64,000 bases of DNA. Origin: Archaeoglobus neptunius. Its GTDB lineage: Archaea > Halobacteriota > Archaeoglobi > Archaeoglobales > Archaeoglobaceae. Of the stretch, positions 1-64,000 are shown piece by piece. The stretch is from positions 62,001-126,000 of the forward strand of contig NZ_JAEKIW010000002.1 of NCBI RefSeq assembly GCF_016757965.1, written 5' to 3'. How positions within the stretch are numbered: the stretch's first letter is position 1; each line of letters starts with the position of its first letter. Under the pieces are notes generated by a model. It searched no databases. It was given only the letters and a program-made list of their open reading frames with translations, and was not told where the DNA came from. The position numbers and the translations under genes were made by a program.

Positions 1-176
1 CATGGGATGAGCCTGATACCCGAATATTCGATTTCACTGTCGCCCCACCAGCCCAATCCAAACCAGTACACCTCATGCCCCTCTTCAGCAAGCCTCCTTC
101 CTATCTCAAAAACCCGTCTTTCTGCACCCCCTTTCACCCACGGGTAAACAGCATCATACACGAAGGCTATCTTCAC
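1..176 (-). CDS. Glycosyltransferase family 4-like, N-terminal fragment (runs off left edge)
   Basis: About 58 codons are visible, reading leftward off the window. The start is GTG at 176 or TTG at 179. The residues include [20 protein letters not shown] followed by [15 protein letters not shown], the first beta strand and the glycine-rich GGAER loop typical of the N-terminal Rossmann domain of GT4 glycosyltransferases. Such enzymes transfer a sugar from a nucleotide-sugar donor to lipid or glycan acceptors at the membrane. The donor-binding C-terminal domain lies outside the window, so substrate cannot be proposed. Confidence 0.7.
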
Positions 177-287
177 CAATCTTGTTTTGAAGATGGATGA
201 TTAAAAGTTTTAGTGCCAACCCGACTCAGTTCGACGTGATCCGGAATACTTTGTGGAGATGCCGATGAGGCCCAGCAGCTTTGATCG

Positions 288-1607
288 CTACGGTATCCCA
301 AGCTTTCTGAACAGATTTCTTGCAGCAACCACCAGAGGATCCCAGACCCTCGATATGGGTGGGTAGTAAGGAAAATCAGTAAAAAACAGATCCTTCACAT
401 CAGCCCCATTGTAAAGAAGTGCCGAAGCGGCGTAAATTCTCATTGCAACGTCGTTTCCTGCAGCCTGCACCCCGAGAAGCTTTCCACTTCGATCTGCAAC
501 AACTTTAAGGTGTATCAATCCACCAGGAAGGTATCTGGCCGAGGTACGGGAAGTAATAAAGGCCGAAACAACTTCGTAACCTTCTCTTAGTGCCTCATTC
601 TCACTCAACCCTGCTTTCCCAATTTCAAGCCCCTTAAATCCTGTTAGCTGGCTCTTCAGCGATCCCGGGTAGTGCAATTCGAGACCGGCCATGTTCACCC
701 CGGCGACGTAGCCCATCTTGTTTGCCGGTGCGGCGAGAGGTATCCAGTCCTCCCTTCCAGTTACCACATTTACCGATTCAGCACAATCTCCTGCAGCATA
801 AACGTTTTCTCTGCTTGTCTCCATCCTGCTGTTTGTTTTTATGGCCCCACTTCTCCCAAGATCCACAAAACCCTCTGCAATTGCCGTGTTTGGAAGGACA
901 CCCACGGCAACGATGGCAAGGTCACATCTGTATTCACTCTTGTTTGTTATAACCCTCTCAACGCAGTCCTGACCATCAAAAGCCGCAACTCTCTCACTCA
1001 ATCTTAAATCAACAAATTTCTCCATTTCCGATTTTATTATTGCGGCTATCTCCGCATCATATTCTGGCAGAGGTCTCTCCCTGACTTCAATAACCGTTAC
1101 CTTTTTCCCAAGCCTTGAGATTGCATTTGCCATCTCCACCCCAATGTAGCCAGAACCGACAATCACAACGTTTTCAGCCTCTATCGCATCGATTTTCACC
1201 CTCTGAGCGCTCTCTATGTCGTCAACGTAGAGAACCCCGTCAAGATTCTCACCATCCACATTCAACCTCTGGGCTCTCGATCCGGTTGCAAATAGGAGTC
1301 TGTCCCACTCATAAACCGATTCCTTTCCATTCTCCTCTACAGTAACAGAACCATCATCAACAGAGATTACCTTTGAGTTTGTGTGAACGTCAATACCCCT
1401 TTCTCTCCTGAAATAATCGACGTCATATGCACAGAGCTCTTCAAATTCATCCACTGCCCCCCCAATATAAAAAGGAATGCCGCAGGGAGCGTGGCTCACA
1501 AAAGAGGATTTTTCAAAAACCATTACCTCCCAGTTGGGTCTTAGTGCCTTTATTCTTGATGCTGCACTCATTCCGGCTGCTCCACCGCCGATTACTGCAA
1601 CTTTCAC
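288..1607 (-). CDS. NADH oxidase / CoA-disulfide reductase-like flavoprotein
   Basis: This is a pyridine nucleotide-disulfide oxidoreductase of about 440 residues. It has an N-terminal FAD fold (VAVIGGGAAGMSAASRIK), a second Rossmann fold for NAD(P)H (VVIVGSGYIGVEMANA), and the FAD-contact motif YAAGDCAE. A single redox Cys sits in SHAPCGIPFYIGG, the position used by CoA-disulfide reductases, NADH oxidases and NADH:polysulfide reductases; it is a one-Cys rather than CxxC enzyme. The C-terminal dimerisation domain with DFPYYPPISRVWDPL is family-typical. An ATG 13 codons upstream is open, but GTG at 1607 begins directly at the FAD strand and has an AT-rich TATA-like stretch at 1618-1635, so a leaderless GTG start is preferred. 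Which of the three activities it has cannot be told from sequence. Confidence 0.85.
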   Translation of the reverse strand: MKVAVIGGGAAGMSAASRIKALRPNWEVMVFEKSSFVSHAPCGIPFYIGGAVDEFEELCAYDVDYFRRERGIDVHTNSKVISVDDGSVTVEENGKESVYEWDRLLFATGSRAQRLNVDGENLDGVLYVDDIESAQRVKIDAIEAENVVIVGSGYIGVEMANAISRLGKKVTVIEVRERPLPEYDAEIAAIIKSEMEKFVDLRLSERVAAFDGQDCVERVITNKSEYRCDLAIVAVGVLPNTAIAEGFVDLGRSGAIKTNSRMETSRENVYAAGDCAESVNVVTGREDWIPLAAPANKMGYVAGVNMAGLELHYPGSLKSQLTGFKGLEIGKAGLSENEALREGYEVVSAFITSRTSARYLPGGLIHLKVVADRSGKLLGVQAAGNDVAMRIYAASALLYNGADVKDLFFTDFPYYPPISRVWDPLVVAARNLFRKLGIP

Positions 1608-1686
1608 ACATGGAACTAAAAAATTATATTTTTTAAGGTTTTCCATGAGGTAAATGTTAAATTCAGTGGTCTCGAAGTCTGAAAAA

Positions 1687-1779
1687 GCCGGGGTTGCCGA
1701 GCGGTAAGGCGCACGCCTGGAGTGTTTACAGAAAGCGTGTGGGCGTTCGCCCGCGTGGGTTCGAATCCCACCCCCGGCG
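1687..1779 (+). tRNA. tRNA-Ser(GGA) with a short intron
   Basis: The acceptor stem GCCGGGG (1687-1693) pairs with CCCCGGC (1772-1778). There is a D stem GCC/GGC, anticodon stem CACGC/GCGTG, a long variable arm GGGCG-TT-CGCCC (1741-1752), T arm GTGGG-TTCGAAT-CCCAC, and discriminator G at 1779. A long variable arm with G73 is the archaeal serine pattern. The anticodon GGA is at 1719-1721. The anticodon loop is 18 nt instead of 7, which needs an 11-nt intron at 1723-1733 between positions 37 and 38, leaving a mature loop CTGGAGA. CCA is not encoded. A T-rich run follows at 1781-1790. Confidence 0.9.
1723..1733 (+). other. Predicted tRNA intron (11 nt)
   Basis: The intron lies at the canonical archaeal site after position 37. 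CTG (1717-1719) can pair with CAG (1729-1731). This leaves 3-nt bulges AGT (1721-1723) and AAA (1732-1734), cut as AG^T and AA^A, which is the geometry expected of a relaxed bulge-helix-bulge substrate for the splicing endonuclease. The fourth helix pair would be a G-A mismatch (1720/1728). Confidence 0.7.
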
Positions 1780-1790
1780 TGTTTTTAATT

Positions 1791-2366
1791 TTAAAACTGC
1801 CGATCGGTGCTTCCAAGCAGACCCCTCAACCACTCGCTCAAATGAATCCTGTAGGTTTTACCGAACCTTTCCCTTACGATCAAGTTCTTCTCTTCCAGCT
1901 TCTTAACTATCATTGAAATTTTAGAGTGGGAAAAACCTGTCCTGAAGTGCAGGGAGTCCTGGGTTATACCGTCGTTCTCCAGTATTATTTTCATCACCGT
2001 CAGCTCGTCTCTTTCAAGCAGATTTTGGATTAGTTCCAGGGTTCCATTTCCGCTCGCCACCATTCTGTTTTCTTCCATTCCAGATGCTTTCTGCTCCTGT
2101 ATATCCTGCTTTAATTCTCCTCCTTTCCTGTCCTTTTCAGTTAAAAGCACTGCTGTAAAGAAGAGTGCAATTGCCGCAAAGAGAAACAGGAAATTCTGAT
2201 ACAGAGTTATGTACTGGCCCCCCATCTCGACGCATCCGAGGGGGTAGGACGGATAGGGTGGAAACATGTTAAGCAAAAAAAAGATCAGCATGATTGCTCC
2301 AAGCAGTGCCAGCAGATATGCCATCGGCGAGGCTTTGCCAATTTTCAGTTCCATGTCCGACATCAA
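1791..2366 (-). CDS. Membrane-anchored winged-helix regulator (hypothetical)
   Basis: The protein has 191 residues with two hydrophobic segments (about residues 13-35 and 58-76) separated by a short loop with proline and one cysteine (PPYPSYPLGCVEMGG). A charged linker follows, then a C-terminal winged helix-turn-helix of MarR/ArsR type (TVMKIILENDGITQDSLHFR then GFSHSKISMIVKKLEEKNL). This matches a known archaeal architecture in which the DNA-binding domain faces the cytoplasm and the short external loop or membrane part may sense a signal. Possible starts are ATG 2366, 2363 and 2354. It points away from the ArsR-ATPase pair, so a role in metal response is only positional inference. Confidence 0.7.
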   Translation of the reverse strand: MMSDMELKIGKASPMAYLLALLGAIMLIFFLLNMFPPYPSYPLGCVEMGGQYITLYQNFLFLFAAIALFFTAVLLTEKDRKGGELKQDIQEQKASGMEENRMVASGNGTLELIQNLLERDELTVMKIILENDGITQDSLHFRTGFSHSKISMIVKKLEEKNLIVRERFGKTYRIHLSEWLRGLLGSTDRQF

Positions 2367-2470
2367 ATAACATTGTTAAAAGATTTTCGGTGCAGTTGTC
2401 AGACTGTTCTAAGGTCCTTTTTAACCTTAATCCAGCTCCTTTGACTTTGGATGCCCTCATGAGAGAAAGT

Positions 2471-2498
2471 TTTATAAAACATTTGAGCAATTGTTCAA
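2471..2498 (+). promoter_or_regulatory. TATA box and ArsR/SmtB-type operator of the metal-ATPase operon
   Basis: TATA box TTTATAAAA (2471-2479) is centred about 26 nt before the ATG at 2501, as expected for a leaderless archaeal transcript. Between them lies TTGAGCAATTGTTCAA (2483-2498), an inverted repeat with one mismatched pair. It resembles the TGAACA-n2-TGTTCA core of ArsR/SmtB-family operators. A repressor bound here would block initiation directly. Confidence 0.6.
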
Positions 2499-2500
2499 TT

Positions 2501-2860
2501 ATGGAATCCAGAGCTCCTGCATGTAGGAGTTTAAGTGTGGGAGAGTATGTTGACGAGATCGTATCAAGCTTACCATTGGACGACAAAATCGTCGAGCTGG
2601 CGGAATTTCTTCAGGCTTTTGCCGATTCGTCTAGGCTGAAAATTCTTCTTGCACTGTCAAGGAGGGAGCTGTGCAATTGCGATCTGTCAGCGATAACAGG
2701 ACTGTCCGTTTCCGCTGTATCACATCAGCTCAGGATTTTAAAGGATAAAAAGCTTGTGAAATACAGAAGAGACGGGAAGAACGTATTTTACAGCCTAGAT
2801 GATGAACACGTTGCGGCAATTCTCAGAATAGCGATGGAGCACGTGGGTGAGAGGAGATGA
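2501..2860 (+). CDS. ArsR/SmtB-family metal-sensing repressor (CadC-like)
   Basis: The protein has 119 residues from ATG 2501. The frame is open further upstream (to 2294), but the TATA box and operator sit inside that extension, so 2501 is preferred. The winged helix contains LSVSAVSHQLRILKDKKLVK. Two classical metal sites are visible: ELCNCDL, matching the alpha3 ELCVCDL motif of CadC/ArsR with an N-terminal Cys (APAC) as possible extra ligand, and an alpha5 site D-x-H-x10-H-x2-E (DEHVAAILRIAMEHVGE) as in SmtB/CzrA zinc sensors. The stop overlaps the ATPase start in an ATGA. Likely role (inference): derepresses the downstream Zn/Cd exporter when metal binds. Confidence 0.9.
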   Translation: MESRAPACRSLSVGEYVDEIVSSLPLDDKIVELAEFLQAFADSSRLKILLALSRRELCNCDLSAITGLSVSAVSHQLRILKDKKLVKYRRDGKNVFYSLDDEHVAAILRIAMEHVGERR

Positions 2861-4908
2861 AAAGGTACAGGCTTAAAGGGTTGAGCTGTGCAAGCTGCGC
2901 TGCAAACATAGAGGAGGAGCTGAAGAAGCATGCCAATTTTGCAGCAGTGAACTTCTCCACTTCTGAGCTTGTAGTTGACACAGAGGACGAGGAGAAGGTC
3001 GTGGAGATCATCAAGAAGGTAGAACCGAAAATCGAGGTTATAAGGGTTGAGGAGGAAGAGAAAACAGAAGATGAAGAGCCCGGAGACGTAAAGAAGGAGA
3101 TATTTCAAATAGCTCTTTCCGGAATCCTGTTTCTCCTAGGAATGATCTTTGAGCAGAGTCTTCATGCCTTTCCAGCCGCTGAGTACGCCATCTTCATAGC
3201 GGCCTACTTTACAGCGGGCCACAGAATCCTGACGAACGCTGCAAGAAACGTCAGGAGAGGTGTTTTCTTTGAGGAGAACTTTCTGATCAGCATTGCTACG
3301 ATCGGAGCAATAGCAATCCACGAGATGCCAGAGGCAGTTGCGGTGATGCTCTTTTTCAGGATTGGAGAGTTCATGCAGGATCTGGCAGTTGGAAAATCGA
3401 GGAGATCCATCAGGTCTTTGCTCGCCATCAAGGCCGATTACGCTAATCTGAAGGTGGATGGAGAGGTAATGAAGGTTAAACCGGAGGATGTTAAGGTTGG
3501 AGACCTGATAGTGATTAAGCCGGGTGAAAGAATACCGCTCGACGGAGTTGTTGTTGAGGGCACTTCTGTCGTCGATACATCGGCCCTAACAGGAGAGGCC
3601 AAACCAAGAGAAGTCAAGAAGGGTAGCGAGGTACTCTCGGGAATGGTGAACCTGAGCGGTCTTCTTACAGTGAGGGTCACAAAGCCCTTCTCAGCCTCAA
3701 CGGTTTCAAGAATTCTCGAGCTCGTTGAAGAGGCTGCAGGGAGGAAGGCAAAGGCTGAAAAATTCATAACCCGCTTTGCCCGCTACTACACACCGGCTGT
3801 GATAGCTCTTGCATCGGCAATTGCCGTCATACCGCCTCTTGCCTTCAACCAGCCTTTCGCCCCCTGGCTTTACCGGGCCCTCGTTCTGCTAGTAATTTCC
3901 TGCCCATGTGCTCTCGTCATTTCCATTCCGCTAAGCTACTTCGCAGCTATCGGAAAAGCTGCAAGGAGGGGTGTGCTCATCAAGGGTGCAAACTTCATCG
4001 ATGTGCTGAAAGCAACGAAGGTTGTAGCGATGGACAAAACCGGAACTCTGACGGAGGGAAAGTTTAAGGTTGCAAAGATCGTTGCTGTAAATGGATTCAG
4101 CAAGGAGGACGTGTTGAAATTCGCCGCCATGGCCGAGATGCACTCCAATCACCCCATCGCCAGGTCAATCATTGAGGCTTATGGCAATGCGGACCTGGAG
4201 GTGAAAGACTACAGGGAAATTGCGGGCAGAGGTGTTGTGGCAAGCGGAGACGGGCTGACCATAGCTGCAGGAAATGATCTGCTGATGCACGAAATGAAAA
4301 TTGATCACGAGTTCTGCGATGTTGATGGGACTGTGGTGCATGTAGCGGTCGATAACAGATATGCTGGCTACATCGTCGTTGCTGATAGTCTAAAGGAAGA
4401 TGCCAGGCAGGCTGTTGAAGAGCTGAAGGCTGTCGGATGCAAAGTTGTGATGCTTACAGGAGACAGCAAGGAGGTGGCTGAAAAAATCGCCGACCAGCTC
4501 GGCATCGAATTTTATGCTGAACTGCTGCCTGAAGACAAGGTGAGGGTAATAGAGAAAATCAGAACCGACGAGGGGATTGTGGCCTTCGTTGGCGATGGAA
4601 TTAACGACGCTCCCGTCATTGCGAGGGCTGACGTTGGCATTTCCATGGGGGCGATGGGGAGTGATGCGGCCATTGAGGTCGCTGACGTTGTCATCATGGA
4701 CGACAAACCCTCAAAGGTGCCAAAGGCAATACGACTGGCGAAAAGGACGCAGAATGTGGTGTGGGAGAACATTGGAGTAGCTCTGGCGGTAAAGGGGTTC
4801 TTCATAGGTCTCGGTGCCCTTGGAATGGCAACTATGTGGGAGGCTGTATTTGCAGACGTGGGCGTGACGCTGATTGCAGTGGCAAATTCGATGAGGTTAC
4901 TGCGGTGA
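2857..4908 (+). CDS. Zn2+/Cd2+/Pb2+-type P1B-ATPase (ZntA/CadA-like)
   Basis: A 683-residue heavy-metal exporting P-type ATPase. Visible parts in order: N-terminal metal-binding domain with GLSCASC (residues 8-14), an acidic linker, actuator domain TGE (ALTGEAKP), the membrane metal site SCPCALV near residue 348, phosphorylation motif DKTGT near 392, SNHPIA (the HP motif of the nucleotide domain), TGD, and GDGINDAP near 578. The last membrane helix has ADVGVTL; an Asp at this place with the CPC motif marks the P1B-2 (Zn/Cd/Pb) class rather than copper pumps. It is co-transcribed with the overlapping metal sensor. The N-terminal Cys motif contains Ser/Ala rather than the acidic GMDC form, so metal preference is inferred mainly from the transmembrane motifs. 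Confidence 0.93.
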   Translation: MKRYRLKGLSCASCAANIEEELKKHANFAAVNFSTSELVVDTEDEEKVVEIIKKVEPKIEVIRVEEEEKTEDEEPGDVKKEIFQIALSGILFLLGMIFEQSLHAFPAAEYAIFIAAYFTAGHRILTNAARNVRRGVFFEENFLISIATIGAIAIHEMPEAVAVMLFFRIGEFMQDLAVGKSRRSIRSLLAIKADYANLKVDGEVMKVKPEDVKVGDLIVIKPGERIPLDGVVVEGTSVVDTSALTGEAKPREVKKGSEVLSGMVNLSGLLTVRVTKPFSASTVSRILELVEEAAGRKAKAEKFITRFARYYTPAVIALASAIAVIPPLAFNQPFAPWLYRALVLLVISCPCALVISIPLSYFAAIGKAARRGVLIKGANFIDVLKATKVVAMDKTGTLTEGKFKVAKIVAVNGFSKEDVLKFAAMAEMHSNHPIARSIIEAYGNADLEVKDYREIAGRGVVASGDGLTIAAGNDLLMHEMKIDHEFCDVDGTVVHVAVDNRYAGYIVVADSLKEDARQAVEELKAVGCKVVMLTGDSKEVAEKIADQLGIEFYAELLPEDKVRVIEKIRTDEGIVAFVGDGINDAPVIARADVGISMGAMGSDAAIEVADVVIMDDKPSKVPKAIRLAKRTQNVVWENIGVALAVKGFFIGLGALGMATMWEAVFADVGVTLIAVANSMRLLR

Positions 4909-4924
4909 TCTGTCAAGCATGATG

Positions 4925-6958
4925 CTACATTTTCAGCAATCTAGCATTTATCGCCACGATGACGGTGCTGAGGCTCATCAGAACTGCCCCGGCTGCTGGA
5001 GTTAAAAGAAAGCCGAAATTGTAAAGCACACCTGCTGCCAGAGGTATCGCAAATGAGTTGTAACCGGTTGCCCAGAGCAGGTTCTGCTTCATCTTCGAGT
5101 AGGTCTTTTTCGAGAGCTCGATAATCGTCGCAACATCCCTCGGATCGTTCCTCACAAGTATGATGTCTGCGGTTTCAATTGCAACATCCGTTCCGGCTCC
5201 GATGGCGATGCCCACATCGGCCTGAGCCAGGGCCGGGGCATCGTTAACACCATCACCCACCATGGCCGTGACGTACTTCTGCTGCACCTCTTTAACCTTC
5301 TCAGCCTTTTCATGCGGTAAAACTTCTGCAAAGTAGTCATCCAGACCCAGTTCCTCGGCCACCCATTTTGCCACGAATCTGTTGTCTCCGGTGAGCATCA
5401 TGCATTTTATCCCCATCGCTTTCAATCTCGCTACTGCCTCCTTGGACTCCTGTCTTATTTTATCCGCCAGAGCGATTGCGCCTGCAACTTTTCCGTCTTC
5501 AAGCAGGAAAACTACAGTTTTACCCTGCTGCTTCAACCTCTCAACCTTCTCCTCCACCTCAATTCCTTTCTCCTTGATGTACCCCGGACTCACAACCATG
5601 AATCTCCTGCCGTTAACAGCGCCTTCAACACCTTTCCCCGGTATTGCCCTGAACTCTTCAACCTCTTCCAGTTTCATTTGTCTCTTTTCCGCTTCCTCAA
5701 CAATGGCCGCCGCGATTGGATGCTCCGATTTTGCTTCGAGAGATGCAGCGATTTTCAGCACCTCCTCTTCGCTGCCGTTGAAGGAAATGATGTCCGTCAC
5801 ACCAAAGCTCCCCTCCGTTAGCGTACCTGTCTTGTCAAAGATTATCGCCTGAAGATCCTTTGCCCTCTCAAATGCCTGTCTTTCTCGTATTAGCAATCCG
5901 GATTTTGCTGCAAGGGAGGTGGAGACTGCAACAACGAGCGGAATTGCCAATCCTAGGGCATGAGGGCAGGCTATAACCATAACCGTCACAGCCCTCTCTA
6001 TTGCGAAGACGAATTCCATTCCAAGGGCGAGCCAGGCAACAAGCGTCACGGTTCCTACGGCCAGTGCAACAATCGTCAGAAACAGAGCCGCCCTGTTGGC
6101 AAGGTCCTGTGTTTTTGACTTGCTCTCCTGCGCTTGCCTCACGAGCTCGATAACCTGATTGAGATACGTATCCTTTCCTGTTTTCTCAACCTCGACGACG
6201 ATTGATCCATCTCCGTTTATAGCGCCGCCAATGACTTTGTCTCCGGGTTTTTTGGATACTGGCTTTGATTCGCCCGTCAGCATCGCCTCGTTAACGAAGG
6301 TTTCACCTTCCACCACAATCCCATCAACAGGAATCTTCTCTCCCGGCTTCACCAGCACCCTATCTCCCGGCTTAAGCTGTTCGACCTTTACATCCACCGT
6401 CTCTCCGTTTTTAACCAGATGGGCTTCTGACGGCATGATCTTGACGAGTTCCTCCAGAGCGCGAGAAGCACCCAGAACGGATCGCATCTCGATGTAGTGT
6501 CCGAGGAGCATGATGTCTATCAGCGTGGCGAGCTCCCAGAAGAAGAATTTGCCCTTCAAACCAAAAACGACCGCAGAACTGTAGAAATAAGCAACGCTTA
6601 TTGCAACCGCTATTAATGTCATCATTCCGGGCTGTGCTTTTTTCAACTCATCAAACAGTCCACGAAGGAAGGGATAGCCTCCGTAGAAGTAAACCGCTGA
6701 CGACAGCAGGAAAAGGATATAGAGAGAGCCAAAAAACTCGAGTTTGAAATTAAAGAAGTTCTGAATCGCAGGAGACAGGATGAGAATGGGAACTGTTAAG
6801 ACCAATGAAACGTAAAATCTCCTCTTGAAATCCTCCATCATGTGCCTGTGGTGATCGTGAGCGTGCTTCATTCCTTTCATTTCCCGGACATCCTTGCCTG
6901 CATGCTCACTCTCCCCATGTCCGGAATGATCCATACCCTCCATTTCGTGCTCCTTCAT
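4925..6958 (-). CDS. copB: CopB-type copper P1B-ATPase
   Basis: A 677-residue copper-exporting P-type ATPase. The N-terminal 42 residues are rich in His and Met (for example HAHDHHRHMM) in place of a folded metal domain. The membrane motif is ACPHALG near residue 331: CPH instead of CPC defines the P1B-3/CopB class. DKTGT lies near 372, SEHPIA marks the nucleotide domain, GDGVNDAPA the hinge, and the last helices carry YNSFAIP and MSLSTVIVA. The class is known for Cu+/Cu2+ and Ag+ export. It begins 1 nt after the stop of the SHOCT gene, so the two are translationally coupled. It ends 16 nt from the convergent Zn/Cd ATPase. Confidence 0.94.
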   Translation of the reverse strand: MKEHEMEGMDHSGHGESEHAGKDVREMKGMKHAHDHHRHMMEDFKRRFYVSLVLTVPILILSPAIQNFFNFKLEFFGSLYILFLLSSAVYFYGGYPFLRGLFDELKKAQPGMMTLIAVAISVAYFYSSAVVFGLKGKFFFWELATLIDIMLLGHYIEMRSVLGASRALEELVKIMPSEAHLVKNGETVDVKVEQLKPGDRVLVKPGEKIPVDGIVVEGETFVNEAMLTGESKPVSKKPGDKVIGGAINGDGSIVVEVEKTGKDTYLNQVIELVRQAQESKSKTQDLANRAALFLTIVALAVGTVTLVAWLALGMEFVFAIERAVTVMVIACPHALGLAIPLVVAVSTSLAAKSGLLIRERQAFERAKDLQAIIFDKTGTLTEGSFGVTDIISFNGSEEEVLKIAASLEAKSEHPIAAAIVEEAEKRQMKLEEVEEFRAIPGKGVEGAVNGRRFMVVSPGYIKEKGIEVEEKVERLKQQGKTVVFLLEDGKVAGAIALADKIRQESKEAVARLKAMGIKCMMLTGDNRFVAKWVAEELGLDDYFAEVLPHEKAEKVKEVQQKYVTAMVGDGVNDAPALAQADVGIAIGAGTDVAIETADIILVRNDPRDVATIIELSKKTYSKMKQNLLWATGYNSFAIPLAAGVLYNFGFLLTPAAGAVLMSLSTVIVAINARLLKM

Positions 6959-6959
6959 C

Positions 6960-7286
6960 CTACCCCTCCATCTCCTCTTTTATCCTCCTGTATTCCTCTT
7001 CGGTTATCTCTCCCCTCGCATATCTTTCCTTCAGAATTTCCAGCGGTGTCTTTTCCGTTTTGGCCATCTCGCCCTTAGTTTCTCTCAAAACAATATATAT
7101 GAGCAGAAATACTATTCCGAGCATCGGAATTACGACGAGAATGAACCACAGCAGCCCGTTCATACCTCTTTTTTCAGCGTCTTTGTACACCAGGTATCCG
7201 ATAACGAGAAGTGGAATCCACCAGATGAACATTCCAATTCCGAACAACGGGAGGAACATCATGTAAGGATATATGAGTCCATTCAT
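6960..7286 (-). CDS. SHOCT-domain membrane protein upstream of copB
   Basis: 108 residues with two transmembrane segments (about residues 8-33 and 44-66) and a C-terminal SHOCT domain (PLEILKERYARGEITEEEY). SHOCT is a short C-terminal oligomerisation-type domain found at the ends of many small membrane proteins. The gene is in an operon with copB. Its function is unknown; a role as small partner or assembly factor of the ATPase is inference from linkage only. The start ATG 7286 is preceded by direct repeats that may be its operator. Confidence 0.8.
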   Translation of the reverse strand: MNGLIYPYMMFLPLFGIGMFIWWIPLLVIGYLVYKDAEKRGMNGLLWFILVVIPMLGIVFLLIYIVLRETKGEMAKTEKTPLEILKERYARGEITEEEYRRIKEEMEG

Positions 7287-7302
7287 ATTAAATGTTATGG
7301 TG

Positions 7303-7329
7303 TTTTGAATGATAGCTTTTGAATGATAG
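7303..7329 (-). promoter_or_regulatory. Tandem 13-bp direct repeats before the SHOCT-copB operon
   Basis: TTTTGAATGATAG occurs twice on the + strand, at 7303-7315 and 7317-7329, a 14-bp period. It lies 16-43 nt upstream of the SHOCT gene start, between that start and an AT-rich TATA-like stretch at 7331-7342. The location suits a repressor or activator site for copper-ATPase expression. The regulator is not identifiable here. Confidence 0.45.
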
Positions 7330-7615
7330 GCCTAAAAATTAACAGTTGAGCTGGGAGTACTTGTCGAAAAATTTAAAATTTAAAAATTCAAACGTGGCCG
7401 AGATCCATCAAATGGACAGGCTGTAAGGCAGACCATCCAGCTCTTGTGGAAGTGGATGTCAGTAAAACTCTGAAGGGTGCTTTTCAGCTCTGCGGGATTG
7501 CATGAAGTTTTCGATCTGATCAGGACTCAAAAATGGAGGGTTAACTCTTTTGAATCGTTATTCTCTTGGAGTTTTAACACACATTGCCTGAGAAAATGCG
7601 TTTGATTCTGAAGAT

Positions 7616-7654
7616 AAAACGTTCTGCAGATCTTTAAAACGTTCTGAACGTTTT
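7616..7654 (+). promoter_or_regulatory. Inverted and direct repeats upstream of the CuA cluster
   Basis: AAAACGTTCTGAACGTTTT (7636-7654) is a perfect 9-bp inverted repeat around one base. Its left half, AAAACGTTCTG, also occurs at 7616-7626, exactly 20 bp upstream. Half-related TGACGTT elements follow at 7670-7676 and 7701-7707. The arrangement suits a dimeric regulator binding cooperatively about 80-115 bp before the first gene. Confidence 0.5.
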
Positions 7655-7681
7655 GGCAGCTCCAAATACTGACGTTTCAGC

Positions 7682-7699
7682 GGGCAACACCTATTGCCC
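7682..7699 (+). promoter_or_regulatory. Dyad GGGCAA-n6-TTGCCC
   Basis: A perfect 6-bp inverted repeat with a 6-nt spacer ends 32 nt before the ATG at 7732. It could be an operator overlapping the transcription start or a 5-prime leader hairpin. A weak TATA-like CCAAATAC lies at 7662-7669. Confidence 0.35.
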
Positions 7700-7731
7700 A
7701 TGACGTTAACAGTGTTTTGAGGTGATGTGAG

Positions 7732-7998
7732 ATGGACTGGAAGAAGGTCGGAATCGTGGTGGCCCTTGCAGTTGCTGCAGGGCTGTATGTTGCGGCTGCA
7801 ATGCCCTGGGGAATGATGGGATACATGGGATACGGTGGATACGGCATGCCCATGATGGGCGGATACGGGCCAGGGTACGGAGGTATGGGATATCCGGGCT
7901 ACCAAGGATATGATGTAAATCAGACGCAACCGCAGGGCTATTACGTGCCGTATGGCTACTACGGCGGTCACGGCTGTCCGATGATGGGATACTGGTAG
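7732..7998 (+). CDS. Met/Gly/Tyr-rich small exported protein, putative Cu(I)-binding
   Basis: 88 residues. An N-terminal hydrophobic segment (about residues 6-24) acts as signal or anchor. The rest is low complexity, dominated by Gly, Tyr and Met with clusters such as MPWGMMGYMG, GMPMMGG and a C-terminal GGHGCPMMGYW. Clustered MxM/MM with His and Cys is typical of extracytoplasmic Cu(I)-binding segments (PcoC/Ctr-like Met motifs), which fits the neighbouring CuA and CopB genes. Ribosome-binding site GAGGTGA sits 6 nt before the ATG. The next gene starts 13 nt downstream. No known family was recognised; the copper role is inference. Confidence 0.7.
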   Translation: MDWKKVGIVVALAVAAGLYVAAAMPWGMMGYMGYGGYGMPMMGGYGPGYGGMGYPGYQGYDVNQTQPQGYYVPYGYYGGHGCPMMGYW

Positions 7999-8011
7999 GT
8001 GGCTGGCGGAT

Positions 8012-9877
8012 ATGCGTAAGATTTTTCCTATTTTTTTAGCTCTACTCCTTTTAGGACTTGCAACAACTGCAGGATTTCAAGTACAGACTTCCAGGGGCAC
8101 GGAGAAGGTCGTTTATATTGAGGCATTTCAGTTTGGATACCGAGTTGTGGCGATACAGGAAGGGGACAGAATATACAGAACGGACTCCTTAAGGCTGAAC
8201 GCAGGCGATACGGTTACCTTCCACGTTGTAACGAAGGATGTCACCCATGGGTTCACCATAGAAGGTATAACGGATGATGTGGCCGAAAATCTGCTCGTTT
8301 TGCCCGGCAGAACTCTTGTAGTCGGTCCAGTTACCTTCAACGAGCCGGGAAAGTACAGAATCAGGTGCTCAACCAACTGCGGTTCCTTACATCCATTCAT
8401 GACCATGGATATCGTGGTTGAGCCGAACGTTCCCTATTACGCTCTTTCAGGCTTCGTCATCATGACAGGTATGGCCGCATTGCTCTACAGCGGTAAAAGC
8501 GGTGGCAGGGAAATTAATTTTAAGACCAGATTTCTTAAATCGAGGGCTCTGATTTTCATCCTCACGACACTGAATCTGTCGATGTTTCTGCTGATAATTC
8601 TTACAGGACTTTTCGGCAGCGTTATTGGCAGCGAAAATTTCTCAATCGCGGTTACGTGGATACTCTGGTTCGCTCTGGTTGAATTTGCAATACTCTTTGC
8701 AGCGAGGGCCTGGTGTGCAGTTTGCCCGATTCCGATAGTGGGTGAATGGTTGCGAAGAGGGCGATTTCTTGGAGCGAGGAGGGTGATACCAGAGAAAGGA
8801 AGCTTTCCTGTCAAGTACCGGAACATGTGGATACCGGCCATCGGTTTCCTTGCGCTTTCGCTCTTCATACCATGGATAGTGACGAAGCCTCTCGTTACGG
8901 CTCTTCTCTTCCTTTCCCTTTTCATCGCTGCCACAGCATTCTACCTGGTCTACCCGCCGCGCTACTTCTGCAAACATGTCTGCCCGGCTGGGGGATACAT
9001 CGGCTACCACTCCAACGCATCGCTGCTGGCTCTGAGAAGCATTGACAGGGAGAAATGCAGGAGATGTGAGAAATTCTGCCTCAAGGGCAGCGATGAAGGG
9101 TACCCATGCCCGTGGAAAATCTACCCGGGTGGAAACGATGAAAACACATACTGCGGACTCTGCTTTGAATGTCTGAGAACCTGCAGGTATGACAACATCG
9201 CCCTGAAGCTCAGATTACCTTTCGAGGAGCTCGCCAGAAAGGCCATAAGGGCTGCAAAGTCCAGAAAGCTTGACGAAACGGCGATGGGCTACATAAGATT
9301 TGGTCTGGCAATATTCTATGAGCTGTTCTTCTTCGGCAGTATCTACTGGCTAAAGGATTTCGGAAATCTCGGCAACCCCTACGGAGTAAACCTTGAAAAC
9401 GCCCATCTGCTTGTTCCGTCCATTTTCGGAGTTATGAAGTGGTCGATTTGGGCGGCAATTGTTTTGTCAGCAATTCTAGCAATTGCTGCGCTCTACTACG
9501 CCTTCAGCTTTATAGCAGCAAAGATTGCCGGACTCGATCCACAAAAGGTTTTCGTAGCGTTCAGCTACTCACTCGCACCATACGGTCTTCTCGTATGGGC
9601 CGGATTCGCAATTGGATTGCTCTCATACTTCTACACCTACCCACTCAATGCCTTTCTCGATCCCTTCGGTCTGGAGAAAAACGCCTTTCCAGCATCCCTG
9701 ACTGCAAAACAGATAATACTCCTTCAGGCCCCCTTCATATCCCTAGCCCTCGCCACTGCCATCATAGCTACAAGAAAGATAGCTGAGAGGCTTACTGAAA
9801 AATCAGCGATAGCGGTGATTTACAGCATACCGCACATTCTTATGGCCCTGATACTTGTAAAAATAGTTGCGGGGTGA
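8012..9877 (+). CDS. CuA-cupredoxin fused to NapH/NosR-like polyferredoxin membrane protein
   Basis: 621 residues. A signal sequence (1-20) is followed by a cupredoxin domain (about 28-138) with His in VTHGF (near 78) and CSTNCGSLHPFM (119-130). That gives C-x3-C-x3-H-x2-M plus an upstream His, the complete dinuclear CuA ligand set of cytochrome oxidase subunit II and N2O reductase. Next come several membrane helices with CAVCP (near 234) and CKHVCP (near 319), the twin motif of NapH/NosR-type proteins. Cytoplasmic cluster ligands follow (CRRCEKFC near 348, CGLCFECLRTC near 379), enough for two [4Fe-4S] clusters, then further helices. It could pass electrons between quinol or cytoplasmic donors and an external copper centre. 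I know of no characterised protein with this order. The overlap and spacing tie it to the next CuA gene. Confidence 0.85.
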   Translation: MRKIFPIFLALLLLGLATTAGFQVQTSRGTEKVVYIEAFQFGYRVVAIQEGDRIYRTDSLRLNAGDTVTFHVVTKDVTHGFTIEGITDDVAENLLVLPGRTLVVGPVTFNEPGKYRIRCSTNCGSLHPFMTMDIVVEPNVPYYALSGFVIMTGMAALLYSGKSGGREINFKTRFLKSRALIFILTTLNLSMFLLIILTGLFGSVIGSENFSIAVTWILWFALVEFAILFAARAWCAVCPIPIVGEWLRRGRFLGARRVIPEKGSFPVKYRNMWIPAIGFLALSLFIPWIVTKPLVTALLFLSLFIAATAFYLVYPPRYFCKHVCPAGGYIGYHSNASLLALRSIDREKCRRCEKFCLKGSDEGYPCPWKIYPGGNDENTYCGLCFECLRTCRYDNIALKLRLPFEELARKAIRAAKSRKLDETAMGYIRFGLAIFYELFFFGSIYWLKDFGNLGNPYGVNLENAHLLVPSIFGVMKWSIWAAIVLSAILAIAALYYAFSFIAAKIAGLDPQKVFVAFSYSLAPYGLLVWAGFAIGLLSYFYTYPLNAFLDPFGLEKNAFPASLTAKQIILLQAPFISLALATAIIATRKIAERLTEKSAIAVIYSIPHILMALILVKIVAG

Positions 9878-9881
9878 TTGT

Positions 9882-10259
9882 ATGGAGAAGAGAGAGTTTG
9901 CCGCACTGCTTTTTGTTGTTATCGCCCTGGCAATTCCCGTATACCTGACCATAGACAGGCTTTCTGAAAAGCAGACAGGTTCTGAAATCGTAATCAATGC
10001 CTACGTCCCCGAATCAGGTGGATTTAAGCCGAATTATATAGTCGTACCAAAAGGTAGCAGAGTCAAACTTGTTTTCAAGTCAGAAGACGTGACGCACGGC
10101 ATTTTCATTCCGGATCTCGGAATAAACAAGCTGATTCCTGCAGGCGATGAGGTGGTCGTGGAGTTCGTTGCTGAAAAGAGCGGTGTCTATCCGTTCATGT
10201 GCTCAGTGTACTGCAGCCCCTATCACAGGCTCATGCGGGGAACGATTGTAGTCGTTTGA
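9882..10259 (+). CDS. Membrane-anchored CuA cupredoxin (CoxII-like domain)
   Basis: 125 residues from ATG 9882, chosen because GGGGTGA (9871-9877) lies 4 nt before it; a TTG at 9867 is less likely. An N-terminal anchor (about 6-23) is followed by a cupredoxin fold with DVTHGIF (His near 72) and CSVYCSPYHRLM (Cys107, Cys111, His115, Met118). This is a full CuA motif C-x3-C-x3-H-x2-M. The Glu that usually sits between the cysteines in oxidase subunit II is Val here. The domain matches CoxII/NosZ electron-entry domains, but no oxidase subunit I or N2O reductase is present in the window. Likely an external one-electron carrier or copper-handling partner of the fusion protein upstream. Confidence 0.88.
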   Translation: MEKREFAALLFVVIALAIPVYLTIDRLSEKQTGSEIVINAYVPESGGFKPNYIVVPKGSRVKLVFKSEDVTHGIFIPDLGINKLIPAGDEVVVEFVAEKSGVYPFMCSVYCSPYHRLMRGTIVVV

Positions 10260-10274
10260 GTTTCCGAAACATCT

Positions 10275-10284
10275 TAATTTTTTT
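10275..10284 (+). terminator. T-run terminator after the CuA genes
   Basis: A run of seven T residues (10278-10284) follows the second CuA stop by about 19 nt. Oligo-T is the usual intrinsic signal for archaeal transcription termination. Confidence 0.45.
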
Positions 10285-10341
10285 CGTGAAAACCTGACTG
10301 AGATTCGAAAATTTTTTAAGTAAAACATACAATCACTGTCA

Positions 10342-11100
10342 ATGAAATATTGCACTATAGCATTTATTCTGATCACAATCTTCACACTTGGATGTCTCGG
10401 ACCAGAGGAAGGGAGTTTTACGCATACCATCGACTATACAATTTCCCTGACTTTTGGTGAGCTCGTGGAGGGCAGGACGATAAAGCCATCCTCCAAAGTC
10501 GATGAGCTTGAGAACATTACTGTGATTGTTCCTCTGCCAGTGATTGACGGTCAGCCCATTAAGCTCCAGAACCTAACGATTCCCGCCGGCTGGAAAGCGG
10601 AGATCACTGAAACACCCCACGGCACGATGTTGAAGCTGGAAGGGAAAAACGTAAGGACCTGGAAAATGTCTCCAATGCCCGTACCCGTTGAGAGCGGAAA
10701 AACTCCAACAGTAACGCCCACAATGGTTAAAAAAGCTGCTGGCTACGAATTTGAGCTGCGACTTCAAATGAACAGGGAGATCAACACCCTCAACCCCCTA
10801 AACGGTGAGTTCGTTCTTCAACCCAAATACGAACTGAGGAGGATAAACTGCCCTGAGGAATATTTAAAGCACTACAGATACGTGAAGTGCTACAGTTACA
10901 GTACCGTGGTATTTTACGCCTCACATCCTTCAATCGATGCGGGCATGTATATCTCGCTCGAGGGCAGAAATTACTGGTTCCAGATGGGATGGACCGGAAA
11001 TGAGTTCTACGACCACATACTGGCATTTCTAACCGAAGATGGGTGGAACAATGTGACTGGAAGTCTGGAAACAGGGAAAGGTGTGTATCTGAGCACGTAA
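10342..11100 (+). CDS. Putative exported lipoprotein, paralogue of the broken gene at 21081
   Basis: 252 residues with an N-terminal hydrophobic segment ending in a lipobox-like FTLGC (Cys18), so probably lipid-anchored on the outer face of the membrane. The mature part is beta-rich, with Asn-x-Ser/Thr sites. I recognise no named family. Segments LENITVIVPLP, TPHGTMLKLE and DGWNNVTG correspond in order and spacing to LDNFTLVFP, TKYGKMWKVE and KGWLNVTG in the disrupted gene at 21081-21736. The start is supported by an AT-rich TATA-like element (10312-10323) about 25 nt upstream. It has its own promoter, so linkage to the CuA genes is loose. Confidence 0.75.
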   Translation: MKYCTIAFILITIFTLGCLGPEEGSFTHTIDYTISLTFGELVEGRTIKPSSKVDELENITVIVPLPVIDGQPIKLQNLTIPAGWKAEITETPHGTMLKLEGKNVRTWKMSPMPVPVESGKTPTVTPTMVKKAAGYEFELRLQMNREINTLNPLNGEFVLQPKYELRRINCPEEYLKHYRYVKCYSYSTVVFYASHPSIDAGMYISLEGRNYWFQMGWTGNEFYDHILAFLTEDGWNNVTGSLETGKGVYLST

Positions 11101-11323
11101 GATGTTCTGGTAGCTCCCACGCCTTTTCAAAGGCCCTGCTGGTTGGTATGATCGGGCCATACTCCTGCCATTCACTAGTTTCCAAATTTTCACTGCGTGA
11201 CATTCTCTCCTTTTGCTGCAGATGAAGACAATTTTTATTTCAGCCTGCTGGTATCGCCTCTGATCAGTAATCCACGTTTCCAGTGGCAAAAGGCTTAACA
11301 ATGTCTCTGCTTTAATAAAAAAC

Positions 11324-12229
11324 TCAGCCAAGCTCCTCAAGCAGCTTGCATGCCTGACAGACCTTTTTCGGCGTTGGTTCACCACATCTCTCGCACCTGT
11401 TGAGGTCGATCTGTGGATACATTTCTCTCAAACACGGGATCAGTTTTTCAAAGCTGTTCATAACCGAAAACTTTCTGCCGGGATACTTGTTCTCAAACTC
11501 GTAAAGGAAGTCCCTAACGCTCGCCCTTACCGGGAAATAGCTGTACGGACATTCTTCAAAGTCCATTGGCAGGTTATGAAGAAGGCCGTAGACCACAACC
11601 TCTTTTTCATAAATGTATCTGAAAGGCTTTATTCTCATAATCAGGCCTTCCTGAACCCTTTGCGGTACGAGTCTTGCCATTCTCTCCATGTCCGCATTCA
11701 GAAAGTTCAGCAGAATTGTTTGCGTTTCATCATCAAGGTTATGCCCTGTGGCCAGCTTCGTGGCCCCCATTTCCCTCGCAGTTCTGTTGAGCAGGTATTT
11801 CCTGAAAACACCGCAGTATGTGCACGGCTTTTTGTCCCCCCTCTTCACCATTTCATCAAGCGTCATTCCAAAGTTTTCCTCAAACGATACAACAACGTGT
11901 TCGATCCCAAGCTGTTCCGCCACTTTTCTTGCAATCTCAACTGTCGGCGGTCGGTAGTTGGATATACCCTCGTCGATGGTTATGGCAAACAGTTCCAGGT
12001 CTCTCCTCTTTTCATACAGTTTCGCAAGAGTGTAGGTGAGGGTGACGCTGTCCTTTCCACCGCTCAGAGCGATTGCAATTCTGTCGTTCTTCTCAATCAT
12101 CTTAAATTTTCGAACTGCAAGCTTTATCCTCCTCTCAAAATCCTCGATAAAGTGTCTCTTGCAGAGATGCCTGTTTGAGTGTCTCTGGAATATTACTGCC
12201 CTTCTATCACACCTAGAACACCCTATCAT
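11324..12229 (-). CDS. tRNA 2-thiolation protein, TtuA/NcsA/Ctu1 family
   Basis: 301 residues. An N-terminal zinc finger (CSRCDRRA and CKRH) precedes the PP-loop ATP pyrophosphatase motif SGGKDS (near residue 55). The catalytic Cys region includes CTYCG, and TGHNLDDE follows. A C-terminal zinc finger has two CxxC pairs (CERCG, CQAC). The family activates the tRNA uridine (U34 or U54) by adenylation and inserts sulfur, often with an iron-sulfur cluster. The start codon overlaps the stop of the siroheme decarboxylase-like gene by 4 nt, so it is the last gene of a three-gene operon. Confidence 0.9.
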   Translation of the reverse strand: MIGCSRCDRRAVIFQRHSNRHLCKRHFIEDFERRIKLAVRKFKMIEKNDRIAIALSGGKDSVTLTYTLAKLYEKRRDLELFAITIDEGISNYRPPTVEIARKVAEQLGIEHVVVSFEENFGMTLDEMVKRGDKKPCTYCGVFRKYLLNRTAREMGATKLATGHNLDDETQTILLNFLNADMERMARLVPQRVQEGLIMRIKPFRYIYEKEVVVYGLLHNLPMDFEECPYSYFPVRASVRDFLYEFENKYPGRKFSVMNSFEKLIPCLREMYPQIDLNRCERCGEPTPKKVCQACKLLEELG

Positions 12230-13167
12230 CTCTCTCTCAGATTTGCTTTACTGTAAATTGTCTCTGCTTCCTCCACGTCCTCAATCTGCAAAATCTGCTG
12301 CCTTATTTTTTCAATCGGACCTTTGCTGATAGCATGAACCATGAAGTAAACAGGATAGTTCCACTTTTCATTCACAATCCTTTCGACCAGATGTGTAATC
12401 TGGGGGAATTTCTGAAGTAAAAACATTGCCACCTTCTCAGGCTTTTTTGATATCCTGAGAACCGTCATTCCATTTTCCTTAAATCCAACCTTCCTCTCCC
12501 TCAGCACACCGCTGAAATCTCTTCCCACACCTTTTGCCATCAGTTCTTTGATAACGTCCACGACTTCCTCTTCCGAATATCCTGAGAACTTCGAAAAAGG
12601 TCTTTTCGCAATCTCCAGAGACTCCAGAGACCTCACGAATTCTTCATCAAGTCCCAGCTCTCTTACCAGCGGAACATTTTCAGGTTCCAGCCCTCTCTCA
12701 CTCCAGGAAACGCCTTTTTCCAAGTCGTATTTTACGTCCATTTTGTAAACCCTCTTTGTGGGCAGGATAACAAAATCCTCAACTCTGCATTCAGATGCAA
12801 GCTTTTCAACAACCCCTTCAATCTCCTCCACATCTCTGCCCTTCACGGTAAACCAGACGTTGTAGTATGCATCTCTCAGAAAGTTATGCTTGACCCTGAA
12901 CTCGTCATACCTGTTTATCCTTTCAGCAACCTCTTTTACACTTGATGCCCTGAAACCGACAAGTGCTGCTCTCCTGTAGCCTGAAAAAGCCCTGTAATTG
13001 AGATTCAGGCCGTACCTCTTAATCACACCACTCGCCATGTACTCTCTTACCGCTTCAAAAACCTCATCCTCACTCCTTCCCAGATTCTCGGCCAAGTCCG
13101 AGAGGGGTGATGTCGTGAGTGGTAAATTGTACTGCAATTCCATGAGGAGATCGACATCGAGATTCAA
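12226..13167 (-). CDS. Siroheme decarboxylase-like protein, double length (AhbA-AhbB-type)
   Basis: 313 residues, about twice the usual 150-170 of AhbA, AhbB or NirD/L/G/H. The first half has an Lrp/AsnC-like helix-turn-helix (LPLTTSPLSDLAENLGRSED) and then HNFLRDAYYNVWFTV, matching the HNYxRDHxYNxWFT siroheme-binding motif. The second half repeats the fold in weaker form, with HLVERIVNEKWNYPVYFMV in the equivalent place. Siroheme decarboxylases remove two acetate carboxylates from siroheme to give 12,18-didecarboxysiroheme, a step of the alternative heme route used by archaea and sulfate reducers. It follows the Met8-like gene with a 4-nt overlap, so siroheme is made and consumed in one operon. 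It may be a fused heterodimer. Confidence 0.82.
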   Translation of the reverse strand: MNLDVDLLMELQYNLPLTTSPLSDLAENLGRSEDEVFEAVREYMASGVIKRYGLNLNYRAFSGYRRAALVGFRASSVKEVAERINRYDEFRVKHNFLRDAYYNVWFTVKGRDVEEIEGVVEKLASECRVEDFVILPTKRVYKMDVKYDLEKGVSWSERGLEPENVPLVRELGLDEEFVRSLESLEIAKRPFSKFSGYSEEEVVDVIKELMAKGVGRDFSGVLRERKVGFKENGMTVLRISKKPEKVAMFLLQKFPQITHLVERIVNEKWNYPVYFMVHAISKGPIEKIRQQILQIEDVEEAETIYSKANLRER

Positions 13168-13856
13168 AATTCTATCCCTCCATTCTCAGCTTTCTTTTTT
13201 CCGGAAACATATTCCTCTACAATTTCTTCTGCAAGCTTTCTTGCTTCATCCACCTTCTCCTGTTTTACAAGTTCCACAAATCTTACATCAGAGCTGACGA
13301 TGGAGTACAGTTTCATCCTCAGATTTACGGGTACATTTCTTTTCTTCATGTAACTCTTGAGGTGATCCATAGCATTGAGGAAGTAAAAAAGCTCTTCTTC
13401 TTCATCAAGAACTCTCTGAAACTTGTCTCTGACTTTTCTCGCAACAACACCACTTTTTCCCTCTGTTGTCACTGCAAATCTCACCCCGTTTTTGCCACCT
13501 TCAAAAGGAACTACAACCTCAGTCATTTTCGCATCATTTGCCAGATTTACCATCGCCTTATGCTTTTCAGCAGCTTCAATAACCCTTTCATTAAAATCCT
13601 TACTGCCAATCGCAACCACAATTAGGTGAAAGTTTGATGCCAGCTTCTCAAAATCCATACTTTCAACTGATGCCCTTACAAGTTCAACCTTTCCCTCTTC
13701 AGAGAGTTTGAGCAGCTCGGACGAAAAGTCCTGACTGAAAACCGAAACCTCGGCTCCAGCCTCTATGAATTTCTTCGCTCTCAGAGTGCCGACTCCCCCA
13801 CCACCAATTACCGCAACCCTTTTCCCCTGAAATTCTATGTAAAGTGGTATTCTCAT
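13164..13856 (-). CDS. Precorrin-2 dehydrogenase / sirohydrochlorin ferrochelatase (Met8/CysG-N-like)
   Basis: 230 residues. The N-terminal NAD-binding fold has VAVIGGGGVGTLRAKKFIEAG. The catalytic region NLANDAKMTEVVVPF carries the family Asp, and the helical dimerisation domain includes EGKSGVVARKVRDKF. It oxidises precorrin-2 to sirohydrochlorin and may insert Fe2+ to give siroheme, needed for sulfite reductase and for heme by the siroheme route. It is the first gene of an operon with the decarboxylase-like and TtuA genes. A 53-nt gap separates it from the upstream RHH gene, enough for its own promoter. Confidence 0.88.
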   Translation of the reverse strand: MRIPLYIEFQGKRVAVIGGGGVGTLRAKKFIEAGAEVSVFSQDFSSELLKLSEEGKVELVRASVESMDFEKLASNFHLIVVAIGSKDFNERVIEAAEKHKAMVNLANDAKMTEVVVPFEGGKNGVRFAVTTEGKSGVVARKVRDKFQRVLDEEEELFYFLNAMDHLKSYMKKRNVPVNLRMKLYSIVSSDVRFVELVKQEKVDEARKLAEEIVEEYVSGKKKAENGGIEF

Positions 13857-13909
13857 TAACTGAAATTGAGGGTAAAGTTGTTTTTAAACTGTTCCCCCGA
13901 ACACCTAGG

Positions 13910-14767
13910 TCAGATGATTTCCCCAACCTTAACACACCCATACTTGCTTAAATCACTGTTTGAACACAATATTACCGCCGAAGCTGGACAGCTTCCGTCG
14001 ACGGTAACTTCTGCCCTCCCTCCTGCAAGCGATGCTGCAAAGTTCGCCGCATCCCTGACGCCTCCACTTTTAATCGGAAATATCGCACTTACCTCTCCTA
14101 CCCTAACCAGGTTTGCAAGTCTCCTCAATTCATCCGGATCGGGGAGATTTTCAATAATGATTTTCGCTTTCATTAGCTTTCCCCACAAAAATATGCTATC
14201 GCCTCTTTGTGGCTCATTTCTAACACTCATATCCCTCAACCCGATAAGATTTGCTGCAAAGAAACTATAATTTGAGCTAAATACTTCTTCTACACTGGCA
14301 AGAAGAATTTTTTTAGCCTTAACCCGTTTCTCAAATGCCTTCCTGAATGCATGCTGAAACCTTACAGAGTAATCAAGTTCATTGCCCGTGAGGATCATCA
14401 CCGCCAGAGGTTCCACAAAGCGACAGGTTGCTTCAACAAAAAGCTGGCTGGCCATCACTTCCGCAACAACTTCAAGACTTTCCCTTTCATCGAGTTCCTT
14501 TTCACCAACACCAGCGTATGTAACTGCCATTGACGCAATAGAAGTCAGATTGCCCATATCAACATAAACTGCGTTTCTTTCAGTATACACATCTACATTT
14601 TTTACAGGAAGAGATGGTTTGAAGTAAAAACCGATGTTTTCAAGCAGCGATATGTACATGGCAATTGCGTTCCTTATAACCTCCGATCGCGACATCAGAG
14701 TCTTTCTTCCGATTTCATCAATCCGATCCACAATTTTCTCATCAAGCCTGAGGGATATCAGCTTCAT
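13910..14767 (-). CDS. Ribbon-helix-helix protein with large unrecognised C-terminal domain
   Basis: 285 residues. The first 45 (KLISLRLDEKIVDRIDEIGR and LMSRSEVIRNAIAMY) form a CopG/NikR-type ribbon-helix-helix DNA-binding domain. The remaining 240 residues are not NikR (no His-rich nickel site). Blocks such as YVDMGN, RGDSIFLWGKLM and a Gly-rich IKSGGVRDAANFAASLAGG faintly recall AIR-synthase/PurM-like proteins, but I cannot assign them firmly. A regulator that senses a small molecule through the C-terminal domain is possible. It lies directly upstream of the siroheme operon on the same strand. Confidence 0.6.
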   Translation of the reverse strand: MKLISLRLDEKIVDRIDEIGRKTLMSRSEVIRNAIAMYISLLENIGFYFKPSLPVKNVDVYTERNAVYVDMGNLTSIASMAVTYAGVGEKELDERESLEVVAEVMASQLFVEATCRFVEPLAVMILTGNELDYSVRFQHAFRKAFEKRVKAKKILLASVEEVFSSNYSFFAANLIGLRDMSVRNEPQRGDSIFLWGKLMKAKIIIENLPDPDELRRLANLVRVGEVSAIFPIKSGGVRDAANFAASLAGGRAEVTVDGSCPASAVILCSNSDLSKYGCVKVGEII

Positions 14768-14805
14768 ATTCGTAATACACGTGAATTACAAAAAACTTAT
14801 CCCGC

Positions 14806-15148
14806 CCCCTTCATTTCCTGTGGAACTTTCAAAATCACTCGATTAGCTGTAATACCGCCAAACAAGCCACCATACAACCTAAATTACCGCAAAAAGTGGA
14901 AATATTTTTCCCTTCACTGATTTTCTCCATTTTCGGATTGCTTGCACCATCCACCAATGAAAAATCGGTAACGGGGTGGAGGAATCTTTAAGGATAATTC
15001 ATTTCTGAAATTTCGGAAATGAATGCTCCACCCCCTTTGTTTCCTGTGGAGATATCAGATACTGCATTTCAGATCGTTTTTGTGAGAATGGATGAATTTC
15101 GGGCACTCTTTCTGCGTTATCTCTGGAGTTTTGCTGTTATTTTGAGAT
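14806..15148 (+). repeat. 343-bp long repeat, copy 1 (inverted partner at 26028-26370)
   Basis: Read against the reverse complement of 26028-26370, all but three positions agree; the three differences lie in the first 70 bp. The centre forms nested hairpins: GGGGTGGAG (14973-14981) with CTCCACCCC (15026-15034), and ATTCATTTC (14997-15005) with GAAATGAAT (15016-15024). A 20-bp block at 14805-14824 recurs with two changes at 15031-15050. I see no terminal inverted repeats, target duplication or transposase. Confidence 0.93.
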
Positions 15149-15195
15149 TGATCACAAGCTGCAGTTTCGTAAACCTTTCACCGCCCAGCATGTAA
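15019..15195 (+). CDS. Short ORF starting inside repeat copy 1
   Basis: 58 codons. The first 43 residues (starting MNAPPPLFPVEISDTAFQIV) are encoded by the repeat and are identical to the start of the ORF in copy 2. After the repeat ends at 15148 the sequence becomes unrelated and stops at TAA 15193-15195. It may be a remnant of a mobile or duplicated gene 5-prime end rather than a working gene. Confidence 0.25.
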   Translation: MNAPPPLFPVEISDTAFQIVFVRMDEFRALFLRYLWSFAVILRLITSCSFVNLSPPSM

Positions 15196-15351
15196 AGTTC
15201 AAATTTAATGCAAAGAATTTAATTAATTTTGTGTATATTACTGTCATATCCGGTGTAACAGTTCTATACTTCACAATTACAGATGAACCAAAGCTAAGAG
15301 AGACAATTAAGGAAAAAGCTTATTAATGACTTTAACCATTTCTTTTATAAA

Positions 15352-15795
15352 ATGTCAGAAAGAGACTTGCTTATTGAGAGGCTTGAGAGGAAGCTTGCGG
15401 AAAAAGAGAGAGAGTTAGCGGAGTTGAGGAGAATGAACATCGAAGATATCGAGAGAATCAAAAGAGAGATTATATCAGAGCTTGAATCAAGAATGCCAGA
15501 CGTTAATCAGAAGATTTCAGAACTCGAATCCAAAATGGTGGAATTGAGGAGAGCTGTAGAAAGTGTCATTACCGAACTTACGTATGTCAAAGGAGAGTTG
15601 AGAGAATTAATAGAGAAAAAAGAGGCTGAGACAAGAAAAGAGCCTCAAAAGTACAGTGAAGAGGTAGTTTTCTCGGTGGAGGATGAAAGAGATTTGACAG
15701 GTGAGGAGAGCAGAGCTCAAAAGAAAGTCGAATTTATAGACACTGAGAAAAAACAAGTAAAGGAAGATGATGATGAGATAATTATTTGCGACTGA
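15352..15795 (+). CDS. Coiled-coil protein upstream of smc
   Basis: 147 residues, strongly charged. Residues 1-95 show heptad patterns with LIERLERKLAEKERELAELR and a second segment around KISELESKMVELRRAV, so a long coiled coil is expected. The tail is acidic and ends DDDEIIICD. The stop is 1 nt before the smc ATG, so it should be co-transcribed and coupled with smc and scpA. No named family is recognised; an accessory role with condensin is inference from linkage. Confidence 0.75.
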   Translation: MSERDLLIERLERKLAEKERELAELRRMNIEDIERIKREIISELESRMPDVNQKISELESKMVELRRAVESVITELTYVKGELRELIEKKEAETRKEPQKYSEEVVFSVEDERDLTGEESRAQKKVEFIDTEKKQVKEDDDEIIICD

Positions 15796-15796
15796 A

Positions 15797-18700
15797 ATGC
15801 ACATCGAAAAAATAATCTTAAAAAATTTCAAATCGTTCGGAAAAAAAGCAGAAATTCCTTTTTACAGGGGATTTACAGTTATCACCGGTCCCAATGGCAG
15901 TGGAAAATCCAACGTTATTGATTCCATTCTATTCTGTCTCGGCCTGTCAACCTCCACAAAGCAGTTAAGGGCTGAAAGACTTACGGACCTTGTACACAAT
16001 GGAAGAAAAGAAGCTGAAGTAACGATCCTGTTTGCAGAAAACGGAGCTAAGTACGAAATTTCAAGAAAGGTCAAAATTACGGAAAAAGGATACTACAGCT
16101 ACTACTACCTCAACGGAAAGAGTGTGAGCCTTTCTGACATTCACACCTTCCTCTCTCAGTTTGGAATCTACAATGATGCTTACAACGTTGTGATGCAGGG
16201 AGATGTTACGAGAATTATCGAGATGTCGCCTTTCCAGAGAAGGAAAATTATTGACGATGTAGCCGGAATCTCGGAATTTGACGAAAAGAAAGAAAAAGCT
16301 TTTGATGAGCTTGAGAGAGTACGAGAAAGTATAGAAAAGCTCGATGCTGTGATTGCTGAAGTCAACGATCGGCTAAAATCTCTGGAAAGAGACAGGAACG
16401 AGGCCCTGCGATACAAGGAAGTGCTGAGCAGAAAAGAGCAGTATGAGAAATATTTGAGAGTACATGAATACCTTACAGTTCTATCGGGAAAGGAGAAAAT
16501 TGAGAGAGAGTTAGAGAAGCTTGAGAAGCAGAAAGATTCTCTTACATCCAGAATACCCGAAATAAACGCATCCATATCTGAGGTAAATGAGAAAATAAGC
16601 GAGCTTGCTGGTAAAATTTCGGAACTCGGAGATGAAAGATCGGCCGAGATCCAATCAAGAATACTCGAGCTGAGTTCGGAGCTTGAAACAATAAAGAGGT
16701 CAGAGAGTTTTTATCTTGAGGAGAGTAAAAGGATTGACGATGATATTGTCAAAAATCTTGGGGAAATTTCCAAAGTTAGAGAGGAGATTGATTCTATTGA
16801 CTCTGAACTTGAGGAGAATGCCATAAAGAGGATACATATCGGAGAGATTGTTGATAGCCTCAGCAATAAAATAAACAAGCTGAAAGAAAGGCTGGAGATC
16901 GTTGATAAGGAATACAAGGACCTCAGGGATCAGCTTGTTGAGAAAAAGGAAAGACTTGACGTTTTGAAGGAAAAGAGAAGCGACGTTTTGAGAGAAAGAG
17001 ACAGGCTGATTGAGTTGTTAAGAAGGATTGATATTGAGATTGAAGACATAAAGAAGGAAACAGAAACTCTGGAACTTAGAACAGGAGAGCTTGAGAAGGA
17101 AAGAGATTCGAAGCATACAGAAGTTGGTAAGCTCATGAAAGAGCTTGAAATTGCAAAAAACAGGCTCAGTTCAGCAGATAAGGATCTTTTCAGTCTGAGA
17201 TCAAGGATTTCTGACGTTGAAGAGGAACTTAAAAGGACAGAGGTGGAACTGGCCAAAGTTAGGGCCAAACTCTCTACTCTGAGAACATACTCAAAGCCTG
17301 TCGAGCTTTTGCTCGAAGCACGGAATAGACGAGAACTTCCGGGCATCTTTGGAACGGTTGCACAGCTCGGTGAGGTCGACGAGGAGTTTGTAAATGCGAT
17401 CGAGGCTGCAGCCGGCAATGCTTTGCAGTTCATCGTTGTTGAGACGGAAGATGACGCTGTTACTGCAATAAAGTACCTCAAATCTGTTAGAGGTGGCAGA
17501 GCCACCTTCATTCCACTCAAAAAAATCAAGAAATTTGATTTGAGGTTTGACAGATCAATCCTAAAAGAGGAGGGAGTTATTGATTATGCCGTAAATCTCG
17601 TCAGATGTGAGAAGAAGTTCCAGCCCGTTTTCAGGTTTATACTCAGAGATACAGTTGTGGTCGACACGATCGAAACTGCACGAAGGCTGATGGACAGAGG
17701 CTACAGACTGGTAACCCTGGATGGAGACATCGTGGAGAAGTCAGGGCTGATGTCTGGTGGAAGCAGTGAGAGAAGGAGTGTTCTTGTTTCGAGAGAGTTG
17801 ATGGAGAAGGAAAGAGAGCTTTCTGACAGAATTTACGAACTGCAGAAGGAAAAGGAGAAACTGTTCTCGGAGCTTAACAGAGCCGAGAGTTTGAGGAGGC
17901 AGTACAGAGAAGAAGTGGACAGGTTGAATGGGTTAATTGGCGAACTGAGGAGTGCCATGAACGTTTTGAATGAAAAAATAGATGATAGCAGGAAAAGGAT
18001 TGAAGAGCTGAAAGCAAAGGTTGATGAGAGGCTGGAGGAAAAAGAAAGGAGTATCGGCCTGCTTAAAGAGTACAACGATTCTCTAAAGAATATTGAAGGG
18101 GAAATAAAGGTTCTAGAGACGGAAATTCAGGAAATTGAGAAAAAGTTGAAGGGAAGTGAGATACCGAAAATCGTTGAGGAGCTTGAGAACGTAAAGGAGG
18201 AGTATCAGAGAAACAGAGAGATCCTTCTGTCAATCGAAAAGAAGATAGAGAGTCTCGAGTTCAAGAGGAATCAGCTTGAGAGTTCCCTGAACGAAAAACA
18301 GGTTTACGTGGAGGAGCTTAAGGAGAGGCAGGTTGAGATTCAAAAGCTCGTTGAAGATGGCAGGAAAAGAGTTGCCGAGATAAACGCCGAGCTTGAGACG
18401 CTGAGAAAAGAGGAGAAAGAGCTGAGCAAGGAGCTGAAAGAATTGAGAAAAGAGAGAGATGAGCTACTTAAGAAGCTAAGGGAGCTTGAGGACGAGAAAA
18501 ACAGGATTGGGTTCGAGCTGCAAAGACTTGAGGACAGGATAAAGCTTCAGAAGGAGAGGCTTGCAAGTCTGGAGGATGAGATGCTCGAAATAGGCGAGGT
18601 TGAGGTCCCTGACAACCTGCCACCGGCTGAGGAGGTAAGGAAGGTTCTTGACGAAATCGATAAGGAACTTTCAACGTTTGGCGATGTTAATTTAAAGGCT

Positions 18701-19273
18701 ATCCAGGAGTTTGAGGAGGTAAAGGCCAGAAGAGACGAGCTGGTTGAGAAGAAGATCGTTCTCGAAAAGGAGAGGGAGGATATCCTAAACAGGATCGACA
18801 AATACGAGAAGATGAAAAGGGAGATATTTTTCGAGGTATTTACAGCCATAAACAGGAATTTTGCCGAAATAATACGGGAACTGGCGAACGGAGAGGGGGA
18901 GCTATATCTGGATAGTGACGATCCATTCAACAGCGGTCTTTACATTAAGGTTAAGCCGAACAACAAGCCGGTTCAAAAGCTTGAATCTATGAGCGGGGGA
19001 GAGAAGAGTTTGGTTGCCTTAGCATTAATTTTCGCAATTCAGATGTACAAGCCCGCTCCGTTTTACGCCTTCGATGAGGTGGACATGTTTCTTGACGGCG
19101 TCAATGTCGGTAGGGTGGCGAAAATGATAAAGAAGAGATCGAAGGAGGCACAGTTCATAGTGGTCTCGCTCAGAAAACCGATGCTCGAAAATGCGGATGC
19201 GATAGTCGGAATAACTCTCGGGAGGGATAACGTATCGTTAGTGACGGGGATAAAGCTGAAAACGTCGAATTGA
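15797..19273 (+). CDS. smc: Chromosome segregation protein SMC
   Basis: 1158 residues, full length for the family. Walker A GPNGSGKS is at 31-38. Two long coiled-coil arms flank a hinge (about 510-655, starting near LPGIFGTVAQLGEV and ending near SGLMSGGSS). The C-terminal head has the ABC signature MSGGEKS near 1066 and Walker B YAFDEVDMFLD near 1089. SMC dimers with ScpA and ScpB form the condensin complex that extrudes and organises DNA loops in an ATP-dependent way. Its TGA overlaps the TTG start of scpA. Confidence 0.97.
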   Translation: MHIEKIILKNFKSFGKKAEIPFYRGFTVITGPNGSGKSNVIDSILFCLGLSTSTKQLRAERLTDLVHNGRKEAEVTILFAENGAKYEISRKVKITEKGYYSYYYLNGKSVSLSDIHTFLSQFGIYNDAYNVVMQGDVTRIIEMSPFQRRKIIDDVAGISEFDEKKEKAFDELERVRESIEKLDAVIAEVNDRLKSLERDRNEALRYKEVLSRKEQYEKYLRVHEYLTVLSGKEKIERELEKLEKQKDSLTSRIPEINASISEVNEKISELAGKISELGDERSAEIQSRILELSSELETIKRSESFYLEESKRIDDDIVKNLGEISKVREEIDSIDSELEENAIKRIHIGEIVDSLSNKINKLKERLEIVDKEYKDLRDQLVEKKERLDVLKEKRSDVLRERDRLIELLRRIDIEIEDIKKETETLELRTGELEKERDSKHTEVGKLMKELEIAKNRLSSADKDLFSLRSRISDVEEELKRTEVELAKVRAKLSTLRTYSKPVELLLEARNRRELPGIFGTVAQLGEVDEEFVNAIEAAAGNALQFIVVETEDDAVTAIKYLKSVRGGRATFIPLKKIKKFDLRFDRSILKEEGVIDYAVNLVRCEKKFQPVFRFILRDTVVVDTIETARRLMDRGYRLVTLDGDIVEKSGLMSGGSSERRSVLVSRELMEKERELSDRIYELQKEKEKLFSELNRAESLRRQYREEVDRLNGLIGELRSAMNVLNEKIDDSRKRIEELKAKVDERLEEKERSIGLLKEYNDSLKNIEGEIKVLETEIQEIEKKLKGSEIPKIVEELENVKEEYQRNREILLSIEKKIESLEFKRNQLESSLNEKQVYVEELKERQVEIQKLVEDGRKRVAEINAELETLRKEEKELSKELKELRKERDELLKKLRELEDEKNRIGFELQRLEDRIKLQKERLASLEDEMLEIGEVEVPDNLPPAEEVRKVLDEIDKELSTFGDVNLKAIQEFEEVKARRDELVEKKIVLEKEREDILNRIDKYEKMKREIFFEVFTAINRNFAEIIRELANGEGELYLDSDDPFNSGLYIKVKPNNKPVQKLESMSGGEKSLVALALIFAIQMYKPAPFYAFDEVDMFLDGVNVGRVAKMIKKRSKEAQFIVVSLRKPMLENADAIVGITLGRDNVSLVTGIKLKTSN

Positions 19274-19980
19274 ACCGGGAGTTTGAGGATCCGATAGAGA
19301 TTCTCATTGAAATGGCTAAAAGGGGGGAGATCGACCCTTGGAACATCAATGTAGTCGATGTTACCGACAGATTTTTGAAAAGGCTTGAAACAGCAAAAAA
19401 GCTGGATCTGAGAGTTTCGGGGAGAGTTCTGCTTTATGCAGCAATTCTTGTGAGGATGAAAGCCGAGGCTATAACACTTGAAGCTCTTGGAGGCGAGGAA
19501 GAGGAAGAGTTTGACGAGTTCTACTTCATCGATGAGCCGCTGGAGTTTCCGGAGTATGAATTTGAGTATGAGGGAGAATTTGAGGACACAATTCTTGAAG
19601 TTCTGGCATCCCAGAGGAGAAGAGTTAGGAAGATAACAACTCTGAGAGACCTGATCGACGAATTGAGAAGGGCTGAGGAAGTTGAGAAGAGGAGGAGAAG
19701 GAGGAGAAGAGCTCAAAAACAGGATGTAAACATCGATGTTGCCCTGAGAGTTCCGCATGAGGAGAGTTTGGAGGAGATGATCGCAAGGGTTGAGAGGGAA
19801 GTTTTTGATATACTGAGGAAGAGGAAAGCTGTCACCCTCTTCTCTCTCGTCAGGGGATGGGATGTTTCGATGCTTGTTGACTACTACGTTTCAATACTTC
19901 ATCTGGCGTTTAGGAGGAAAGTTTTAATCAATCAAGAGGAGTTCTATGGGGATGTGGAGATTAGAGAGTGGGATGAGTGA
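19270..19980 (+). CDS. scpA: Segregation and condensation protein A (kleisin)
   Basis: 236 residues, with a TTG start overlapping the smc stop by 4 nt. The N-terminal SMC-neck-binding domain includes DPIEILIEMAKRGEIDPWNI. The middle is acidic (GGEEEEEFDEFYFIDE) and then strongly basic (KRRRRRRRAQKQ). The C-terminal winged helix (KRKAVTLFSLVRGW to INQEEFYGDVEI) should bind the SMC cap. It closes the SMC ring. The usual partner scpB is not adjacent; it lies about 1.85 kb away on the opposite strand beyond a degenerate insert. Confidence 0.93.
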   Translation: MNREFEDPIEILIEMAKRGEIDPWNINVVDVTDRFLKRLETAKKLDLRVSGRVLLYAAILVRMKAEAITLEALGGEEEEEFDEFYFIDEPLEFPEYEFEYEGEFEDTILEVLASQRRRVRKITTLRDLIDELRRAEEVEKRRRRRRRAQKQDVNIDVALRVPHEESLEEMIARVEREVFDILRKRKAVTLFSLVRGWDVSMLVDYYVSILHLAFRRKVLINQEEFYGDVEIREWDE

Positions 19981-20274
19981 GGTGAGTTTTTGCGGTCATC
20001 TCGATAATCCAAATCCCGCTGTTCATTCTGTTACAGTTGGTTGAGAGAGGTGGTGTTTGTGTTGACGGGAAATTTCAAGTAAATTCACTCGATTGCAATT
20101 TTTCTGGAGCTAAGATATTGCAATTCTCAAAACAAAGTTCAATTTTGGATATGAAAGACTTGAGAACATCTAAGCAAAAGTTTTTGATAACTAAATTTGG
20201 TTTGTATTTTTATTCAACAGAAAGAAAAATTTAAGTATCTTAATCTGTATTAGCTAATGTCATGGAGGTGTTGT
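19981..20274. other. AT-rich gap between scpA and the broken phospholipase gene
   Basis: This stretch is clearly richer in A and T than the flanking genes. A frame of 65 codons from TTG 20037 is open but has no family features. The last 60 bases hold a promoter-like AATTTAAG (20229-20236) and GGAGGTG (20263-20269) before the ATG at 20275. Confidence 0.5.
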
Positions 20275-21072
20275 AATGAAAAAGATGGCAGGAATAGTGT
20301 TTGCCGGTTATGGCTGGAGGGTCTGAAAACACTGTAAAACCGGAAAAAGTTCTAACACCAATCTTGGTGAGAACTATCTGGGAAAACTGGCTGCACATGG
20401 ATGATGATGGTGGAGTAAAATATGCCCAGTCTACACATATGCTCATCGCAGAAGAGGTTGGAAAGTATATGGGCTTAAATGGAGAGAGTTTGTCGAGATT
20501 TAAACTTGGTTCTAAACTTCCAGATGAGGAGGATTCAGATTGGTGGCCACCCGGATGTCCTGACAGATTGTGCAATCATATATACGACCCAGTAGTTACA
20601 TTTGGCAGAGCTCCAAGATCATGCAATGAAAAGGTAGAAAGTGCAATCAATTACGCTCGGAATGGCAATTATTTAGATGCATATCTGGATTTAGGAAAAG
20701 CTTCTCATTACATGACGGATGTCGGTAATCCCTACCACGCAAACCGGAAACCCCTTGGAAAATAAAGCAAGACATGATTTCTATGAACTTCTTGTACGCG
20801 ATAAGTGGGTAGACTGGAGTCTAAGTAACATTGCCTACAATGCACCAAAAATAACTGTAACAGATCCAGAAGAGGCTGTTAAAACGTTAGCAACAATGTC
20901 TTACTGGCACAAAGACGATCTAGACTCAGCCATAGGGGTGTACTGGATATACAACGCTCCAGTGCCATACGTGAAGGATGAAGCAAAACTGAAGCAAACA
21001 GCCCAGTTCCTAGTCAAAAAGATGGCGGGATATACAAAGGGTCTAATTGAGTATTTTGAGAACAATACATGA
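20275..21072 (+). pseudogene. Zinc-dependent phospholipase C / S1-P1 nuclease-like gene, frameshifted
   Basis: An ATG at 20275 with a good ribosome-binding site starts MKKMAGIVFAGYGWRV and then stops. A second frame (20301-20765) carries the body, including WLHMDDDGG, STHMLIAEEV and ASHYMTDVGNPYHA. A third frame (from about 20745 to 21072) continues with GNPLENKARHDFYELL. The TH-x-x-I and H-x3-D-x-G-x-P-x-H motifs are zinc ligands of the phospholipase C/S1-P1 fold. Two frame changes (near 20300 and near 20743) and a too-short signal segment indicate decay, or sequencing error. An intact enzyme would be exported and hydrolyse phosphodiesters of lipids or nucleic acid. Confidence 0.75.
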
Positions 21073-21080
21073 GGGTTCCT

Positions 21081-21736
21081 GATGAGTGGAGATAGGGTGT
21101 TTTATTTATTTTTTTCTGTAATTGTTATAACGGCTCTGTTTTTACTTGTCGTCGTCCCATTCGTCGAACAATTTACCGATCTTGCGTCGTACATAAGGAT
21201 AGATATAAAATCAGACGATCGTTTAGACAACTTTACGCTGGTCTTTCCCGTGTAATACATACCAAGGTAAACTTCTCGAAGTTCGGCATTTGGATTTATC
21301 TTCAGGATCTGTCAAGAAATACAACATATCGGTCGTCGAAACCAAGTACGGAAAAATGTGGAAGGTAGAGGTTAGGAGGATTGATAGAAGTGTCGGGGTT
21401 CTCTTCGATCATCCTTGGCCCTTGGATCTCTTCAATGTAGAACTGCAACCCACCTTAAACAGGTTGATTACAAAAGATGAGAGGGTAGGAAGATACTACG
21501 AAAAAACAGTTAATTTAACAATCCCTATATTTGTGGAGTACGAAGAAAACGCCACCAAAGTCAGGATGAGCGTCTATATGGAATCTGGTTTGGATAGTTT
21601 TCTCGGTTTAATACCGGTGGCACCGAAGCACGATGGAGAGGTGTATTCAGGGGGCAGATACGATGAATTCACAGTGGATTCCAAAGGATGGTTAAACGTA
21701 ACGGGAATTTCGAAGATCTACATTGTCTACAAATAG
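21081..21736 (+). pseudogene. Membrane-anchored exported protein, frameshifted; paralogue of 10342-11100
   Basis: ATG 21081 opens a frame with a hydrophobic anchor (FYLFFSVIVITALFLLVVVP) followed by SYIRIDIKSDDRLDNFTLVFP, and stops at 21253. A +1 frame picks up without loss at about 21248 (NTYQGKLLEV) and runs to 21736. Joined, the product is about 218 residues and aligns by motif order with the lipoprotein at 10342 (LxNxT, TxxGxMxKxE, GWxNVTG). One indel explains the break. Function is unknown. It stands 9 nt after the broken phospholipase gene, so the two may once have been an operon. Confidence 0.7.
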
Positions 21737-21828
21737 CCAAAATAAACAGAATCCATGGTTTGTGGGGTTCTAAAAGCTTCAAATATGAGAAATCAGACCG
21801 TATACCCCTCATCATCGCATGTGCTCAG

Positions 21829-22338
21829 CTAAGGTTTCTCATCACCCTCAAAGTATTTTCTCAAAGCCTCTTTAATTTTTTCCGGATCACTTGACTCAAG
21901 GCCGAAGTAAATGGCAAATTCTTCTGTAGTCGTCAGAATTGTTGATCTGCCCTTTTTCTCAGCCTTAACAAGTCCCCTTTCCACAAGCTTTTTCACGTGA
22001 TCATAGCATTTGTTGCCTCTGATTCTTGCCACCTTAGCGAGTGTGATGGGTTGTTTTACCGCAATCACCGCCAGAGTCCTCAAAGTCCCTCTGTCGAATT
22101 CTCTAACCGTGAACTTCTCAACGTAGTCAGCGTACTGTGGTTTTATACGCATCAGATAGCTGTCGCCGACCTTTATAACCTCAACTGAAGTGTCCCTACT
22201 TGAATACTCCTCAATCAGCATGTTTACAGCATTCAAAACCTCATCCTTATCTTTTCCGGTAATTTTGGAGAGTTCTGTTAGCTTTACGGGTTCTGACGAT
22301 GAGAACAAGATGGCTTCAACGATCTTTTTGAGTTCCAT
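21829..22338 (-). CDS. scpB: Segregation and condensation protein B
   Basis: 169 residues with two winged-helix domains: KKIVEAILFSSSEPVKLTEL at the N-terminus, and RTLAVIAVKQPITLAKVARIRG with the family pattern of the second. GLVKAEKKGRSTILTTTEEFAIYFGL is the C-terminal wing typical of ScpB. ScpB dimers bind the kleisin ScpA in the SMC complex. It is transcribed against smc-scpA and separated from them by the degenerate 20.0-21.8 kb segment, so regulation is separate. Confidence 0.9.
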   Translation of the reverse strand: MELKKIVEAILFSSSEPVKLTELSKITGKDKDEVLNAVNMLIEEYSSRDTSVEVIKVGDSYLMRIKPQYADYVEKFTVREFDRGTLRTLAVIAVKQPITLAKVARIRGNKCYDHVKKLVERGLVKAEKKGRSTILTTTEEFAIYFGLESSDPEKIKEALRKYFEGDEKP

Positions 22339-22437
22339 GTATCACTATTGTTCTTTGTCTGTTTTATATTTTATCCGCCGGGTTTTATCTTGCCCGGATT
22401 CAGTAAAAGTAAACTTACTGCAGAGTAAAAATTTGAT

Positions 22438-23007
22438 ATGGATCCGGTATGTCTCTACATACTTGCTCACCTTCACAGAGCGAAAGTGGACTACGCAAAG
22501 TCCATATCCAAAATGGTGGCAGTACCTCAAAAAGAAATTGAGAAGAGGTTAAACGAATTGGAAAAAGCTGGCCTCGTCCAGAAGGTGACAGGTTCGGCAA
22601 TAAAAAGGAGTGAGGCAAAGTTCAAGCTGAGTTACGAAGTTCACAAGCACCATACCTACTACACTCTCACGAGAGATGGCAGCCACATTCTCAGGGACCT
22701 TAAAAACAGTCTTGAAAAATACTTCTCTGAAATATCTGGATTTAGTTTTGCCTTCACTCTCCTGACAATTCTCTACAGATCCGGATGTGAGCATGCAGGA
22801 ATGCTTGCGAAACTGGTATCTGCAGATAAAAACGACGTTAAAGAGGCAATCAGAAGATTAGAAGATGCGGGTTTGATTTCGGAGTGTAAGAGCAAGATAA
22901 TCAAGAGAAAGAATAGAAAGACTAAGGCTAAAAAGGAGACGAGAACTCATCACACATATTACACAACATCTCGGTTGATGGATATGATTCTGAGACATCT
23001 CAGCTGA
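22438..23007 (+). CDS. Tandem DUF2250-like winged-helix protein
   Basis: 189 residues made of two similar halves (about 1-85 and 98-189). Each starts with a winged helix-turn-helix (VCLYILAHLHRAKVDYAKSI and LLTILYRSGCEHAGMLAKLV) and ends with a His-Tyr motif (HKHHTYYTLTRDG and THHTYYTTSRL). This is the pattern of archaeal DUF2250 proteins, presumed DNA-binding. It is divergent from scpB with a 99-nt gap. No target can be named. Confidence 0.75.
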   Translation: MDPVCLYILAHLHRAKVDYAKSISKMVAVPQKEIEKRLNELEKAGLVQKVTGSAIKRSEAKFKLSYEVHKHHTYYTLTRDGSHILRDLKNSLEKYFSEISGFSFAFTLLTILYRSGCEHAGMLAKLVSADKNDVKEAIRRLEDAGLISECKSKIIKRKNRKTKAKKETRTHHTYYTTSRLMDMILRHLS

Positions 23008-23151
23008 TTTTTGCACTTTCTGCCCCCCTCTATAATCGACTTAGTCTTACAAACCTCAATCTGAGCATGCCTGTTTCATCACTTCAACTCCTCAGCATAC
23101 CTATCGCATTCTCACCTGTCACCGGACCATTTCCAGATAAAATTTAAAAAA

Positions 23152-24465
23152 TTAAAGCTGCAGAGCCTTAAGCAATTCTGGAATGTTGTTCTCCTCAGCA
23201 TACTTTCTTAGATCGGCATATCCCTGCATTGCTGCATCTATTGCCGCTCTGAACGCTTTCGCTCCCGCAGCAGGCCCATCGGGATGTGCATGTATCCCTC
23301 CACCCGCAGCAACCACAACATCCTTCCCGAGAGTGTTGACGAGCTTCGGCACCATAATCGGGGCTATCCCTCCAGATGGCATCGGGAAGCAGGGTTTGAT
23401 ATGGTAGAAGGGATACCTATGCTGTTTTGCCACTTCTATGTACTTCTCCTCCATCATTGGAGCTTTACCGTAGGGAGCAGGGTAAACAACAATATCCGCA
23501 CCTGCAAGTCTCGGGAGTTTTCCCAGAATGAGTGTACTTCTAACTCCTGAGATGGGGGAAACGTAAAATGCTCCGGCAACATCCATGTGGGCCATAATAG
23601 GCACCTTTATGCTCTCATCTTCAGCCAGAACTCTCAGCACCGGAAACCCTGTAGCGAGGTAATTGACAAGCAGACAGTTTGCCCCAAGCTCTATCGCCCT
23701 CTCCGCATTTTCCAGCACCTCCGGCAAGTCTGCAGTTACGTTTACAGCGTAAAGCGTCTTTTCACCTTTTTCTTCGTTGGCTTTATCTATTGCCTCCATG
23801 AATTTGGGTACCCTCTCCTCAATCGTGTTAAAATCAGGGTTTGATAGCAGTTCATCGTCTTTGATTATATCCACTCCACCTCTCGCAACTTCATATGCGA
23901 GCTTGGCCCCCAAATCGGGGGGAGAGTAAACGTCAGGCTTGATCATGTTATTCAACAGTGGCCTGTTTTTAACACCCAGTACACCCCTCACACCTTCAAT
24001 ACCGAATTTTGGCCCTCCAAAACCCTTCACAAATGCTTCAGGGAACCTAAGGTCAAGCAGTTTCAGCTTGGGAGCCATGGAGATGTTGCCGACAACAGTT
24101 GAGAAAAGCATTGAAAGCCTGCTACCCATATTCCTCCACGGGAACGCAATTTGGACGATATAGTTTCTCCAGTCAACTTCTTGGGGAACCATTATCTCGT
24201 AGTCCGGAAGTTCGTACACTCCGATTACCTTAGCAACGTGTTTCTTCCTGACTTCCGGTGTCTCACCCGGCACAGGTAGCCACGTTCCGGTACTTTGTTC
24301 CAGAGCCAGAACCTGTGTGATCTCAAAAGGATTCATACCTTTCGGAAATGACATGTAGTACGTTCCGATTATGTATTCCTCCGGGTCAATACCTTCAGGT
24401 AGAGCTTCGGGGTTGGATTCGGGATGTTCGAACTTTTGAAATCTCAACCTGACTCCAAGCTGCAT
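23152..24465 (-). CDS. RubisCO-like protein (form IV, MtnW-like by residue pattern)
   Basis: 437 residues from ATG 24465, preferred because GGGGTGA (24470-24476) precedes it and the longer TTG frame would overlap the upstream gene. The RubisCO large-subunit fold is clear. The carbamate and metal motif is kept as KDDELLSNPDF, as are the phosphate loops PSGGI and AAGGGIHAHPDG. By-eye alignment gives one active-site Lys in NMIKPD with its partner (K177 in plant numbering) replaced by Asp, no H-x-H-R motif (AHMDVAGAF instead), and YPAPYGKAP in loop 6. These changes argue against CO2 fixation and for an enolase or isomerase-like RLP. Cotranscribed with the dehydrogenase upstream (4-nt gap). Confidence 0.82.
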   Translation of the reverse strand: MQLGVRLRFQKFEHPESNPEALPEGIDPEEYIIGTYYMSFPKGMNPFEITQVLALEQSTGTWLPVPGETPEVRKKHVAKVIGVYELPDYEIMVPQEVDWRNYIVQIAFPWRNMGSRLSMLFSTVVGNISMAPKLKLLDLRFPEAFVKGFGGPKFGIEGVRGVLGVKNRPLLNNMIKPDVYSPPDLGAKLAYEVARGGVDIIKDDELLSNPDFNTIEERVPKFMEAIDKANEEKGEKTLYAVNVTADLPEVLENAERAIELGANCLLVNYLATGFPVLRVLAEDESIKVPIMAHMDVAGAFYVSPISGVRSTLILGKLPRLAGADIVVYPAPYGKAPMMEEKYIEVAKQHRYPFYHIKPCFPMPSGGIAPIMVPKLVNTLGKDVVVAAGGGIHAHPDGPAAGAKAFRAAIDAAMQGYADLRKYAEENNIPELLKALQL

Positions 24466-24469
24466 GACA

Positions 24470-25693
24470 TCACCCCAGTTGCGGAAACACCTCTCTGTAG
24501 TCAATTTCCCTTCTCCCAGCTTCGTCCTCTATTTCTGTTATTAGCGGGATCCTGTCCACACCGACCGTCTGTAGAATTCTCTGTGCAAGCTGCAGGGCAT
24601 CCATCGGGTCAATGCACGCTTCTGGCGGCATTACACCCTCACCGTTAACTCTGCCCATCCCCATAAGCAACGCTCCGATTGCTGCCGGGATCCCCGTTCC
24701 CTCTCCCATACCCATTCCTTTCGAGGCAAGGGAGAAATAGTACCTGACAGTCTTCCCATTCTTCTTTCCCCTTGCTGCGACGGTGACGCAGCCTACGGGC
24801 TCTGTAAGTCCGGCTTTTTTCAGTAGTTCTCCCCTCTTATGCAGAATGAATGCGACTGCAAACTCGAGGGGATCAACTTCCACATCTCCTATCTTAAGGG
24901 AAGGGGATGAGGTCATGCCGATTCTGACGAGAGTTTTGATCAATTCAGCATACTCAGGTGGGAGGACAAGGCCGAGGTTTGTCACTCTCTTGACTTTGAT
25001 ATATCTGGGGAGTGTTATGGTCTCGGGATGCGGATAGGCATAGACCCAATATTTTCCTATCACCGGAAACTCAAACTCCTCTTCGAGAGCCCGGCCACTT
25101 TCTTCAAAAAGTTTGACAGTTCTGAATTCTCCATCTAGGAACACGGGAATATCCATTTCCATAGAGTGAATGCGATGTTTCACAACTGCAGCTCCTTCTG
25201 TCGGCTCTCCGCCATGAGCATGGTAGATGTCTATTGCCTCAACCTCATCCAGCAGTTGCTGGGCAGCATACTTGGCCAGTAGATTTGCAAGTCCGGGTGA
25301 ACTGCCCATGCCGATTACAGCCTTAACACCAATCCTCTTCGCTTCCTCATCCATTTTCAGCTGTTCAACTGTGGCATCATAATCGTCGCAGATGTCAACA
25401 TAGTTAACTCCCGCTTTTATTGCCGCTTTCAGCAATTTTGGCCCGTATTCGTAGAAGGGTCCGATACAGTTCAGAACAACGTCAAAGTCCCTTATCAGCT
25501 TCACCACACCATCAACATCCGAAGCATTGCACTGGAAAACGTGTTCGTCGCCCAGATTGCACATATTTGCAGCTCTTTTTGCAGCATCGATATTTGCATC
25601 CCCGAGGTATATGTCCGAAAAAATACCCGACTTTGCAAGAATCATTGCTGCGGTGGAACCAACTGTACCGCAGCCCAAAACAACACATCTCAT
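24470..25693 (-). CDS. Saccharopine dehydrogenase-like NAD(P)-binding protein
   Basis: 407 residues. The N-terminal Rossmann fold has CVVLGCGTVGSTAAMILAKS, then IGPFYEYGPKLLKAAIKAGV and YVDICDD, which is the saccharopine dehydrogenase/homospermidine synthase family pattern. The C-terminal domain includes HAHGGEPTEGAAVVKHRIHS and GMGEGTGIPAAIGALLM. The family reduces or cleaves C-N bonds of amino-acid adducts, but archaeal members are mostly uncharacterised. It forms a two-gene operon with the RubisCO-like gene, suggesting a shared pathway that I cannot name. A 30-nt AT-rich leader (25694-25735) precedes it. Confidence 0.8.
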   Translation of the reverse strand: MRCVVLGCGTVGSTAAMILAKSGIFSDIYLGDANIDAAKRAANMCNLGDEHVFQCNASDVDGVVKLIRDFDVVLNCIGPFYEYGPKLLKAAIKAGVNYVDICDDYDATVEQLKMDEEAKRIGVKAVIGMGSSPGLANLLAKYAAQQLLDEVEAIDIYHAHGGEPTEGAAVVKHRIHSMEMDIPVFLDGEFRTVKLFEESGRALEEEFEFPVIGKYWVYAYPHPETITLPRYIKVKRVTNLGLVLPPEYAELIKTLVRIGMTSSPSLKIGDVEVDPLEFAVAFILHKRGELLKKAGLTEPVGCVTVAARGKKNGKTVRYYFSLASKGMGMGEGTGIPAAIGALLMGMGRVNGEGVMPPEACIDPMDALQLAQRILQTVGVDRIPLITEIEDEAGRREIDYREVFPQLG

Positions 25694-25771
25694 AACATAC
25701 CTGACTTAGAATGAGATATAAAGATTATGATTATTGTCCCTGAAATATAGGTTGAGGAATATGAGGAATTG

Positions 25772-26020
25772 CTAATCTTTACCATCTCTTCCAGTATCTC
25801 CGCTGAGTCCTTTTTCCGCTCTTACGTATAGCTCTGCTGATCCATTCACTCCAAATTTCCTGCTGCTTATTTCACTCAATTCGGCACATTCTCGACACCT
25901 ACAGGAAATCGATTTCTCCTGCAGGTAAGTTTTACGACTCTGCAAACTACCCGTACAGGTAATGACTGGTACTCCTGTCTTCAGCCCGGAAGTGTTTTCC
26001 GTCCTTGGAACCTCATTTAA
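25772..26020 (-). pseudogene. Startless ORF fragment beside repeat copy 2
   Basis: 82 codons are open from just after an in-frame TGA (26021-26023) to TAG at 25772. The residues look coding, with GVPVITCTGSLQSRKTYLQE and a Cys cluster ISCRCRECAEL, and a C-terminal GLSGDTGRDGKD. There is no start codon. It begins 8 nt from the repeat edge and would follow the repeat-encoded ORF if one frameshift is allowed near 26020. It is therefore probably the body of a gene whose 5-prime part is the repeat. No family was recognised. Confidence 0.35.
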
Positions 26021-26157
26021 TCACCTGATCTCAAAATAACAGCAAAACTCCAGAGATAACGCAGAAAGAGTGCCCGAAATTCATCCATTCTCACAAAAAC
26101 GATCTGAAATGCAGTATCTGATATCTCCACAGGAAACAAAGGGGGTGGAGCATTCAT
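26017..26157 (-). CDS. Short ORF starting inside repeat copy 2
   Basis: 46 codons. The first 43 are the same as in the ORF of copy 1, followed by SGD and a TAA just past the repeat edge. The next frame (25772-26020) continues with coding-like sequence, so this may be the 5-prime part of a frameshifted gene. Confidence 0.25.
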   Translation of the reverse strand: MNAPPPLFPVEISDTAFQIVFVRMDEFRALFLRYLWSFAVILRSGD

Positions 26158-26370
26158 TTCCGAAATTTCAGAAATGAATTATCCTTAAAGATTCCTCCAC
26201 CCCGTTACCGATTTTTCATTGGTGGATGGTGCAAGCAATCCGAAAATGGAGAAAATCAGTGAAGGGAAAAATATTTCCACTTTTTGCGGTAATTTAGGTT
26301 GTATGGTGTCTTGTTTGGCGGTATTGCAGCTAGTCGAGTGATTTTGAAAGTTCCACAGGAAATGAAGGGG
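26028..26370 (-). repeat. 343-bp long repeat, copy 2
   Basis: Reverse complement of 14806-15148 with three mismatches. The two copies are in inverted orientation and 10,879 bp apart (inner edges 15149 and 26027). They bracket smc-scpA, the degenerate insert, scpB, the DUF2250 gene and the RubisCO-like operon. Recombination between them would invert that segment. Confidence 0.93.
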
Positions 26371-26427
26371 TGGGCTGGAAAGGATACAGATTGTCTCGAA
26401 CCACAGGCTCTAATTCAGTGTGGAAAA

Positions 26428-27342
26428 TTAAAAATCGAGACCTTCGGTCAGGTAACGATAGGCTGAGGATGCGGCCACAGCTCCATCTCCACACGCTGTA
26501 ACAACCTGTTTTAGCGGATTGTCGCAGCAGTCACCGGCAGCAAAAACACCTTTAATGTTTGTTCTCTGCTCTTTGTCGACCCTGATGTAACCCATGTGAT
26601 CTCTCTCAACTCCAAGCTCTGCAACCACGTCTGTGGCTGGCCTCATGCCAATTGCGATAAACAGCCCGTCTGCTTCAATTTCGTATTCTTCTTTTTCCTC
26701 TCTGCTGTAAACTAGGACCTTTTCCACCTTTCCCGGGCCGATTATTTTTCTTATCGTGGTACTTGTCAGCACCTTAATCTGTCTTTTTTCAAGTTCATCG
26801 ATCAGTGCCTTCTCAGCTCTGAGGGATGGTGTTCTGGAGATTACAACAACTTCGCAGCCTATATCGTGCAGATATATCGCATCTTCAATTGCTTCTTTCC
26901 CGCTTCCGTACACTATTACCTTTTTTCCTCTGAAAAAGTTTCCGTCACATGTGGCGCAGTAACTCACACCCCTCCCTATGAATGCATTTTCACCTTCAAT
27001 ACCCGCCTCCCTGTGTTTTCCTCCTGTAGCCACAATAATCGACCTCGCCTCGTATTCGCCACTCTCTGTTATGACCGTAAACGTGTCTCCAGTTTTTTCC
27101 ACCTTTTCCACCTTTTCCATCTTCCACTCTGCTCCGGCGTTTACAGCCTGTTCCTTCATTTTTTCCAGCAGTTCCATGCCGTTACCCTCAAAACCCGGAT
27201 AGTTCTCAATCTTGGCTGCCAGAGATAGCTGTGAAACCGGATCGACCGTCTCGAAGAATACTGTTTTAAGCCCATATCTTGCCGAGTAAAGAGCTGCTGT
27301 TAGTCCTGCTGGCCCTCCACCAATTATCGCAACATCGTACAT
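26428..27342 (-). CDS. trxB: Thioredoxin reductase
   Basis: 304 residues, the normal length. FAD site VAIIGGGPAGLTAALYSARY is at the N-terminus. The redox-active disulfide CATC lies in SYCATCDGNFF (near 130), next to the NAD(P)H fold VIVYGSGKEAIEDA, and the C-terminal FAD motif is GVFAAGDCCDN. It passes electrons from NAD(P)H to thioredoxins or glutaredoxin-like proteins in the cytoplasm. It has its own short upstream gap and no obvious operon partner. Confidence 0.95.
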   Translation of the reverse strand: MYDVAIIGGGPAGLTAALYSARYGLKTVFFETVDPVSQLSLAAKIENYPGFEGNGMELLEKMKEQAVNAGAEWKMEKVEKVEKTGDTFTVITESGEYEARSIIVATGGKHREAGIEGENAFIGRGVSYCATCDGNFFRGKKVIVYGSGKEAIEDAIYLHDIGCEVVVISRTPSLRAEKALIDELEKRQIKVLTSTTIRKIIGPGKVEKVLVYSREEKEEYEIEADGLFIAIGMRPATDVVAELGVERDHMGYIRVDKEQRTNIKGVFAAGDCCDNPLKQVVTACGDGAVAASSAYRYLTEGLDF

Positions 27343-27402
27343 ATCTCAATTCTGAGCGAACGTTAATAATCTTTTTCCGGGTTTGGAAAGAAGCGATCAA
27401 AA

Positions 27403-28584
27403 TCATTTAAGTAAATACTTGAGAATCTCGAGCTTAATCCTCTCGTTGAGCCAGATAGCGTGAGAAATCAAAAAGTTGACGATCTCATTACCGTCTCTAA
27501 GAGAACTGATCATTTTGGGGATATCGATCTCCATAGGACAGTTCTTTTTGCATCTTCTACATGAAAGGCAGAGTTTTAGCACGTCTTTACGACCGTATAA
27601 CGCATCAATCAGGGCAAATCTACCACCCGTAAACTTCTTTCCGTGAACCGAATGAGATGGGCAGTTGGCAACACAGTTTCCACAGCCTAGGCAGTAGAGA
27701 ACCTCTCTGAATTCTGAATTTGCGATCCTGCTCCTCCCGTTATCGATCAAAATAAGGATAACTTCCTCTGGAGAGCCAGATTTTAGAAGTTTCTTCTCTA
27801 TATCAGCAGTCTTTGCAGTTCCTGATACGATCTCCACGAATGAGGGCAGTATTTCTCCTGTTGCGTAGAAACTCTGGAGTTTGGCGGCCATAATGGCGTC
27901 CTCCACAGAGGGGTACACTTTTTCTATTCCTGCCAGAATTATCCATCGCTTGGGTCTGTGCATGACTTCGAAGATGTTCCCTTCGTTATGGAGAAGAACG
28001 GCTGCACCCTCTTTGGTGATGGCGTTTGCACCTGTGATTCCAACATTGGCAATTTTAACATGCCTTTGAATATCCTCTCTTAGAAGCTCAACGATTCTTC
28101 CTGCATCAGGAGGTATCGGGAATCCGAAATACTCTGAAAGTTTCTCCGAAATCAATTTGACTGAGAGATGAACTGCTGGACCGGTCGGATGTGAAGGATG
28201 CTCGTTCAGAATCTGTATAAGCCTGTCTCCAACATCGGTTTCTACAACGTCAAAACCCAGCTTTTCAAGTTCTTCTCTCAAACCTATCTCCTTGGAAAGG
28301 TTGGATTTTGATTTTACAATAACCTTTTCACCCTCCAGAAGTTCGGAAATGATACTTAAAGCCTCAACTCTATCCTCTGCTCTCTTGACAGTAAAACCCC
28401 TTCTCTTTAGGTTTTCCACGGTTTTTTCCAGTAATTCCTCATTTCCAACGCTTTTTTCCCGTACAACCCTAATTTTTTTCGCAATCTCTTTGATTTCAGG
28501 ATACTTTTCAAGATTCCTCCTCTGTCTTTCTCTCAGAATTTTAAATGCTTTGTTCATTGCTATAAGTTTCTCGGCATCATCCAC
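27403..28584 (-). CDS. LUD-domain iron-sulfur protein (LutB-like)
   Basis: 393 residues. The N-terminal LUD domain (about 40-270) contains GITGANAITKEGAAVLLHNEGN, a family hallmark. The C-terminal part carries two [4Fe-4S] motifs, CLGCGNCVANCP and CLSCRRCKKNCP, as in LutB. LutB is part of the LutABC complex that oxidises L-lactate to pyruvate; related proteins accompany D-lactate dehydrogenases in Archaeoglobales. No LutA, LutC or lactate permease is adjacent, so the partner and substrate remain open. Confidence 0.85.
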   Translation of the reverse strand: MDDAEKLIAMNKAFKILRERQRRNLEKYPEIKEIAKKIRVVREKSVGNEELLEKTVENLKRRGFTVKRAEDRVEALSIISELLEGEKVIVKSKSNLSKEIGLREELEKLGFDVVETDVGDRLIQILNEHPSHPTGPAVHLSVKLISEKLSEYFGFPIPPDAGRIVELLREDIQRHVKIANVGITGANAITKEGAAVLLHNEGNIFEVMHRPKRWIILAGIEKVYPSVEDAIMAAKLQSFYATGEILPSFVEIVSGTAKTADIEKKLLKSGSPEEVILILIDNGRSRIANSEFREVLYCLGCGNCVANCPSHSVHGKKFTGGRFALIDALYGRKDVLKLCLSCRRCKKNCPMEIDIPKMISSLRDGNEIVNFLISHAIWLNERIKLEILKYLLK

Positions 28585-28614
28585 GTGGCATGTATGGTGC
28601 AGAGGAATTTAACA

Positions 28615-29547
28615 TTATTCATATATCTCATCAAGTTCGATGCTGTCCCTCAGACCGATTAAAAATTCAAATTCCTGTGGAGTGATGATTGGCTTTTCAA
28701 ACCTTCCAGCATCGTCATAAGCTATTCTCGGGCAGGCTGTGTTGACGTAAAATTCATAGGGAAGATTGTAAAGTTCCTCAGCAATCACATTGTTCATGTA
28801 GATGATATGAACTTTCAGTCCCTTTTCTCTGCCCAGAGATTTTAACCTCTTGGCCAGTTCAATCCTTTTCTGGCCCGGTTTAGAGGAGACTATTATTCCG
28901 GCTTTTTCCGCTCCAACGCATTTTGAAACGATGAAGTACCTTTTTTTCACAAAATCACGAGCAGACACTACTCTAAGTTCTCCGGTCAGTGGATTGAAGG
29001 CATAAACCTTCTTTCCAGAGTACATTGCCGCTCCAATGGCGTGGAAAAGCCCGTCACCTATAAATAAAACAGCATCCGCCTGACCGTTCTTAAGGACTGA
29101 GTAATTGCAACCAAGGACCTGGCCTCTGTACTTCACCCTACCCCGCCCCTCTCCGATCTCTACCTCGTAACCTTGCATTTCTAGCCATTCAGCTACCTTA
29201 TCAAGCCTGTGAACGTATTGGGCAGTGGATATGAGCGCAACCTTTTTTTCAGGTATCTCAATATCGATTTTCGGATTGTAGTCGATAAAGTAGGGGACGT
29301 AAACAACCCTGTCGATGTGCAGTATCTGAGTGTGAGCAAAGTGGAGAAGGACATCAACCTCTTCAAGAAGCTTTAAATCAACATCACATGCGCCAAAACT
29401 CGTTTCGCCAGATATGATAACGTCAAAACCCTTATTTTCAAGAATGGAGGCAATCTCAAAGGCCTGTCTTTTCAGACCATCTGGAAGCTGTATGCCCACT
29501 CTTCTAACTCCCCTGAGGGTGTCGAATGGAATCCGGAATTTGACCAT
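28615..29547 (-). CDS. dph2: Diphthamide synthase subunit Dph2
   Basis: 310 residues. Three conserved cysteines are spread through the three repeats of the fold: SFGACDVD, VLGCNYS and NTACPRIAYDD. These bind the [4Fe-4S] cluster that cleaves S-adenosylmethionine to a 3-amino-3-carboxypropyl radical, which is added to the diphthamide histidine of aEF2. Archaeal Dph2 is a homodimer of about this length. Divergent from rio1 with a 50-nt shared promoter region holding TTTATAAAAT (29569-29578). Confidence 0.92.
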   Translation of the reverse strand: MVKFRIPFDTLRGVRRVGIQLPDGLKRQAFEIASILENKGFDVIISGETSFGACDVDLKLLEEVDVLLHFAHTQILHIDRVVYVPYFIDYNPKIDIEIPEKKVALISTAQYVHRLDKVAEWLEMQGYEVEIGEGRGRVKYRGQVLGCNYSVLKNGQADAVLFIGDGLFHAIGAAMYSGKKVYAFNPLTGELRVVSARDFVKKRYFIVSKCVGAEKAGIIVSSKPGQKRIELAKRLKSLGREKGLKVHIIYMNNVIAEELYNLPYEFYVNTACPRIAYDDAGRFEKPIITPQEFEFLIGLRDSIELDEIYE

Positions 29548-29588
29548 ACTGGATGGGGGGACATTAGATTTATAAAATACTGTGTTGA

Positions 29589-30380
<792 letters not shown>

Positions 30381-30381
30381 A

Positions 30382-30918
30382 ATGAACGTTATCGAGATTG
30401 AGGTTCCAGAGGACAGAATTGGCGTGTTAATCGGGAAGGAAGGAGAGATAAGAAAACTCATTGAAGAAAGGACAGGATGCAAATTGAAGATAAGCGGTAG
30501 GTACGGGTCTGTTAAGATTGAATGTGGTGATGCCATAGGTTTCATGAAGGCCAGAGATGTCGTAACCGCCATTGCGCACGGCTTTTCACCTGATGTCGCT
30601 CTGAAACTTCTTGATGACGATTTTCTTGTGCTGGAGGTTATTGACCTGTCCAGTATGGTTTCCGATAACTCCATGAGGAGAATAAAGGGCAGAATTATAG
30701 GAAAGGAAGGAAAAATGAGAAAGCAAATTGAAGATATGCTAAATGTGAACGTTTCTGTGCGGGACAAATACGTTGCAATTATAGGGGAGGCGGAAAATGT
30801 CGGTGCTGCCAGAGAGGCGCTGATGATGCTTATTGACGGTGCACAGCACTCAACAGTTATAAAGTTCATGGAGAAAAAGAGGAGAGATTTGAAGTCGAGG
30901 AGCCTTGATTGGATATGA
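30382..30918 (+). CDS. KH-domain RNA-binding protein (Pno1/Dim2-like)
   Basis: 178 residues from ATG 30382, set by GGGTGAT (30371-30377); a GTG at 30373 would give three more residues. Two KH domains are visible with GxxG loops: VLIGKEGEIRKLIEE and RIIGKEGKMRKQIEDML. This matches archaeal Dim2/Pno1 (KRR1-related) proteins that bind the 3-prime end of 16S rRNA during small-subunit maturation. It sits between rio1 and topA and overlaps topA by an ATGA. Confidence 0.9.
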   Translation: MNVIEIEVPEDRIGVLIGKEGEIRKLIEERTGCKLKISGRYGSVKIECGDAIGFMKARDVVTAIAHGFSPDVALKLLDDDFLVLEVIDLSSMVSDNSMRRIKGRIIGKEGKMRKQIEDMLNVNVSVRDKYVAIIGEAENVGAAREALMMLIDGAQHSTVIKFMEKKRRDLKSRSLDWI

Positions 30919-32897
30919 GCTGGCTGATTATAACGGAGAAGGACAATACGGCCAGGAGAATTGCGTCAATTCTTTTCAAAGATGTTAAAAAGCTGAAAAA
31001 AGGTAGAGTCACATACTACCACTCCCCATCAGGCGATGCCTACGTCGTGGGTCTGAAGGGCCATATTGTTGAGCTTGATTTCCCGAAAGAACTAAACAAC
31101 TGGTCTAAAACTCCTTTAGAAAAGCTGCTTGATGTGAAATTTGTCAGGAAAATTAAAGAGAAGACGATATCTTCGATTCTGAAGGATCTTGCAAAAGATG
31201 CGAGTAGAGTAACGATCGCCACCGACTACGACCGGGAGGGTGAGCTCATAGGTGTTGAGGCTCTTGAGATGGTTAAAAAGGTAAATCCGAACGTTAAAGT
31301 TGATAGGGTGAAGTACAGTGCCGTAACCGAGCAGGAGATTAAAGCAGCCTTTTCAAAACCCGTAACCGTGGACTTCAACCTTGCAAATGCTGCTCTGGCT
31401 AGGCAGAAGATAGACCTGATATGGGGGGCAACCCTGACAAGGCTGGTTTCGGTCCATTCGGGAAGAATGGGAAAGGACTTTCTGAGTGTTGGAAGGGTGC
31501 AGACACCAACTTTGAGACTGATTGTTGATCGAGAGCTTGAAATTCAGGGCTTCAAGCCTGAAAAGTACTATGAAATATTTGCCGAGTTTGATGGTTTTGT
31601 TGCAAGGCATCCTGAGAGATACAGCAACAGAGAGGAGGCAGAAAAGGTATTTTCAGCTATCGGTGAAATGGCTGAGGTAAAATCCTTCAGCAGGAGGAAA
31701 GTTGAAGAGGCGAAACCCATACCCTTTAACACTACTGAGTTTCTCAGAGAAGCATCTAAGTTCATGTCTCCCCATAAGGCCATGTCCATTGCAGAAACAC
31801 TGTATATGAACGGTTACATCAGCTATCCGAGGACAGACAATACTGTTTATCCGAAAACGCTTAATATTATCGGAATTGTCAAATCTCTCGCTGCAGTTTT
31901 TCCAGAGGCGGACGTGGTTCTCAGACAGGAGAAGATTATCCCGTCAAGGGGCAGAAGGGAGACGAAAGACCATCCGCCCATCTATCCTACGGGTGTGGCC
32001 TCAAAGAATGAGCTTTCAAAGGACGAATGGAGAATTTACGAGCTTGTTGTTAGGCGTTTTCTGGCAACACTCGCTCCAAAAGCCGTCTGGGATGTACGAA
32101 AAGCGGATCTGGAGAGCAACGGCGTCAGGTTCGTGGCAAACGGCAGAACCCTTCTCGAGAAGGGATGGAGAGAGATATACATATACTCTAAGGTCGAGGA
32201 AACGTCCCTTCCCTTGCTTAAAAAAGGTGAGATACTGAAAATACATAAAAAGAGGCTTGAAGAGAAGGAGACAAAACCTCCGCATCGATTTTCCGCATCG
32301 TCCCTTATAAAGGCAATGGAAAGGCTGAATCTCGGAACAAAGTCAACCAGGCATGAGATAATACAGAAGCTGATGAGCAGAGGGTACATACACGGAAACC
32401 CGTTCAGGCCGAGTGAAACTGCCTTATCGGTGATAAACGTCCTGAAAGAAACTGCGGAGACCATAACACTGCCCGATATGACCGCAAAGCTTGAAGAAGA
32501 GATGGACATGATTGCAGAAGGAAAGAAAAATGAACTGGAGGTCGTTCAGGACTCAAAGAACATGTTAAGGCAGATTCTCGATACCATCGATTACGGAAAG
32601 CTCAGTAGAGAGCTGAAGGAGGGAATAAAGAAAGATAAGGTTTTGGGAAAGTGTCCAGAATGCGAAGGAGAACTTGTTTTAAGAAAATCAAAGGCAAAAA
32701 AGAGATTTATCGGCTGCAGCAACTATCCTGATTGTACCTTCACACTTCCTCTCCCTCAAAACGGAACCCTCTACGTCACTTCAAAACTTTGCAGAGAGCA
32801 CGGAATTAAAGAGGTCAAAATCAGAACGAAGAAGGGTTACTGGAATCTCGGCTGCCCTTACTGCAATTATCTCAGATGGAAGGAAAATTCTGGCTGA
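30915..32897 (+). CDS. topA: DNA topoisomerase I (type IA)
   Basis: 660 residues from ATG 30915, overlapping the KH stop. The TOPRIM domain has IITEKDNTA and ATDYDREGE (near 102). Strand-passage core motifs include GRVQTPTLRLIVDRE, and the active-site tyrosine is in YISYPRTDNTVYP (near 313). C-terminal zinc motifs are CPECEGEL...CSNYPDC and a last CPYC pair. It relaxes negative supercoils through a 5-prime phosphotyrosine intermediate. Cotranscription with two ribosome-maturation genes is notable. Confidence 0.94.
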   Translation: MSWLIITEKDNTARRIASILFKDVKKLKKGRVTYYHSPSGDAYVVGLKGHIVELDFPKELNNWSKTPLEKLLDVKFVRKIKEKTISSILKDLAKDASRVTIATDYDREGELIGVEALEMVKKVNPNVKVDRVKYSAVTEQEIKAAFSKPVTVDFNLANAALARQKIDLIWGATLTRLVSVHSGRMGKDFLSVGRVQTPTLRLIVDRELEIQGFKPEKYYEIFAEFDGFVARHPERYSNREEAEKVFSAIGEMAEVKSFSRRKVEEAKPIPFNTTEFLREASKFMSPHKAMSIAETLYMNGYISYPRTDNTVYPKTLNIIGIVKSLAAVFPEADVVLRQEKIIPSRGRRETKDHPPIYPTGVASKNELSKDEWRIYELVVRRFLATLAPKAVWDVRKADLESNGVRFVANGRTLLEKGWREIYIYSKVEETSLPLLKKGEILKIHKKRLEEKETKPPHRFSASSLIKAMERLNLGTKSTRHEIIQKLMSRGYIHGNPFRPSETALSVINVLKETAETITLPDMTAKLEEEMDMIAEGKKNELEVVQDSKNMLRQILDTIDYGKLSRELKEGIKKDKVLGKCPECEGELVLRKSKAKKRFIGCSNYPDCTFTLPLPQNGTLYVTSKLCREHGIKEVKIRTKKGYWNLGCPYCNYLRWKENSG

Positions 32898-32995
32898 CTG
32901 TTAATGTTAATCCTTCTATCTGCCATCAAAAAGCGACTGAAACAGAACACAGAGTTTGAGATGCGAAAGCTGTGGAAAACATTCGGGCGGAAACA

Positions 32996-33304
32996 CTAAT
33001 CCAGATTCTTTCTAAAAACTTCGAGAAGCTCATCAATCGTTTCGACAACCCTGATACCGGATTCGGTGAGTCTGTAAAAGTTCCCGTCTTTTACCACAAG
33101 GCCAAATTTCAGCAGAACCTTGAGATGCCTGTCCAGAATACTCGGATTTAGCTTGGTTTCAAACATTATCTGGGAAAATCTTTTCGGCTCTTTTTCGAGA
33201 CAGTAGAGTATGTCGCTCATGCCCTTCCTGCCAATAAACTTGAGCACGTCCTTTACACTTGGTTCCGTATTTCTCACGTCACTGGCCTCTACTATCTCCG
33301 ACAC
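32996..33304 (-). CDS. Winged-helix transcriptional regulator (HxlR/MarR-like)
   Basis: 102 residues, GTG start. A single winged helix-turn-helix occupies residues 18-90 (FIGRKGMSDILYCLEKEPKR, RFSQIMFETKLNPSILDRHLKVLLKFGLV and a wing NFYRLTESG). HxlR-like proteins usually act as dimers. No ligand site is visible and the target is unknown. Divergent from the 33423 gene, with an AT-rich region of 118 nt between them. Confidence 0.75.
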   Translation of the reverse strand: MSEIVEASDVRNTEPSVKDVLKFIGRKGMSDILYCLEKEPKRFSQIMFETKLNPSILDRHLKVLLKFGLVVKDGNFYRLTESGIRVVETIDELLEVFRKNLD

Positions 33305-33422
33305 ACAGTGATGTAATCCTGAACCCTTCTTAAATTTATCTTTTTGTTTGATAATTATTTTTGAGGAATTACAATTGTGTTAGTGGGCAAACTCCTTATA
33401 CCTTCAGAGTTACCTAAAAAAC

Positions 33423-33650
33423 ATGAAAGCCGGTTCGATAGCATCAAATCCCAGCAAACTTAAAATCATGAATCTTCTGGTTAAGAAAGGGCTTTCAAAG
33501 GAAAAAATCGTAAAGTCTACAAGAATACCTGAAAATCTTGTAAACGGTATTCTGGACGAACTCATGAAGGACGGCTTTGTAGCGGAAAAGGATGGAGTTT
33601 ATTCTGCAACAGAAGAGGGCAAAAAAGCCCTTAAGAGCTTGAAGGTTTGA
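33423..33650 (+). CDS. Small winged-helix protein before a radical SAM gene
   Basis: 75 residues containing one winged helix ([51 protein letters not shown]). It is too short for a separate sensor domain. It ends 1 nt before the radical SAM start, so the two are coupled. It may regulate the operon or be an RNA/DNA-binding partner; neither can be shown here. Confidence 0.72.
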
Positions 33651-33651
33651 G

Positions 33652-34794
33652 ATGTTAAGGGAAAGGGAAGAGGGTAGCGAAAAAGTATTCGTCCTGAGAG
33701 ACATAGTTGAGATAAGGATTCCGAAAAATGTGTACCGTAAGCTTGAGAGGAGATACTCGAAGGAGTATATAATATCTTACTGCGAAACAAAGAGGATTCT
33801 AAACAGAGTTACCGGACGGGAGCTTGTTTTTGTCACAAAGGAAAGTGGAATTCCGCTTCTCGGCCATTCAGCGTTTGGCATAATTGATAGGGGAACAAAT
33901 TTGCTTCAAATAAGGTGCATATCAGGTTGCAACCTGAATTGTATTTTCTGCAGCGTTGATGAAGGCAGGATGAGCAGAACTAGGAAAACCGACTACTTGG
34001 TCGATCCTGACTACATGCTTGAAGAGATTGAGAAGGCTGTTGAATTTAAAGGTGGTGGTGTGGAGCTGCATTTGGATGGCCAGGGTGAGCCGACGCTGTA
34101 TCCATACTTTGAATATTTTGTGGAGAGAGCGAGCAGGATTAACGGAGTGGAGGTGATATCTCTGCAAACAAATGGAACTTTACTCAACGAAAGCAGAATA
34201 TCGGCTATTGAGGATTATGTTACGAGAGTAAACCTGTCATTAAGCTCGCTGGATGGAAAAGTTGCGAAGAAGCTCCATGGGCCGTATAACGTTGAGAAGG
34301 TCATGGAAGTGGCTGAGATGATTGTGAACAGCAAAATGGATCTACTCATCGCACCGGTCTGGGTTCCGGGGTATAATGATAAAGAAATTCCAGGGATTAT
34401 AGAATTTGCACTCGAAATAGGGGCCGGGAAGAGGTATCCGCCACTCGGAATTCAGAAGTACATTCCCTACAGGTTTGGAAGGAAAGCAGGGAAGAGCATA
34501 CCATTCAGGGAGTTTTACGCAAGGCTTAAAGAATATGAGAGGGAGTACGGAATTAAGCTGATTCTGAAACCGGAAGACTTTGGTATGGAGAGGAGGAGAA
34601 AAATCCCATGCCCGTTTAAGAAGGGAGAAAGAGAAAGGGCGAGAATTATGGCTGAAGGTAGGCTGGTTGGTGAGAAGCTCTGCGTCTCGAGAAATAGAAG
34701 CGTAGCGGTGATGAGCGACAAAAAAGTTGGGGATGTGGTTGAATTTGAGGTGGTGAGTACGAAGGACGGAATTGTTGTGGGTGTGGAGAGATGA
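33652..34794 (+). CDS. Radical SAM protein with C-terminal TRAM-like domain
   Basis: 380 residues. The N-terminal 80 residues precede the radical SAM core, whose cluster motif is CNLNCIFC (C-x3-C-x2-C, near 98). GGVELHLDGQGEPTLYP and LQTNGTLL are core strands of the family. The last 60 residues (RARIMAEGRLVGEKLCVSRN and VGDVVEFEVV) have the beta-barrel pattern of TRAM RNA-binding domains seen in tRNA-modifying methylthiotransferases. This looks like the archaeal COG2100-type Fe-S oxidoreductase family, of unknown reaction. An RNA substrate is a reasonable inference. Confidence 0.8.
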   Translation: MLREREEGSEKVFVLRDIVEIRIPKNVYRKLERRYSKEYIISYCETKRILNRVTGRELVFVTKESGIPLLGHSAFGIIDRGTNLLQIRCISGCNLNCIFCSVDEGRMSRTRKTDYLVDPDYMLEEIEKAVEFKGGGVELHLDGQGEPTLYPYFEYFVERASRINGVEVISLQTNGTLLNESRISAIEDYVTRVNLSLSSLDGKVAKKLHGPYNVEKVMEVAEMIVNSKMDLLIAPVWVPGYNDKEIPGIIEFALEIGAGKRYPPLGIQKYIPYRFGRKAGKSIPFREFYARLKEYEREYGIKLILKPEDFGMERRRKIPCPFKKGERERARIMAEGRLVGEKLCVSRNRSVAVMSDKKVGDVVEFEVVSTKDGIVVGVER

Positions 34795-35276
34795 AGGCTC
34801 TGGTCTCGTCAAGTGTAAAGGAAGGGCTGGAGCAACCGGTTTTGGAGCTGAAGAGAATGGGATTTGAAATACTTGCCACCGATGGAACTGCAGATTACCT
34901 TGAAGAGAGGGGTGTGGAGGTCAGAAGACTTTCCGAGATAACGGGTATTGAAGAGGACGCATGGGTTAAAACCCTCCATCCGAGAATCTATGAGATGATC
35001 TTTTCCGGTGAGATAGACGTCGTCGTTGTGATTCCCTACAGATTCGATGAAAGGCCATGCAGGGAAAACATCGACATTGGCGGCATTTCACTGATCAGAG
35101 CGGCAGCCAAGGCCGGAATTGGTGTGGCTTACGATCTGGAGAGTTTTAAAAGGCTAATTGATTTTTTAAAGGGTAAAGGTGACGCCCCCTCTGCAGACGC
35201 CTTTTATTTCACCTCTGAGTATGACAGGAAGATTGCTGAGTGGCTGGAGGGGAAGGAGAGAGATGAAGCACCTTGA
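34791..35276 (+). CDS. Stand-alone IMP cyclohydrolase-like (MGS-domain) protein
   Basis: 161 residues, overlapping the radical SAM stop by 4 nt. The MGS-like fold has FEILATDGTADYLEE; KTLHPRIYEMI and ENIDIGGISLIRAAAKAG match the IMP cyclohydrolase half of PurH (KTLHP and NIDIGG-x3-RAAAKN). The AICAR transformylase domain is absent, so this is a single-domain PurH N-terminal homologue. It probably closes FAICAR to IMP in purine synthesis, though the family-typical KTLHPxIhGG continuation is altered. Linkage to radical SAM and ASCH genes is unexplained. Confidence 0.8.
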   Translation: MKALVSSSVKEGLEQPVLELKRMGFEILATDGTADYLEERGVEVRRLSEITGIEEDAWVKTLHPRIYEMIFSGEIDVVVVIPYRFDERPCRENIDIGGISLIRAAAKAGIGVAYDLESFKRLIDFLKGKGDAPSADAFYFTSEYDRKIAEWLEGKERDEAP

Positions 35277-35799
35277 ATTCAGAAGGAAGTATGTCAATCA
35301 GCTTTTATCTGGTAAGAAGAGAATTACAATCAGAAACTGGACGAATTTAAAAGAGGGAGACGATGTTTTTGTCCACTGTGGCGGGAAGATAATAGGAAAG
35401 GCTCACATAAAATCTATCAGACGAAAGAAAGTCTCTGAATTAACAGAAAGGGAGGCCAAGCTTGACGGCTTTAGAAGTCTTGAGGAAATGCTGAACGAGA
35501 TCAGGAAGTTGGGTTATGGTGATGAGATTTACGTTATAGAATTCGATTTTGAGCCTTTAGAATCCGTAAGTCCCCATAACATGTACTATGGCAGCTCAGA
35601 TCTGGAAGAAATTGCCAGGAAAAGCCTTGAACACCTTGATCTGAGTGAGAGTGAAAGAAGGATTCTCGAGACTTTTTTGAGATATGGCAGCATCAGGAGG
35701 GCTGCGAGAAAGCTTGGGGGAAGCAGGAGGAGGGGAGATGTAAGAAAGGTCCTGAGAGACTGCTATCTCAGGTTGAAGGAGAAGGGGCTGGCTGAGTAG
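35263..35799 (+). CDS. ASCH-domain protein with C-terminal helix-turn-helix
   Basis: 178 residues from ATG 35263, which overlaps the previous gene by 14 nt and follows GGAGAGAG. Residues 1-98 are an ASCH/PUA-like beta barrel (FRRKYVNQLLSGKKRITIRN, GDDVFVHCGGKIIGKAHIKSI), a fold that binds RNA or modified nucleotides. Residues 105-178 have a helix-turn-helix (SESERRILETFLRYGSIRRA, ARKLGGSRRRGDVRK). The combination suggests a nucleic-acid-linked role, perhaps translation or RNA processing. No enzymatic residues can be confirmed. Confidence 0.75.
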   Translation: MKHLEFRRKYVNQLLSGKKRITIRNWTNLKEGDDVFVHCGGKIIGKAHIKSIRRKKVSELTEREAKLDGFRSLEEMLNEIRKLGYGDEIYVIEFDFEPLESVSPHNMYYGSSDLEEIARKSLEHLDLSESERRILETFLRYGSIRRAARKLGGSRRRGDVRKVLRDCYLRLKEKGLAE

Positions 35800-35834
35800 G
35801 GAAAGGGTTAATTGCAGGTTGCGGAACTGTTATC

Positions 35835-36935
35835 ATGAAAATTGACGATTTGAAGGTGCATGTAATCTCCCAACCTCTCCGTGAGCCGGTGCGGTTTTCG
35901 TGGGAGCCTTTTCCGAGGCCGGTATATGTTTACAGCATTGTTGAGGTTGAAAGTGATGGTTACAGGGGATATTCTGCCATTGAATTCGGACCAGCATACA
36001 AGCAGTTCCTTGAAACCACTGTAAAAATGACATTGCAGGTTTTGGGTACGGAAGAGATTGATGAGAGGCTGCTCGAAATCGGAAGCTGGGCAATACAGCG
36101 TCTCGGAGCTTTTGAAGTAGCTTTGTGGGATTTGAAGGCTAAGATGGAAGGACTGCCACTTTACAGACTTCTGGGCGGGACGAGAAGGAGAGTAAAGATT
36201 TACGCAAGCACTGGAAGACTTTTGAATCCTGAAGATACTTTAAAGCTTGTTGAGAAATACGTGGAGATGGGAATTGATACCGTAAAGCTGAGGTTCAGGA
36301 GAGAAAGGATTGAGGACGACCTTGAGGTTTTGAAAGCTGCAGTCAGTGAATTTGGAGATTTGAAGATTGCTGTTGACGCAAATCAGGCCTGGAGCTATAC
36401 TCCTCCTTACTGGAGCAGAAAGGTGGCTTTGAAGGTTGCAAGAGAGCTGGAAAACTACGATGTGCTCTGGCTTGAAGAACCACTCTGGAAAGACGATGTT
36501 GAGGGATACAGATGGCTCAGGGAGAACACCACGGTGGAGATCGCTGGTGGGGAGCTTGAGCATGGCCTTCAGAGGTTCAGAATGCTCATCGAGAATGGAG
36601 CTTTTGACATCGTACAGGCAGATGCCGTTTATTCTAACGGGATTGCTGAGTGCAGAAAAGTTGCTGCGGTTGCAGAGGCTTTTGGGATCAGATTCATGCC
36701 ACACGCATGGGACCCGGGTCTGGGCTGGCTGGCAAATCTGCATCTCGCTGCTTCGCTACCGGAAAAGCTTTGCCCCTATATAGAAACACCTTTTGATCCA
36801 CTTTGGTGGGATGAGGTGATGTTCGGGGCTCTTAATGGCAGAGTTGAGATTGAGAATGGTTATGCTGTCCTGCCAGAAACTCCGGGTCTTGGACTTGAGC
36901 CTGATGAAGAGAAGTTGAGAAAGATGAGGATTTAG
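35835..36935 (+). CDS. Enolase-superfamily enzyme, mandelate racemase/muconate lactonising type
   Basis: 366 residues. The N-terminal capping domain is followed by a TIM barrel with KLRFR (K-x-R in place of K-x-K on strand 2), metal ligands in VDANQAW, WLEEP and AGGELEHG, and on the later strands VQADAVYSNG and MPHAWDPG, giving the Asp-His dyad of the mandelate racemase subgroup. Such enzymes abstract the proton alpha to a carboxylate, usually in sugar acid dehydration or racemisation. The substrate cannot be read from the sequence. It stands alone between unrelated genes; possible ribosome-binding sequence is weak. Confidence 0.85.
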   Translation: MKIDDLKVHVISQPLREPVRFSWEPFPRPVYVYSIVEVESDGYRGYSAIEFGPAYKQFLETTVKMTLQVLGTEEIDERLLEIGSWAIQRLGAFEVALWDLKAKMEGLPLYRLLGGTRRRVKIYASTGRLLNPEDTLKLVEKYVEMGIDTVKLRFRRERIEDDLEVLKAAVSEFGDLKIAVDANQAWSYTPPYWSRKVALKVARELENYDVLWLEEPLWKDDVEGYRWLRENTTVEIAGGELEHGLQRFRMLIENGAFDIVQADAVYSNGIAECRKVAAVAEAFGIRFMPHAWDPGLGWLANLHLAASLPEKLCPYIETPFDPLWWDEVMFGALNGRVEIENGYAVLPETPGLGLEPDEEKLRKMRI

Positions 36936-36946
36936 CATTCAAAAAA

Positions 36947-38125
36947 TCAGGAAAGCTCTGCGAACCACCTTTTAAGAACCTCAAACTGCTCGTGGGTGTT
37001 GATCACGTTGGTGTCCATTGGGCTTTTGAAGAAGAAAGCCATTTCCTTTACCACACCCCTCACACCCCTCTTTTTGGCAAACAGCAGAAATCTGGCAATG
37101 TCGAGAATCAGCGGTGAGGCAACGATGGCATCTATGGCATCCCAGATGAAGTAGAACTTCATCAGTCTGCCCAAGAAGCCCCTGAAATGGATAAAATCGA
37201 AGGCAGTTTTGTTGTCAACGAGACTTGGGAAGAACTGTATTTCGGTTATGCTGTATGGTGAGTATCCAAGCATTTTCTCCAGAACCTTGTCTTTGCTGAG
37301 AACCTTGCTCTCCTTGTTATCCCTAGCAGACAGAACCTTACCGTCATAATCGCCAAGAATGTTGTAACTCATCCATCCAACAACCTCCATGTTCCTGTAG
37401 GCGAACATTGGGGCGAGAGTGGTCTTGACAAGAGTCTCGCCAGTTTTACCGTCGTTACCTGCGTGCGGAACCCCGTTCTCTTCAGCGAGCTGCTTAAGTG
37501 CTGGTATTGAGGAGCCAGCACTTGGCGTGAAGTTCGCGTAGGGCAGTTTTAGCTTCAAAGCAGCGTAGGCGTAGAGCATGCTTGCAGAGGCAAACTCCTT
37601 CCTGTCTTCATCAATCATCCTTTCGAATCCGTCAATAGTGCCATGGTACTCCTCGTTGAAGTTCGGCAACGGTTCTGTGGAGGCAACGTTTATCACCACC
37701 GTTTCATCATCTGCAAATTTTTTTATGTCCTCGATTATTCTGTCCGCTATCTCTCTCAGGGTCATCCCCTCGTCCTCCAGAGTGCTGATTTTCCCGAGCC
37801 CCTCAATACCGCTTCCGCAGTTCAAAGCTGTGCCCCTCTCAGCCACGATGTTCTCAAGTTCGTCCTTCACTGAATCGAGAATATCCCTCTCAAAGTGTCT
37901 GTTCAGCTCCCAGTGCTCCTTTGCAGCTTCATACGCATTTTCCATGGTTCTTATTTCATGCCCGCCAAACTCGAATGAAAAGGGAGCGTACCTTTCAATT
38001 CCATTAAACGGAGGGAGTTCCGAAACGAGACCTGTCTTTGGAGCAACACCTTTTTGAATGGCCATCGCTCCTGCCATTGCTGTTGTTGAAACTATACCAT
38101 AAGCACCGATTAGCCAAATTCTCAT
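36947..38125 (-). CDS. ino1: Myo-inositol-1-phosphate synthase
   Basis: 392 residues. The NAD fold starts RIWLIGAYGIVSTTAMAG. Family motifs are VINVASTEP, NFTPSAGSSIPALKQ, NDGKTGETLVKTTLAP and EVVGWMSYNILGDYDGKVL, with the catalytic Lys region AFDFIHFRGFLG. It converts glucose-6-phosphate to L-myo-inositol-1-phosphate. In Archaeoglobus this feeds di-myo-inositol phosphate (a heat-stress solute) and inositol ether lipids. It has a separate promoter region before ATG 38125 and is convergent with the enolase-superfamily gene. Confidence 0.95.
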   Translation of the reverse strand: MRIWLIGAYGIVSTTAMAGAMAIQKGVAPKTGLVSELPPFNGIERYAPFSFEFGGHEIRTMENAYEAAKEHWELNRHFERDILDSVKDELENIVAERGTALNCGSGIEGLGKISTLEDEGMTLREIADRIIEDIKKFADDETVVINVASTEPLPNFNEEYHGTIDGFERMIDEDRKEFASASMLYAYAALKLKLPYANFTPSAGSSIPALKQLAEENGVPHAGNDGKTGETLVKTTLAPMFAYRNMEVVGWMSYNILGDYDGKVLSARDNKESKVLSKDKVLEKMLGYSPYSITEIQFFPSLVDNKTAFDFIHFRGFLGRLMKFYFIWDAIDAIVASPLILDIARFLLFAKKRGVRGVVKEMAFFFKSPMDTNVINTHEQFEVLKRWFAELS

Positions 38126-38190
38126 GAGCCATCACCTCCAGAAATCGATGATAGTTAATCTCTTTCTGACTCACGAAATAAAAAATTTCT

Positions 38191-39240
38191 CTAAAAGTAC
38201 TTTTTTGCTGTTTCAAGAGCCCTTGCCACTATATTTACAGCACTCTCGACATCCTTTAAATCCACGACCTCTACCGGACTGTGTATGTATCTGGCAGGCA
38301 CACTGACAACTCCAGCAGGAATTCCGGCCTTTGTGAGGTGAATGGCCGTAGCATCTGTCGTTCCACCCTCCGCCACCTCGAGCTGATAAGGTATGTTGTA
38401 CTCATCAGCCGTCTCCGTAAGCCAGCGCAAAACTTTTGGTGATGCAATCAACCCCCTGCCCGAAGCATCGACAATGGTTATTGCAGCTCCCTTCCCGAGC
38501 TTTACATCCATATGTGCAGACTCACTGCCAGGAAAGTCTGCTGCTACGCAACTGTCCACTGCAATGGCGGCATCAGGCTCGATTGCAAATGCAGAAGTTC
38601 TTGCCCCCTTCAAACCTACCTCCTCCTGCACGGTTGCCACCGCATGAATCGTGATGTCAGCACTGGCCCTTCTAACAGCTTCAATCATCACAGCCACTCC
38701 CACTCTGTTGTCAAACGCCTTTCCTGTGATTCTACCGTTAGAAAGCTCCACAACCTCTCTGTCCAAAGCAACTGGCGTTCCAACATTTATTCCCATTTCC
38801 AGAACCTCGTCCTTGCTGCTCGCCCCCACATCAACGAACATGTCCTTGATCTCGATGCCCTTCTTCCTCTCCTCATCCTTCATGAGGTGAGGGGGTTTGC
38901 AGCCGATAACACCGTAAACCTTTTTTTTGCCGTAAAGAACGACTCTCTGTGCCAGAGCAATCTGTGAAAACCATCCGCCAATTGGAGCAACCCTGATGAA
39001 GCCCTTATCATCAATGTACTTGACAACAAAGCCTATCTCGTCAATGTGGGCTGCAACCATCACTTCCGGACTTCCACCATTCTTCGTGCAAATTACGTTT
39101 CCCATTGAATCCACTTTTATCTCGTCGGCCCAATCCTCCATCTCGGACGTTATGATCTCTCTTATCTCATCCTCAAACCCGCTAATTCCGTGGGCATTAC
39201 TCAGTTTCGCAATCAACTCCTTCAGAAAACCACCCCACAA
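38191..39240 (-). CDS. M42-family metallo-aminopeptidase (TET-like)
   Basis: 349 residues. Metal ligands in order: AAHIDEIG (His), GKAFDNRVG (bridging Asp), VQEEVG (catalytic Glu pair), AVDSCVA (Asp) and ARYIHSPVE (His). The PDZ-like insertion lies between the first two. TET peptidases form dodecameric tetrahedra that trim peptides to amino acids in the cytosol downstream of the proteasome. It starts 2 nt after the hexuloisomerase stop, so it shares its transcript. Confidence 0.92.
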   Translation of the reverse strand: MWGGFLKELIAKLSNAHGISGFEDEIREIITSEMEDWADEIKVDSMGNVICTKNGGSPEVMVAAHIDEIGFVVKYIDDKGFIRVAPIGGWFSQIALAQRVVLYGKKKVYGVIGCKPPHLMKDEERKKGIEIKDMFVDVGASSKDEVLEMGINVGTPVALDREVVELSNGRITGKAFDNRVGVAVMIEAVRRASADITIHAVATVQEEVGLKGARTSAFAIEPDAAIAVDSCVAADFPGSESAHMDVKLGKGAAITIVDASGRGLIASPKVLRWLTETADEYNIPYQLEVAEGGTTDATAIHLTKAGIPAGVVSVPARYIHSPVEVVDLKDVESAVNIVARALETAKKYF

Positions 39241-39242
39241 AT

Positions 39243-39833
39243 TTATTCGAGAACAGCATGTCTTGCCTCAAGATCGCTCTCGGTAAGATGCTTTTGCATC
39301 ATGATCTCCGCCACGAGAGCATCCAGAAATATCATTGCGGTGAGTTCAAACATCGTGCCGAGGGGGGCAAGCTGAGACAGCGCCTCATCCCTCTCAGACT
39401 TCATTTTGCCCTTTATCAGCACCACGATATCTGACATCTTTGCCAGACTTGAGTTTTTGTTTCCGGTTATTGCTACGAGCTTTGATCCTATGTCCTTGGC
39501 TTTTTTGCTGATGTTTACAACAGATGTAGTCTCTCCACTTCCGGATATTGCTATGAGCGTATCATCACTTCTTATTCTCGGTGTAACTGCCTCTCCCACA
39601 ACATAGACAGAGTAACCAAGATGCATTAACCGCATGGCAAAGGCCCTCGCTATATAACCACTTCTACCCGCACCTATGACGAAAATGGCGTTTGACGTAT
39701 CAATCAGTCTGATGGTCTCTTCGACCTTATGCAGTTCTATATGGTCTTTGAGATTCTTGATGTGTTCTGAGACAACATCAAGAAACCTTATCAGAGTCTC
39801 GCCCACCATAATCCCTGCATATTTTATCTTCAT
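39243..39833 (-). CDS. hxlB: 6-phospho-3-hexuloisomerase (SIS domain)
   Basis: 196 residues. The SIS fold has IFVIGAGRSGYIARAFAMRL, ISGSGETTSV and the C-terminal MFELTAMIFLDALVAEIM followed by EARHAVLE, the usual PHI ending. The enzyme interconverts D-arabino-3-hexulose-6-phosphate and fructose-6-phosphate. In archaea this is the reverse ribulose monophosphate route that supplies pentoses. No hexulose-phosphate synthase is adjacent. It is upstream of the M42 peptidase on the same strand. Confidence 0.92.
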   Translation of the reverse strand: MKIKYAGIMVGETLIRFLDVVSEHIKNLKDHIELHKVEETIRLIDTSNAIFVIGAGRSGYIARAFAMRLMHLGYSVYVVGEAVTPRIRSDDTLIAISGSGETTSVVNISKKAKDIGSKLVAITGNKNSSLAKMSDIVVLIKGKMKSERDEALSQLAPLGTMFELTAMIFLDALVAEIMMQKHLTESDLEARHAVLE

Positions 39834-39850
39834 TCTGTTTTTAATACTAA

Positions 39851-40816
39851 CTATATCACAGCCATGTTGACAACAACTTCGGCAATGTCTGCTGAGTAGC
39901 TTGCAATTCTCGAAATACTGTCAATCATCGATTTGAGGTTTACAGCCTCCTCCACATCGGCGGTGAGGACCTTGCTGTAGATTTTTTTCTCAAGTTCCTC
40001 AATTTCGTCAAATTCTTCCAGTACCACCTCAGCAAGCTCTATTTCGTTTTCAAGAAATGCAACAACAGCAGTTCTAAGCATTTCCAGATCGGCATCAACG
40101 AACTCACAGAGAAACTCAACCGGCTTTCCAAGATCGAGAAGGTTCTCTGCCATATTTGCACCGTGGTCTGCAACTCTCTCAAGAGCCCTGACAACCGTTC
40201 TGTATTCCTGAAGCTTTTCAACCGGCAGTTCAAGTTCTGAAGCGACATCGGCATAAATGTTGGCCAGTTTCAGTTGTCTCAGAAGCAAAAAGTGCAGCCT
40301 GTCAACCTCCTTTTCCCTTGCGATTATTGAGTTGCAGAGATATCTGTCAAATTTTCTGAGGGCCGAGCAAAAATCGGAAACCATACCGATGCATGTGTTC
40401 CCCATCCTTCTCATTATGTATTCTGTTTTCAATCTCGAGTTATCAAGAAATATCTCCAGCATAATTTCCTTCCCCGTATCCTCAACGATTTCCGTGCCCA
40501 TCAGAATATCTGATGCCCTCACCACTGCTGATCTCTGCTCTTCATTGTAAACCTTGATTTTTATTGAATCCGTCCCGGCCAGATAGTAGGAAATTATCCT
40601 CCTGATAAGCGATTCATGTTTTAAATTCTTAGCATCAATAAAAATTGACTTTCTTTTAAGACCGAATTTTTTGGGATATATGGTAATAAAATTCTTTCCA
40701 ATGCTCAGCAGAACTTCAGTTCCCGGCTCAATGCTGTTCTCCTTTACCCACTTCTTTGGCAGGGTCAGGATGTAGCTGCTTTTACCACTGAAAAACACCT
40801 TTCTGCTTTCGAGCAT
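39851..40816 (-). CDS. AbrB-PhoU fusion, putative phosphate-response regulator
   Basis: 321 residues. Residues 1-50 are an AbrB/SpoVT swapped-hairpin DNA-binding domain (ILTLPKKWVKENSIEPGTEV). From about 105 on there are two PhoU helical repeats (RRMGNTCIGMVSDFCSALRK, ALERVADHGANMAENLLDLG, ISRIASYSADIAEVVVNMA). The fusion would couple phosphate status to DNA binding. It is divergent from the PiT permease and its DUF47 partner, which supports local control of phosphate uptake. It ends 18 nt before the hxlB start, so may lead that transcript. Confidence 0.88.
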   Translation of the reverse strand: MLESRKVFFSGKSSYILTLPKKWVKENSIEPGTEVLLSIGKNFITIYPKKFGLKRKSIFIDAKNLKHESLIRRIISYYLAGTDSIKIKVYNEEQRSAVVRASDILMGTEIVEDTGKEIMLEIFLDNSRLKTEYIMRRMGNTCIGMVSDFCSALRKFDRYLCNSIIAREKEVDRLHFLLLRQLKLANIYADVASELELPVEKLQEYRTVVRALERVADHGANMAENLLDLGKPVEFLCEFVDADLEMLRTAVVAFLENEIELAEVVLEEFDEIEELEKKIYSKVLTADVEEAVNLKSMIDSISRIASYSADIAEVVVNMAVI

Positions 40817-40903
40817 AGTATATAGTCAAAATGGAGATATATATCTATTTTGTTTTTCATACTGAAATGAAAAAGGATATATACATAAAATCTTACAGCC
40901 GCT
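40817..40903. promoter_or_regulatory. Divergent promoter between AbrB-PhoU and PiT genes
   Basis: The palindrome AGATATATATCT (40835-40846) is centred about 25 nt before the AbrB-PhoU start, so it can be that gene's TATA box. ATATATACA (40877-40885) is about 24 nt before the PiT ATG. Both transcripts would be leaderless. CAAAAT (40827-40832) and ATTTTG (40847-40852) flank the palindrome as possible regulator half-sites. Confidence 0.55.
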
Positions 40904-41911
40904 ATGGCTCTTGATGTACTCATTGCAGCAGCGGCTGTTGTGGGTTTTTACGTTGCTTGGAATATAGGCGCCAACGATGCTGCGAACTCAATGGCAACTT
41001 CGTATGGCAGCAGAGCCCTGACTCTGAAGCAAATTATAATAGTCGCATCAATTCTCGAATTCACAGGAGCAGCCTTTTTTGGAAAAAAGGTCACACACAC
41101 GATCGCAAAGGGCATAGTTCCTATCGAGCTTCTGGATCACAACCTGGTTGTGTATGGTGCACTTGCAGCTCTGCTTTCTGCAGGATTCTGGATAACAATT
41201 TCCACGTACTACAATTTGCCAATCTCGACAACCCACTCAATCGTTGGAGCCATGCTGGGCTTTGGTCTTGCAGCGGTATCACAGGGCAATTTAACTCTTG
41301 ATAGCATCAAGTGGGGCGTTTTGCTGAAAGTCGTTTTAAGCTGGATAATATCTCCACTTCTGGGTGCTGCTCTTGCATATTTGGTATTCATGATCATTAG
41401 GTATGCACTCCTTGAGAGATACAGTAGCGAGAGTGTGGAGCACGTTTTCAGGTATCTGCAGGTGCTGACAGCATGTTACATGGCTTTTGCTCACGGAAGC
41501 AACGATGTGGCCAATGCAACAGGACCAATAGCAGCGATTATGGGGTACAGCGGAGAGGTACCCTTCTGGGTTCTGCTTTTTGGAGGTATCGGGATCGCCA
41601 TTGGTATAGCCACCTGGGGATACAGGGTGATTGAAACCGTTGGAAAAAACATAACCGAGCTTACGTATACAAGGGGCTTCTCGGCTGAGTTTGCCACTGC
41701 AACAACGGTTCTGCTCGCATCAAGCTATGGAATGCCCATCTCGACAACCCACACTCTGGTGGGGAGTGTAATTGGTGTGGGTCTTGCAGGTGGCCTGGCG
41801 AGTGTGAACAAGAAAATCGTGCAAAAAATTATATTCTCATGGATTGTAACTTTGCCTGTGGCAGCAGGAATGACAATAAGCCTTTACACGATGATGGTGG
41901 TGTTTGCATGA
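40904..41911 (+). CDS. pit: PiT-family inorganic phosphate permease
   Basis: 335 residues with about ten membrane helices in two homologous halves. The signatures [14 protein letters not shown] (N-terminal half) and [14 protein letters not shown] (C-terminal half) are the duplicated PiT motifs that bind phosphate, and [26 protein letters not shown] repeat after them. It takes up phosphate with H+ or Na+. The stop overlaps the DUF47 gene in an ATGA. It is regulated from the divergent promoter shared with the AbrB-PhoU gene (inference). Confidence 0.95.
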
Positions 41912-42588
41912 AGTTCTTCAGGTCCGTGGGAGAGGTTTTTGGATACTCTCCCTTCAGGTCTCTTGCACAGCATGCAAGGATGTGCGGAAGAGCTGTGGGT
42001 CTGCTTCAGCAGCAGTTCGAAGCGCTGAAAAGAGAAGATTATGAAGAAGTTGAAGAACTGAGAGATGAAATTGATGAGCTCGAACACCATGCAGATGGGA
42101 TTAAAGAGGAAATAAGGGGTAATGTGACCAAGTCTCTTATGCTACCAATTGATCGGCATGATCTGCTTGAGTTCCTGAAAGTTCAGGATGATATTGTAAA
42201 CAACTGCGAACATGTCGGACATATGCTTACTTTTAGAAGGATCAAGGCACCGAAAGACGTATGGGACGAATTTTCTGTGCTTCTTTCCAAACTTATGGAA
42301 ATTGTAAATCATTATGAGGAGATGGTTGAAAGCATCGGCCAGCTCATAGAAACGTCTTTCAGCAAGAAGGAAGTGAAAAAAGCCCTCGATTTTGTTCCGA
42401 TAATAGAACAGCTTGAACACGAGTGTGATCTGATTCAGATCGGCCTTCACAACAGACTTTTCAACATGGATGATGCGGAGCCTCTGGACATTCAGTTGAT
42501 GGTTACATGGGTCGTGCATCTGGGTTATGTGGCAAATGCTGCAGCCGCCGCATCCGACAGATTCAGGATAATGATTCTTGGTCGGTAG
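41908..42588 (+). CDS. PhoU-like DUF47 protein, PiT accessory
   Basis: 226 residues from ATG 41908, overlapping the PiT stop by 4 nt. The protein is all-helical, with the DUF47 start [20 protein letters not shown] and metal-cluster type motifs [20 protein letters not shown] and [19 protein letters not shown]47 (PhoU-related) proteins sit next to PiT genes and tune or require them for transport. Its 3-prime end overlaps the convergent AI-2E-type gene by 26 nt. Confidence 0.9.
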
Positions 42589-43573
42589 TCTCCTCGGTGT
42601 AATAATTGTAAATCGCAGTAACAAGTCCCGCAATCATCGGTGCGATAAAGAACCCGCTTATCCCACCAACCAGCCCACCACCCAGGAACGCCAGCATCAG
42701 AACAAGCGGGTGGATTCTTGATGTGTATCCAACGAAGTACGGTCTCAGAATTAGCTCTGGCACTATGTAGAGAAAAATCACTCCTATTATGAGGAATGTC
42801 AAACCTCTGCCGACATCAACAAGCAGCAGATAGAGTGAGACAGGGAGGATGATCATCCACTCCGCAAAGATTGGAATCAGTGCTGCAAGGAACATGAGTC
42901 CGGAAAGGAGTGGAGCAAACGGTACATTGAAGTAGAGGAAGAATGGGAGACTGACAAGTCCAATGGACATCGCAACGATGAAGTTTCCAAACCAGAGAGA
43001 TTCAAACGTCTCATCTATTTCCTTTATGAATTTTTTCAGCTCCTCTCTGCTTTCGGGCGGGACTATGTTGATTGTTCTGTCCACGAACCTTTCCATGTCT
43101 GCGAGGGAGTAAAAGCAGACCACAATGGAGATGAAGAAGTTAAGAATTAGCAGCGTTGCCTTCTTGGTTATCTCAACTGCCGATGGCTGTACTGAACTCT
43201 GGAGGATTGAGAAAATGTTGGAAACAATCCAGCTCACGTACTCCCTGCCCTCCTGGACTCCAAACTTTTTCAGCAAGTCGATGAGTCCGGACTCGATGAC
43301 CTTGTAGTGGGTGATCAGATATATGGCCTGATTTACGCCCTGAAAAATGCCGTAAAATATTAGAATCGAAATTGGAACAACAACAGCGGTCGTTGCTATT
43401 AAAGAAGACTTGATTTTTCCTATTCTGTCAAATCTACGCTTTATTGGTTTTGCAACATAAGCAAAAACAACACCCATAACTATTCCATCGAGCAGAGGGA
43501 GGAAGAAGTAGAACGTCAGGAAGAGGATGGCCAGAATGGATGCCAGCAGAACTATAGTCCAGATTTTATTCAT
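42563..43573 (-). CDS. AI-2E transporter-family (PerM-like) membrane protein
   Basis: 336 residues with about eight membrane helices. The family features are the early helices (LLDGIVMGVVFAYVAKPIKR), a soluble central segment with FVDRTINIVPPESREELKKF, and the C-terminal ILRPYFVGYTSRIHPLVLML and GGISGFFIAPMIAGLVTAI. Members export small molecules or Na+; the autoinducer name should not be taken literally in archaea. It is the last gene of a four-gene operon with TrmJ-like, response regulator and hydrolase genes (4-nt gap). Confidence 0.88.
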   Translation of the reverse strand: MNKIWTIVLLASILAILFLTFYFFLPLLDGIVMGVVFAYVAKPIKRRFDRIGKIKSSLIATTAVVVPISILIFYGIFQGVNQAIYLITHYKVIESGLIDLLKKFGVQEGREYVSWIVSNIFSILQSSVQPSAVEITKKATLLILNFFISIVVCFYSLADMERFVDRTINIVPPESREELKKFIKEIDETFESLWFGNFIVAMSIGLVSLPFFLYFNVPFAPLLSGLMFLAALIPIFAEWMIILPVSLYLLLVDVGRGLTFLIIGVIFLYIVPELILRPYFVGYTSRIHPLVLMLAFLGGGLVGGISGFFIAPMIAGLVTAIYNYYTEETTDQESLS

Positions 43574-43577
43574 GACC

Positions 43578-44273
43578 TTACTTATTCATCCTCTTTATGT
43601 AACTAACGGTTTTTCGAAATATGGCGTTGAGAGTCTGAATCTCATATTCTCTCGTTTTGGCTCTTCCGAGTATCCTTCTGAAGACGACCATTGTCCTCCT
43701 CACTCTGTGAGGCGGGTACTGAATCATCTCAAGCAGATTTTCAAGATTTTTCAGGAAAATCTCCACGTCCCTTGCAGTGGCAAGTTTCTCCTCTGGATGG
43801 GTTTGAGTTTGTCTGAGGAAGTACAGCACAACGGCAGCAGCATGGCTCACATTCATAACGGGATACTCTTCACTGGTGGGAACTCTTACGACGGAATGGC
43901 AGAACGCAAGCTCATCATTATACAGACCGTAATCTTCCCGCCCAAACAGCACAGCGACCTTATCAGTGCCTTTTACCAGTTCCTGAACGTCTTCGGGGGA
44001 AAGAATTGTTTTCCTAAGGTACTTGTAATCTCCACCCTCAACACCCGTGGTCCCTATAACGAGATTCATCCGGGAGAGGAAGCTTCGAAGGTCGTCAACC
44101 TGTATTGCGCTCTCCAGCACGTCTTTAGCGTGGGAGGCGGTATGATAGCTGGCTTCGGTAACATTGCATTTGTACAGGCACAGATTTCCAATACCGTAAT
44201 TCTTTACGAGTCTTGCCATGAAACCGATGTTTTCCGGAATTTTCAGCTCTACAAGGACAACGTAAACCTTCAT
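43578..44273 (-). CDS. SPOUT RNA methyltransferase, TrmJ-like
   Basis: 231 residues. The start VYVVLVELKIPENIGFMARL, the SAM-knot motifs VAVLFGREDYGLYNDEL and EYPVMNVSHAAAVVLYFL are those of the TrmH/TrmJ group. Archaeal TrmJ 2-prime-O-methylates tRNA position 32. The C-terminal helical extension (LENLLEMIQYPPHRVRRTM) is also family-like. Its start overlaps the response-regulator stop by 4 nt. Confidence 0.9.
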   Translation of the reverse strand: MKVYVVLVELKIPENIGFMARLVKNYGIGNLCLYKCNVTEASYHTASHAKDVLESAIQVDDLRSFLSRMNLVIGTTGVEGGDYKYLRKTILSPEDVQELVKGTDKVAVLFGREDYGLYNDELAFCHSVVRVPTSEEYPVMNVSHAAAVVLYFLRQTQTHPEEKLATARDVEIFLKNLENLLEMIQYPPHRVRRTMVVFRRILGRAKTREYEIQTLNAIFRKTVSYIKRMNK

Positions 44274-44635
44274 TCTTCAATGTACTTCTCAATTGTTTCA
44301 AGTATTTTCTTTCTTGTAAATGGCTTTTCAATGATTTCCAGCGCACCGGATTCAAGCAACTCGCGCCCCCTTTTCTTGGCGTAGGCGGTGATTCCGACAA
44401 TTTTTGCTTCGGGATCAAACTTCAAAATTTCCTTTGTCGCCTCTACCCCGTCCATTACCGGCATCGCTATGTCCATCAGAACAACATCGGGCTTGAATGC
44501 CTTGTACAATCTCACAGCTTCCTTTCCATTTGTTGCGGTGATTATGCTGTAGCGGTCTCCCAGCATAAGCTGTATCGCTTCAAGAACCGCTGCATCGTCC
44601 TCAACGACCATTACTCTGTGTTTCGTTTTCATCAT
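44270..44635 (-). CDS. Single-domain response regulator (CheY-like receiver)
   Basis: 121 residues, a receiver domain only. The acidic pair is in VMVVEDDAA, the phospho-acceptor Asp in VLMDIAMPVMDG (near 54), the Thr in GITAY and the Lys in EKPFTRKK. No output domain is attached, so it must act through protein contacts. No histidine kinase is nearby. It lies between an alpha/beta hydrolase gene (3-nt gap) and the TrmJ-like gene. Confidence 0.93.
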   Translation of the reverse strand: MMKTKHRVMVVEDDAAVLEAIQLMLGDRYSIITATNGKEAVRLYKAFKPDVVLMDIAMPVMDGVEATKEILKFDPEAKIVGITAYAKKRGRELLESGALEIIEKPFTRKKILETIEKYIEE

Positions 44636-44638
44636 CCG

Positions 44639-45418
44639 TCAGCTCCCCATGAGAAATTCGATCACATATCTGTTAAACTCTTCGGGATTCTCAAGTTTCG
44701 CCAGATGAGCAGAATTTTTCACTTCTCTCAACTCAGCATCGGGAATAAGGTTTGCGATCTCCCTCCCCAGGGCAGGCGGTGTTGTAACATCGAACTCTGC
44801 AACGATCACGAGAGTCGGCACCTCAATTTTGGGGAGCAACTCCTCGTAATTGACCTTTCCGAGTTCTGCAGTGGCCATTGTGTAGAACTTCTTATCGTTC
44901 TTTCTCAGAATAGTTCTGACCATATCCTTGAGATCCTCTCTTTCCTGGTGGATGGACATATCAGCAATAAAGTCTGCAATCTGGCTCATATCGGGACTGG
45001 CCTCAAGCAGTTTAATCCTCTGTTCGAACATTGCTCTTCCGGCCTCGGGAAGTTTGTGGAGGGTGTTGGCCAGAATCAGTTTCTTAACCCTATCGGGATA
45101 TTTCCTGTAGAACTCCATGCACACGATTCCACCCATTGAAAGACCGAGGAGGTTCGCCCTTTCGATGCCGAGATGGTCCATCAGGTTTTTCACATCTTCT
45201 ACAAAGTCCTCAACATTGACACTGTCGGGCACGTCCGACATTCCAAATCCTCTCAGATCAAGCGCAATTACTCTGAAATGTTTTGAGAGGTCATCGTACT
45301 GAAAGGTCCACCCCTCTATGCAATCCCCAAGTCCATGTATTAAGATCAACGCCTCACCCTCTCCAGTTTCGAAATATCTGAGCTTCAGACCATCCGAGTC
45401 AAAAAATCCAAATCTCAT
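44639..45418 (-). CDS. Alpha/beta hydrolase
   Basis: 259 residues. The oxyanion segment is LILIHGLGDCIEGW, the nucleophile elbow GLSMGG (Ser near 101), the acid EFDVTTPP and the His KNSAHLAKLENPEEF. DLRGFGMSD is typical of this fold. It could be an esterase, lactonase or C-C hydrolase. It heads the operon that continues with the response regulator, TrmJ-like and AI-2E-type genes. It is divergent from the MFS gene with 77 nt between. Confidence 0.88.
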   Translation of the reverse strand: MRFGFFDSDGLKLRYFETGEGEALILIHGLGDCIEGWTFQYDDLSKHFRVIALDLRGFGMSDVPDSVNVEDFVEDVKNLMDHLGIERANLLGLSMGGIVCMEFYRKYPDRVKKLILANTLHKLPEAGRAMFEQRIKLLEASPDMSQIADFIADMSIHQEREDLKDMVRTILRKNDKKFYTMATAELGKVNYEELLPKIEVPTLVIVAEFDVTTPPALGREIANLIPDAELREVKNSAHLAKLENPEEFNRYVIEFLMGS

Positions 45419-45495
45419 GGAAAAATTAACGTCGCTCTTTATTAAAAACTTACTTCTACCAAAACTAATAAATATGAAAAATTTGATTTCAGATA

Positions 45496-46644
45496 ATGAG
45501 AAATTATAGATGGGTAGTTCTGGTGATGTACATTTTTGCAGGAATCATCTCGCAGATAATGTGGATAACGTTTTCACCCATACTTCCCATCGTGGAGAGG
45601 ATTTACAGCATCGGTGAAGCAGAGGTCGGAATGCTCTCGGCAGTGTATCCGCTGGTTTTCATAGTTTTTGCATTACCTGTGGGCTGGTATGTTGACAAAA
45701 GCGGGTTCAGGAAGGCAGTTCTGACTGGAAGTGCATTTTTCGCTGTTTCAGGATTTTTGAGGGCTTTTGCGAGTTCGTTCACAGCTCTTCTGGCTTTTCA
45801 GACACTCGGTGCGGTTGGTCAGCCTTTCATTTTCAACAGCATTTCCAAACTCGTTAAAAGCTGGTTCCCGGAAGAGGAAGCAGGGCTTGCCACGGGACTT
45901 GGAAGCATATCCCTTTTCATTGGCACCATCATAGGACTTGGCGCAACTCCCGCTCTAACCGTTGCTTTTGGATTCAGGAACATGCTTCTGGTGTACGCCC
46001 TTGCTGCCACCTTCATTTTGGTACTGTTTTATCTGTTTGGGAAAGAGTCCGGGATGGTTGAAGAAGAAGAGTACAGGTTCAGGGAGTACGTTGAGGTTCT
46101 GAAGAATAGAAATGTCCTGATTCTTTCGTTAATAGCCTTCATAGGCGTTGGTATCTTTACGGCATATCTTACCTGGGTGGAGCCCGTGATGGAGGAGCAT
46201 GGGTTAAGCGTGGAAACCGCTGGTATTACTGCCTCCGCTTTGCTTTTGGGTGGGATTGCTGGAAGCATAGTGATTCCGGCAGCTTCAGATAAGGTGGGAA
46301 GGAGAAAGCCATTTCTCTATGTTTGCTTTGTACTCTCAGCATTGCTGTTTTACGTCCACACTCTCGCTTCAGGGATGACAGAACTGGCCATTTTGCTTTT
46401 TGTACTCGGCTTCTTTTTCATATCTGCTCTTCCGCTTTCCCTGGATTTATCAGCAACGTCTGTGGGGGAGAAATATGCCGGTACCGCCAACTCATCTCTC
46501 TGGTTGCTCTCGCAAATAGGATCTGTGGTCCTTATTGTTGAGTTTGAAAGTTTGGCATCTGCTTTTAACTGGAACTCCACACTCCTGCTCTCTTCAGCAC
46601 TGTTCCTGCTTTCCCTTGCACTGACAGCACTGATAAAGGAGTGA
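45496..46644 (+). CDS. Major facilitator superfamily transporter
   Basis: 382 residues with about twelve membrane helices. The loop 2-3 motif is present as GWYVDKSGFRKAV and its counterpart after helix 8 as AASDKVGRRKPFL. A long central loop (ESGMVEEEEYRFREYVEVLK) separates the halves. The substrate is unknown. A TATA-like AATAAATATG lies about 28 nt before the ATG. It ends directly against the convergent alcohol dehydrogenase gene. Confidence 0.88.
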   Translation: MRNYRWVVLVMYIFAGIISQIMWITFSPILPIVERIYSIGEAEVGMLSAVYPLVFIVFALPVGWYVDKSGFRKAVLTGSAFFAVSGFLRAFASSFTALLAFQTLGAVGQPFIFNSISKLVKSWFPEEEAGLATGLGSISLFIGTIIGLGATPALTVAFGFRNMLLVYALAATFILVLFYLFGKESGMVEEEEYRFREYVEVLKNRNVLILSLIAFIGVGIFTAYLTWVEPVMEEHGLSVETAGITASALLLGGIAGSIVIPAASDKVGRRKPFLYVCFVLSALLFYVHTLASGMTELAILLFVLGFFFISALPLSLDLSATSVGEKYAGTANSSLWLLSQIGSVVLIVEFESLASAFNWNSTLLLSSALFLLSLALTALIKE

Positions 46645-47847
46645 TTAAAAGGTGAATGCAACCTTAATTGCCTGCGTTTCGCGCTTATTGAGTGCTGTCC
46701 ACAGTGCTTTTTTGTACTCTTCAATTTTGAACCTGTGGGTCAGCAGGGTTGAGAGAGCAATCTTGCCCAGCATTTCCAGTGCCAGTTCAAATGTATCCCT
46801 CTTTTCGCCGTCAATCTCCTCTACGCCGCAGCCGAAAGTCCCCACAATCTCGAGCTCCTTTGCGAAAACAGGGGCCCAGTCAACACTCATCCTGGCTACC
46901 GTTCCAGCTATCACGACTCTTCCGAGCGGTTTTGCAATTCTGAGTGCAGTATCAACGCTTTCAGGCGAGCCAACACACTCGAAAACCACGTCCACACCGC
47001 CGTCAACGAACATCGGTTTGTCTCTTGGGGGTTGATAGACTCTCCCTCCTGTAATCTCTGCAATCTCTCCGAGAATGTTTTTTGTTATAACCATATCTGC
47101 TCCGAACCTTTTTGCAATCTCAGCCTGCCTCTCGCTAACGTCTATTCCGATTATCTCTCCCCTGTACCCGAAGTATCTCAGGGCGGCGATTGTACAGATT
47201 CCGATAATTCCGCAACCAACCACAGCGACTCTCTGCCCATCGTCGGGAAAATTTCTGAGGACTGAGTGAATTCCAATGGTGAGTGGCTCGGCAAAGACCG
47301 CATTTTCATCTGGAATGCTCTTGGGAACTCTGACGAGCTGGGATTTGTGAGCCACAAAGTACTCTGCCCAGCCACCTGCTGTATCCCTGCAGATTCCCGT
47401 AAATATTCCCGGCGCAATTCTTCCCCTGTCTGTATTAACGCAGACTGCAAAGTCTCCCCTTCTGCACGGATCGCAGTCTTCAAACCCCCTCACCCTGCAG
47501 TTCAGTGCAGGATTGAGAACGACTCTTTCACCCTCTCCAACCTCAGCTTTTTCTCCAGCACTCTCAACGATTCCAACAACCTCATGGCCCGGGATTATGG
47601 GGAAGGAGGTCAGGGGGAAGAGATAAAAGCTCTCTGAAAGAGTTATGATTCTCAGGTCAGAGCCGCATATTCCCGACAGTTTTGTCCTCACCTTCACCCA
47701 GTCCTCCCCGGGAAGCCCCGGTTCCGGATACTCACGATGAAATTTCAGCATTGAGAGCGGTCCGTAGTAGGCGCTTCTGGAAATTTTCGAGAGAGCAAGT
47801 GTTAAGGCGGCTTTCAGCAGACTGAACTCAATTACTATTGCCCTCAT
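46645..47847 (-). CDS. Zinc-dependent medium-chain alcohol/polyol dehydrogenase
   Basis: 400 residues. Catalytic zinc ligands appear in SGICGSD (Cys) and IPGHEVVG (His-Glu). A structural-zinc-like Cys cluster (CRVRGFEDCDPCRRGDFAVC) follows. The NAD(P) fold is VAVVGCGIIGICTIAALRYF. The Tdh/sorbitol-dehydrogenase-like family oxidises alcohols, polyols or threonine. An unusual N-terminal stretch of about 45 residues precedes the catalytic domain. Its start overlaps the ThDP-enzyme stop by 4 nt, so the pair probably works in one pathway, for instance forming and reducing an acyloin or aldehyde. Confidence 0.85.
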   Translation of the reverse strand: MRAIVIEFSLLKAALTLALSKISRSAYYGPLSMLKFHREYPEPGLPGEDWVKVRTKLSGICGSDLRIITLSESFYLFPLTSFPIIPGHEVVGIVESAGEKAEVGEGERVVLNPALNCRVRGFEDCDPCRRGDFAVCVNTDRGRIAPGIFTGICRDTAGGWAEYFVAHKSQLVRVPKSIPDENAVFAEPLTIGIHSVLRNFPDDGQRVAVVGCGIIGICTIAALRYFGYRGEIIGIDVSERQAEIAKRFGADMVITKNILGEIAEITGGRVYQPPRDKPMFVDGGVDVVFECVGSPESVDTALRIAKPLGRVVIAGTVARMSVDWAPVFAKELEIVGTFGCGVEEIDGEKRDTFELALEMLGKIALSTLLTHRFKIEEYKKALWTALNKRETQAIKVAFTF

Positions 47848-49577
47848 TTTACCTCCGGAGGATTGCAGCCTTCAAGCCAGACCATTGAAAGCATAACGAG
47901 CTCTGGCGGCGTCAGGTTTTTCTCCTGAGATATCTTCACGTCCAGCAACGCTGGTTTGTCTGAACTCTCGGCCTTATCGAGTGCTGAAGCGAGATCTTCG
48001 GGCTCCTCAACTCTCTGTCCGTACCATCCCATGGACTCTGCAACTTTGGCGTAGTTAATGTCGCTGAAATCAACTCCTATGAATCTCTCTCCAAATCCCA
48101 TTTTCTGGGAACCCTTTATCATGCCCCAGCATCCGTCATTCATCACGATTGCCGTAATTTTCACGCCTTCCCTGCTTGCCGTTTCAAGTTCCTCCATCGT
48201 CAGACCGAATGCACCATCGCCGGTGATAAGGTAGACAGGTTTGTCGGGGTTCGCAAGCTTTGCACCTATGGCGAAAGGCAGACCGGTTCCAAGATGGCCC
48301 GAATCTGCAGCCCACAGGAAAGTATTTGGCTCGTAGATTCTGTTCAGGTAATAGGCCCAGACAGCGGTGTTTCCGCCGTCGATACATGAGATTGCGTTTC
48401 TGGGATAGAAGTCTCTTATCTCCTTTATTGCCCTCAATGGATGCATTGGCCTTTCGTTACTTTCGGCAAGGGATAGAAATCCGCTTAGCCACTCTTCCTG
48501 CATCTTTTTGTAGTCTTTAAGCCTGTCAGCAGGCCTCCTTCTTTCGCCCATCTCTTTCACAGCCTTCAGCATAAGTCTCAGGGTCTCTCTGGCATCACCG
48601 ACAATTCCCATATCCACCGGCCGGTTAAGTGCAATCATCTCCGGATCGATGTCTATCTGAATCGTTTTCTGGACGTCAGGATCGCCCCAGGCGGGCGGTT
48701 TTCCCCAGAAATCCATGTCGCCCATTTTACTCCCAACGACCAGAACGACATCAGCATCATTCTGGGCTGCGATTGCAGCCGGACAGGAGGGGAGAATGCA
48801 GAGCGGATGGTCTTCAGGTATGGATCCTCTGCCACTCATTGTGGTGGTAACAACAGCTCCCAGGTATTCTGCAAGCTCTCTGAGCTCATTCCAGGCTTTA
48901 GACCTCAGCACACCAGATCCGGCATGTATCAGAGGAATATCTGCATTGTACAGCATCTCGGCAGCTTTCTCAACGAGATCAGGGTTTCCAACTGGTGGTT
49001 TTATCGGCCTGTATCTCTCGGGAGGATAAATCTTGGCAAAACTCTCTTCCTGACCGTTGTACAGTACGTCTGAGGGTAAATCAAGATGAACGGGCCCCGG
49101 TCTGCCCGATGTTGCAATCCTGAACGCTCTCTGTATGAGTTCCGGTATTCTTTCCCAGTGAGAAACAACAGCGTTCCACTTGGTTATTGGCCTGAAAAGA
49201 TGGTATTGATCCAGAGCCTGCATCGATCCGTGGTCAGGATAGCTCTTCCAGGTCTGATTTTGGGCCGTAAGAACAATCATTGGGACGCTGTCTGCATAAG
49301 CCGGGTAGACACCCGGAACCAGATCTGCCCCACCAGGTCCGATTGTTCCCACGCAGACACCCGGCTCTCCCGTCACCCTTGCGTACGCATCAGCCATACT
49401 CGCAGCAGCCTGTTCATGCCTGCAATTCACAAACTTCATTCCGTTCTTCTCTCCCACTCTCTTTATGGCGTCCAGAAAAGTAAGGAGTTGCCCTCCAGGG
49501 ACACCAAAAATGTATCTGACCTTCTCCTTGAGTAAGCACCTTACCAGCAGTTCTCCGCCAGATATTGCAGCCATCAA
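47844..49577 (-). CDS. ThDP-dependent enzyme, acetolactate synthase/decarboxylase-like
   Basis: 577 residues with the three-domain ThDP layout. The catalytic Glu is in CRHEQAAASMADAYARVTG (near 55). The central domain has HAGSGVLRSKAWNELRELAE. The diphosphate-Mg motif is GDGAFGLTMEELETASREGV to NDGCWGM. It is of the IlvB type, but IlvN is not adjacent and the partner gene is an alcohol dehydrogenase. It may therefore be a catabolic carboligase or 2-oxoacid decarboxylase rather than a branched-chain amino-acid enzyme. Two Met codons at 49577/49574 are possible starts. Confidence 0.85.
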   Translation of the reverse strand: MMAAISGGELLVRCLLKEKVRYIFGVPGGQLLTFLDAIKRVGEKNGMKFVNCRHEQAAASMADAYARVTGEPGVCVGTIGPGGADLVPGVYPAYADSVPMIVLTAQNQTWKSYPDHGSMQALDQYHLFRPITKWNAVVSHWERIPELIQRAFRIATSGRPGPVHLDLPSDVLYNGQEESFAKIYPPERYRPIKPPVGNPDLVEKAAEMLYNADIPLIHAGSGVLRSKAWNELRELAEYLGAVVTTTMSGRGSIPEDHPLCILPSCPAAIAAQNDADVVLVVGSKMGDMDFWGKPPAWGDPDVQKTIQIDIDPEMIALNRPVDMGIVGDARETLRLMLKAVKEMGERRRPADRLKDYKKMQEEWLSGFLSLAESNERPMHPLRAIKEIRDFYPRNAISCIDGGNTAVWAYYLNRIYEPNTFLWAADSGHLGTGLPFAIGAKLANPDKPVYLITGDGAFGLTMEELETASREGVKITAIVMNDGCWGMIKGSQKMGFGERFIGVDFSDINYAKVAESMGWYGQRVEEPEDLASALDKAESSDKPALLDVKISQEKNLTPPELVMLSMVWLEGCNPPEVK

Positions 49578-49888
49578 ATCACCTCTAATGATTTTTGATT
49601 AAAATTTTAAAAACTTAACGAAATATGAAATGTTTGGCAGTAATTTTACAACTCAGTCGCAACAAAAATATCAGAGGCGCTGGTTTCTATTGCTTGCATA
49701 TCATATCTCTGGCCGCCGATTCTTCCAGAGCTATTTTTTCTTGAACCCCTCCGCTCATGATCTCCATCCACTTTTGGGTTTTGTTTGCTGAGAAAAATAT
49801 AATTTTGGGGAAAGATCCGGTTTGTTCAACCAAAAGGCTTATATAGAAATTCCTATCCACCAATATTTGCAAAAGGGAGGTGAGTGGG
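49578..49888. other. 311-bp region upstream of the thermosome gene
   Basis: The left part holds the AT-rich promoter region of the leftward ThDP gene (around 49586-49625). The right part holds the thermosome promoter. Between them, a 26-codon frame on the minus strand (49687-49767) has protein-like residues (KIALEESAARDMICKQ) and an upstream ATTATATTTTT on that strand, but it is too short to call a gene. Confidence 0.5.
49831..49882 (+). promoter_or_regulatory. Thermosome promoter and ribosome-binding site
   Basis: ACCAAAAGG (BRE-like) followed by CTTATATAG (49838-49846) forms a strong archaeal promoter. GGGAGGTG (49875-49882) lies 6 nt before ATG 49889, which decides against the GTG at 49880. 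Unlike many genes here this one has a leader with a Shine-Dalgarno sequence. Confidence 0.75.
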
Positions 49889-51526
49889 ATGGCCACGCTG
49901 CAGGGGACTCCGGTATTGATACTGAAGGAGGGAACCCAGAGAACTGTTGGTAGAGATGCTCAGAGGATGAATATTACGGCTGCCAGAGTAATTGCCGAGG
50001 CTGTAAGAAGTACTCTCGGGCCAAAGGGAATGGATAAGATGCTTGTCGACAGCCTCGGAGATGTGGTCATAACCAATGACGGTGTTACAATTCTCAAAGA
50101 AATTGATGTGGAGCACCCGGCGGCCAAAATGATAATAGAGGTTGCAAAGACTCAGGACAACGAGGTTGGAGATGGTACCACAACGGCGGTGGTTCTGGCT
50201 GGAGAGCTGCTGAAAAAGGCTGAGGAGCTGCTCGATCAGGATATCCATCCAACCGTCATAGCCAGAGGTTACAGGCTCGCTGCATCCAAAGCAGTTGAGA
50301 TTCTGGAGAACATCGCAATGGACATTGATGTGGAGGATGTTGAAACCCTCAAGAAGATTGCAGCCACTGCAATAACCGGAAAGCACTCAGAGTATGCTCT
50401 TGAGCACCTCGCAGGTCTCGTGGTTGAGGCGGTGAAGAGAGTTGCGGAGAAGGTTGATGACAAATACAAGATTGACGAGGACAACATAAAGATCGAGAAG
50501 AGGCAGGGAGGAAGTGTCGCTGACACCAAGCTGGTCAACGGCATCGTAATTGACAAAGAGGTAGTCCATGCTGGAATGCCCAAGAGGATCAGGGATGCCA
50601 AGATCGCAGTTCTGAAGGCTGCACTTGAGGTTAAGGAGACTGAGACAGATGCGGAGATCAGAATCACCGATCCCGATCAGCTAATGAAGTTTATCGAGCA
50701 GGAGGAGAAGATGCTCAGGGACATGGTGGACAAGATTGCTGCAGCGGGAGCGAATGTCGTATTCTGCCAGAAGGGTATCGATGACCTCGCACAGTACTAC
50801 CTTGCGAAGGCAGGAATTCTTGCAGTTAGAAGGGTAAAGCAGAGCGATATTGAGAAGATCGCAAAGGCAACTGGAGCAAAGATTCTGACAGATCTCAGAG
50901 AGATCACAAGCGAGGATCTCGGATATGCAGAACTCGTCGAGGAAAGAAAGGTCGGTGATGAGAAAATGGTGTTCATCGAGGGCTGCAAGAACCCGAAGGC
51001 CGTTACACTGCTCGTCAGAGGTGGTAGCGAGCACGTGGTTGATGAGGTGGAGAGGAGCCTGAACGATGCCATAAAAGTCGTCAAGACTGCCCTTGAGAGC
51101 GGCAAGGTTGTGGCAGGTGGCGGCGCTCCTGAGATCGAGGTCTCTCTGAGACTGAAGGAGTGGGCCCCATCACTTGGCGGAAGGGAGCAGCTTGCCGCCG
51201 AAGCATTTGCTTCAGCTATGGAGACCATTCCGAGAGCTCTTGCGGAGAACTCAGGCTTGGATCCGATTGACATCCTGGTGGAGCTCAGAAGAGCGCACGA
51301 AGAGGGCAAGAAGACCTACGGAGTAGACGTCTTCAGCGGCAAGGTCGTTGACATGAAGGAGGTCGGCGTCCTTGAGCCTCTGAGGATCAAGACACAGGCA
51401 ATCGCCAGCGCCACTGAGGTAGCAATAATGATCCTGAGGATTGATGATGTCATTGCTGCCAAGGGACTTGAGAGCAAGGAAGGGCCAGAGGGCGAGACGG
51501 GTGGAGATGAGGACTCTGAAGAATAA
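49889..51526 (+). CDS. thsA: Thermosome subunit (group II chaperonin)
   Basis: 545 residues beginning [21 protein letters not shown]-binding motifs are [21 protein letters not shown] and [30 protein letters not shown] and [15 protein letters not shown] are in the C-terminal equatorial domain. The tail is acidic (ending GGDEDSEE). It forms the double-ring ATP-driven folding chamber. Alpha and beta subunits are similar, so the symbol is a family assignment only. A T-rich terminator lies just after the stop. Confidence 0.96.
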
Positions 51527-51530
51527 AACT

Positions 51531-52073
51531 TTAACTTTTTTCTTTCAACCATTTGAAAAACTCTTCAAAAGCCCTTCTTCTGTGTGAAACCTTGTTTTTT
51601 TCCCCGGTTTCCATTTCCGCAAAGGTTTTGTCCCCATAAAGGAAGATGGGATCGTATCCAAACCCCTTCGTGCCTCTGGCGCTATCGGCAATCTCCCCGT
51701 CGACTTTTCCCGTGAAAACGTGCGCCTTTTCTCCATCCCAGTAGGCCACAACGGCCATGAAATAGGCCTTTCTATCTTTCACACCGTCCATCAACTTCAG
51801 GATTCCCTCATTACCTATGGTCTTGAATACGTAGCTTGAATAGGGTCCGGGAAATCCTTTTAAAGCTTCAACAAAGAGCCCGCTATCTTCTATGACAAAC
51901 TCCCCCTCGATCTTCTCCGCAAGCATCCGGGCGCTAAGTTTTGCAATTTCTTCGAGGGAGTTTCCCTGGGGTTCAACGTATTTCATCTTCATCCATTTTA
52001 CCTGAATTCCGTACATCTCCGCTATCCTTTCTACTTCTCTGAACTTTCCCTCGTTGGAGGTTATGAAGTACAT
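51531..52073 (-). CDS. XTP/dITP pyrophosphatase (RdgB/HAM1 family)
   Basis: 180 residues. Family motifs are [13 protein letters not shown] (N-terminal), [30 protein letters not shown] and [13 protein letters not shown]. It removes deaminated purine nucleoside triphosphates (ITP, XTP, dITP) by releasing pyrophosphate, which protects DNA and RNA at high temperature. It is convergent with the thermosome gene, 4 nt from its stop. Confidence 0.94.
51532..51541 (+). terminator. T-rich terminator after the thermosome gene
   Basis: A run of six T residues (51536-51541) follows the stop by about 10 nt and reaches into the 3-prime end of the convergent XTP pyrophosphatase gene. Confidence 0.4.
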
Positions 52074-52146
52074 GGTGCTTTTGTTTCTGTGTGGGATAAA
52101 AACGATTTGGGGAAAATGCTAAATATCATCCAGTTGCATTTGTTAT

Positions 52147-52782
52147 ATGCCAACACAATCTGCTCTCGAAGCATTAGCTATTCTAAGAGATCCATCCACC
52201 TTTCAGTGGTATGTGATAACACTTCTGCTGGTTGTGATTTACATGTACGCTTCTGAACTCTCTGCGGGGAACTACAGGACGGTTTTTGCGGCCCTTGCTT
52301 TCTGGGGGATGGACTGGTTCAACGAGATATGGAACGCTCTGGTGTTTCACTTCACCAATTACGCTGCACTGTGGATGGCTCCCGGAAAAACGGCCTATCT
52401 GATCCTGATAGGCCTGAACGTCGAGATTTCGATGATGTTTGCCATTATGGGAATTGCATCTACCAAGCTACTGCCTGAGGATAGAGGTGCAAAGGTTTTT
52501 GGAATCCCGAACAGAATTTTTTACGCCATTATGCTTTCAGCAGCCTGCGTATTCGTTGAAGTATTGCTGAACGCTGCCAGTGTACTCGTGTGGGAGTACT
52601 GGTGGTGGAGCGCCAGAATGCCAGTTCTTATATTCTTCATCGGCTACCTGCCGTTCTTTCTCGTTGCATACCGGGTTTACGACATGAAATCAGTGAGAAA
52701 GCAGGCACTCACAGCTTTTGGAATTCTGGGGTTCGATTTCGCTCTCTTCGCAATATCTGGGGGCGTTCTGGGTTGGATTTAG
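52147..52782 (+). CDS. Hypothetical polytopic membrane protein
   Basis: 211 residues with about six hydrophobic segments (near 20-37, 44-62, 80-103, 120-145, 155-172, 188-208). Tryptophan is frequent (MDWFNEIWNAL, VWEYWWWSARMP), as are conserved-looking charged residues near helix ends (ASELSAGNYR). I recognise no family. It has a separate promoter region and lies between the divergent XTP pyrophosphatase and the TrpB2 gene. Confidence 0.7.
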   Translation: MPTQSALEALAILRDPSTFQWYVITLLLVVIYMYASELSAGNYRTVFAALAFWGMDWFNEIWNALVFHFTNYAALWMAPGKTAYLILIGLNVEISMMFAIMGIASTKLLPEDRGAKVFGIPNRIFYAIMLSAACVFVEVLLNAASVLVWEYWWWSARMPVLIFFIGYLPFFLVAYRVYDMKSVRKQALTAFGILGFDFALFAISGGVLGWI

Positions 52783-52870
52783 CGGGGGGCAGAATGAGTA
52801 TGAGTCAGATTTATGGGTTATACCCGTAAAAGGAGAAAAAACTTAAATAATGTGAATGTTCTCATCAGGT

Positions 52871-54163
52871 ATGAAGAAAATTTTACTAGAAGAGGACGAG
52901 ATTCCGAAACACTGGTACAACATACTTCCCGATTTGCCCGAGCCACTTCCTCCTCCTCTGCATCCAGCCACTCAGGAACCGGTAAAACCTGAGGACCTTG
53001 AACCCATTTTCCCCAGAGGTCTGATAGAGCAGGAGATGAGTGGCGAAAGATGGGTGAAAATTCCAGAGGAGGTTAGAGAAATATATAAAATCTGGAGGCC
53101 CACACCACTGATCCGGGCTGAGAGGCTTGAAAAAGCTCTGAAAACACCGGCAAGAATTTACTTCAAGTATGAGGGAGTAAGCCCACCGGGGAGCCACAAA
53201 CCAAATACTGCCGTTGCGCAGGCTTATTATAACTCTAAAGAAGGTGTGGAGAGACTTACAACCGAGACAGGGGCTGGACAGTGGGGATCCGCACTGTGCT
53301 TCGCAACCAAACTCTTTGAGATGGACTGCACGGTCTACATGGTAAGGGTGAGTTTCACGCAGAAACCGTACAGAAGGGTTATGATGGAAACATGGGGAGG
53401 GGAGGTAATCCCATCTCCAAGCGAAAGAACGGAGATCGGTAGGAAGATACTGGCTGAAAATCCGGACAGCCCCGGGAGTCTGGGTATTGCGATTAGCGAG
53501 GCCATAGAGGATGCAGCAAAGAATGAAAACACAAAGTACAGCCTCGGAAGCGTTCTGAATCATGTTCTTCTTCATCAGACCGTCATAGGGCTTGAAACTA
53601 AAAGACAGCTTGAAATTGCAGGCGAAAAGCCTGATGTGCTTATTGGATGTGTTGGTGGCGGGAGCAACTTCGCTGGACTGGCATATCCATTTGTAAACGA
53701 TGCAAAGAACGGAGATCTCGAGATTATTGCAGTCGAGCCAGCAGCATGCCCGACATTAACTGGCGGGGAATACAAGTACGACTACGGAGATGTGGCCGGG
53801 CTCACACCGCTGCTCAAAATGTACACCCTTGGACACGACTTCATTCCACCCCCCATTCATGCAGGTGGGTTGAGATATCATGGAGACACACCTACACTTT
53901 GCATGCTGGTTAAACACGGCATTATCAGGGCAAAAGCCGTCAAGCAGATCCCCACCTTCGAGGCAGGGGTGCTGTTTGCAAGAACCGAGGGTATAATCCC
54001 GGCCCCAGAAACAAATCACGCTGTTAGGGCTGCAATAGATGAGGCATTGAAGGCAAAGGAGAGTAATGAAGAGAAGGTGATAGTTTTCGGGTTTAGTGGA
54101 CACGGTATGCTGGATTTACAGGCCTACGACGATTATCTAACCGGAAAGCTGTCGGATACCTGA
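52871..54163 (+). CDS. trpB2: Tryptophan synthase beta-like protein TrpB2
   Basis: 430 residues from ATG 52871; a TATA-like ACTTAAATAA (52841-52850) about 26 nt upstream supports a leaderless start there, not the ATG at 52856. The PLP Lys is in [21 protein letters not shown] follows, and the phosphate loop is [10 protein letters not shown]. The long N-terminal extension ([20 protein letters not shown]) and the length mark the TrpB2 class, which works on indole and serine without a standard TrpA. No other trp gene is nearby. Confidence 0.93.
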
Positions 54164-54361
54164 TTCGACTGTTTTAATTTTTTGGGAAAATAGCCCAGAT
54201 TTGAATTTACACATGTAAATTAAAATAGGTAAGGCGGAAGACCAACAGGACAAAGTTAACCCTGACTGTGGATAAAAATCTGTATAGGTGTCGGTTTTTC
54301 TCGAAACACAGCTTGGGTAGTATCTGACAGTTCTGAAAAACGGAATACGGAAAATACGGCA

Positions 54362-54435
54362 TGGACCGGTGGGGATTTGAACCCCAGGCCTTCGCCATGC
54401 CAAGGCGACGCTCTACCAGACTGAGCTACCGGCCC
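54362..54435 (-). tRNA. tRNA-Ala(GGC)
   Basis: On the minus strand the acceptor GGGCCGG pairs with CCGGTCC and includes the G3:U70 pair that defines alanine tRNAs. The D arm is GCTC/GAGC, the anticodon arm TCGCC-TTGGCAT-GGCGA with anticodon GGC, and the T arm GTGGGG-like with TTCAAAT. Discriminator A is at 54362. CCA is not encoded and there is no intron. Confidence 0.93.
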
Positions 54436-54473
54436 CTGTTTGGATAGGTTCAGTTGGGATTATAAAGCTTACC

Positions 54474-55211
54474 TTAGTCCAGCTCCTTAACATCAACCCT
54501 CCAGTAGGCACTGACCAGAGCTGCAGCTTTAGGGTTCTTGAAGCCCTTTAACAGCCTGAAATCTTTCGGATAACCTATGAATGGGTCAATACTCTTGACC
54601 TCAGGGTTCACGACCCATATTTTAAGTCCTGTCCTCTTTGCATCCTCCGAATACTTTTTGAAAAACTTCAGAAATGGTCCGAGCTCCTTTTCCGTTGGCA
54701 CCACCACCACATACTCGCCGTCCACCTTTTCAACCATATCCAGATGATGCTCGATATCCTCATAAACATCATCGATCGTTGAGTAAAAAACAAAGTACTT
54801 CCTGTTACCCTTGCTGTAAACCCTCATGTAGTTTCCTCTAACGCTGTACCCATCAAAGAATCTGTCCGTGGTTTCCTGCATTGCGGCGATACTTTCAAGG
54901 TAGGATTTGGATATCACGTATTCAAAGTAGGCTACCTCGAAATCCTCCCTTTCAGGTTTTTCTGTGTGGGGGTGGTAGAAAAAAATATCTTCTATTTTCA
55001 CCTTCTCTGAGAAATGGAGACTTTTCAGACTTATCGGACAATCAATAAGACTGCAGGTAACCTCTTCAATAAGATCCAGTTTTGAATCAACGAGTTCCGG
55101 GCCGAGAATCTTTAGAGCGGCTCTTATGGCCTTTCTTCTAACTTCCTCCTCCGTTACAACTTTTCTGCTCTCAAGCATTCTGGATAACTCCTCAACAATC
55201 TTTACATCCAT
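54474..55211 (-). CDS. Conserved hypothetical protein
   Basis: 245 residues, cytoplasmic by composition, with no membrane segment. The N-terminal 45 residues are helical ([20 protein letters not shown]). A middle part with aromatic beta strands ([20 protein letters not shown]) precedes a Rossmann-like C-terminal half ([36 protein letters not shown]). A conserved-looking CSLIDCPI may bind metal. No family or function was recognised. It lies 43 nt downstream of the end of the giant surface protein gene on the same strand. Confidence 0.65.
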
Positions 55212-55254
55212 AATTCGAAATTTCCTTTACGGAGATATAACCCTTTCGAGGTTT

Positions 55255-58200
55255 TCAATCGGCTTTCAACGGATCCACTCCAATGTTGAAAACATCAGTT
55301 GGATTAAATTCGCCTGTGGATTTTATGGTGAGGTAAACGTGCTTGGTCTCGCTTTGGTTGATCGTTTGAAACTCCCACCAGTAAACGTTTCCCGACGTGC
55401 CATTTGTATCAAAATCACCGGTCATGGAAATTATGGACAGGTTGTCGGGCTTTATCCAGTACACCCTGACGTTCGAAACATCTTCAACCGCATGTATGTT
55501 GAGCAATATCGCGTCTCCGTTCATTGAGAGGGTTGCCGTAACATTTCTTGGTGTGAGTGGGGGCTGGCAGGAGAGCTTTAGGCTTGCCATGTAATTTACA
55601 CCGTTGCTCTCAACAGCGGTGACGTTAACGGTGTAATTCCCTTGGGATAACACGGTTGAATAATCAAAAAGCTTCCAGAAAGATGGTGATGAGGGATCTG
55701 TTGTGTTGACGTTCATAGTTCCGCTTTCAGCCAGAGAGCCATTTTCGAAGTATATCCGAATGTTTGCCGATGAGATGTCGTGAGACCCTATGGGATCTGT
55801 TGTGTTTGCATAAATCCTGACGGGCCCCCCAGAAAGACATTCGGAAGAATAAACAGTGGCAACTTTAACGTAAGTGGTGGTGTTGAAGGTGACATTGGAG
55901 TCATAGGTTGCAGACTGAAACACGAAAATATCGTTGGTGCTGGGGTTGTCGATTCTCAGGATTACGTATTCCCCTCGATTAAAGGTGACGGGTGTGTTGA
56001 GTGGTATGGTAAGGGTGTAGAGGGCAGGCGAGGTCGTCATGGAAACCCGGGATATGTTTGTGCCTATCACTTCCGAGTTGACACCATCTGTCTTTATCAC
56101 AGAGACTGCAATCTGGTTTGTTGCAGTTGCAGAAGAGTTCATCCACAGATTCACGAAAACCCTCCCGTAAATCCTGAAGGTTGCGGCGAATGGTGGAGAT
56201 TGATACCACGACTCTATCGTCGAGGCTTCAACAGCCGTGATTCCCTGAACGGCCTTAGATGTGTTCATGACCGAGTCTGGGTGTAGATAAAACTGCTTTT
56301 GTTCAGTTGGCGGTTGTGGTGTGGAGGTTGACATGCTAACATCATCGTTGATGTCGGGCGAAGAGATGCTGGAAAAGTTGAGTGTTGTGATATCCGTCTC
56401 CCCAAGAGGGGCAGTTGAGGGAACCACTTTGGAGACGTTGATGTAGCCAATCCCGTAGGGCAGGAAAATGTCCGGAACCCCGTCTCCATTTGCGTCTTCG
56501 TTAACCGTGTCCCAGACGCCATCTCCATCCGAATCCTCTGCTACAAGGTTCGATCCGTTGTAGAGTCTCGTCGCCCATCCCTTGGTTGATGAAGTGATGG
56601 TTACATCAAACCTTCCCGCTGCGAAGTAGTTTGCTGAGGTGAAGTTGTAGTAAACCTCCGATCCGGAAGGTGCGGTTTTTTGCTGATCCGGTTCAACTGT
56701 GAATGCCACAACGTAGAAGTATATCCATTTTGCATCGTTTGTTGAGTTCTGATCGTTTGGCAAGTTCGTTCTAAACTCGACCCTGTATTTTCCGTAGGGA
56801 AGAGAAGACAGGTTAAGGGGGAAAGAAACTGTGGAGGTCTCGTTATGTGGTACGGAAAGGTTGACATAGGTCGTGTTCTGATAGCTGTATCCCCCACCAA
56901 CCCTCGTAACGTTGAATGTCACCTCAAGGTTCTCGGCATCAACCAAGCCAAAAAGCGCAGCAGTTGCGTTGAAGTAAACAACACCTGCAGTGGATGGGTT
57001 GTACTTTGTGTTGTTTGACGGTGAATCTATGGATAGAATGCCCGCATCGAAAAGCTTTGACTTTCCGTCGTTGATCTGGTTCAGCATGTCAGCGTAGTCG
57101 TACCCGAGGCCCCAGATTATTGGTATTACGAGCTTTTCGCCGGGAGCGAGAGATGAAAAATCCCAAGCAAGAGCTGTTGCTGCATCTCCAATATAACTGT
57201 TGGAGTTAGTAAGAAAATCAAATGCTATTTTATCCCAGAGAAAACGATACCAGTCAACATCATGCTGCGAGCTTGAGATGTAAGAGCTGTAACCACCATA
57301 TTGAATGTCTCCCGGTGGAGCGTTGGCATCGTATCCGTAAACGATGTCACTGGCCGGATCATAGTATGCATTGTCGCCGGTGTAACTGCCTCTGAAATTC
57401 CAGTCCATCCCCTGAAAGAATCTCAGGTTTCTGGCAGTTCTGCTTCCTACGTTTTCGATATAGTACACAGTTGCAAACCAGCGGTTGTTATCTCTGATAA
57501 TGACTTTCTGGGTAATATTAAGCTGAACGTTCCTCCATGTGGGGGTTTGCATTTCTGTCACAATGACGCTTTCAAGTTCCCCATCCGGCACTGTATTCAG
57601 GATAGTATCCTCTCTTGAAATATGATATATAGTATCATCTCCCAGATCTCCCCCACTATATGGATTGCCAAACTGTCTTTCTCTATTTCTCACCTGAAAC
57701 TTAATCGCAATCTTCGACCCCGCATCTATATCTATGTTGTTTCCATATCCGTTATCCCCTGTTCTCCCAGCATGATCGTAAGTTGCGATTGTTGCAGAAT
57801 CGTCCCCCTGAGAATATGGAAAAACGATGGCCGAAATCTGTCCCGCACCATTGTTGGCAAGCTCTATTGCTATGGATCTGTTTGGCTGGGGAGGTGTCAG
57901 AGAAATGTTGTATCCGTAAACTGGATCGTCATAAAAATACAGGGTATCGTTTTTCACGTACCACCTCAGGTCTCCTTCAAGTTCTCCAGTGGTCCTGTTC
58001 ACGTGGAGGGTATTTACGATCTTCCTGCCGTCATCTCTAACGATTTCCTTTACACTGTAACCTTCCGGTATCTTTACGCTGAACCTGTACCAGATATCAT
58101 GCTTGTTGGAAACCACAACTCTGATCAGGTCTTTTTTTATCGTCTCACTACGAATTTCTGTGTTTAAAATATCCTGCGAAAGGTTGAATTTCTTCAGGTT

Positions 58201-60015
58201 TTCCTCTGTTGCCGGAAACTCCACCTCTAATATCTTTTTGGATTTCTCTGATTTTTCAGCCGTCGCAATCTGAAGTCCGCCCCAGTTACCGATCTCCTTT
58301 ACGACGATGACTTTTTTAACCGGATCAAAGGCCACGACCCTCTTTACCTTGTGTTCCGTTATTGCAACCCTTTTAACAGCGTTTCCACACCTAAGCACAA
58401 TTTCACCGACTTTTTTAGACTTTACCGGTATCACAAAGCTCCCGTTCTCAAGTATGTTTGCTTTGCCCTTTACCTTTCCAAGGATGTAATAAACGAAATG
58501 CGGTTTGATATAGTGCCATTCCACCGTACCGATAACTGCCGAGCCGTTGAAGGTGGCGTTGATTGTGTAGCTGTCCACAACAAAGCTGGTGTTAAATCCG
58601 TCAATATGCACCGCATACTTCCCAACCTTTTCAGCCAGAAACCAGGCCACGAAGAACCTGCCATGTTTTGAAAAGTTTAGCTCCACTGTTGTGTTGGACG
58701 GAGTGACAACAGATGCGCTTGATGGGAGGAAGTTTGAGCGTATGAAAACGGATTTGTTCAGAAAGTAAACTTTCTTTACCCAAACACGCTTCTCTTCGGC
58801 CATACTGAAGTTGATAACTTTTCTGGAATTGCCGCATTCTAAAACGGCTGTGTAGTTTCCGGGTGCAAGATGCAGAGGAATACTGAAATTTTCCCGCACA
58901 AATCCTTTATAGGAGAAGTTTTCGCCAGTTATCGTGTATTTTGCCACCGGTTTTGTAAAGTAACCTCTCACCCACCCCCTTATCATGTTACCTTCAAATT
59001 TTGCAGAGATGTCACAGAAGTCAACTGTAAACCGTTTGACAATTCCGTCCACGTATACAGTGTAGTTCCCAAGTACAACATCCTTTCTCAGATCAAATTT
59101 TGCAATATAGGTACCGTTCCTGTCCTCAAACATGAGTTTAAGCTTTTTTCCCTGCGCATCAATAAGAAAAGCCTTTTTCGGCTTGAAGTTGGTTTTAACA
59201 GAGACTGTATCGTTAACAAAGTAAATCCCCCCTACATCCACAGCCCTTCTTGCTGCTTCAATCCTCACACTTCTTTCTGCAGCCAGACCGAATGCTTCAG
59301 CTTTTATGTGCAAAACTCCTGTTACGTTTGAAAAACTGAGTTTAAAGCTTCCGTTTATTTCTTCGTGTTTCGCCCTTTCCCCTTTAAACCAGTATGTTAA
59401 ACTGGCCTTTGTTGGGGCACCATCCACCAGGACTCTGCCCACAATCACCGCCGTTCCGTTACCGGTCGTGATACTGTCAATGGCTATCTCCACCTTTGAT
59501 CTCACATTTAACTTTTTAACGGCATTTCCACATTTCAGAATGATCTTGTGGATCCCGGGATTCAAAGGGATTTCAAAACTTCCATTTTCAACCACAATGC
59601 TGTTGGGAACACCATCAATGTCAAATTCCAGCTGTTCTGGAGGCACGAAGTAATAGCTAATGTTTCCCACTATTTTCCCGTTTTTGTACTCAGCATTGAT
59701 GCTGTAGCTGTCAACGAAAAATTCGGCAGTTTCATTGTCCGTAACCACGAGATACTTTCCCAAAACCACGTCCTTTTTCAATTCGAGTATTGCGGTGTAT
59801 TCTCCATGTTTGCCCTTGAATTTTAGCTTCATGACTTTTCCTGCCGGATTGACGATGTACGCCTTTTCGGGCATAAAATTAAGCTTAACTAAAATTGTAT
59901 CTCCAGGAAAGTAGACTGTACTGTTTCTGATATCTTCTCCGAACTCCATGCCATCAGCTATTGTTAAAATCAGAAGACTTAAACAGAGTACTGCAACAAG
60001 ACCGCCAACTCTCAT
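55255..60015 (-). CDS. Giant repeat-containing surface protein
   Basis: 1586 residues with a signal peptide (1-21). The N-terminal part has three related repeats of about 140 residues (near 30-175, 262-405 and 413-555). Each runs from an FxPGDTxxVKxNF-like strand through KDVVLGxYxV and VDxYxINAxF to ENGSFxIPL and LxCGNxxK. The middle (about 640-960) contains beta-rich domains, followed by a CARDB/Ig-like module, a calcium-type DSDGDGVWDTVNEDANGDGV (near 1150-1175) and further beta modules. Asn-x-Ser/Thr sites are numerous, as in S-layer glycoproteins. No C-terminal anchor or sorting motif is visible. It may be a surface layer, adhesin or large extracellular protein. Confidence 0.8.
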   Translation of the reverse strand: MRVGGLVAVLCLSLLILTIADGMEFGEDIRNSTVYFPGDTILVKLNFMPEKAYIVNPAGKVMKLKFKGKHGEYTAILELKKDVVLGKYLVVTDNETAEFFVDSYSINAEYKNGKIVGNISYYFVPPEQLEFDIDGVPNSIVVENGSFEIPLNPGIHKIILKCGNAVKKLNVRSKVEIAIDSITTGNGTAVIVGRVLVDGAPTKASLTYWFKGERAKHEEINGSFKLSFSNVTGVLHIKAEAFGLAAERSVRIEAARRAVDVGGIYFVNDTVSVKTNFKPKKAFLIDAQGKKLKLMFEDRNGTYIAKFDLRKDVVLGNYTVYVDGIVKRFTVDFCDISAKFEGNMIRGWVRGYFTKPVAKYTITGENFSYKGFVRENFSIPLHLAPGNYTAVLECGNSRKVINFSMAEEKRVWVKKVYFLNKSVFIRSNFLPSSASVVTPSNTTVELNFSKHGRFFVAWFLAEKVGKYAVHIDGFNTSFVVDSYTINATFNGSAVIGTVEWHYIKPHFVYYILGKVKGKANILENGSFVIPVKSKKVGEIVLRCGNAVKRVAITEHKVKRVVAFDPVKKVIVVKEIGNWGGLQIATAEKSEKSKKILEVEFPATEENLKKFNLSQDILNTEIRSETIKKDLIRVVVSNKHDIWYRFSVKIPEGYSVKEIVRDDGRKIVNTLHVNRTTGELEGDLRWYVKNDTLYFYDDPVYGYNISLTPPQPNRSIAIELANNGAGQISAIVFPYSQGDDSATIATYDHAGRTGDNGYGNNIDIDAGSKIAIKFQVRNRERQFGNPYSGGDLGDDTIYHISREDTILNTVPDGELESVIVTEMQTPTWRNVQLNITQKVIIRDNNRWFATVYYIENVGSRTARNLRFFQGMDWNFRGSYTGDNAYYDPASDIVYGYDANAPPGDIQYGGYSSYISSSQHDVDWYRFLWDKIAFDFLTNSNSYIGDAATALAWDFSSLAPGEKLVIPIIWGLGYDYADMLNQINDGKSKLFDAGILSIDSPSNNTKYNPSTAGVVYFNATAALFGLVDAENLEVTFNVTRVGGGYSYQNTTYVNLSVPHNETSTVSFPLNLSSLPYGKYRVEFRTNLPNDQNSTNDAKWIYFYVVAFTVEPDQQKTAPSGSEVYYNFTSANYFAAGRFDVTITSSTKGWATRLYNGSNLVAEDSDGDGVWDTVNEDANGDGVPDIFLPYGIGYINVSKVVPSTAPLGETDITTLNFSSISSPDINDDVSMSTSTPQPPTEQKQFYLHPDSVMNTSKAVQGITAVEASTIESWYQSPPFAATFRIYGRVFVNLWMNSSATATNQIAVSVIKTDGVNSEVIGTNISRVSMTTSPALYTLTIPLNTPVTFNRGEYVILRIDNPSTNDIFVFQSATYDSNVTFNTTTYVKVATVYSSECLSGGPVRIYANTTDPIGSHDISSANIRIYFENGSLAESGTMNVNTTDPSSPSFWKLFDYSTVLSQGNYTVNVTAVESNGVNYMASLKLSCQPPLTPRNVTATLSMNGDAILLNIHAVEDVSNVRVYWIKPDNLSIISMTGDFDTNGTSGNVYWWEFQTINQSETKHVYLTIKSTGEFNPTDVFNIGVDPLKAD

Positions 60016-60127
60016 CCGCCGTTACTTCTGAGTAATTACATTTTATTAAACTTACCGGATTACCATAATAATCATGAAAACATAAATCAAAAAAGTATTT
60101 TTTAACTGGGAAATCAAAAGGTGAAAT

Positions 60128-61072
60128 ATGTCTTTGAGGTTAAGAACGCCATCGAGAATACACATCACGCTAATTGACTTAAATGGGAGTTTGGGGAGGA
60201 TTGATGGAGGGGTTGGTTTAGCTTTAAACGAACCTTACATCCAGATCACAGCAAAGGAGAGTGAAGATGTGATTATCAAAGGTGTGTCAACAAACATCGA
60301 GAGGTTCAGACTATCAGCGAGTAAAATGGCGGAGTTTTGCGGGAAAGGGTTAGAAATTGAGGTTCTGTCAGATTATGAATCACATGTGGGGCTGGGAAGT
60401 GGAACACAGATCAGCCTTGCTGTTGGCAGAGCCTACAGTGAAATTTACAGTTTGGGTCTCACAACCAGACAGATTGCGGAGATAATGGGGAGGGGTGGGA
60501 CATCAGGTATAGGTGTGGCCGTTTTTGACCATGGAGGGTTGGTGGTTGACGGAGGACATTCGATGAAGGAGAAGAAGAGCTTTTTGCCATCCTCAGCAAG
60601 CAAGGCGAAACCCGCACCGGTGATTGCCCGTCTCGATTTTCCAGAGTGGGACGTGATTCTGGCAGTGCCGAATCTAAAGGGATTTTTTGGGGAAGAGGAG
60701 GTTAACCTCTTCCAGAAATGCTGCCCGGTACCGCTTGAAGAGGTCAGGGAGCTTTGTCATTTAATTCTGATGAAAATGCTTCCGGCGGTGGTTGAAGCCG
60801 ACCTTGATGAATTTGGCAGAGCCATCGGAAGGATACAGGAACTTGGATTCAAGAAAGCGGAGGTAAGCCAGTACGGAGATCTTATTAAAGGATGTCTTTC
60901 TCTGGGTGATTGTGTGGGCATGAGTTCAACCGGACCAGCTGTTTACGCCGTGACTGACACGAATGCAAAGGTGCTTTCGAGAGACATCGAGAGCTATTTT
61001 AGGGAGAGGGGATTTGAATGCTCGGTGTATATCACGAAAGGCAGAAACAGGGGGGTTGAGATTGAGGTATAA
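60128..61072 (+). CDS. Beta-ribofuranosylaminobenzene 5-phosphate (beta-RFAP) synthase
   Basis: 314 residues of the GHMP fold. The start LRTPSRIHITLIDLNGSLGR and the glycine loop HVGLGSGTQISLAVGRAY are characteristic, as are RGGTSGIGVAVFDHGGLVVD and the C-terminal SSTGPAVYAVTD. It condenses PRPP with 4-hydroxybenzoate, the first step of tetrahydromethanopterin synthesis, the C1 carrier of methanogens and Archaeoglobales. It stands at the head of a gene run with nop5 and fibrillarin, overlapping nop5 by a few bases. Confidence 0.93.
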   Translation: MSLRLRTPSRIHITLIDLNGSLGRIDGGVGLALNEPYIQITAKESEDVIIKGVSTNIERFRLSASKMAEFCGKGLEIEVLSDYESHVGLGSGTQISLAVGRAYSEIYSLGLTTRQIAEIMGRGGTSGIGVAVFDHGGLVVDGGHSMKEKKSFLPSSASKAKPAPVIARLDFPEWDVILAVPNLKGFFGEEEVNLFQKCCPVPLEEVRELCHLILMKMLPAVVEADLDEFGRAIGRIQELGFKKAEVSQYGDLIKGCLSLGDCVGMSSTGPAVYAVTDTNAKVLSRDIESYFRERGFECSVYITKGRNRGVEIEV

Positions 61073-61838
61073 TCTGTGGTTCGGGGTTTACGATAGGGGA
61101 ATGGTTAAAAAAAGCCCCAGTCTTGAGGATTCATTTCTCAATGCCGCCAATGAGGAACCTCTCCCATTTAGTGTAGCGGAACTGGGCAGAGAGGTGTTTG
61201 GTTCTGAATACTACACTGTTTTGAGGAAAACAGCCTTGAGTGTGGCAGAAAAACTTGTTGAGGATGAACTCAGAAGGGAGGACAAGTACGTCATTGCTCT
61301 CGTCAAGGCCCTTGAGGAAGTGGAAGAGTCCATAAACATGCTCAGCGAGAAACTCGAGGATATTGAGTCAGTTAGAGATTCTGAACTGTTAAATGAGTTC
61401 AAAAGCAAGATTGAAGAGCTTAAAAGGCTGAGAAATTCCATTGAAAGTGAGATTGAGGAGATAATGGGGAAAATTGCACCAAATCTCGTGGAAATAGCCG
61501 GTGCGAAGGTTGCTGCAAAGCTTCTGGAAAGGGCGGGAAGTATGGAAAGGCTTGTAAGGTTGCCAGCGAGCAAAATTCAGGTTATAGGTGCAGAGAAGAG
61601 TCTTTACAAGGCTTTTGCCAGAATGAAAAGGGGTAAGAAAGCCAAAATACCAAAGCATGGAGTTATATTCCTTCATCCATTCATCAGAACTCTGCCGAAG
61701 TCCAAAAGAGGAAAGATGGCGAGGTTTCTGGCTGCAAAAATAGCAATAGCTGCCAAAATTGATTATTTCCGGGGTGAGCTTGATGAGAACCTTTACGAGA
61801 GTATCAGGAAACGATACGAGGAGTTGAGAAGGAAATGA
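61062..61838 (+). CDS. Nop5/Nop56-58 protein of the C/D box sRNP
   Basis: About 258 residues if started at TTG 61062; this keeps YNLWFGVYDRGMVKK, which matches the N-terminal strand of Nop5. ATG 61101 is the next option. A coiled-coil segment (EEVEESINMLSEKLEDIESV) leads into the Nop domain (KIAPNLVEIAGAKVAAKLLE, LPASKIQVIGAEKSLYKAFA, KHGVIFLHPFIRTLPKSKRG). Nop5 bridges L7Ae-sRNA and fibrillarin for 2-prime-O-methylation of rRNA. The short form fits the Archaeoglobus type. It overlaps fibrillarin by an ATGA. Confidence 0.92.
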   Translation: MRYNLWFGVYDRGMVKKSPSLEDSFLNAANEEPLPFSVAELGREVFGSEYYTVLRKTALSVAEKLVEDELRREDKYVIALVKALEEVEESINMLSEKLEDIESVRDSELLNEFKSKIEELKRLRNSIESEIEEIMGKIAPNLVEIAGAKVAAKLLERAGSMERLVRLPASKIQVIGAEKSLYKAFARMKRGKKAKIPKHGVIFLHPFIRTLPKSKRGKMARFLAAKIAIAAKIDYFRGELDENLYESIRKRYEELRRK

Positions 61839-62467
61839 AAAAGTTGATGAGAAATGTGTATTTAATTGATGAAATGCTTGTTACGAAAAGTGGCTATGGA
61901 AGCCACTACGGTGAGAGGGTTTTTGACGGATTCAGAGAGTGGATTCCGTGGAGGAGCAAATTGGCAGCAATGATTCTCAAAGGTCATAAAATAGATTTCA
62001 GAGGGGATGAAAGGGTTCTTTATCTTGGGGCCGCAAGTGGTACCACCATCAGCCATCTTGCGGATATTCTCGATGAAGGAATAATCTATGGCGTTGAGTA
62101 CTCTGCAAAGCCTTTTGAGAAGTTCCTTTCCCTTGCCAGAGAGCGCGACAACATCATTCCATTGCTTTTTGATGCCTCCAGGCCGTGGAAGTACAGCGGT
62201 ATAGTGGAGAAGGTCGACTTCATCTATCAGGACATCGCCCAGAAGAATCAGATTGAAATTCTCGAGAGCAATGCCAGATTCTTCTTGAAAAAAGGTTGTG
62301 AGGTTCTGATAATGGTCAAGGCCAGGAGCATAGATTCAACTGCAGAGCCCGAAGAGGTATTTCAGGAGGTTATAAGCCGTATAAGCAGAAACTTTGAAAT
62401 CTTAAGGTATGACGACCTCCTGCCTTACCACAAGGATCACATTTTTGTTCACGCTAAAATTTTTTAA
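61835..62467 (+). CDS. flpA: Fibrillarin-like rRNA/tRNA 2-prime-O-methyltransferase
   Basis: 210 residues. VYLIDEMLVTKSGYGSHYGE is the family start, REWIPWRSKLAAMIL follows, and the SAM motif is VLYLGAASGTTISHLADIL. YGVEYSAKPFEKFLSLARER and FIYQDIAQKNQ are further motifs. It is the catalytic subunit of C/D guide RNPs with Nop5, from which it is translationally coupled. Confidence 0.96.
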   Translation: MKKLMRNVYLIDEMLVTKSGYGSHYGERVFDGFREWIPWRSKLAAMILKGHKIDFRGDERVLYLGAASGTTISHLADILDEGIIYGVEYSAKPFEKFLSLARERDNIIPLLFDASRPWKYSGIVEKVDFIYQDIAQKNQIEILESNARFFLKKGCEVLIMVKARSIDSTAEPEEVFQEVISRISRNFEILRYDDLLPYHKDHIFVHAKIF

Positions 62468-62491
62468 TCTCTCTGACTTGCCCACTTCGGG

Positions 62492-62767
62492 ATGAATGAA
62501 CTTGGCATAATGCTGACCGCATCTGGAATGGGTGGTGTTTTCGTAGTTCTATCAATACTTGCGTTTGTCATGTGGGCTATGGGCAGATTTTTTGGGAAAA
62601 AAGCAACTTCTGAAGAAAGTGACAATTTCAGCAGCCTGACGGATCTCGAAGTACTGGCGGTGACGGCAGCGATTCTTCAGTATGAGGGTACTTCAGTAGT
62701 GGAGGTGCATGGGCCGGAAAACTGGAAGAGACTTGCGAAGATTTATGCCGGGAGGTGGTTGGAGTGA
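62492..62767 (+). CDS. Decarboxylase sodium pump gamma subunit (OadG-like)
   Basis: 91 residues. One membrane helix (about 14-34, GGVFVVLSILAFVMWAMGRF) is followed by a soluble tail. This is the OadG/MmdD small-subunit form, which holds the beta and alpha subunits together in the Na+-translocating decarboxylases. It is the first of three overlapping genes with a biotin carrier and a beta subunit. Confidence 0.8.
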   Translation: MNELGIMLTASGMGGVFVVLSILAFVMWAMGRFFGKKATSEESDNFSSLTDLEVLAVTAAILQYEGTSVVEVHGPENWKRLAKIYAGRWLE

Positions 62768-63180
62768 AGTTTTACAGGATCAGAATTGACGGTGCGGATT
62801 TCAAGGTTGGGGTTGAGAAGCTGAGGGATGGGGTTTACAGGGTAAAGGTTGGCGAGAAAGAGGCCGAAGTCGTTGTTGAGGATGTTTATGAGAGGGCAGA
62901 AACGATCTCAGAAAGACGTGAGCCGGTAACACCATCGGCAGGGCCTTCTGAGGTAAGAGAGGAGTTGAAGGATGCTGTAACTTCTATGCTGCCCGGTGTC
63001 GTTCTGAAAATACTCGTTAAGTCCGGTGACAGGGTTAAGGCGGGTGATCCGATAGTAATAATAGAATCTATGAAAATGGAGAATGAAATAGTCAGTCCGA
63101 AGGATGGTGTCGTTTCAGAAATTTTGGTAAAGGAAGGGCAGAGAATAGAGGCGGGTGACATCCTTGCGGTGATCAGATGA
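62764..63180 (+). CDS. Biotin carboxyl carrier protein of a sodium-pump decarboxylase
   Basis: 138 residues from GTG 62764, which overlaps the OadG stop and follows GGAGGTGG (62751-62758). The biotinyl domain has ESMKMENEI with the biotinylated Lys, and VSEILVKEGQRIEAGD after it. The N-terminal 60 residues (YRIRIDGADFKVGVEKLRDG) and a Pro/Glu linker match MmdC/AccB-like proteins. It carries CO2 from the carboxyltransferase to the membrane subunit. Confidence 0.93.
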   Translation: MKFYRIRIDGADFKVGVEKLRDGVYRVKVGEKEAEVVVEDVYERAETISERREPVTPSAGPSEVREELKDAVTSMLPGVVLKILVKSGDRVKAGDPIVIIESMKMENEIVSPKDGVVSEILVKEGQRIEAGDILAVIR

Positions 63181-64000
63181 TTGAGAACCTTCTGATGATT
63201 GCCGTAGGGTTGGGCCTTGTTTATCTCGGCATATACAGAAAAATGGAGCCATTACTTCTTGTTCCTATCGGCATAGGCGCAATTCTCGTGAATATACCTG
63301 GCGGCGGACTGGGGGAGGAAGGGAGCATTTTTGATTATTTTCTCAGGTACCTTATCCACACCGAAATCGTTCCTCTCCTGATATTTCTTGGTTTGGGGGC
63401 TTTGACCGATTTTTCACCTCTTCTGGCCAATCCGAAGACTTTTTTACTTGGTGCAGCCGCTCAAATTGGAATTTTTGCAGCTCTGCTGGCAGCCCTATTT
63501 CTTGGCTTTACTCCACAGGAGGCAGCCTCCATAGGGATAATTGGAGGCGCTGACGGCCCGACAACGATTTACACGACAACAATTCTCGCCCCCCATCTAC
63601 TCGCAGCAACTGCTGTGGCTGCGTACAGCTACATGTCTCTCGTCCCGATAATACAGCCCCCCGTGATTAAAGCTCTGACTTCAAAGGACGAGAGAAGAAT
63701 AAAGATGAGACAGCTTAGAGTTGTTTCAAAAAAGGAAAAGGTAATATTTCCAATTGCCACCATGCTGGTTACGGGATTTCTGGCTCCGGAGGCCCTGCCA
63801 CTTGTCGGGATGCTTATGACCGGCAATCTGTTCAGGGAAAGCGGCGTTACTGACAGACTCGCAAAGGGGGCAAGTGAGGAACTGATGAATATTATGACTA
63901 TAATTCTTGGTCTCAGCATCGGTAGTACAATGAAGGCGGAGAGTTTCCTGACATACAAGACGATACTAATCCTCATGCTCGGAGTCCTGGCCTTTGCTTC
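63177..64000 (+). CDS. Sodium-translocating decarboxylase beta subunit (OadB/MmdB-like), right-edge fragment
   Basis: 274 codons are visible from ATG 63177 (overlapping the carrier stop) to the window end. The protein is polytopic. GIIGGADGPTTIYTTT is the signature with the Asp that takes part in Na+ and proton passage, and IPGGGLGEEGSIFDYFLR is the conserved N-terminal loop. The beta subunit decarboxylates carboxybiotin and exports Na+. With the genes before it, this forms a methylmalonyl-CoA or oxaloacetate decarboxylase pump; the carboxyltransferase subunit is outside the window. Confidence 0.92.
   Translation, partial: MIENLLMIAVGLGLVYLGIYRKMEPLLLVPIGIGAILVNIPGGGLGEEGSIFDYFLRYLIHTEIVPLLIFLGLGALTDFSPLLANPKTFLLGAAAQIGIFAALLAALFLGFTPQEAASIGIIGGADGPTTIYTTTILAPHLLAATAVAAYSYMSLVPIIQPPVIKALTSKDERRIKMRQLRVVSKKEKVIFPIATMLVTGFLAPEALPLVGMLMTGNLFRESGVTDRLAKGASEELMNIMTIILGLSIGSTMKAESFLTYKTILILMLGVLAFA

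Follow-up and report, generated by a model that had tools for sequence, protein, structure and literature searches.

The gene cluster at positions 7732–10259 of the analysed DNA probably encodes a NosR-like membrane electron conduit, in which CuA replaces FMN and electrons would run outward from the quinone pool or from ferredoxin. It lies in a window of 64,000 nucleotides (the whole stretch that was analysed) from the genome of Archaeoglobus neptunius, which amounts to 2.1 Mb in 32 contigs and is 99.99% complete. In the proposed path, menaquinol or cytoplasmic ferredoxin would deliver electrons to a NapH-like core, whose two [4Fe-4S] clusters would lie on the cytoplasmic side. From there they would cross the membrane to a first CuA site (CuA1) at the extracytoplasmic amino-terminus of a fusion protein, pass to a second, membrane-anchored CuA protein (CuA2) and finally reach an extracytoplasmic acceptor, either a cytochrome c or a reductase. 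In a probable Ferroglobus, this acceptor would be N2O reductase. A NosR-like role is proposed because NosR, the presumed electron donor of NosZ, has a membrane module in common with NapH. Ligands for CuA and for iron-sulphur clusters, a predicted topology, an operon-like spacing, and the conservation and neighbourhoods of the genes were all read from sequence; copper binding, the direction of the electrons and their partners are inferred.

Architecture of the gene cluster

The cluster consists of three plus-strand genes, coding for proteins of 88, 621 and 125 amino acids. The gap between the first gene and the second is 13 bp, and that between the second and the third 4 bp. The features of the cluster and of its surroundings in the window are:

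1791–2366, minus strand: membrane-anchored winged-helix regulator (DUF7343/MarR-like), with homologues adjoining all six type-A clusters (see below)
2294–2860, plus strand: ArsR-family regulator (PF01022, 3.7e-16), true start probably further in
2857–4908, plus strand: P1B ATPase of the Zn/Cd/Pb type with an HMA domain (TIGR01512 and ZntA-like scores above the Cu model)
4925–6958, minus strand: CopB-type P1B ATPase with a CPH motif and a His/Met-rich amino-terminus, divergent from the cluster (TIGR01511, 673.7 bits)
6960–7286, minus strand: SHOCT-domain membrane protein, 108 amino acids, upstream of copB (Pfam SHOCT, 8.2e-11)
7732–7998, plus strand: small Met/Gly/Tyr-rich protein, 88 amino acids, exported or membrane-anchored (open reading frame)
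8012–9877, plus strand: fusion protein, 621 amino acids (open reading frame, Pfam and NCBIfam models, PDB matches, alignment, topology, Foldseek)
8099–8422, plus strand: first CuA domain, residues 30–137 of the fusion (PDB CuA matches; 2cua is the top Foldseek match)
8246–8248, plus strand: His79, the first CuA histidine (DVTHGF), invariant in the fusion family and aligned with T. thermophilus CuA
8366–8401, plus strand: CuA ligand loop of the fusion, CSTNCGSLHPFM, kept outside the Mo-enzyme clade
8714–8728, plus strand: CX2CP motif (C235-C238-P) in a cytoplasmic loop (invariant; topology)
8969–8986, plus strand: CX3CP motif (C320-C324-P), invariant
9056–9184, plus strand: two sets of [4Fe-4S] ligands, C349, C352, C356 and C366, and C381, C384, C387 and C391 (alignment)
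9269–9874, plus strand: carboxy-terminal multi-transmembrane region of the fusion, weakly Yip1-like
9882–10259, plus strand: second CuA protein, 125 amino acids, with an amino-terminal transmembrane anchor (open reading frame, sequence and fold matches)
10200–10235, plus strand: ligand loop of the second CuA protein, CSVYCSPYHRLM

The fusion protein starts with a transmembrane segment, followed by the extracytoplasmic CuA cupredoxin, another transmembrane segment, a NapH/NosR-like membrane core with a cytoplasmic iron-sulphur region and the carboxy-terminal multi-transmembrane part. For the latter, the Yip1 match (E 0.0088) is seen in the probable Ferroglobus protein only. Positions 8366 and 10200 are the only two occurrences of the string C-x3-C-x3-H-x2-M in the six reading frames of the window, where 0.03 are expected per shuffled window, and both are accompanied by the upstream DVTHG histidine. 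In sequence searches, both domains hit the CuA domain of ba3 oxidase (E 3.9e-11 and about 1e-10), and the same CuA domain is the top Foldseek match for both of their AlphaFold2 models. The families nearest to the core are NapH (NCBIfam) and Fer4_5 (Pfam). The fusion scores 36.6 and 27.5 bits with two NCBIfam NapH models, both below the cut-offs (234 and 213, respectively); these models match 9 and 10 of the 11 members, with TIGR02163 at E ≤ 0.1 in 10 of the 11. The CoxB model TIGR02866 gives 42.7 and 49.1 bits, below its cut-off of 147.7. FMN_bind (PF04205) was found neither in the fusion protein nor in any of the 11 genomes containing the module. Simple hydropathy, on which the topology is based, places the Cys-Pro motifs and the iron-sulphur cysteines in the cytoplasm and the CuA domain outside. 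AlphaFold2 modelled the core with low confidence (mean pLDDT 66.6), and the Foldseek search of the fusion was restricted to its CuA domain because the core structure was too uncertain. No membrane-bridging cofactor was recognised in the module; a quinone is the likeliest bridge between the cytoplasmic iron-sulphur sites and the external CuA.

The 88-residue protein ends in YYVPYGYYGGHGCPMMGYW and is the counterpart of A. fulgidus AF0141. Four other loci (L027, L029, L030 and L032) have an orthologue with a similar carboxy-terminus at the corresponding position, and Pfam and NCBIfam searches with it gave zero matches. It is a possible extracytoplasmic copper binder and, together with the neighbouring copper ATPase, probably serves the copper supply of the CuA sites.

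Much of what a sequence-only reading of this region had claimed is borne out, namely two consecutive genes with complete CuA ligand sets, the first of them fused to a NapH/NosR-like membrane core, and a Met/Gly/Tyr-rich exported protein preceding them. Other claims need to be amended. The start given there, 7616, is intergenic, the cluster beginning at 7732. Of the two motifs described as CxxCP, the first is indeed CX2CP, while the second is CX3CP. Both [4Fe-4S] ligand sets are present, but the full eight cysteines are found only in Archaeoglobus: in the alignment of relatives, C352 is not kept elsewhere, whereas C384 is nearly invariant. The copB gene is divergent, as claimed, but does not adjoin the cluster: the SHOCT gene sits between them, and the Zn/Cd/Pb-type ATPase and ArsR genes lie beyond copB.

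Distribution and genomic contexts

The module, in fused or split form, is present in 11 of 57 Archaeoglobales genomes, a count that leaves out short matches to CuA or to the core only; a further scan of contigs gave four more loci, mostly from the same genomes. The counterpart in genome G002 is 82% identical to the A. neptunius fusion protein. No other combination of CuA and NapH was seen among 394 genomes of the phylum, and the next-best NapH-like matches that were inspected in its other families (G342, G363, G217, G336 and G319) are without a CuA neighbour. Four genomic contexts can be distinguished.

Type A comprises the clusters of Archaeoglobus and allies (A. neptunius, the probable A. 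fulgidus (G001), G002, G009, G013 and the JdFR-43 contig). A membrane-anchored winged-helix regulator lies beside all six, several of these regulators having an HHYMMMG loop, and a Met-rich protein is present in several. Metal P-type ATPases and/or ArsR genes lie near four of the six (A. neptunius, G001, G013 and G009). The recurring copper-transport genes also fit copper handling.

Copper handling, the main rival to an electron conduit, is improbable. Cu(II) outside the cytoplasm or on its way in would then be reduced by the iron-sulphur core, and the pair of CuA-like cupredoxins would hold Cu(I) or pass it on with CopB or CopA, in the way of bacterial CcoG and CupA. The divergent copB of A. 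neptunius, the P1B ATPases and/or ArsR genes near three of the five other type-A clusters, the Met-rich protein and the regulators with their HHYMMMG loops speak for it. CupA, also a CuA-like cupredoxin, is a sequence and fold match; CcoG, an iron-sulphur membrane protein containing two [4Fe-4S] clusters, reduces Cu(II), and CupA has cupric reductase activity in vitro (PMC7558416). However, the module has retained the two histidines of a genuine CuA site, where CupA combines a bis-thiolate with a Met-rich Cu(I) site (PMC7558416), and it is NapH-like rather than CcoG-like by curated models: the NCBIfam matches of the 11 members at E ≤ 0.1 include no CcoG model. Furthermore, the A. fulgidus operon responds to CO plus sulphate (PMC4543118), and two of the contexts described below, beside nosZ in the probable Ferroglobus and within Mo-enzyme operons, indicate respiration.

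Iron uptake of the FtrABCD kind, with the cupredoxin and the iron-sulphur membrane protein serving an FTR1 permease, has the smallest probability of the alternatives. FtrB is a fold match (8vuk), and in A. fulgidus an FTR1 gene is located about 6.7 kb from AF0144. A motif scan of the neighbourhoods found FTR1 only there, the FTR1-type motif being absent near all other clusters and in the window, and the link was rejected; the FtrB site also differs, with conserved E86 and E93 at the ferrous-iron mimic.

In type C (G031, G055 and G056), a halocyanin-type blue copper protein is encoded downstream in two of the three. Type F is found in the probable Ferroglobus (G022), where CuA, NapH core and second CuA are separate genes. 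The set is divergent from nosZ-nosL-x-nosD-nosF-nosY, at the position expected for NosR, and has a Mo reductase set on its opposite side; an FMN_bind (NosR) domain was found nowhere in the G022 genome.

In type B (a second copy in G002, together with G032 and G053), the module is in an operon with the alpha subunit of a type II enzyme of the DMSO-reductase family, closest to ethylbenzene dehydrogenase (2ivf, E 1e-113), and with a heme-b gamma subunit, a membrane protein and a small protein. At all three loci, both proteins lack the Cys, His and Met of the CuA loop (for example DPVPCDALNPFE and NTVPNGPMSPFQ). At every other locus, the loop ligands are kept in both proteins, with a longer loop in the second protein of Ferroglobus. 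The fusions of the three type-B loci group in a single clade (support 100/100), and one joint loss thus accounts for the missing ligands; the pattern counts as a single event, and all three contigs end within the alpha gene. Two domains that keep or lose their copper together would most simply be two stops on a single electron path. The joint loss of both sites in a sister clade is a natural experiment on the two copper domains as one chain.

Proposed path of the electrons and candidate acceptors

CuA potentials of oxidases lie well above that of menaquinone. With menaquinone at −80 mV (PMC4543118), the typical CuA potentials argue for an outward direction. Flow the other way, from an extracytoplasmic donor (a reduced metal, a cytochrome or the type-B hydrocarbon dehydrogenase) into the quinone pool, would be uphill and is quite improbable, more so than copper handling. 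The ethylbenzene-dehydrogenase-like enzyme of type B would deliver electrons if it oxidised its substrate, but the CuA ligands are gone precisely there, so that type B says little about the forms with CuA.

For the preferred outward conduit, partner enzymes were sought in the whole A. neptunius genome. Subunit I of heme-copper oxidases (COX1, PF00115), NosZ, L-NosZ, NosL and FMN_bind proteins were not found there, and the searches for NosZ and L-NosZ matched nothing but the CuA domains. What had been reported earlier for the window, that it contains neither oxidase subunit I nor NosZ, holds for the whole genome as well. The missing acceptor enzymes (COX1, NosZ, L-NosZ and NosL), the family scores far below their cut-offs, the weak model of the core and the lack of a recognised membrane-bridging cofactor are points against the conduit. 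A NosZ that makes use of these genes, which the sequence-only reading had named as a refutation of its own proposal, is suggested by gene position in the probable Ferroglobus and is not encoded in the A. neptunius genome. Of three Mo enzymes of A. neptunius, one belongs to a Psr-like set with iron-sulphur, NrfD-like and chaperone genes and has no visible link to the cluster.

A search for heme c proteins in the A. neptunius genome gave one weak PF13442 match, which is a monoheme cytochrome c of the AF0190 type with a Met/Gly/Tyr-rich amino-terminus (C8:32223-32765); counts of the CxxCH pattern in DNA were too noisy to be used. In G002, an orthologue of this cytochrome is encoded about 2 kb from the CuA genes, and CcmF and CcmH are located directly upstream of the cluster. 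In A. fulgidus, a decayed second copy directly follows AF0144. Cytochromes of this type are present in 10 of the 11 genomes with the module and in 13 of the 46 others (Fisher p 2e-4, with kinship ignored). Neighbourhood, co-occurrence and published co-expression make the Met-rich monoheme AF0190-type cytochrome c the best candidate acceptor in Archaeoglobus.

Relation to known systems

The A. fulgidus counterpart, AF0141–AF0144, was described in 2015 as a NapH-like respiratory complex, in which a CuA protein lies on either side of a NapH homologue (Hocking et al. 2015, PMC4543118). The gene set itself is thus not new, in contrast to what the sequence-only reading had supposed. The gene order (Met-rich protein, CuA, NapH-like core, CuA) is identical, although the fusion is split into two frames in A. 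fulgidus (AF0142/AF0143), where A. neptunius has one intact protein. These genes are among the few with transcripts raised on CO plus sulphate, together with AF0189–AF0190, and the set is conserved in A. sulfaticallidus and in Ferroglobus, adjoining nosZ in the latter (PMC4543118). No functional test of the Archaeoglobus gene set was found in the literature. Transfer of electrons from ferredoxin to menaquinone was proposed, in a scheme that gives the CuA domains no role (PMC4543118). As an account of the module, a ferredoxin:menaquinone oxidoreductase feeding Qmo and sulphate reduction agrees with the upregulation on CO plus sulphate and with cytoplasmic iron-sulphur clusters. It is very improbable nonetheless, for it leaves two CuA domains without a job, and 11 of 57 genomes is a sparse distribution for a step central to sulphate reduction.

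The outward conduit shares with NosR an extracytoplasmic amino-terminal redox domain, a transmembrane core with two Cys-Pro motifs, two cytoplasmic [4Fe-4S] sites (predicted from ligands and topology) and, in the probable Ferroglobus, the position in the nos cluster. NosR is the proposed electron donor of NosZ, and its membrane module is common to NosR and NapH/RdhC. The A. neptunius fusion differs in containing CuA instead of covalent FMN and an extra carboxy-terminal transmembrane region; nosZ and nosL are absent from its genome, adjacency to nosZ being confined to G022. NapH, part of the NapGH quinol dehydrogenase, resembles the core in its Cys motifs and is its best curated model match, but the score is 36.6 against a cut-off of 234, the CuA domain is fused to it and neither NapA nor NapG adjoins. 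The fold and complete ligand set are those of the CuA domains of cytochrome c oxidase subunit II and NosZ, while the module is without a catalytic partner and has its CuA fused to an iron-sulphur membrane core. The statement that CuA is otherwise known only from oxidase and N2O reductase does not stand, PmoD being a further membrane-anchored CuA protein; its CuA site is formed by a homodimer and has a ligand set different from that of the module (PMC6189053). By the tests made, the module is not a member of NosR, NapH, subunit II or CupA, and it would work most like NosR.

Among the roles suggested earlier, the electron outlet is thus the best supported, and redox-controlled copper handling ranks well below it. 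What is new is the distribution over 11 of 57 genomes, the NosR-like position in the probable Ferroglobus, the type-B context with its joint loss of ligands and the cytochrome c candidate. The usual place of CuA is where electrons enter the reduction of oxygen or N2O. The module may, somewhat speculatively, represent a further use of it as a general outlet across the membrane: an iron-sulphur core oxidising quinol or ferredoxin would feed a two-step CuA relay on the outside of a strict anaerobe. Such an outlet would serve N2O reductase, a cytochrome c and perhaps metals outside the cell interchangeably, and in one lineage the two copper sites would have been given up at the same time, on the acquisition of a Mo enzyme. 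If true, CuA would be an electron exit in hyperthermophilic anaerobes without an oxidase or NosZ, and the module an archaeal alternative to NosR, with a bearing on how Archaeoglobales reach high-potential acceptors.

Heme-copper oxidase genes

Genes for heme-copper oxidase subunit I are present in two Archaeoglobales genomes, in the neighbourhoods L040 (genome and contig G029:C27) and L041 (G028:C137); the L040 protein matches PF00115 (1.1e-95). Both neighbourhoods contain the CuA subunit II as a separate gene, plus a small cytochrome c, and the fusion is absent. COX1-family genes, of the oxidase or NO reductase type, are found in three more genomes, which have the module (G055:C5, G056:C32 and G031:C3:88957), and are unlinked to it.

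Apparently split or decayed forms of the fusion gene

In A. fulgidus (L029, 8106-9976), the reading frame shifts where AF0142 gives way to AF0143, dividing the fusion; this is either a sequencing error or a real split. In the relatives the fusion is a single protein. In neighbourhood L027, a fusion-gene remnant of about 20-35 residues (7756-8206) lies beside a reading frame rich in Met and a gene with a YHS domain, suggesting that the module has undergone decay in this lineage; the same probably holds for genome G020. An Archaeoglobus-like cluster is located in L025, on contig MTNE01000194.1, whose title is Thermoplasmatales JdFR-43; this contig is probably misbinned or mislabelled.

Genes around the cluster

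Downstream of the cluster in the window are:
10342-11100, + strand, lipoprotein-like gene (252 aa)
12226-13856, - strand, putative siroheme-to-heme pathway genes

The former has no family match and no relatives in the other neighbourhoods. The latter, assigned by reading only, would be of the regulator-like decarboxylase and precorrin-2 dehydrogenase types.

Membrane-anchored winged-helix proteins with an HHYMMMG loop adjoin the cluster in four neighbourhoods:
L029, 6355-6873
L030, 3060-3542
L032, 6912-7445
L025, 4323-4883

The A. neptunius copy (window 1791-2366) lacks this loop. The loop-containing proteins look like one-component regulators and could be sensors of extracytoplasmic copper.
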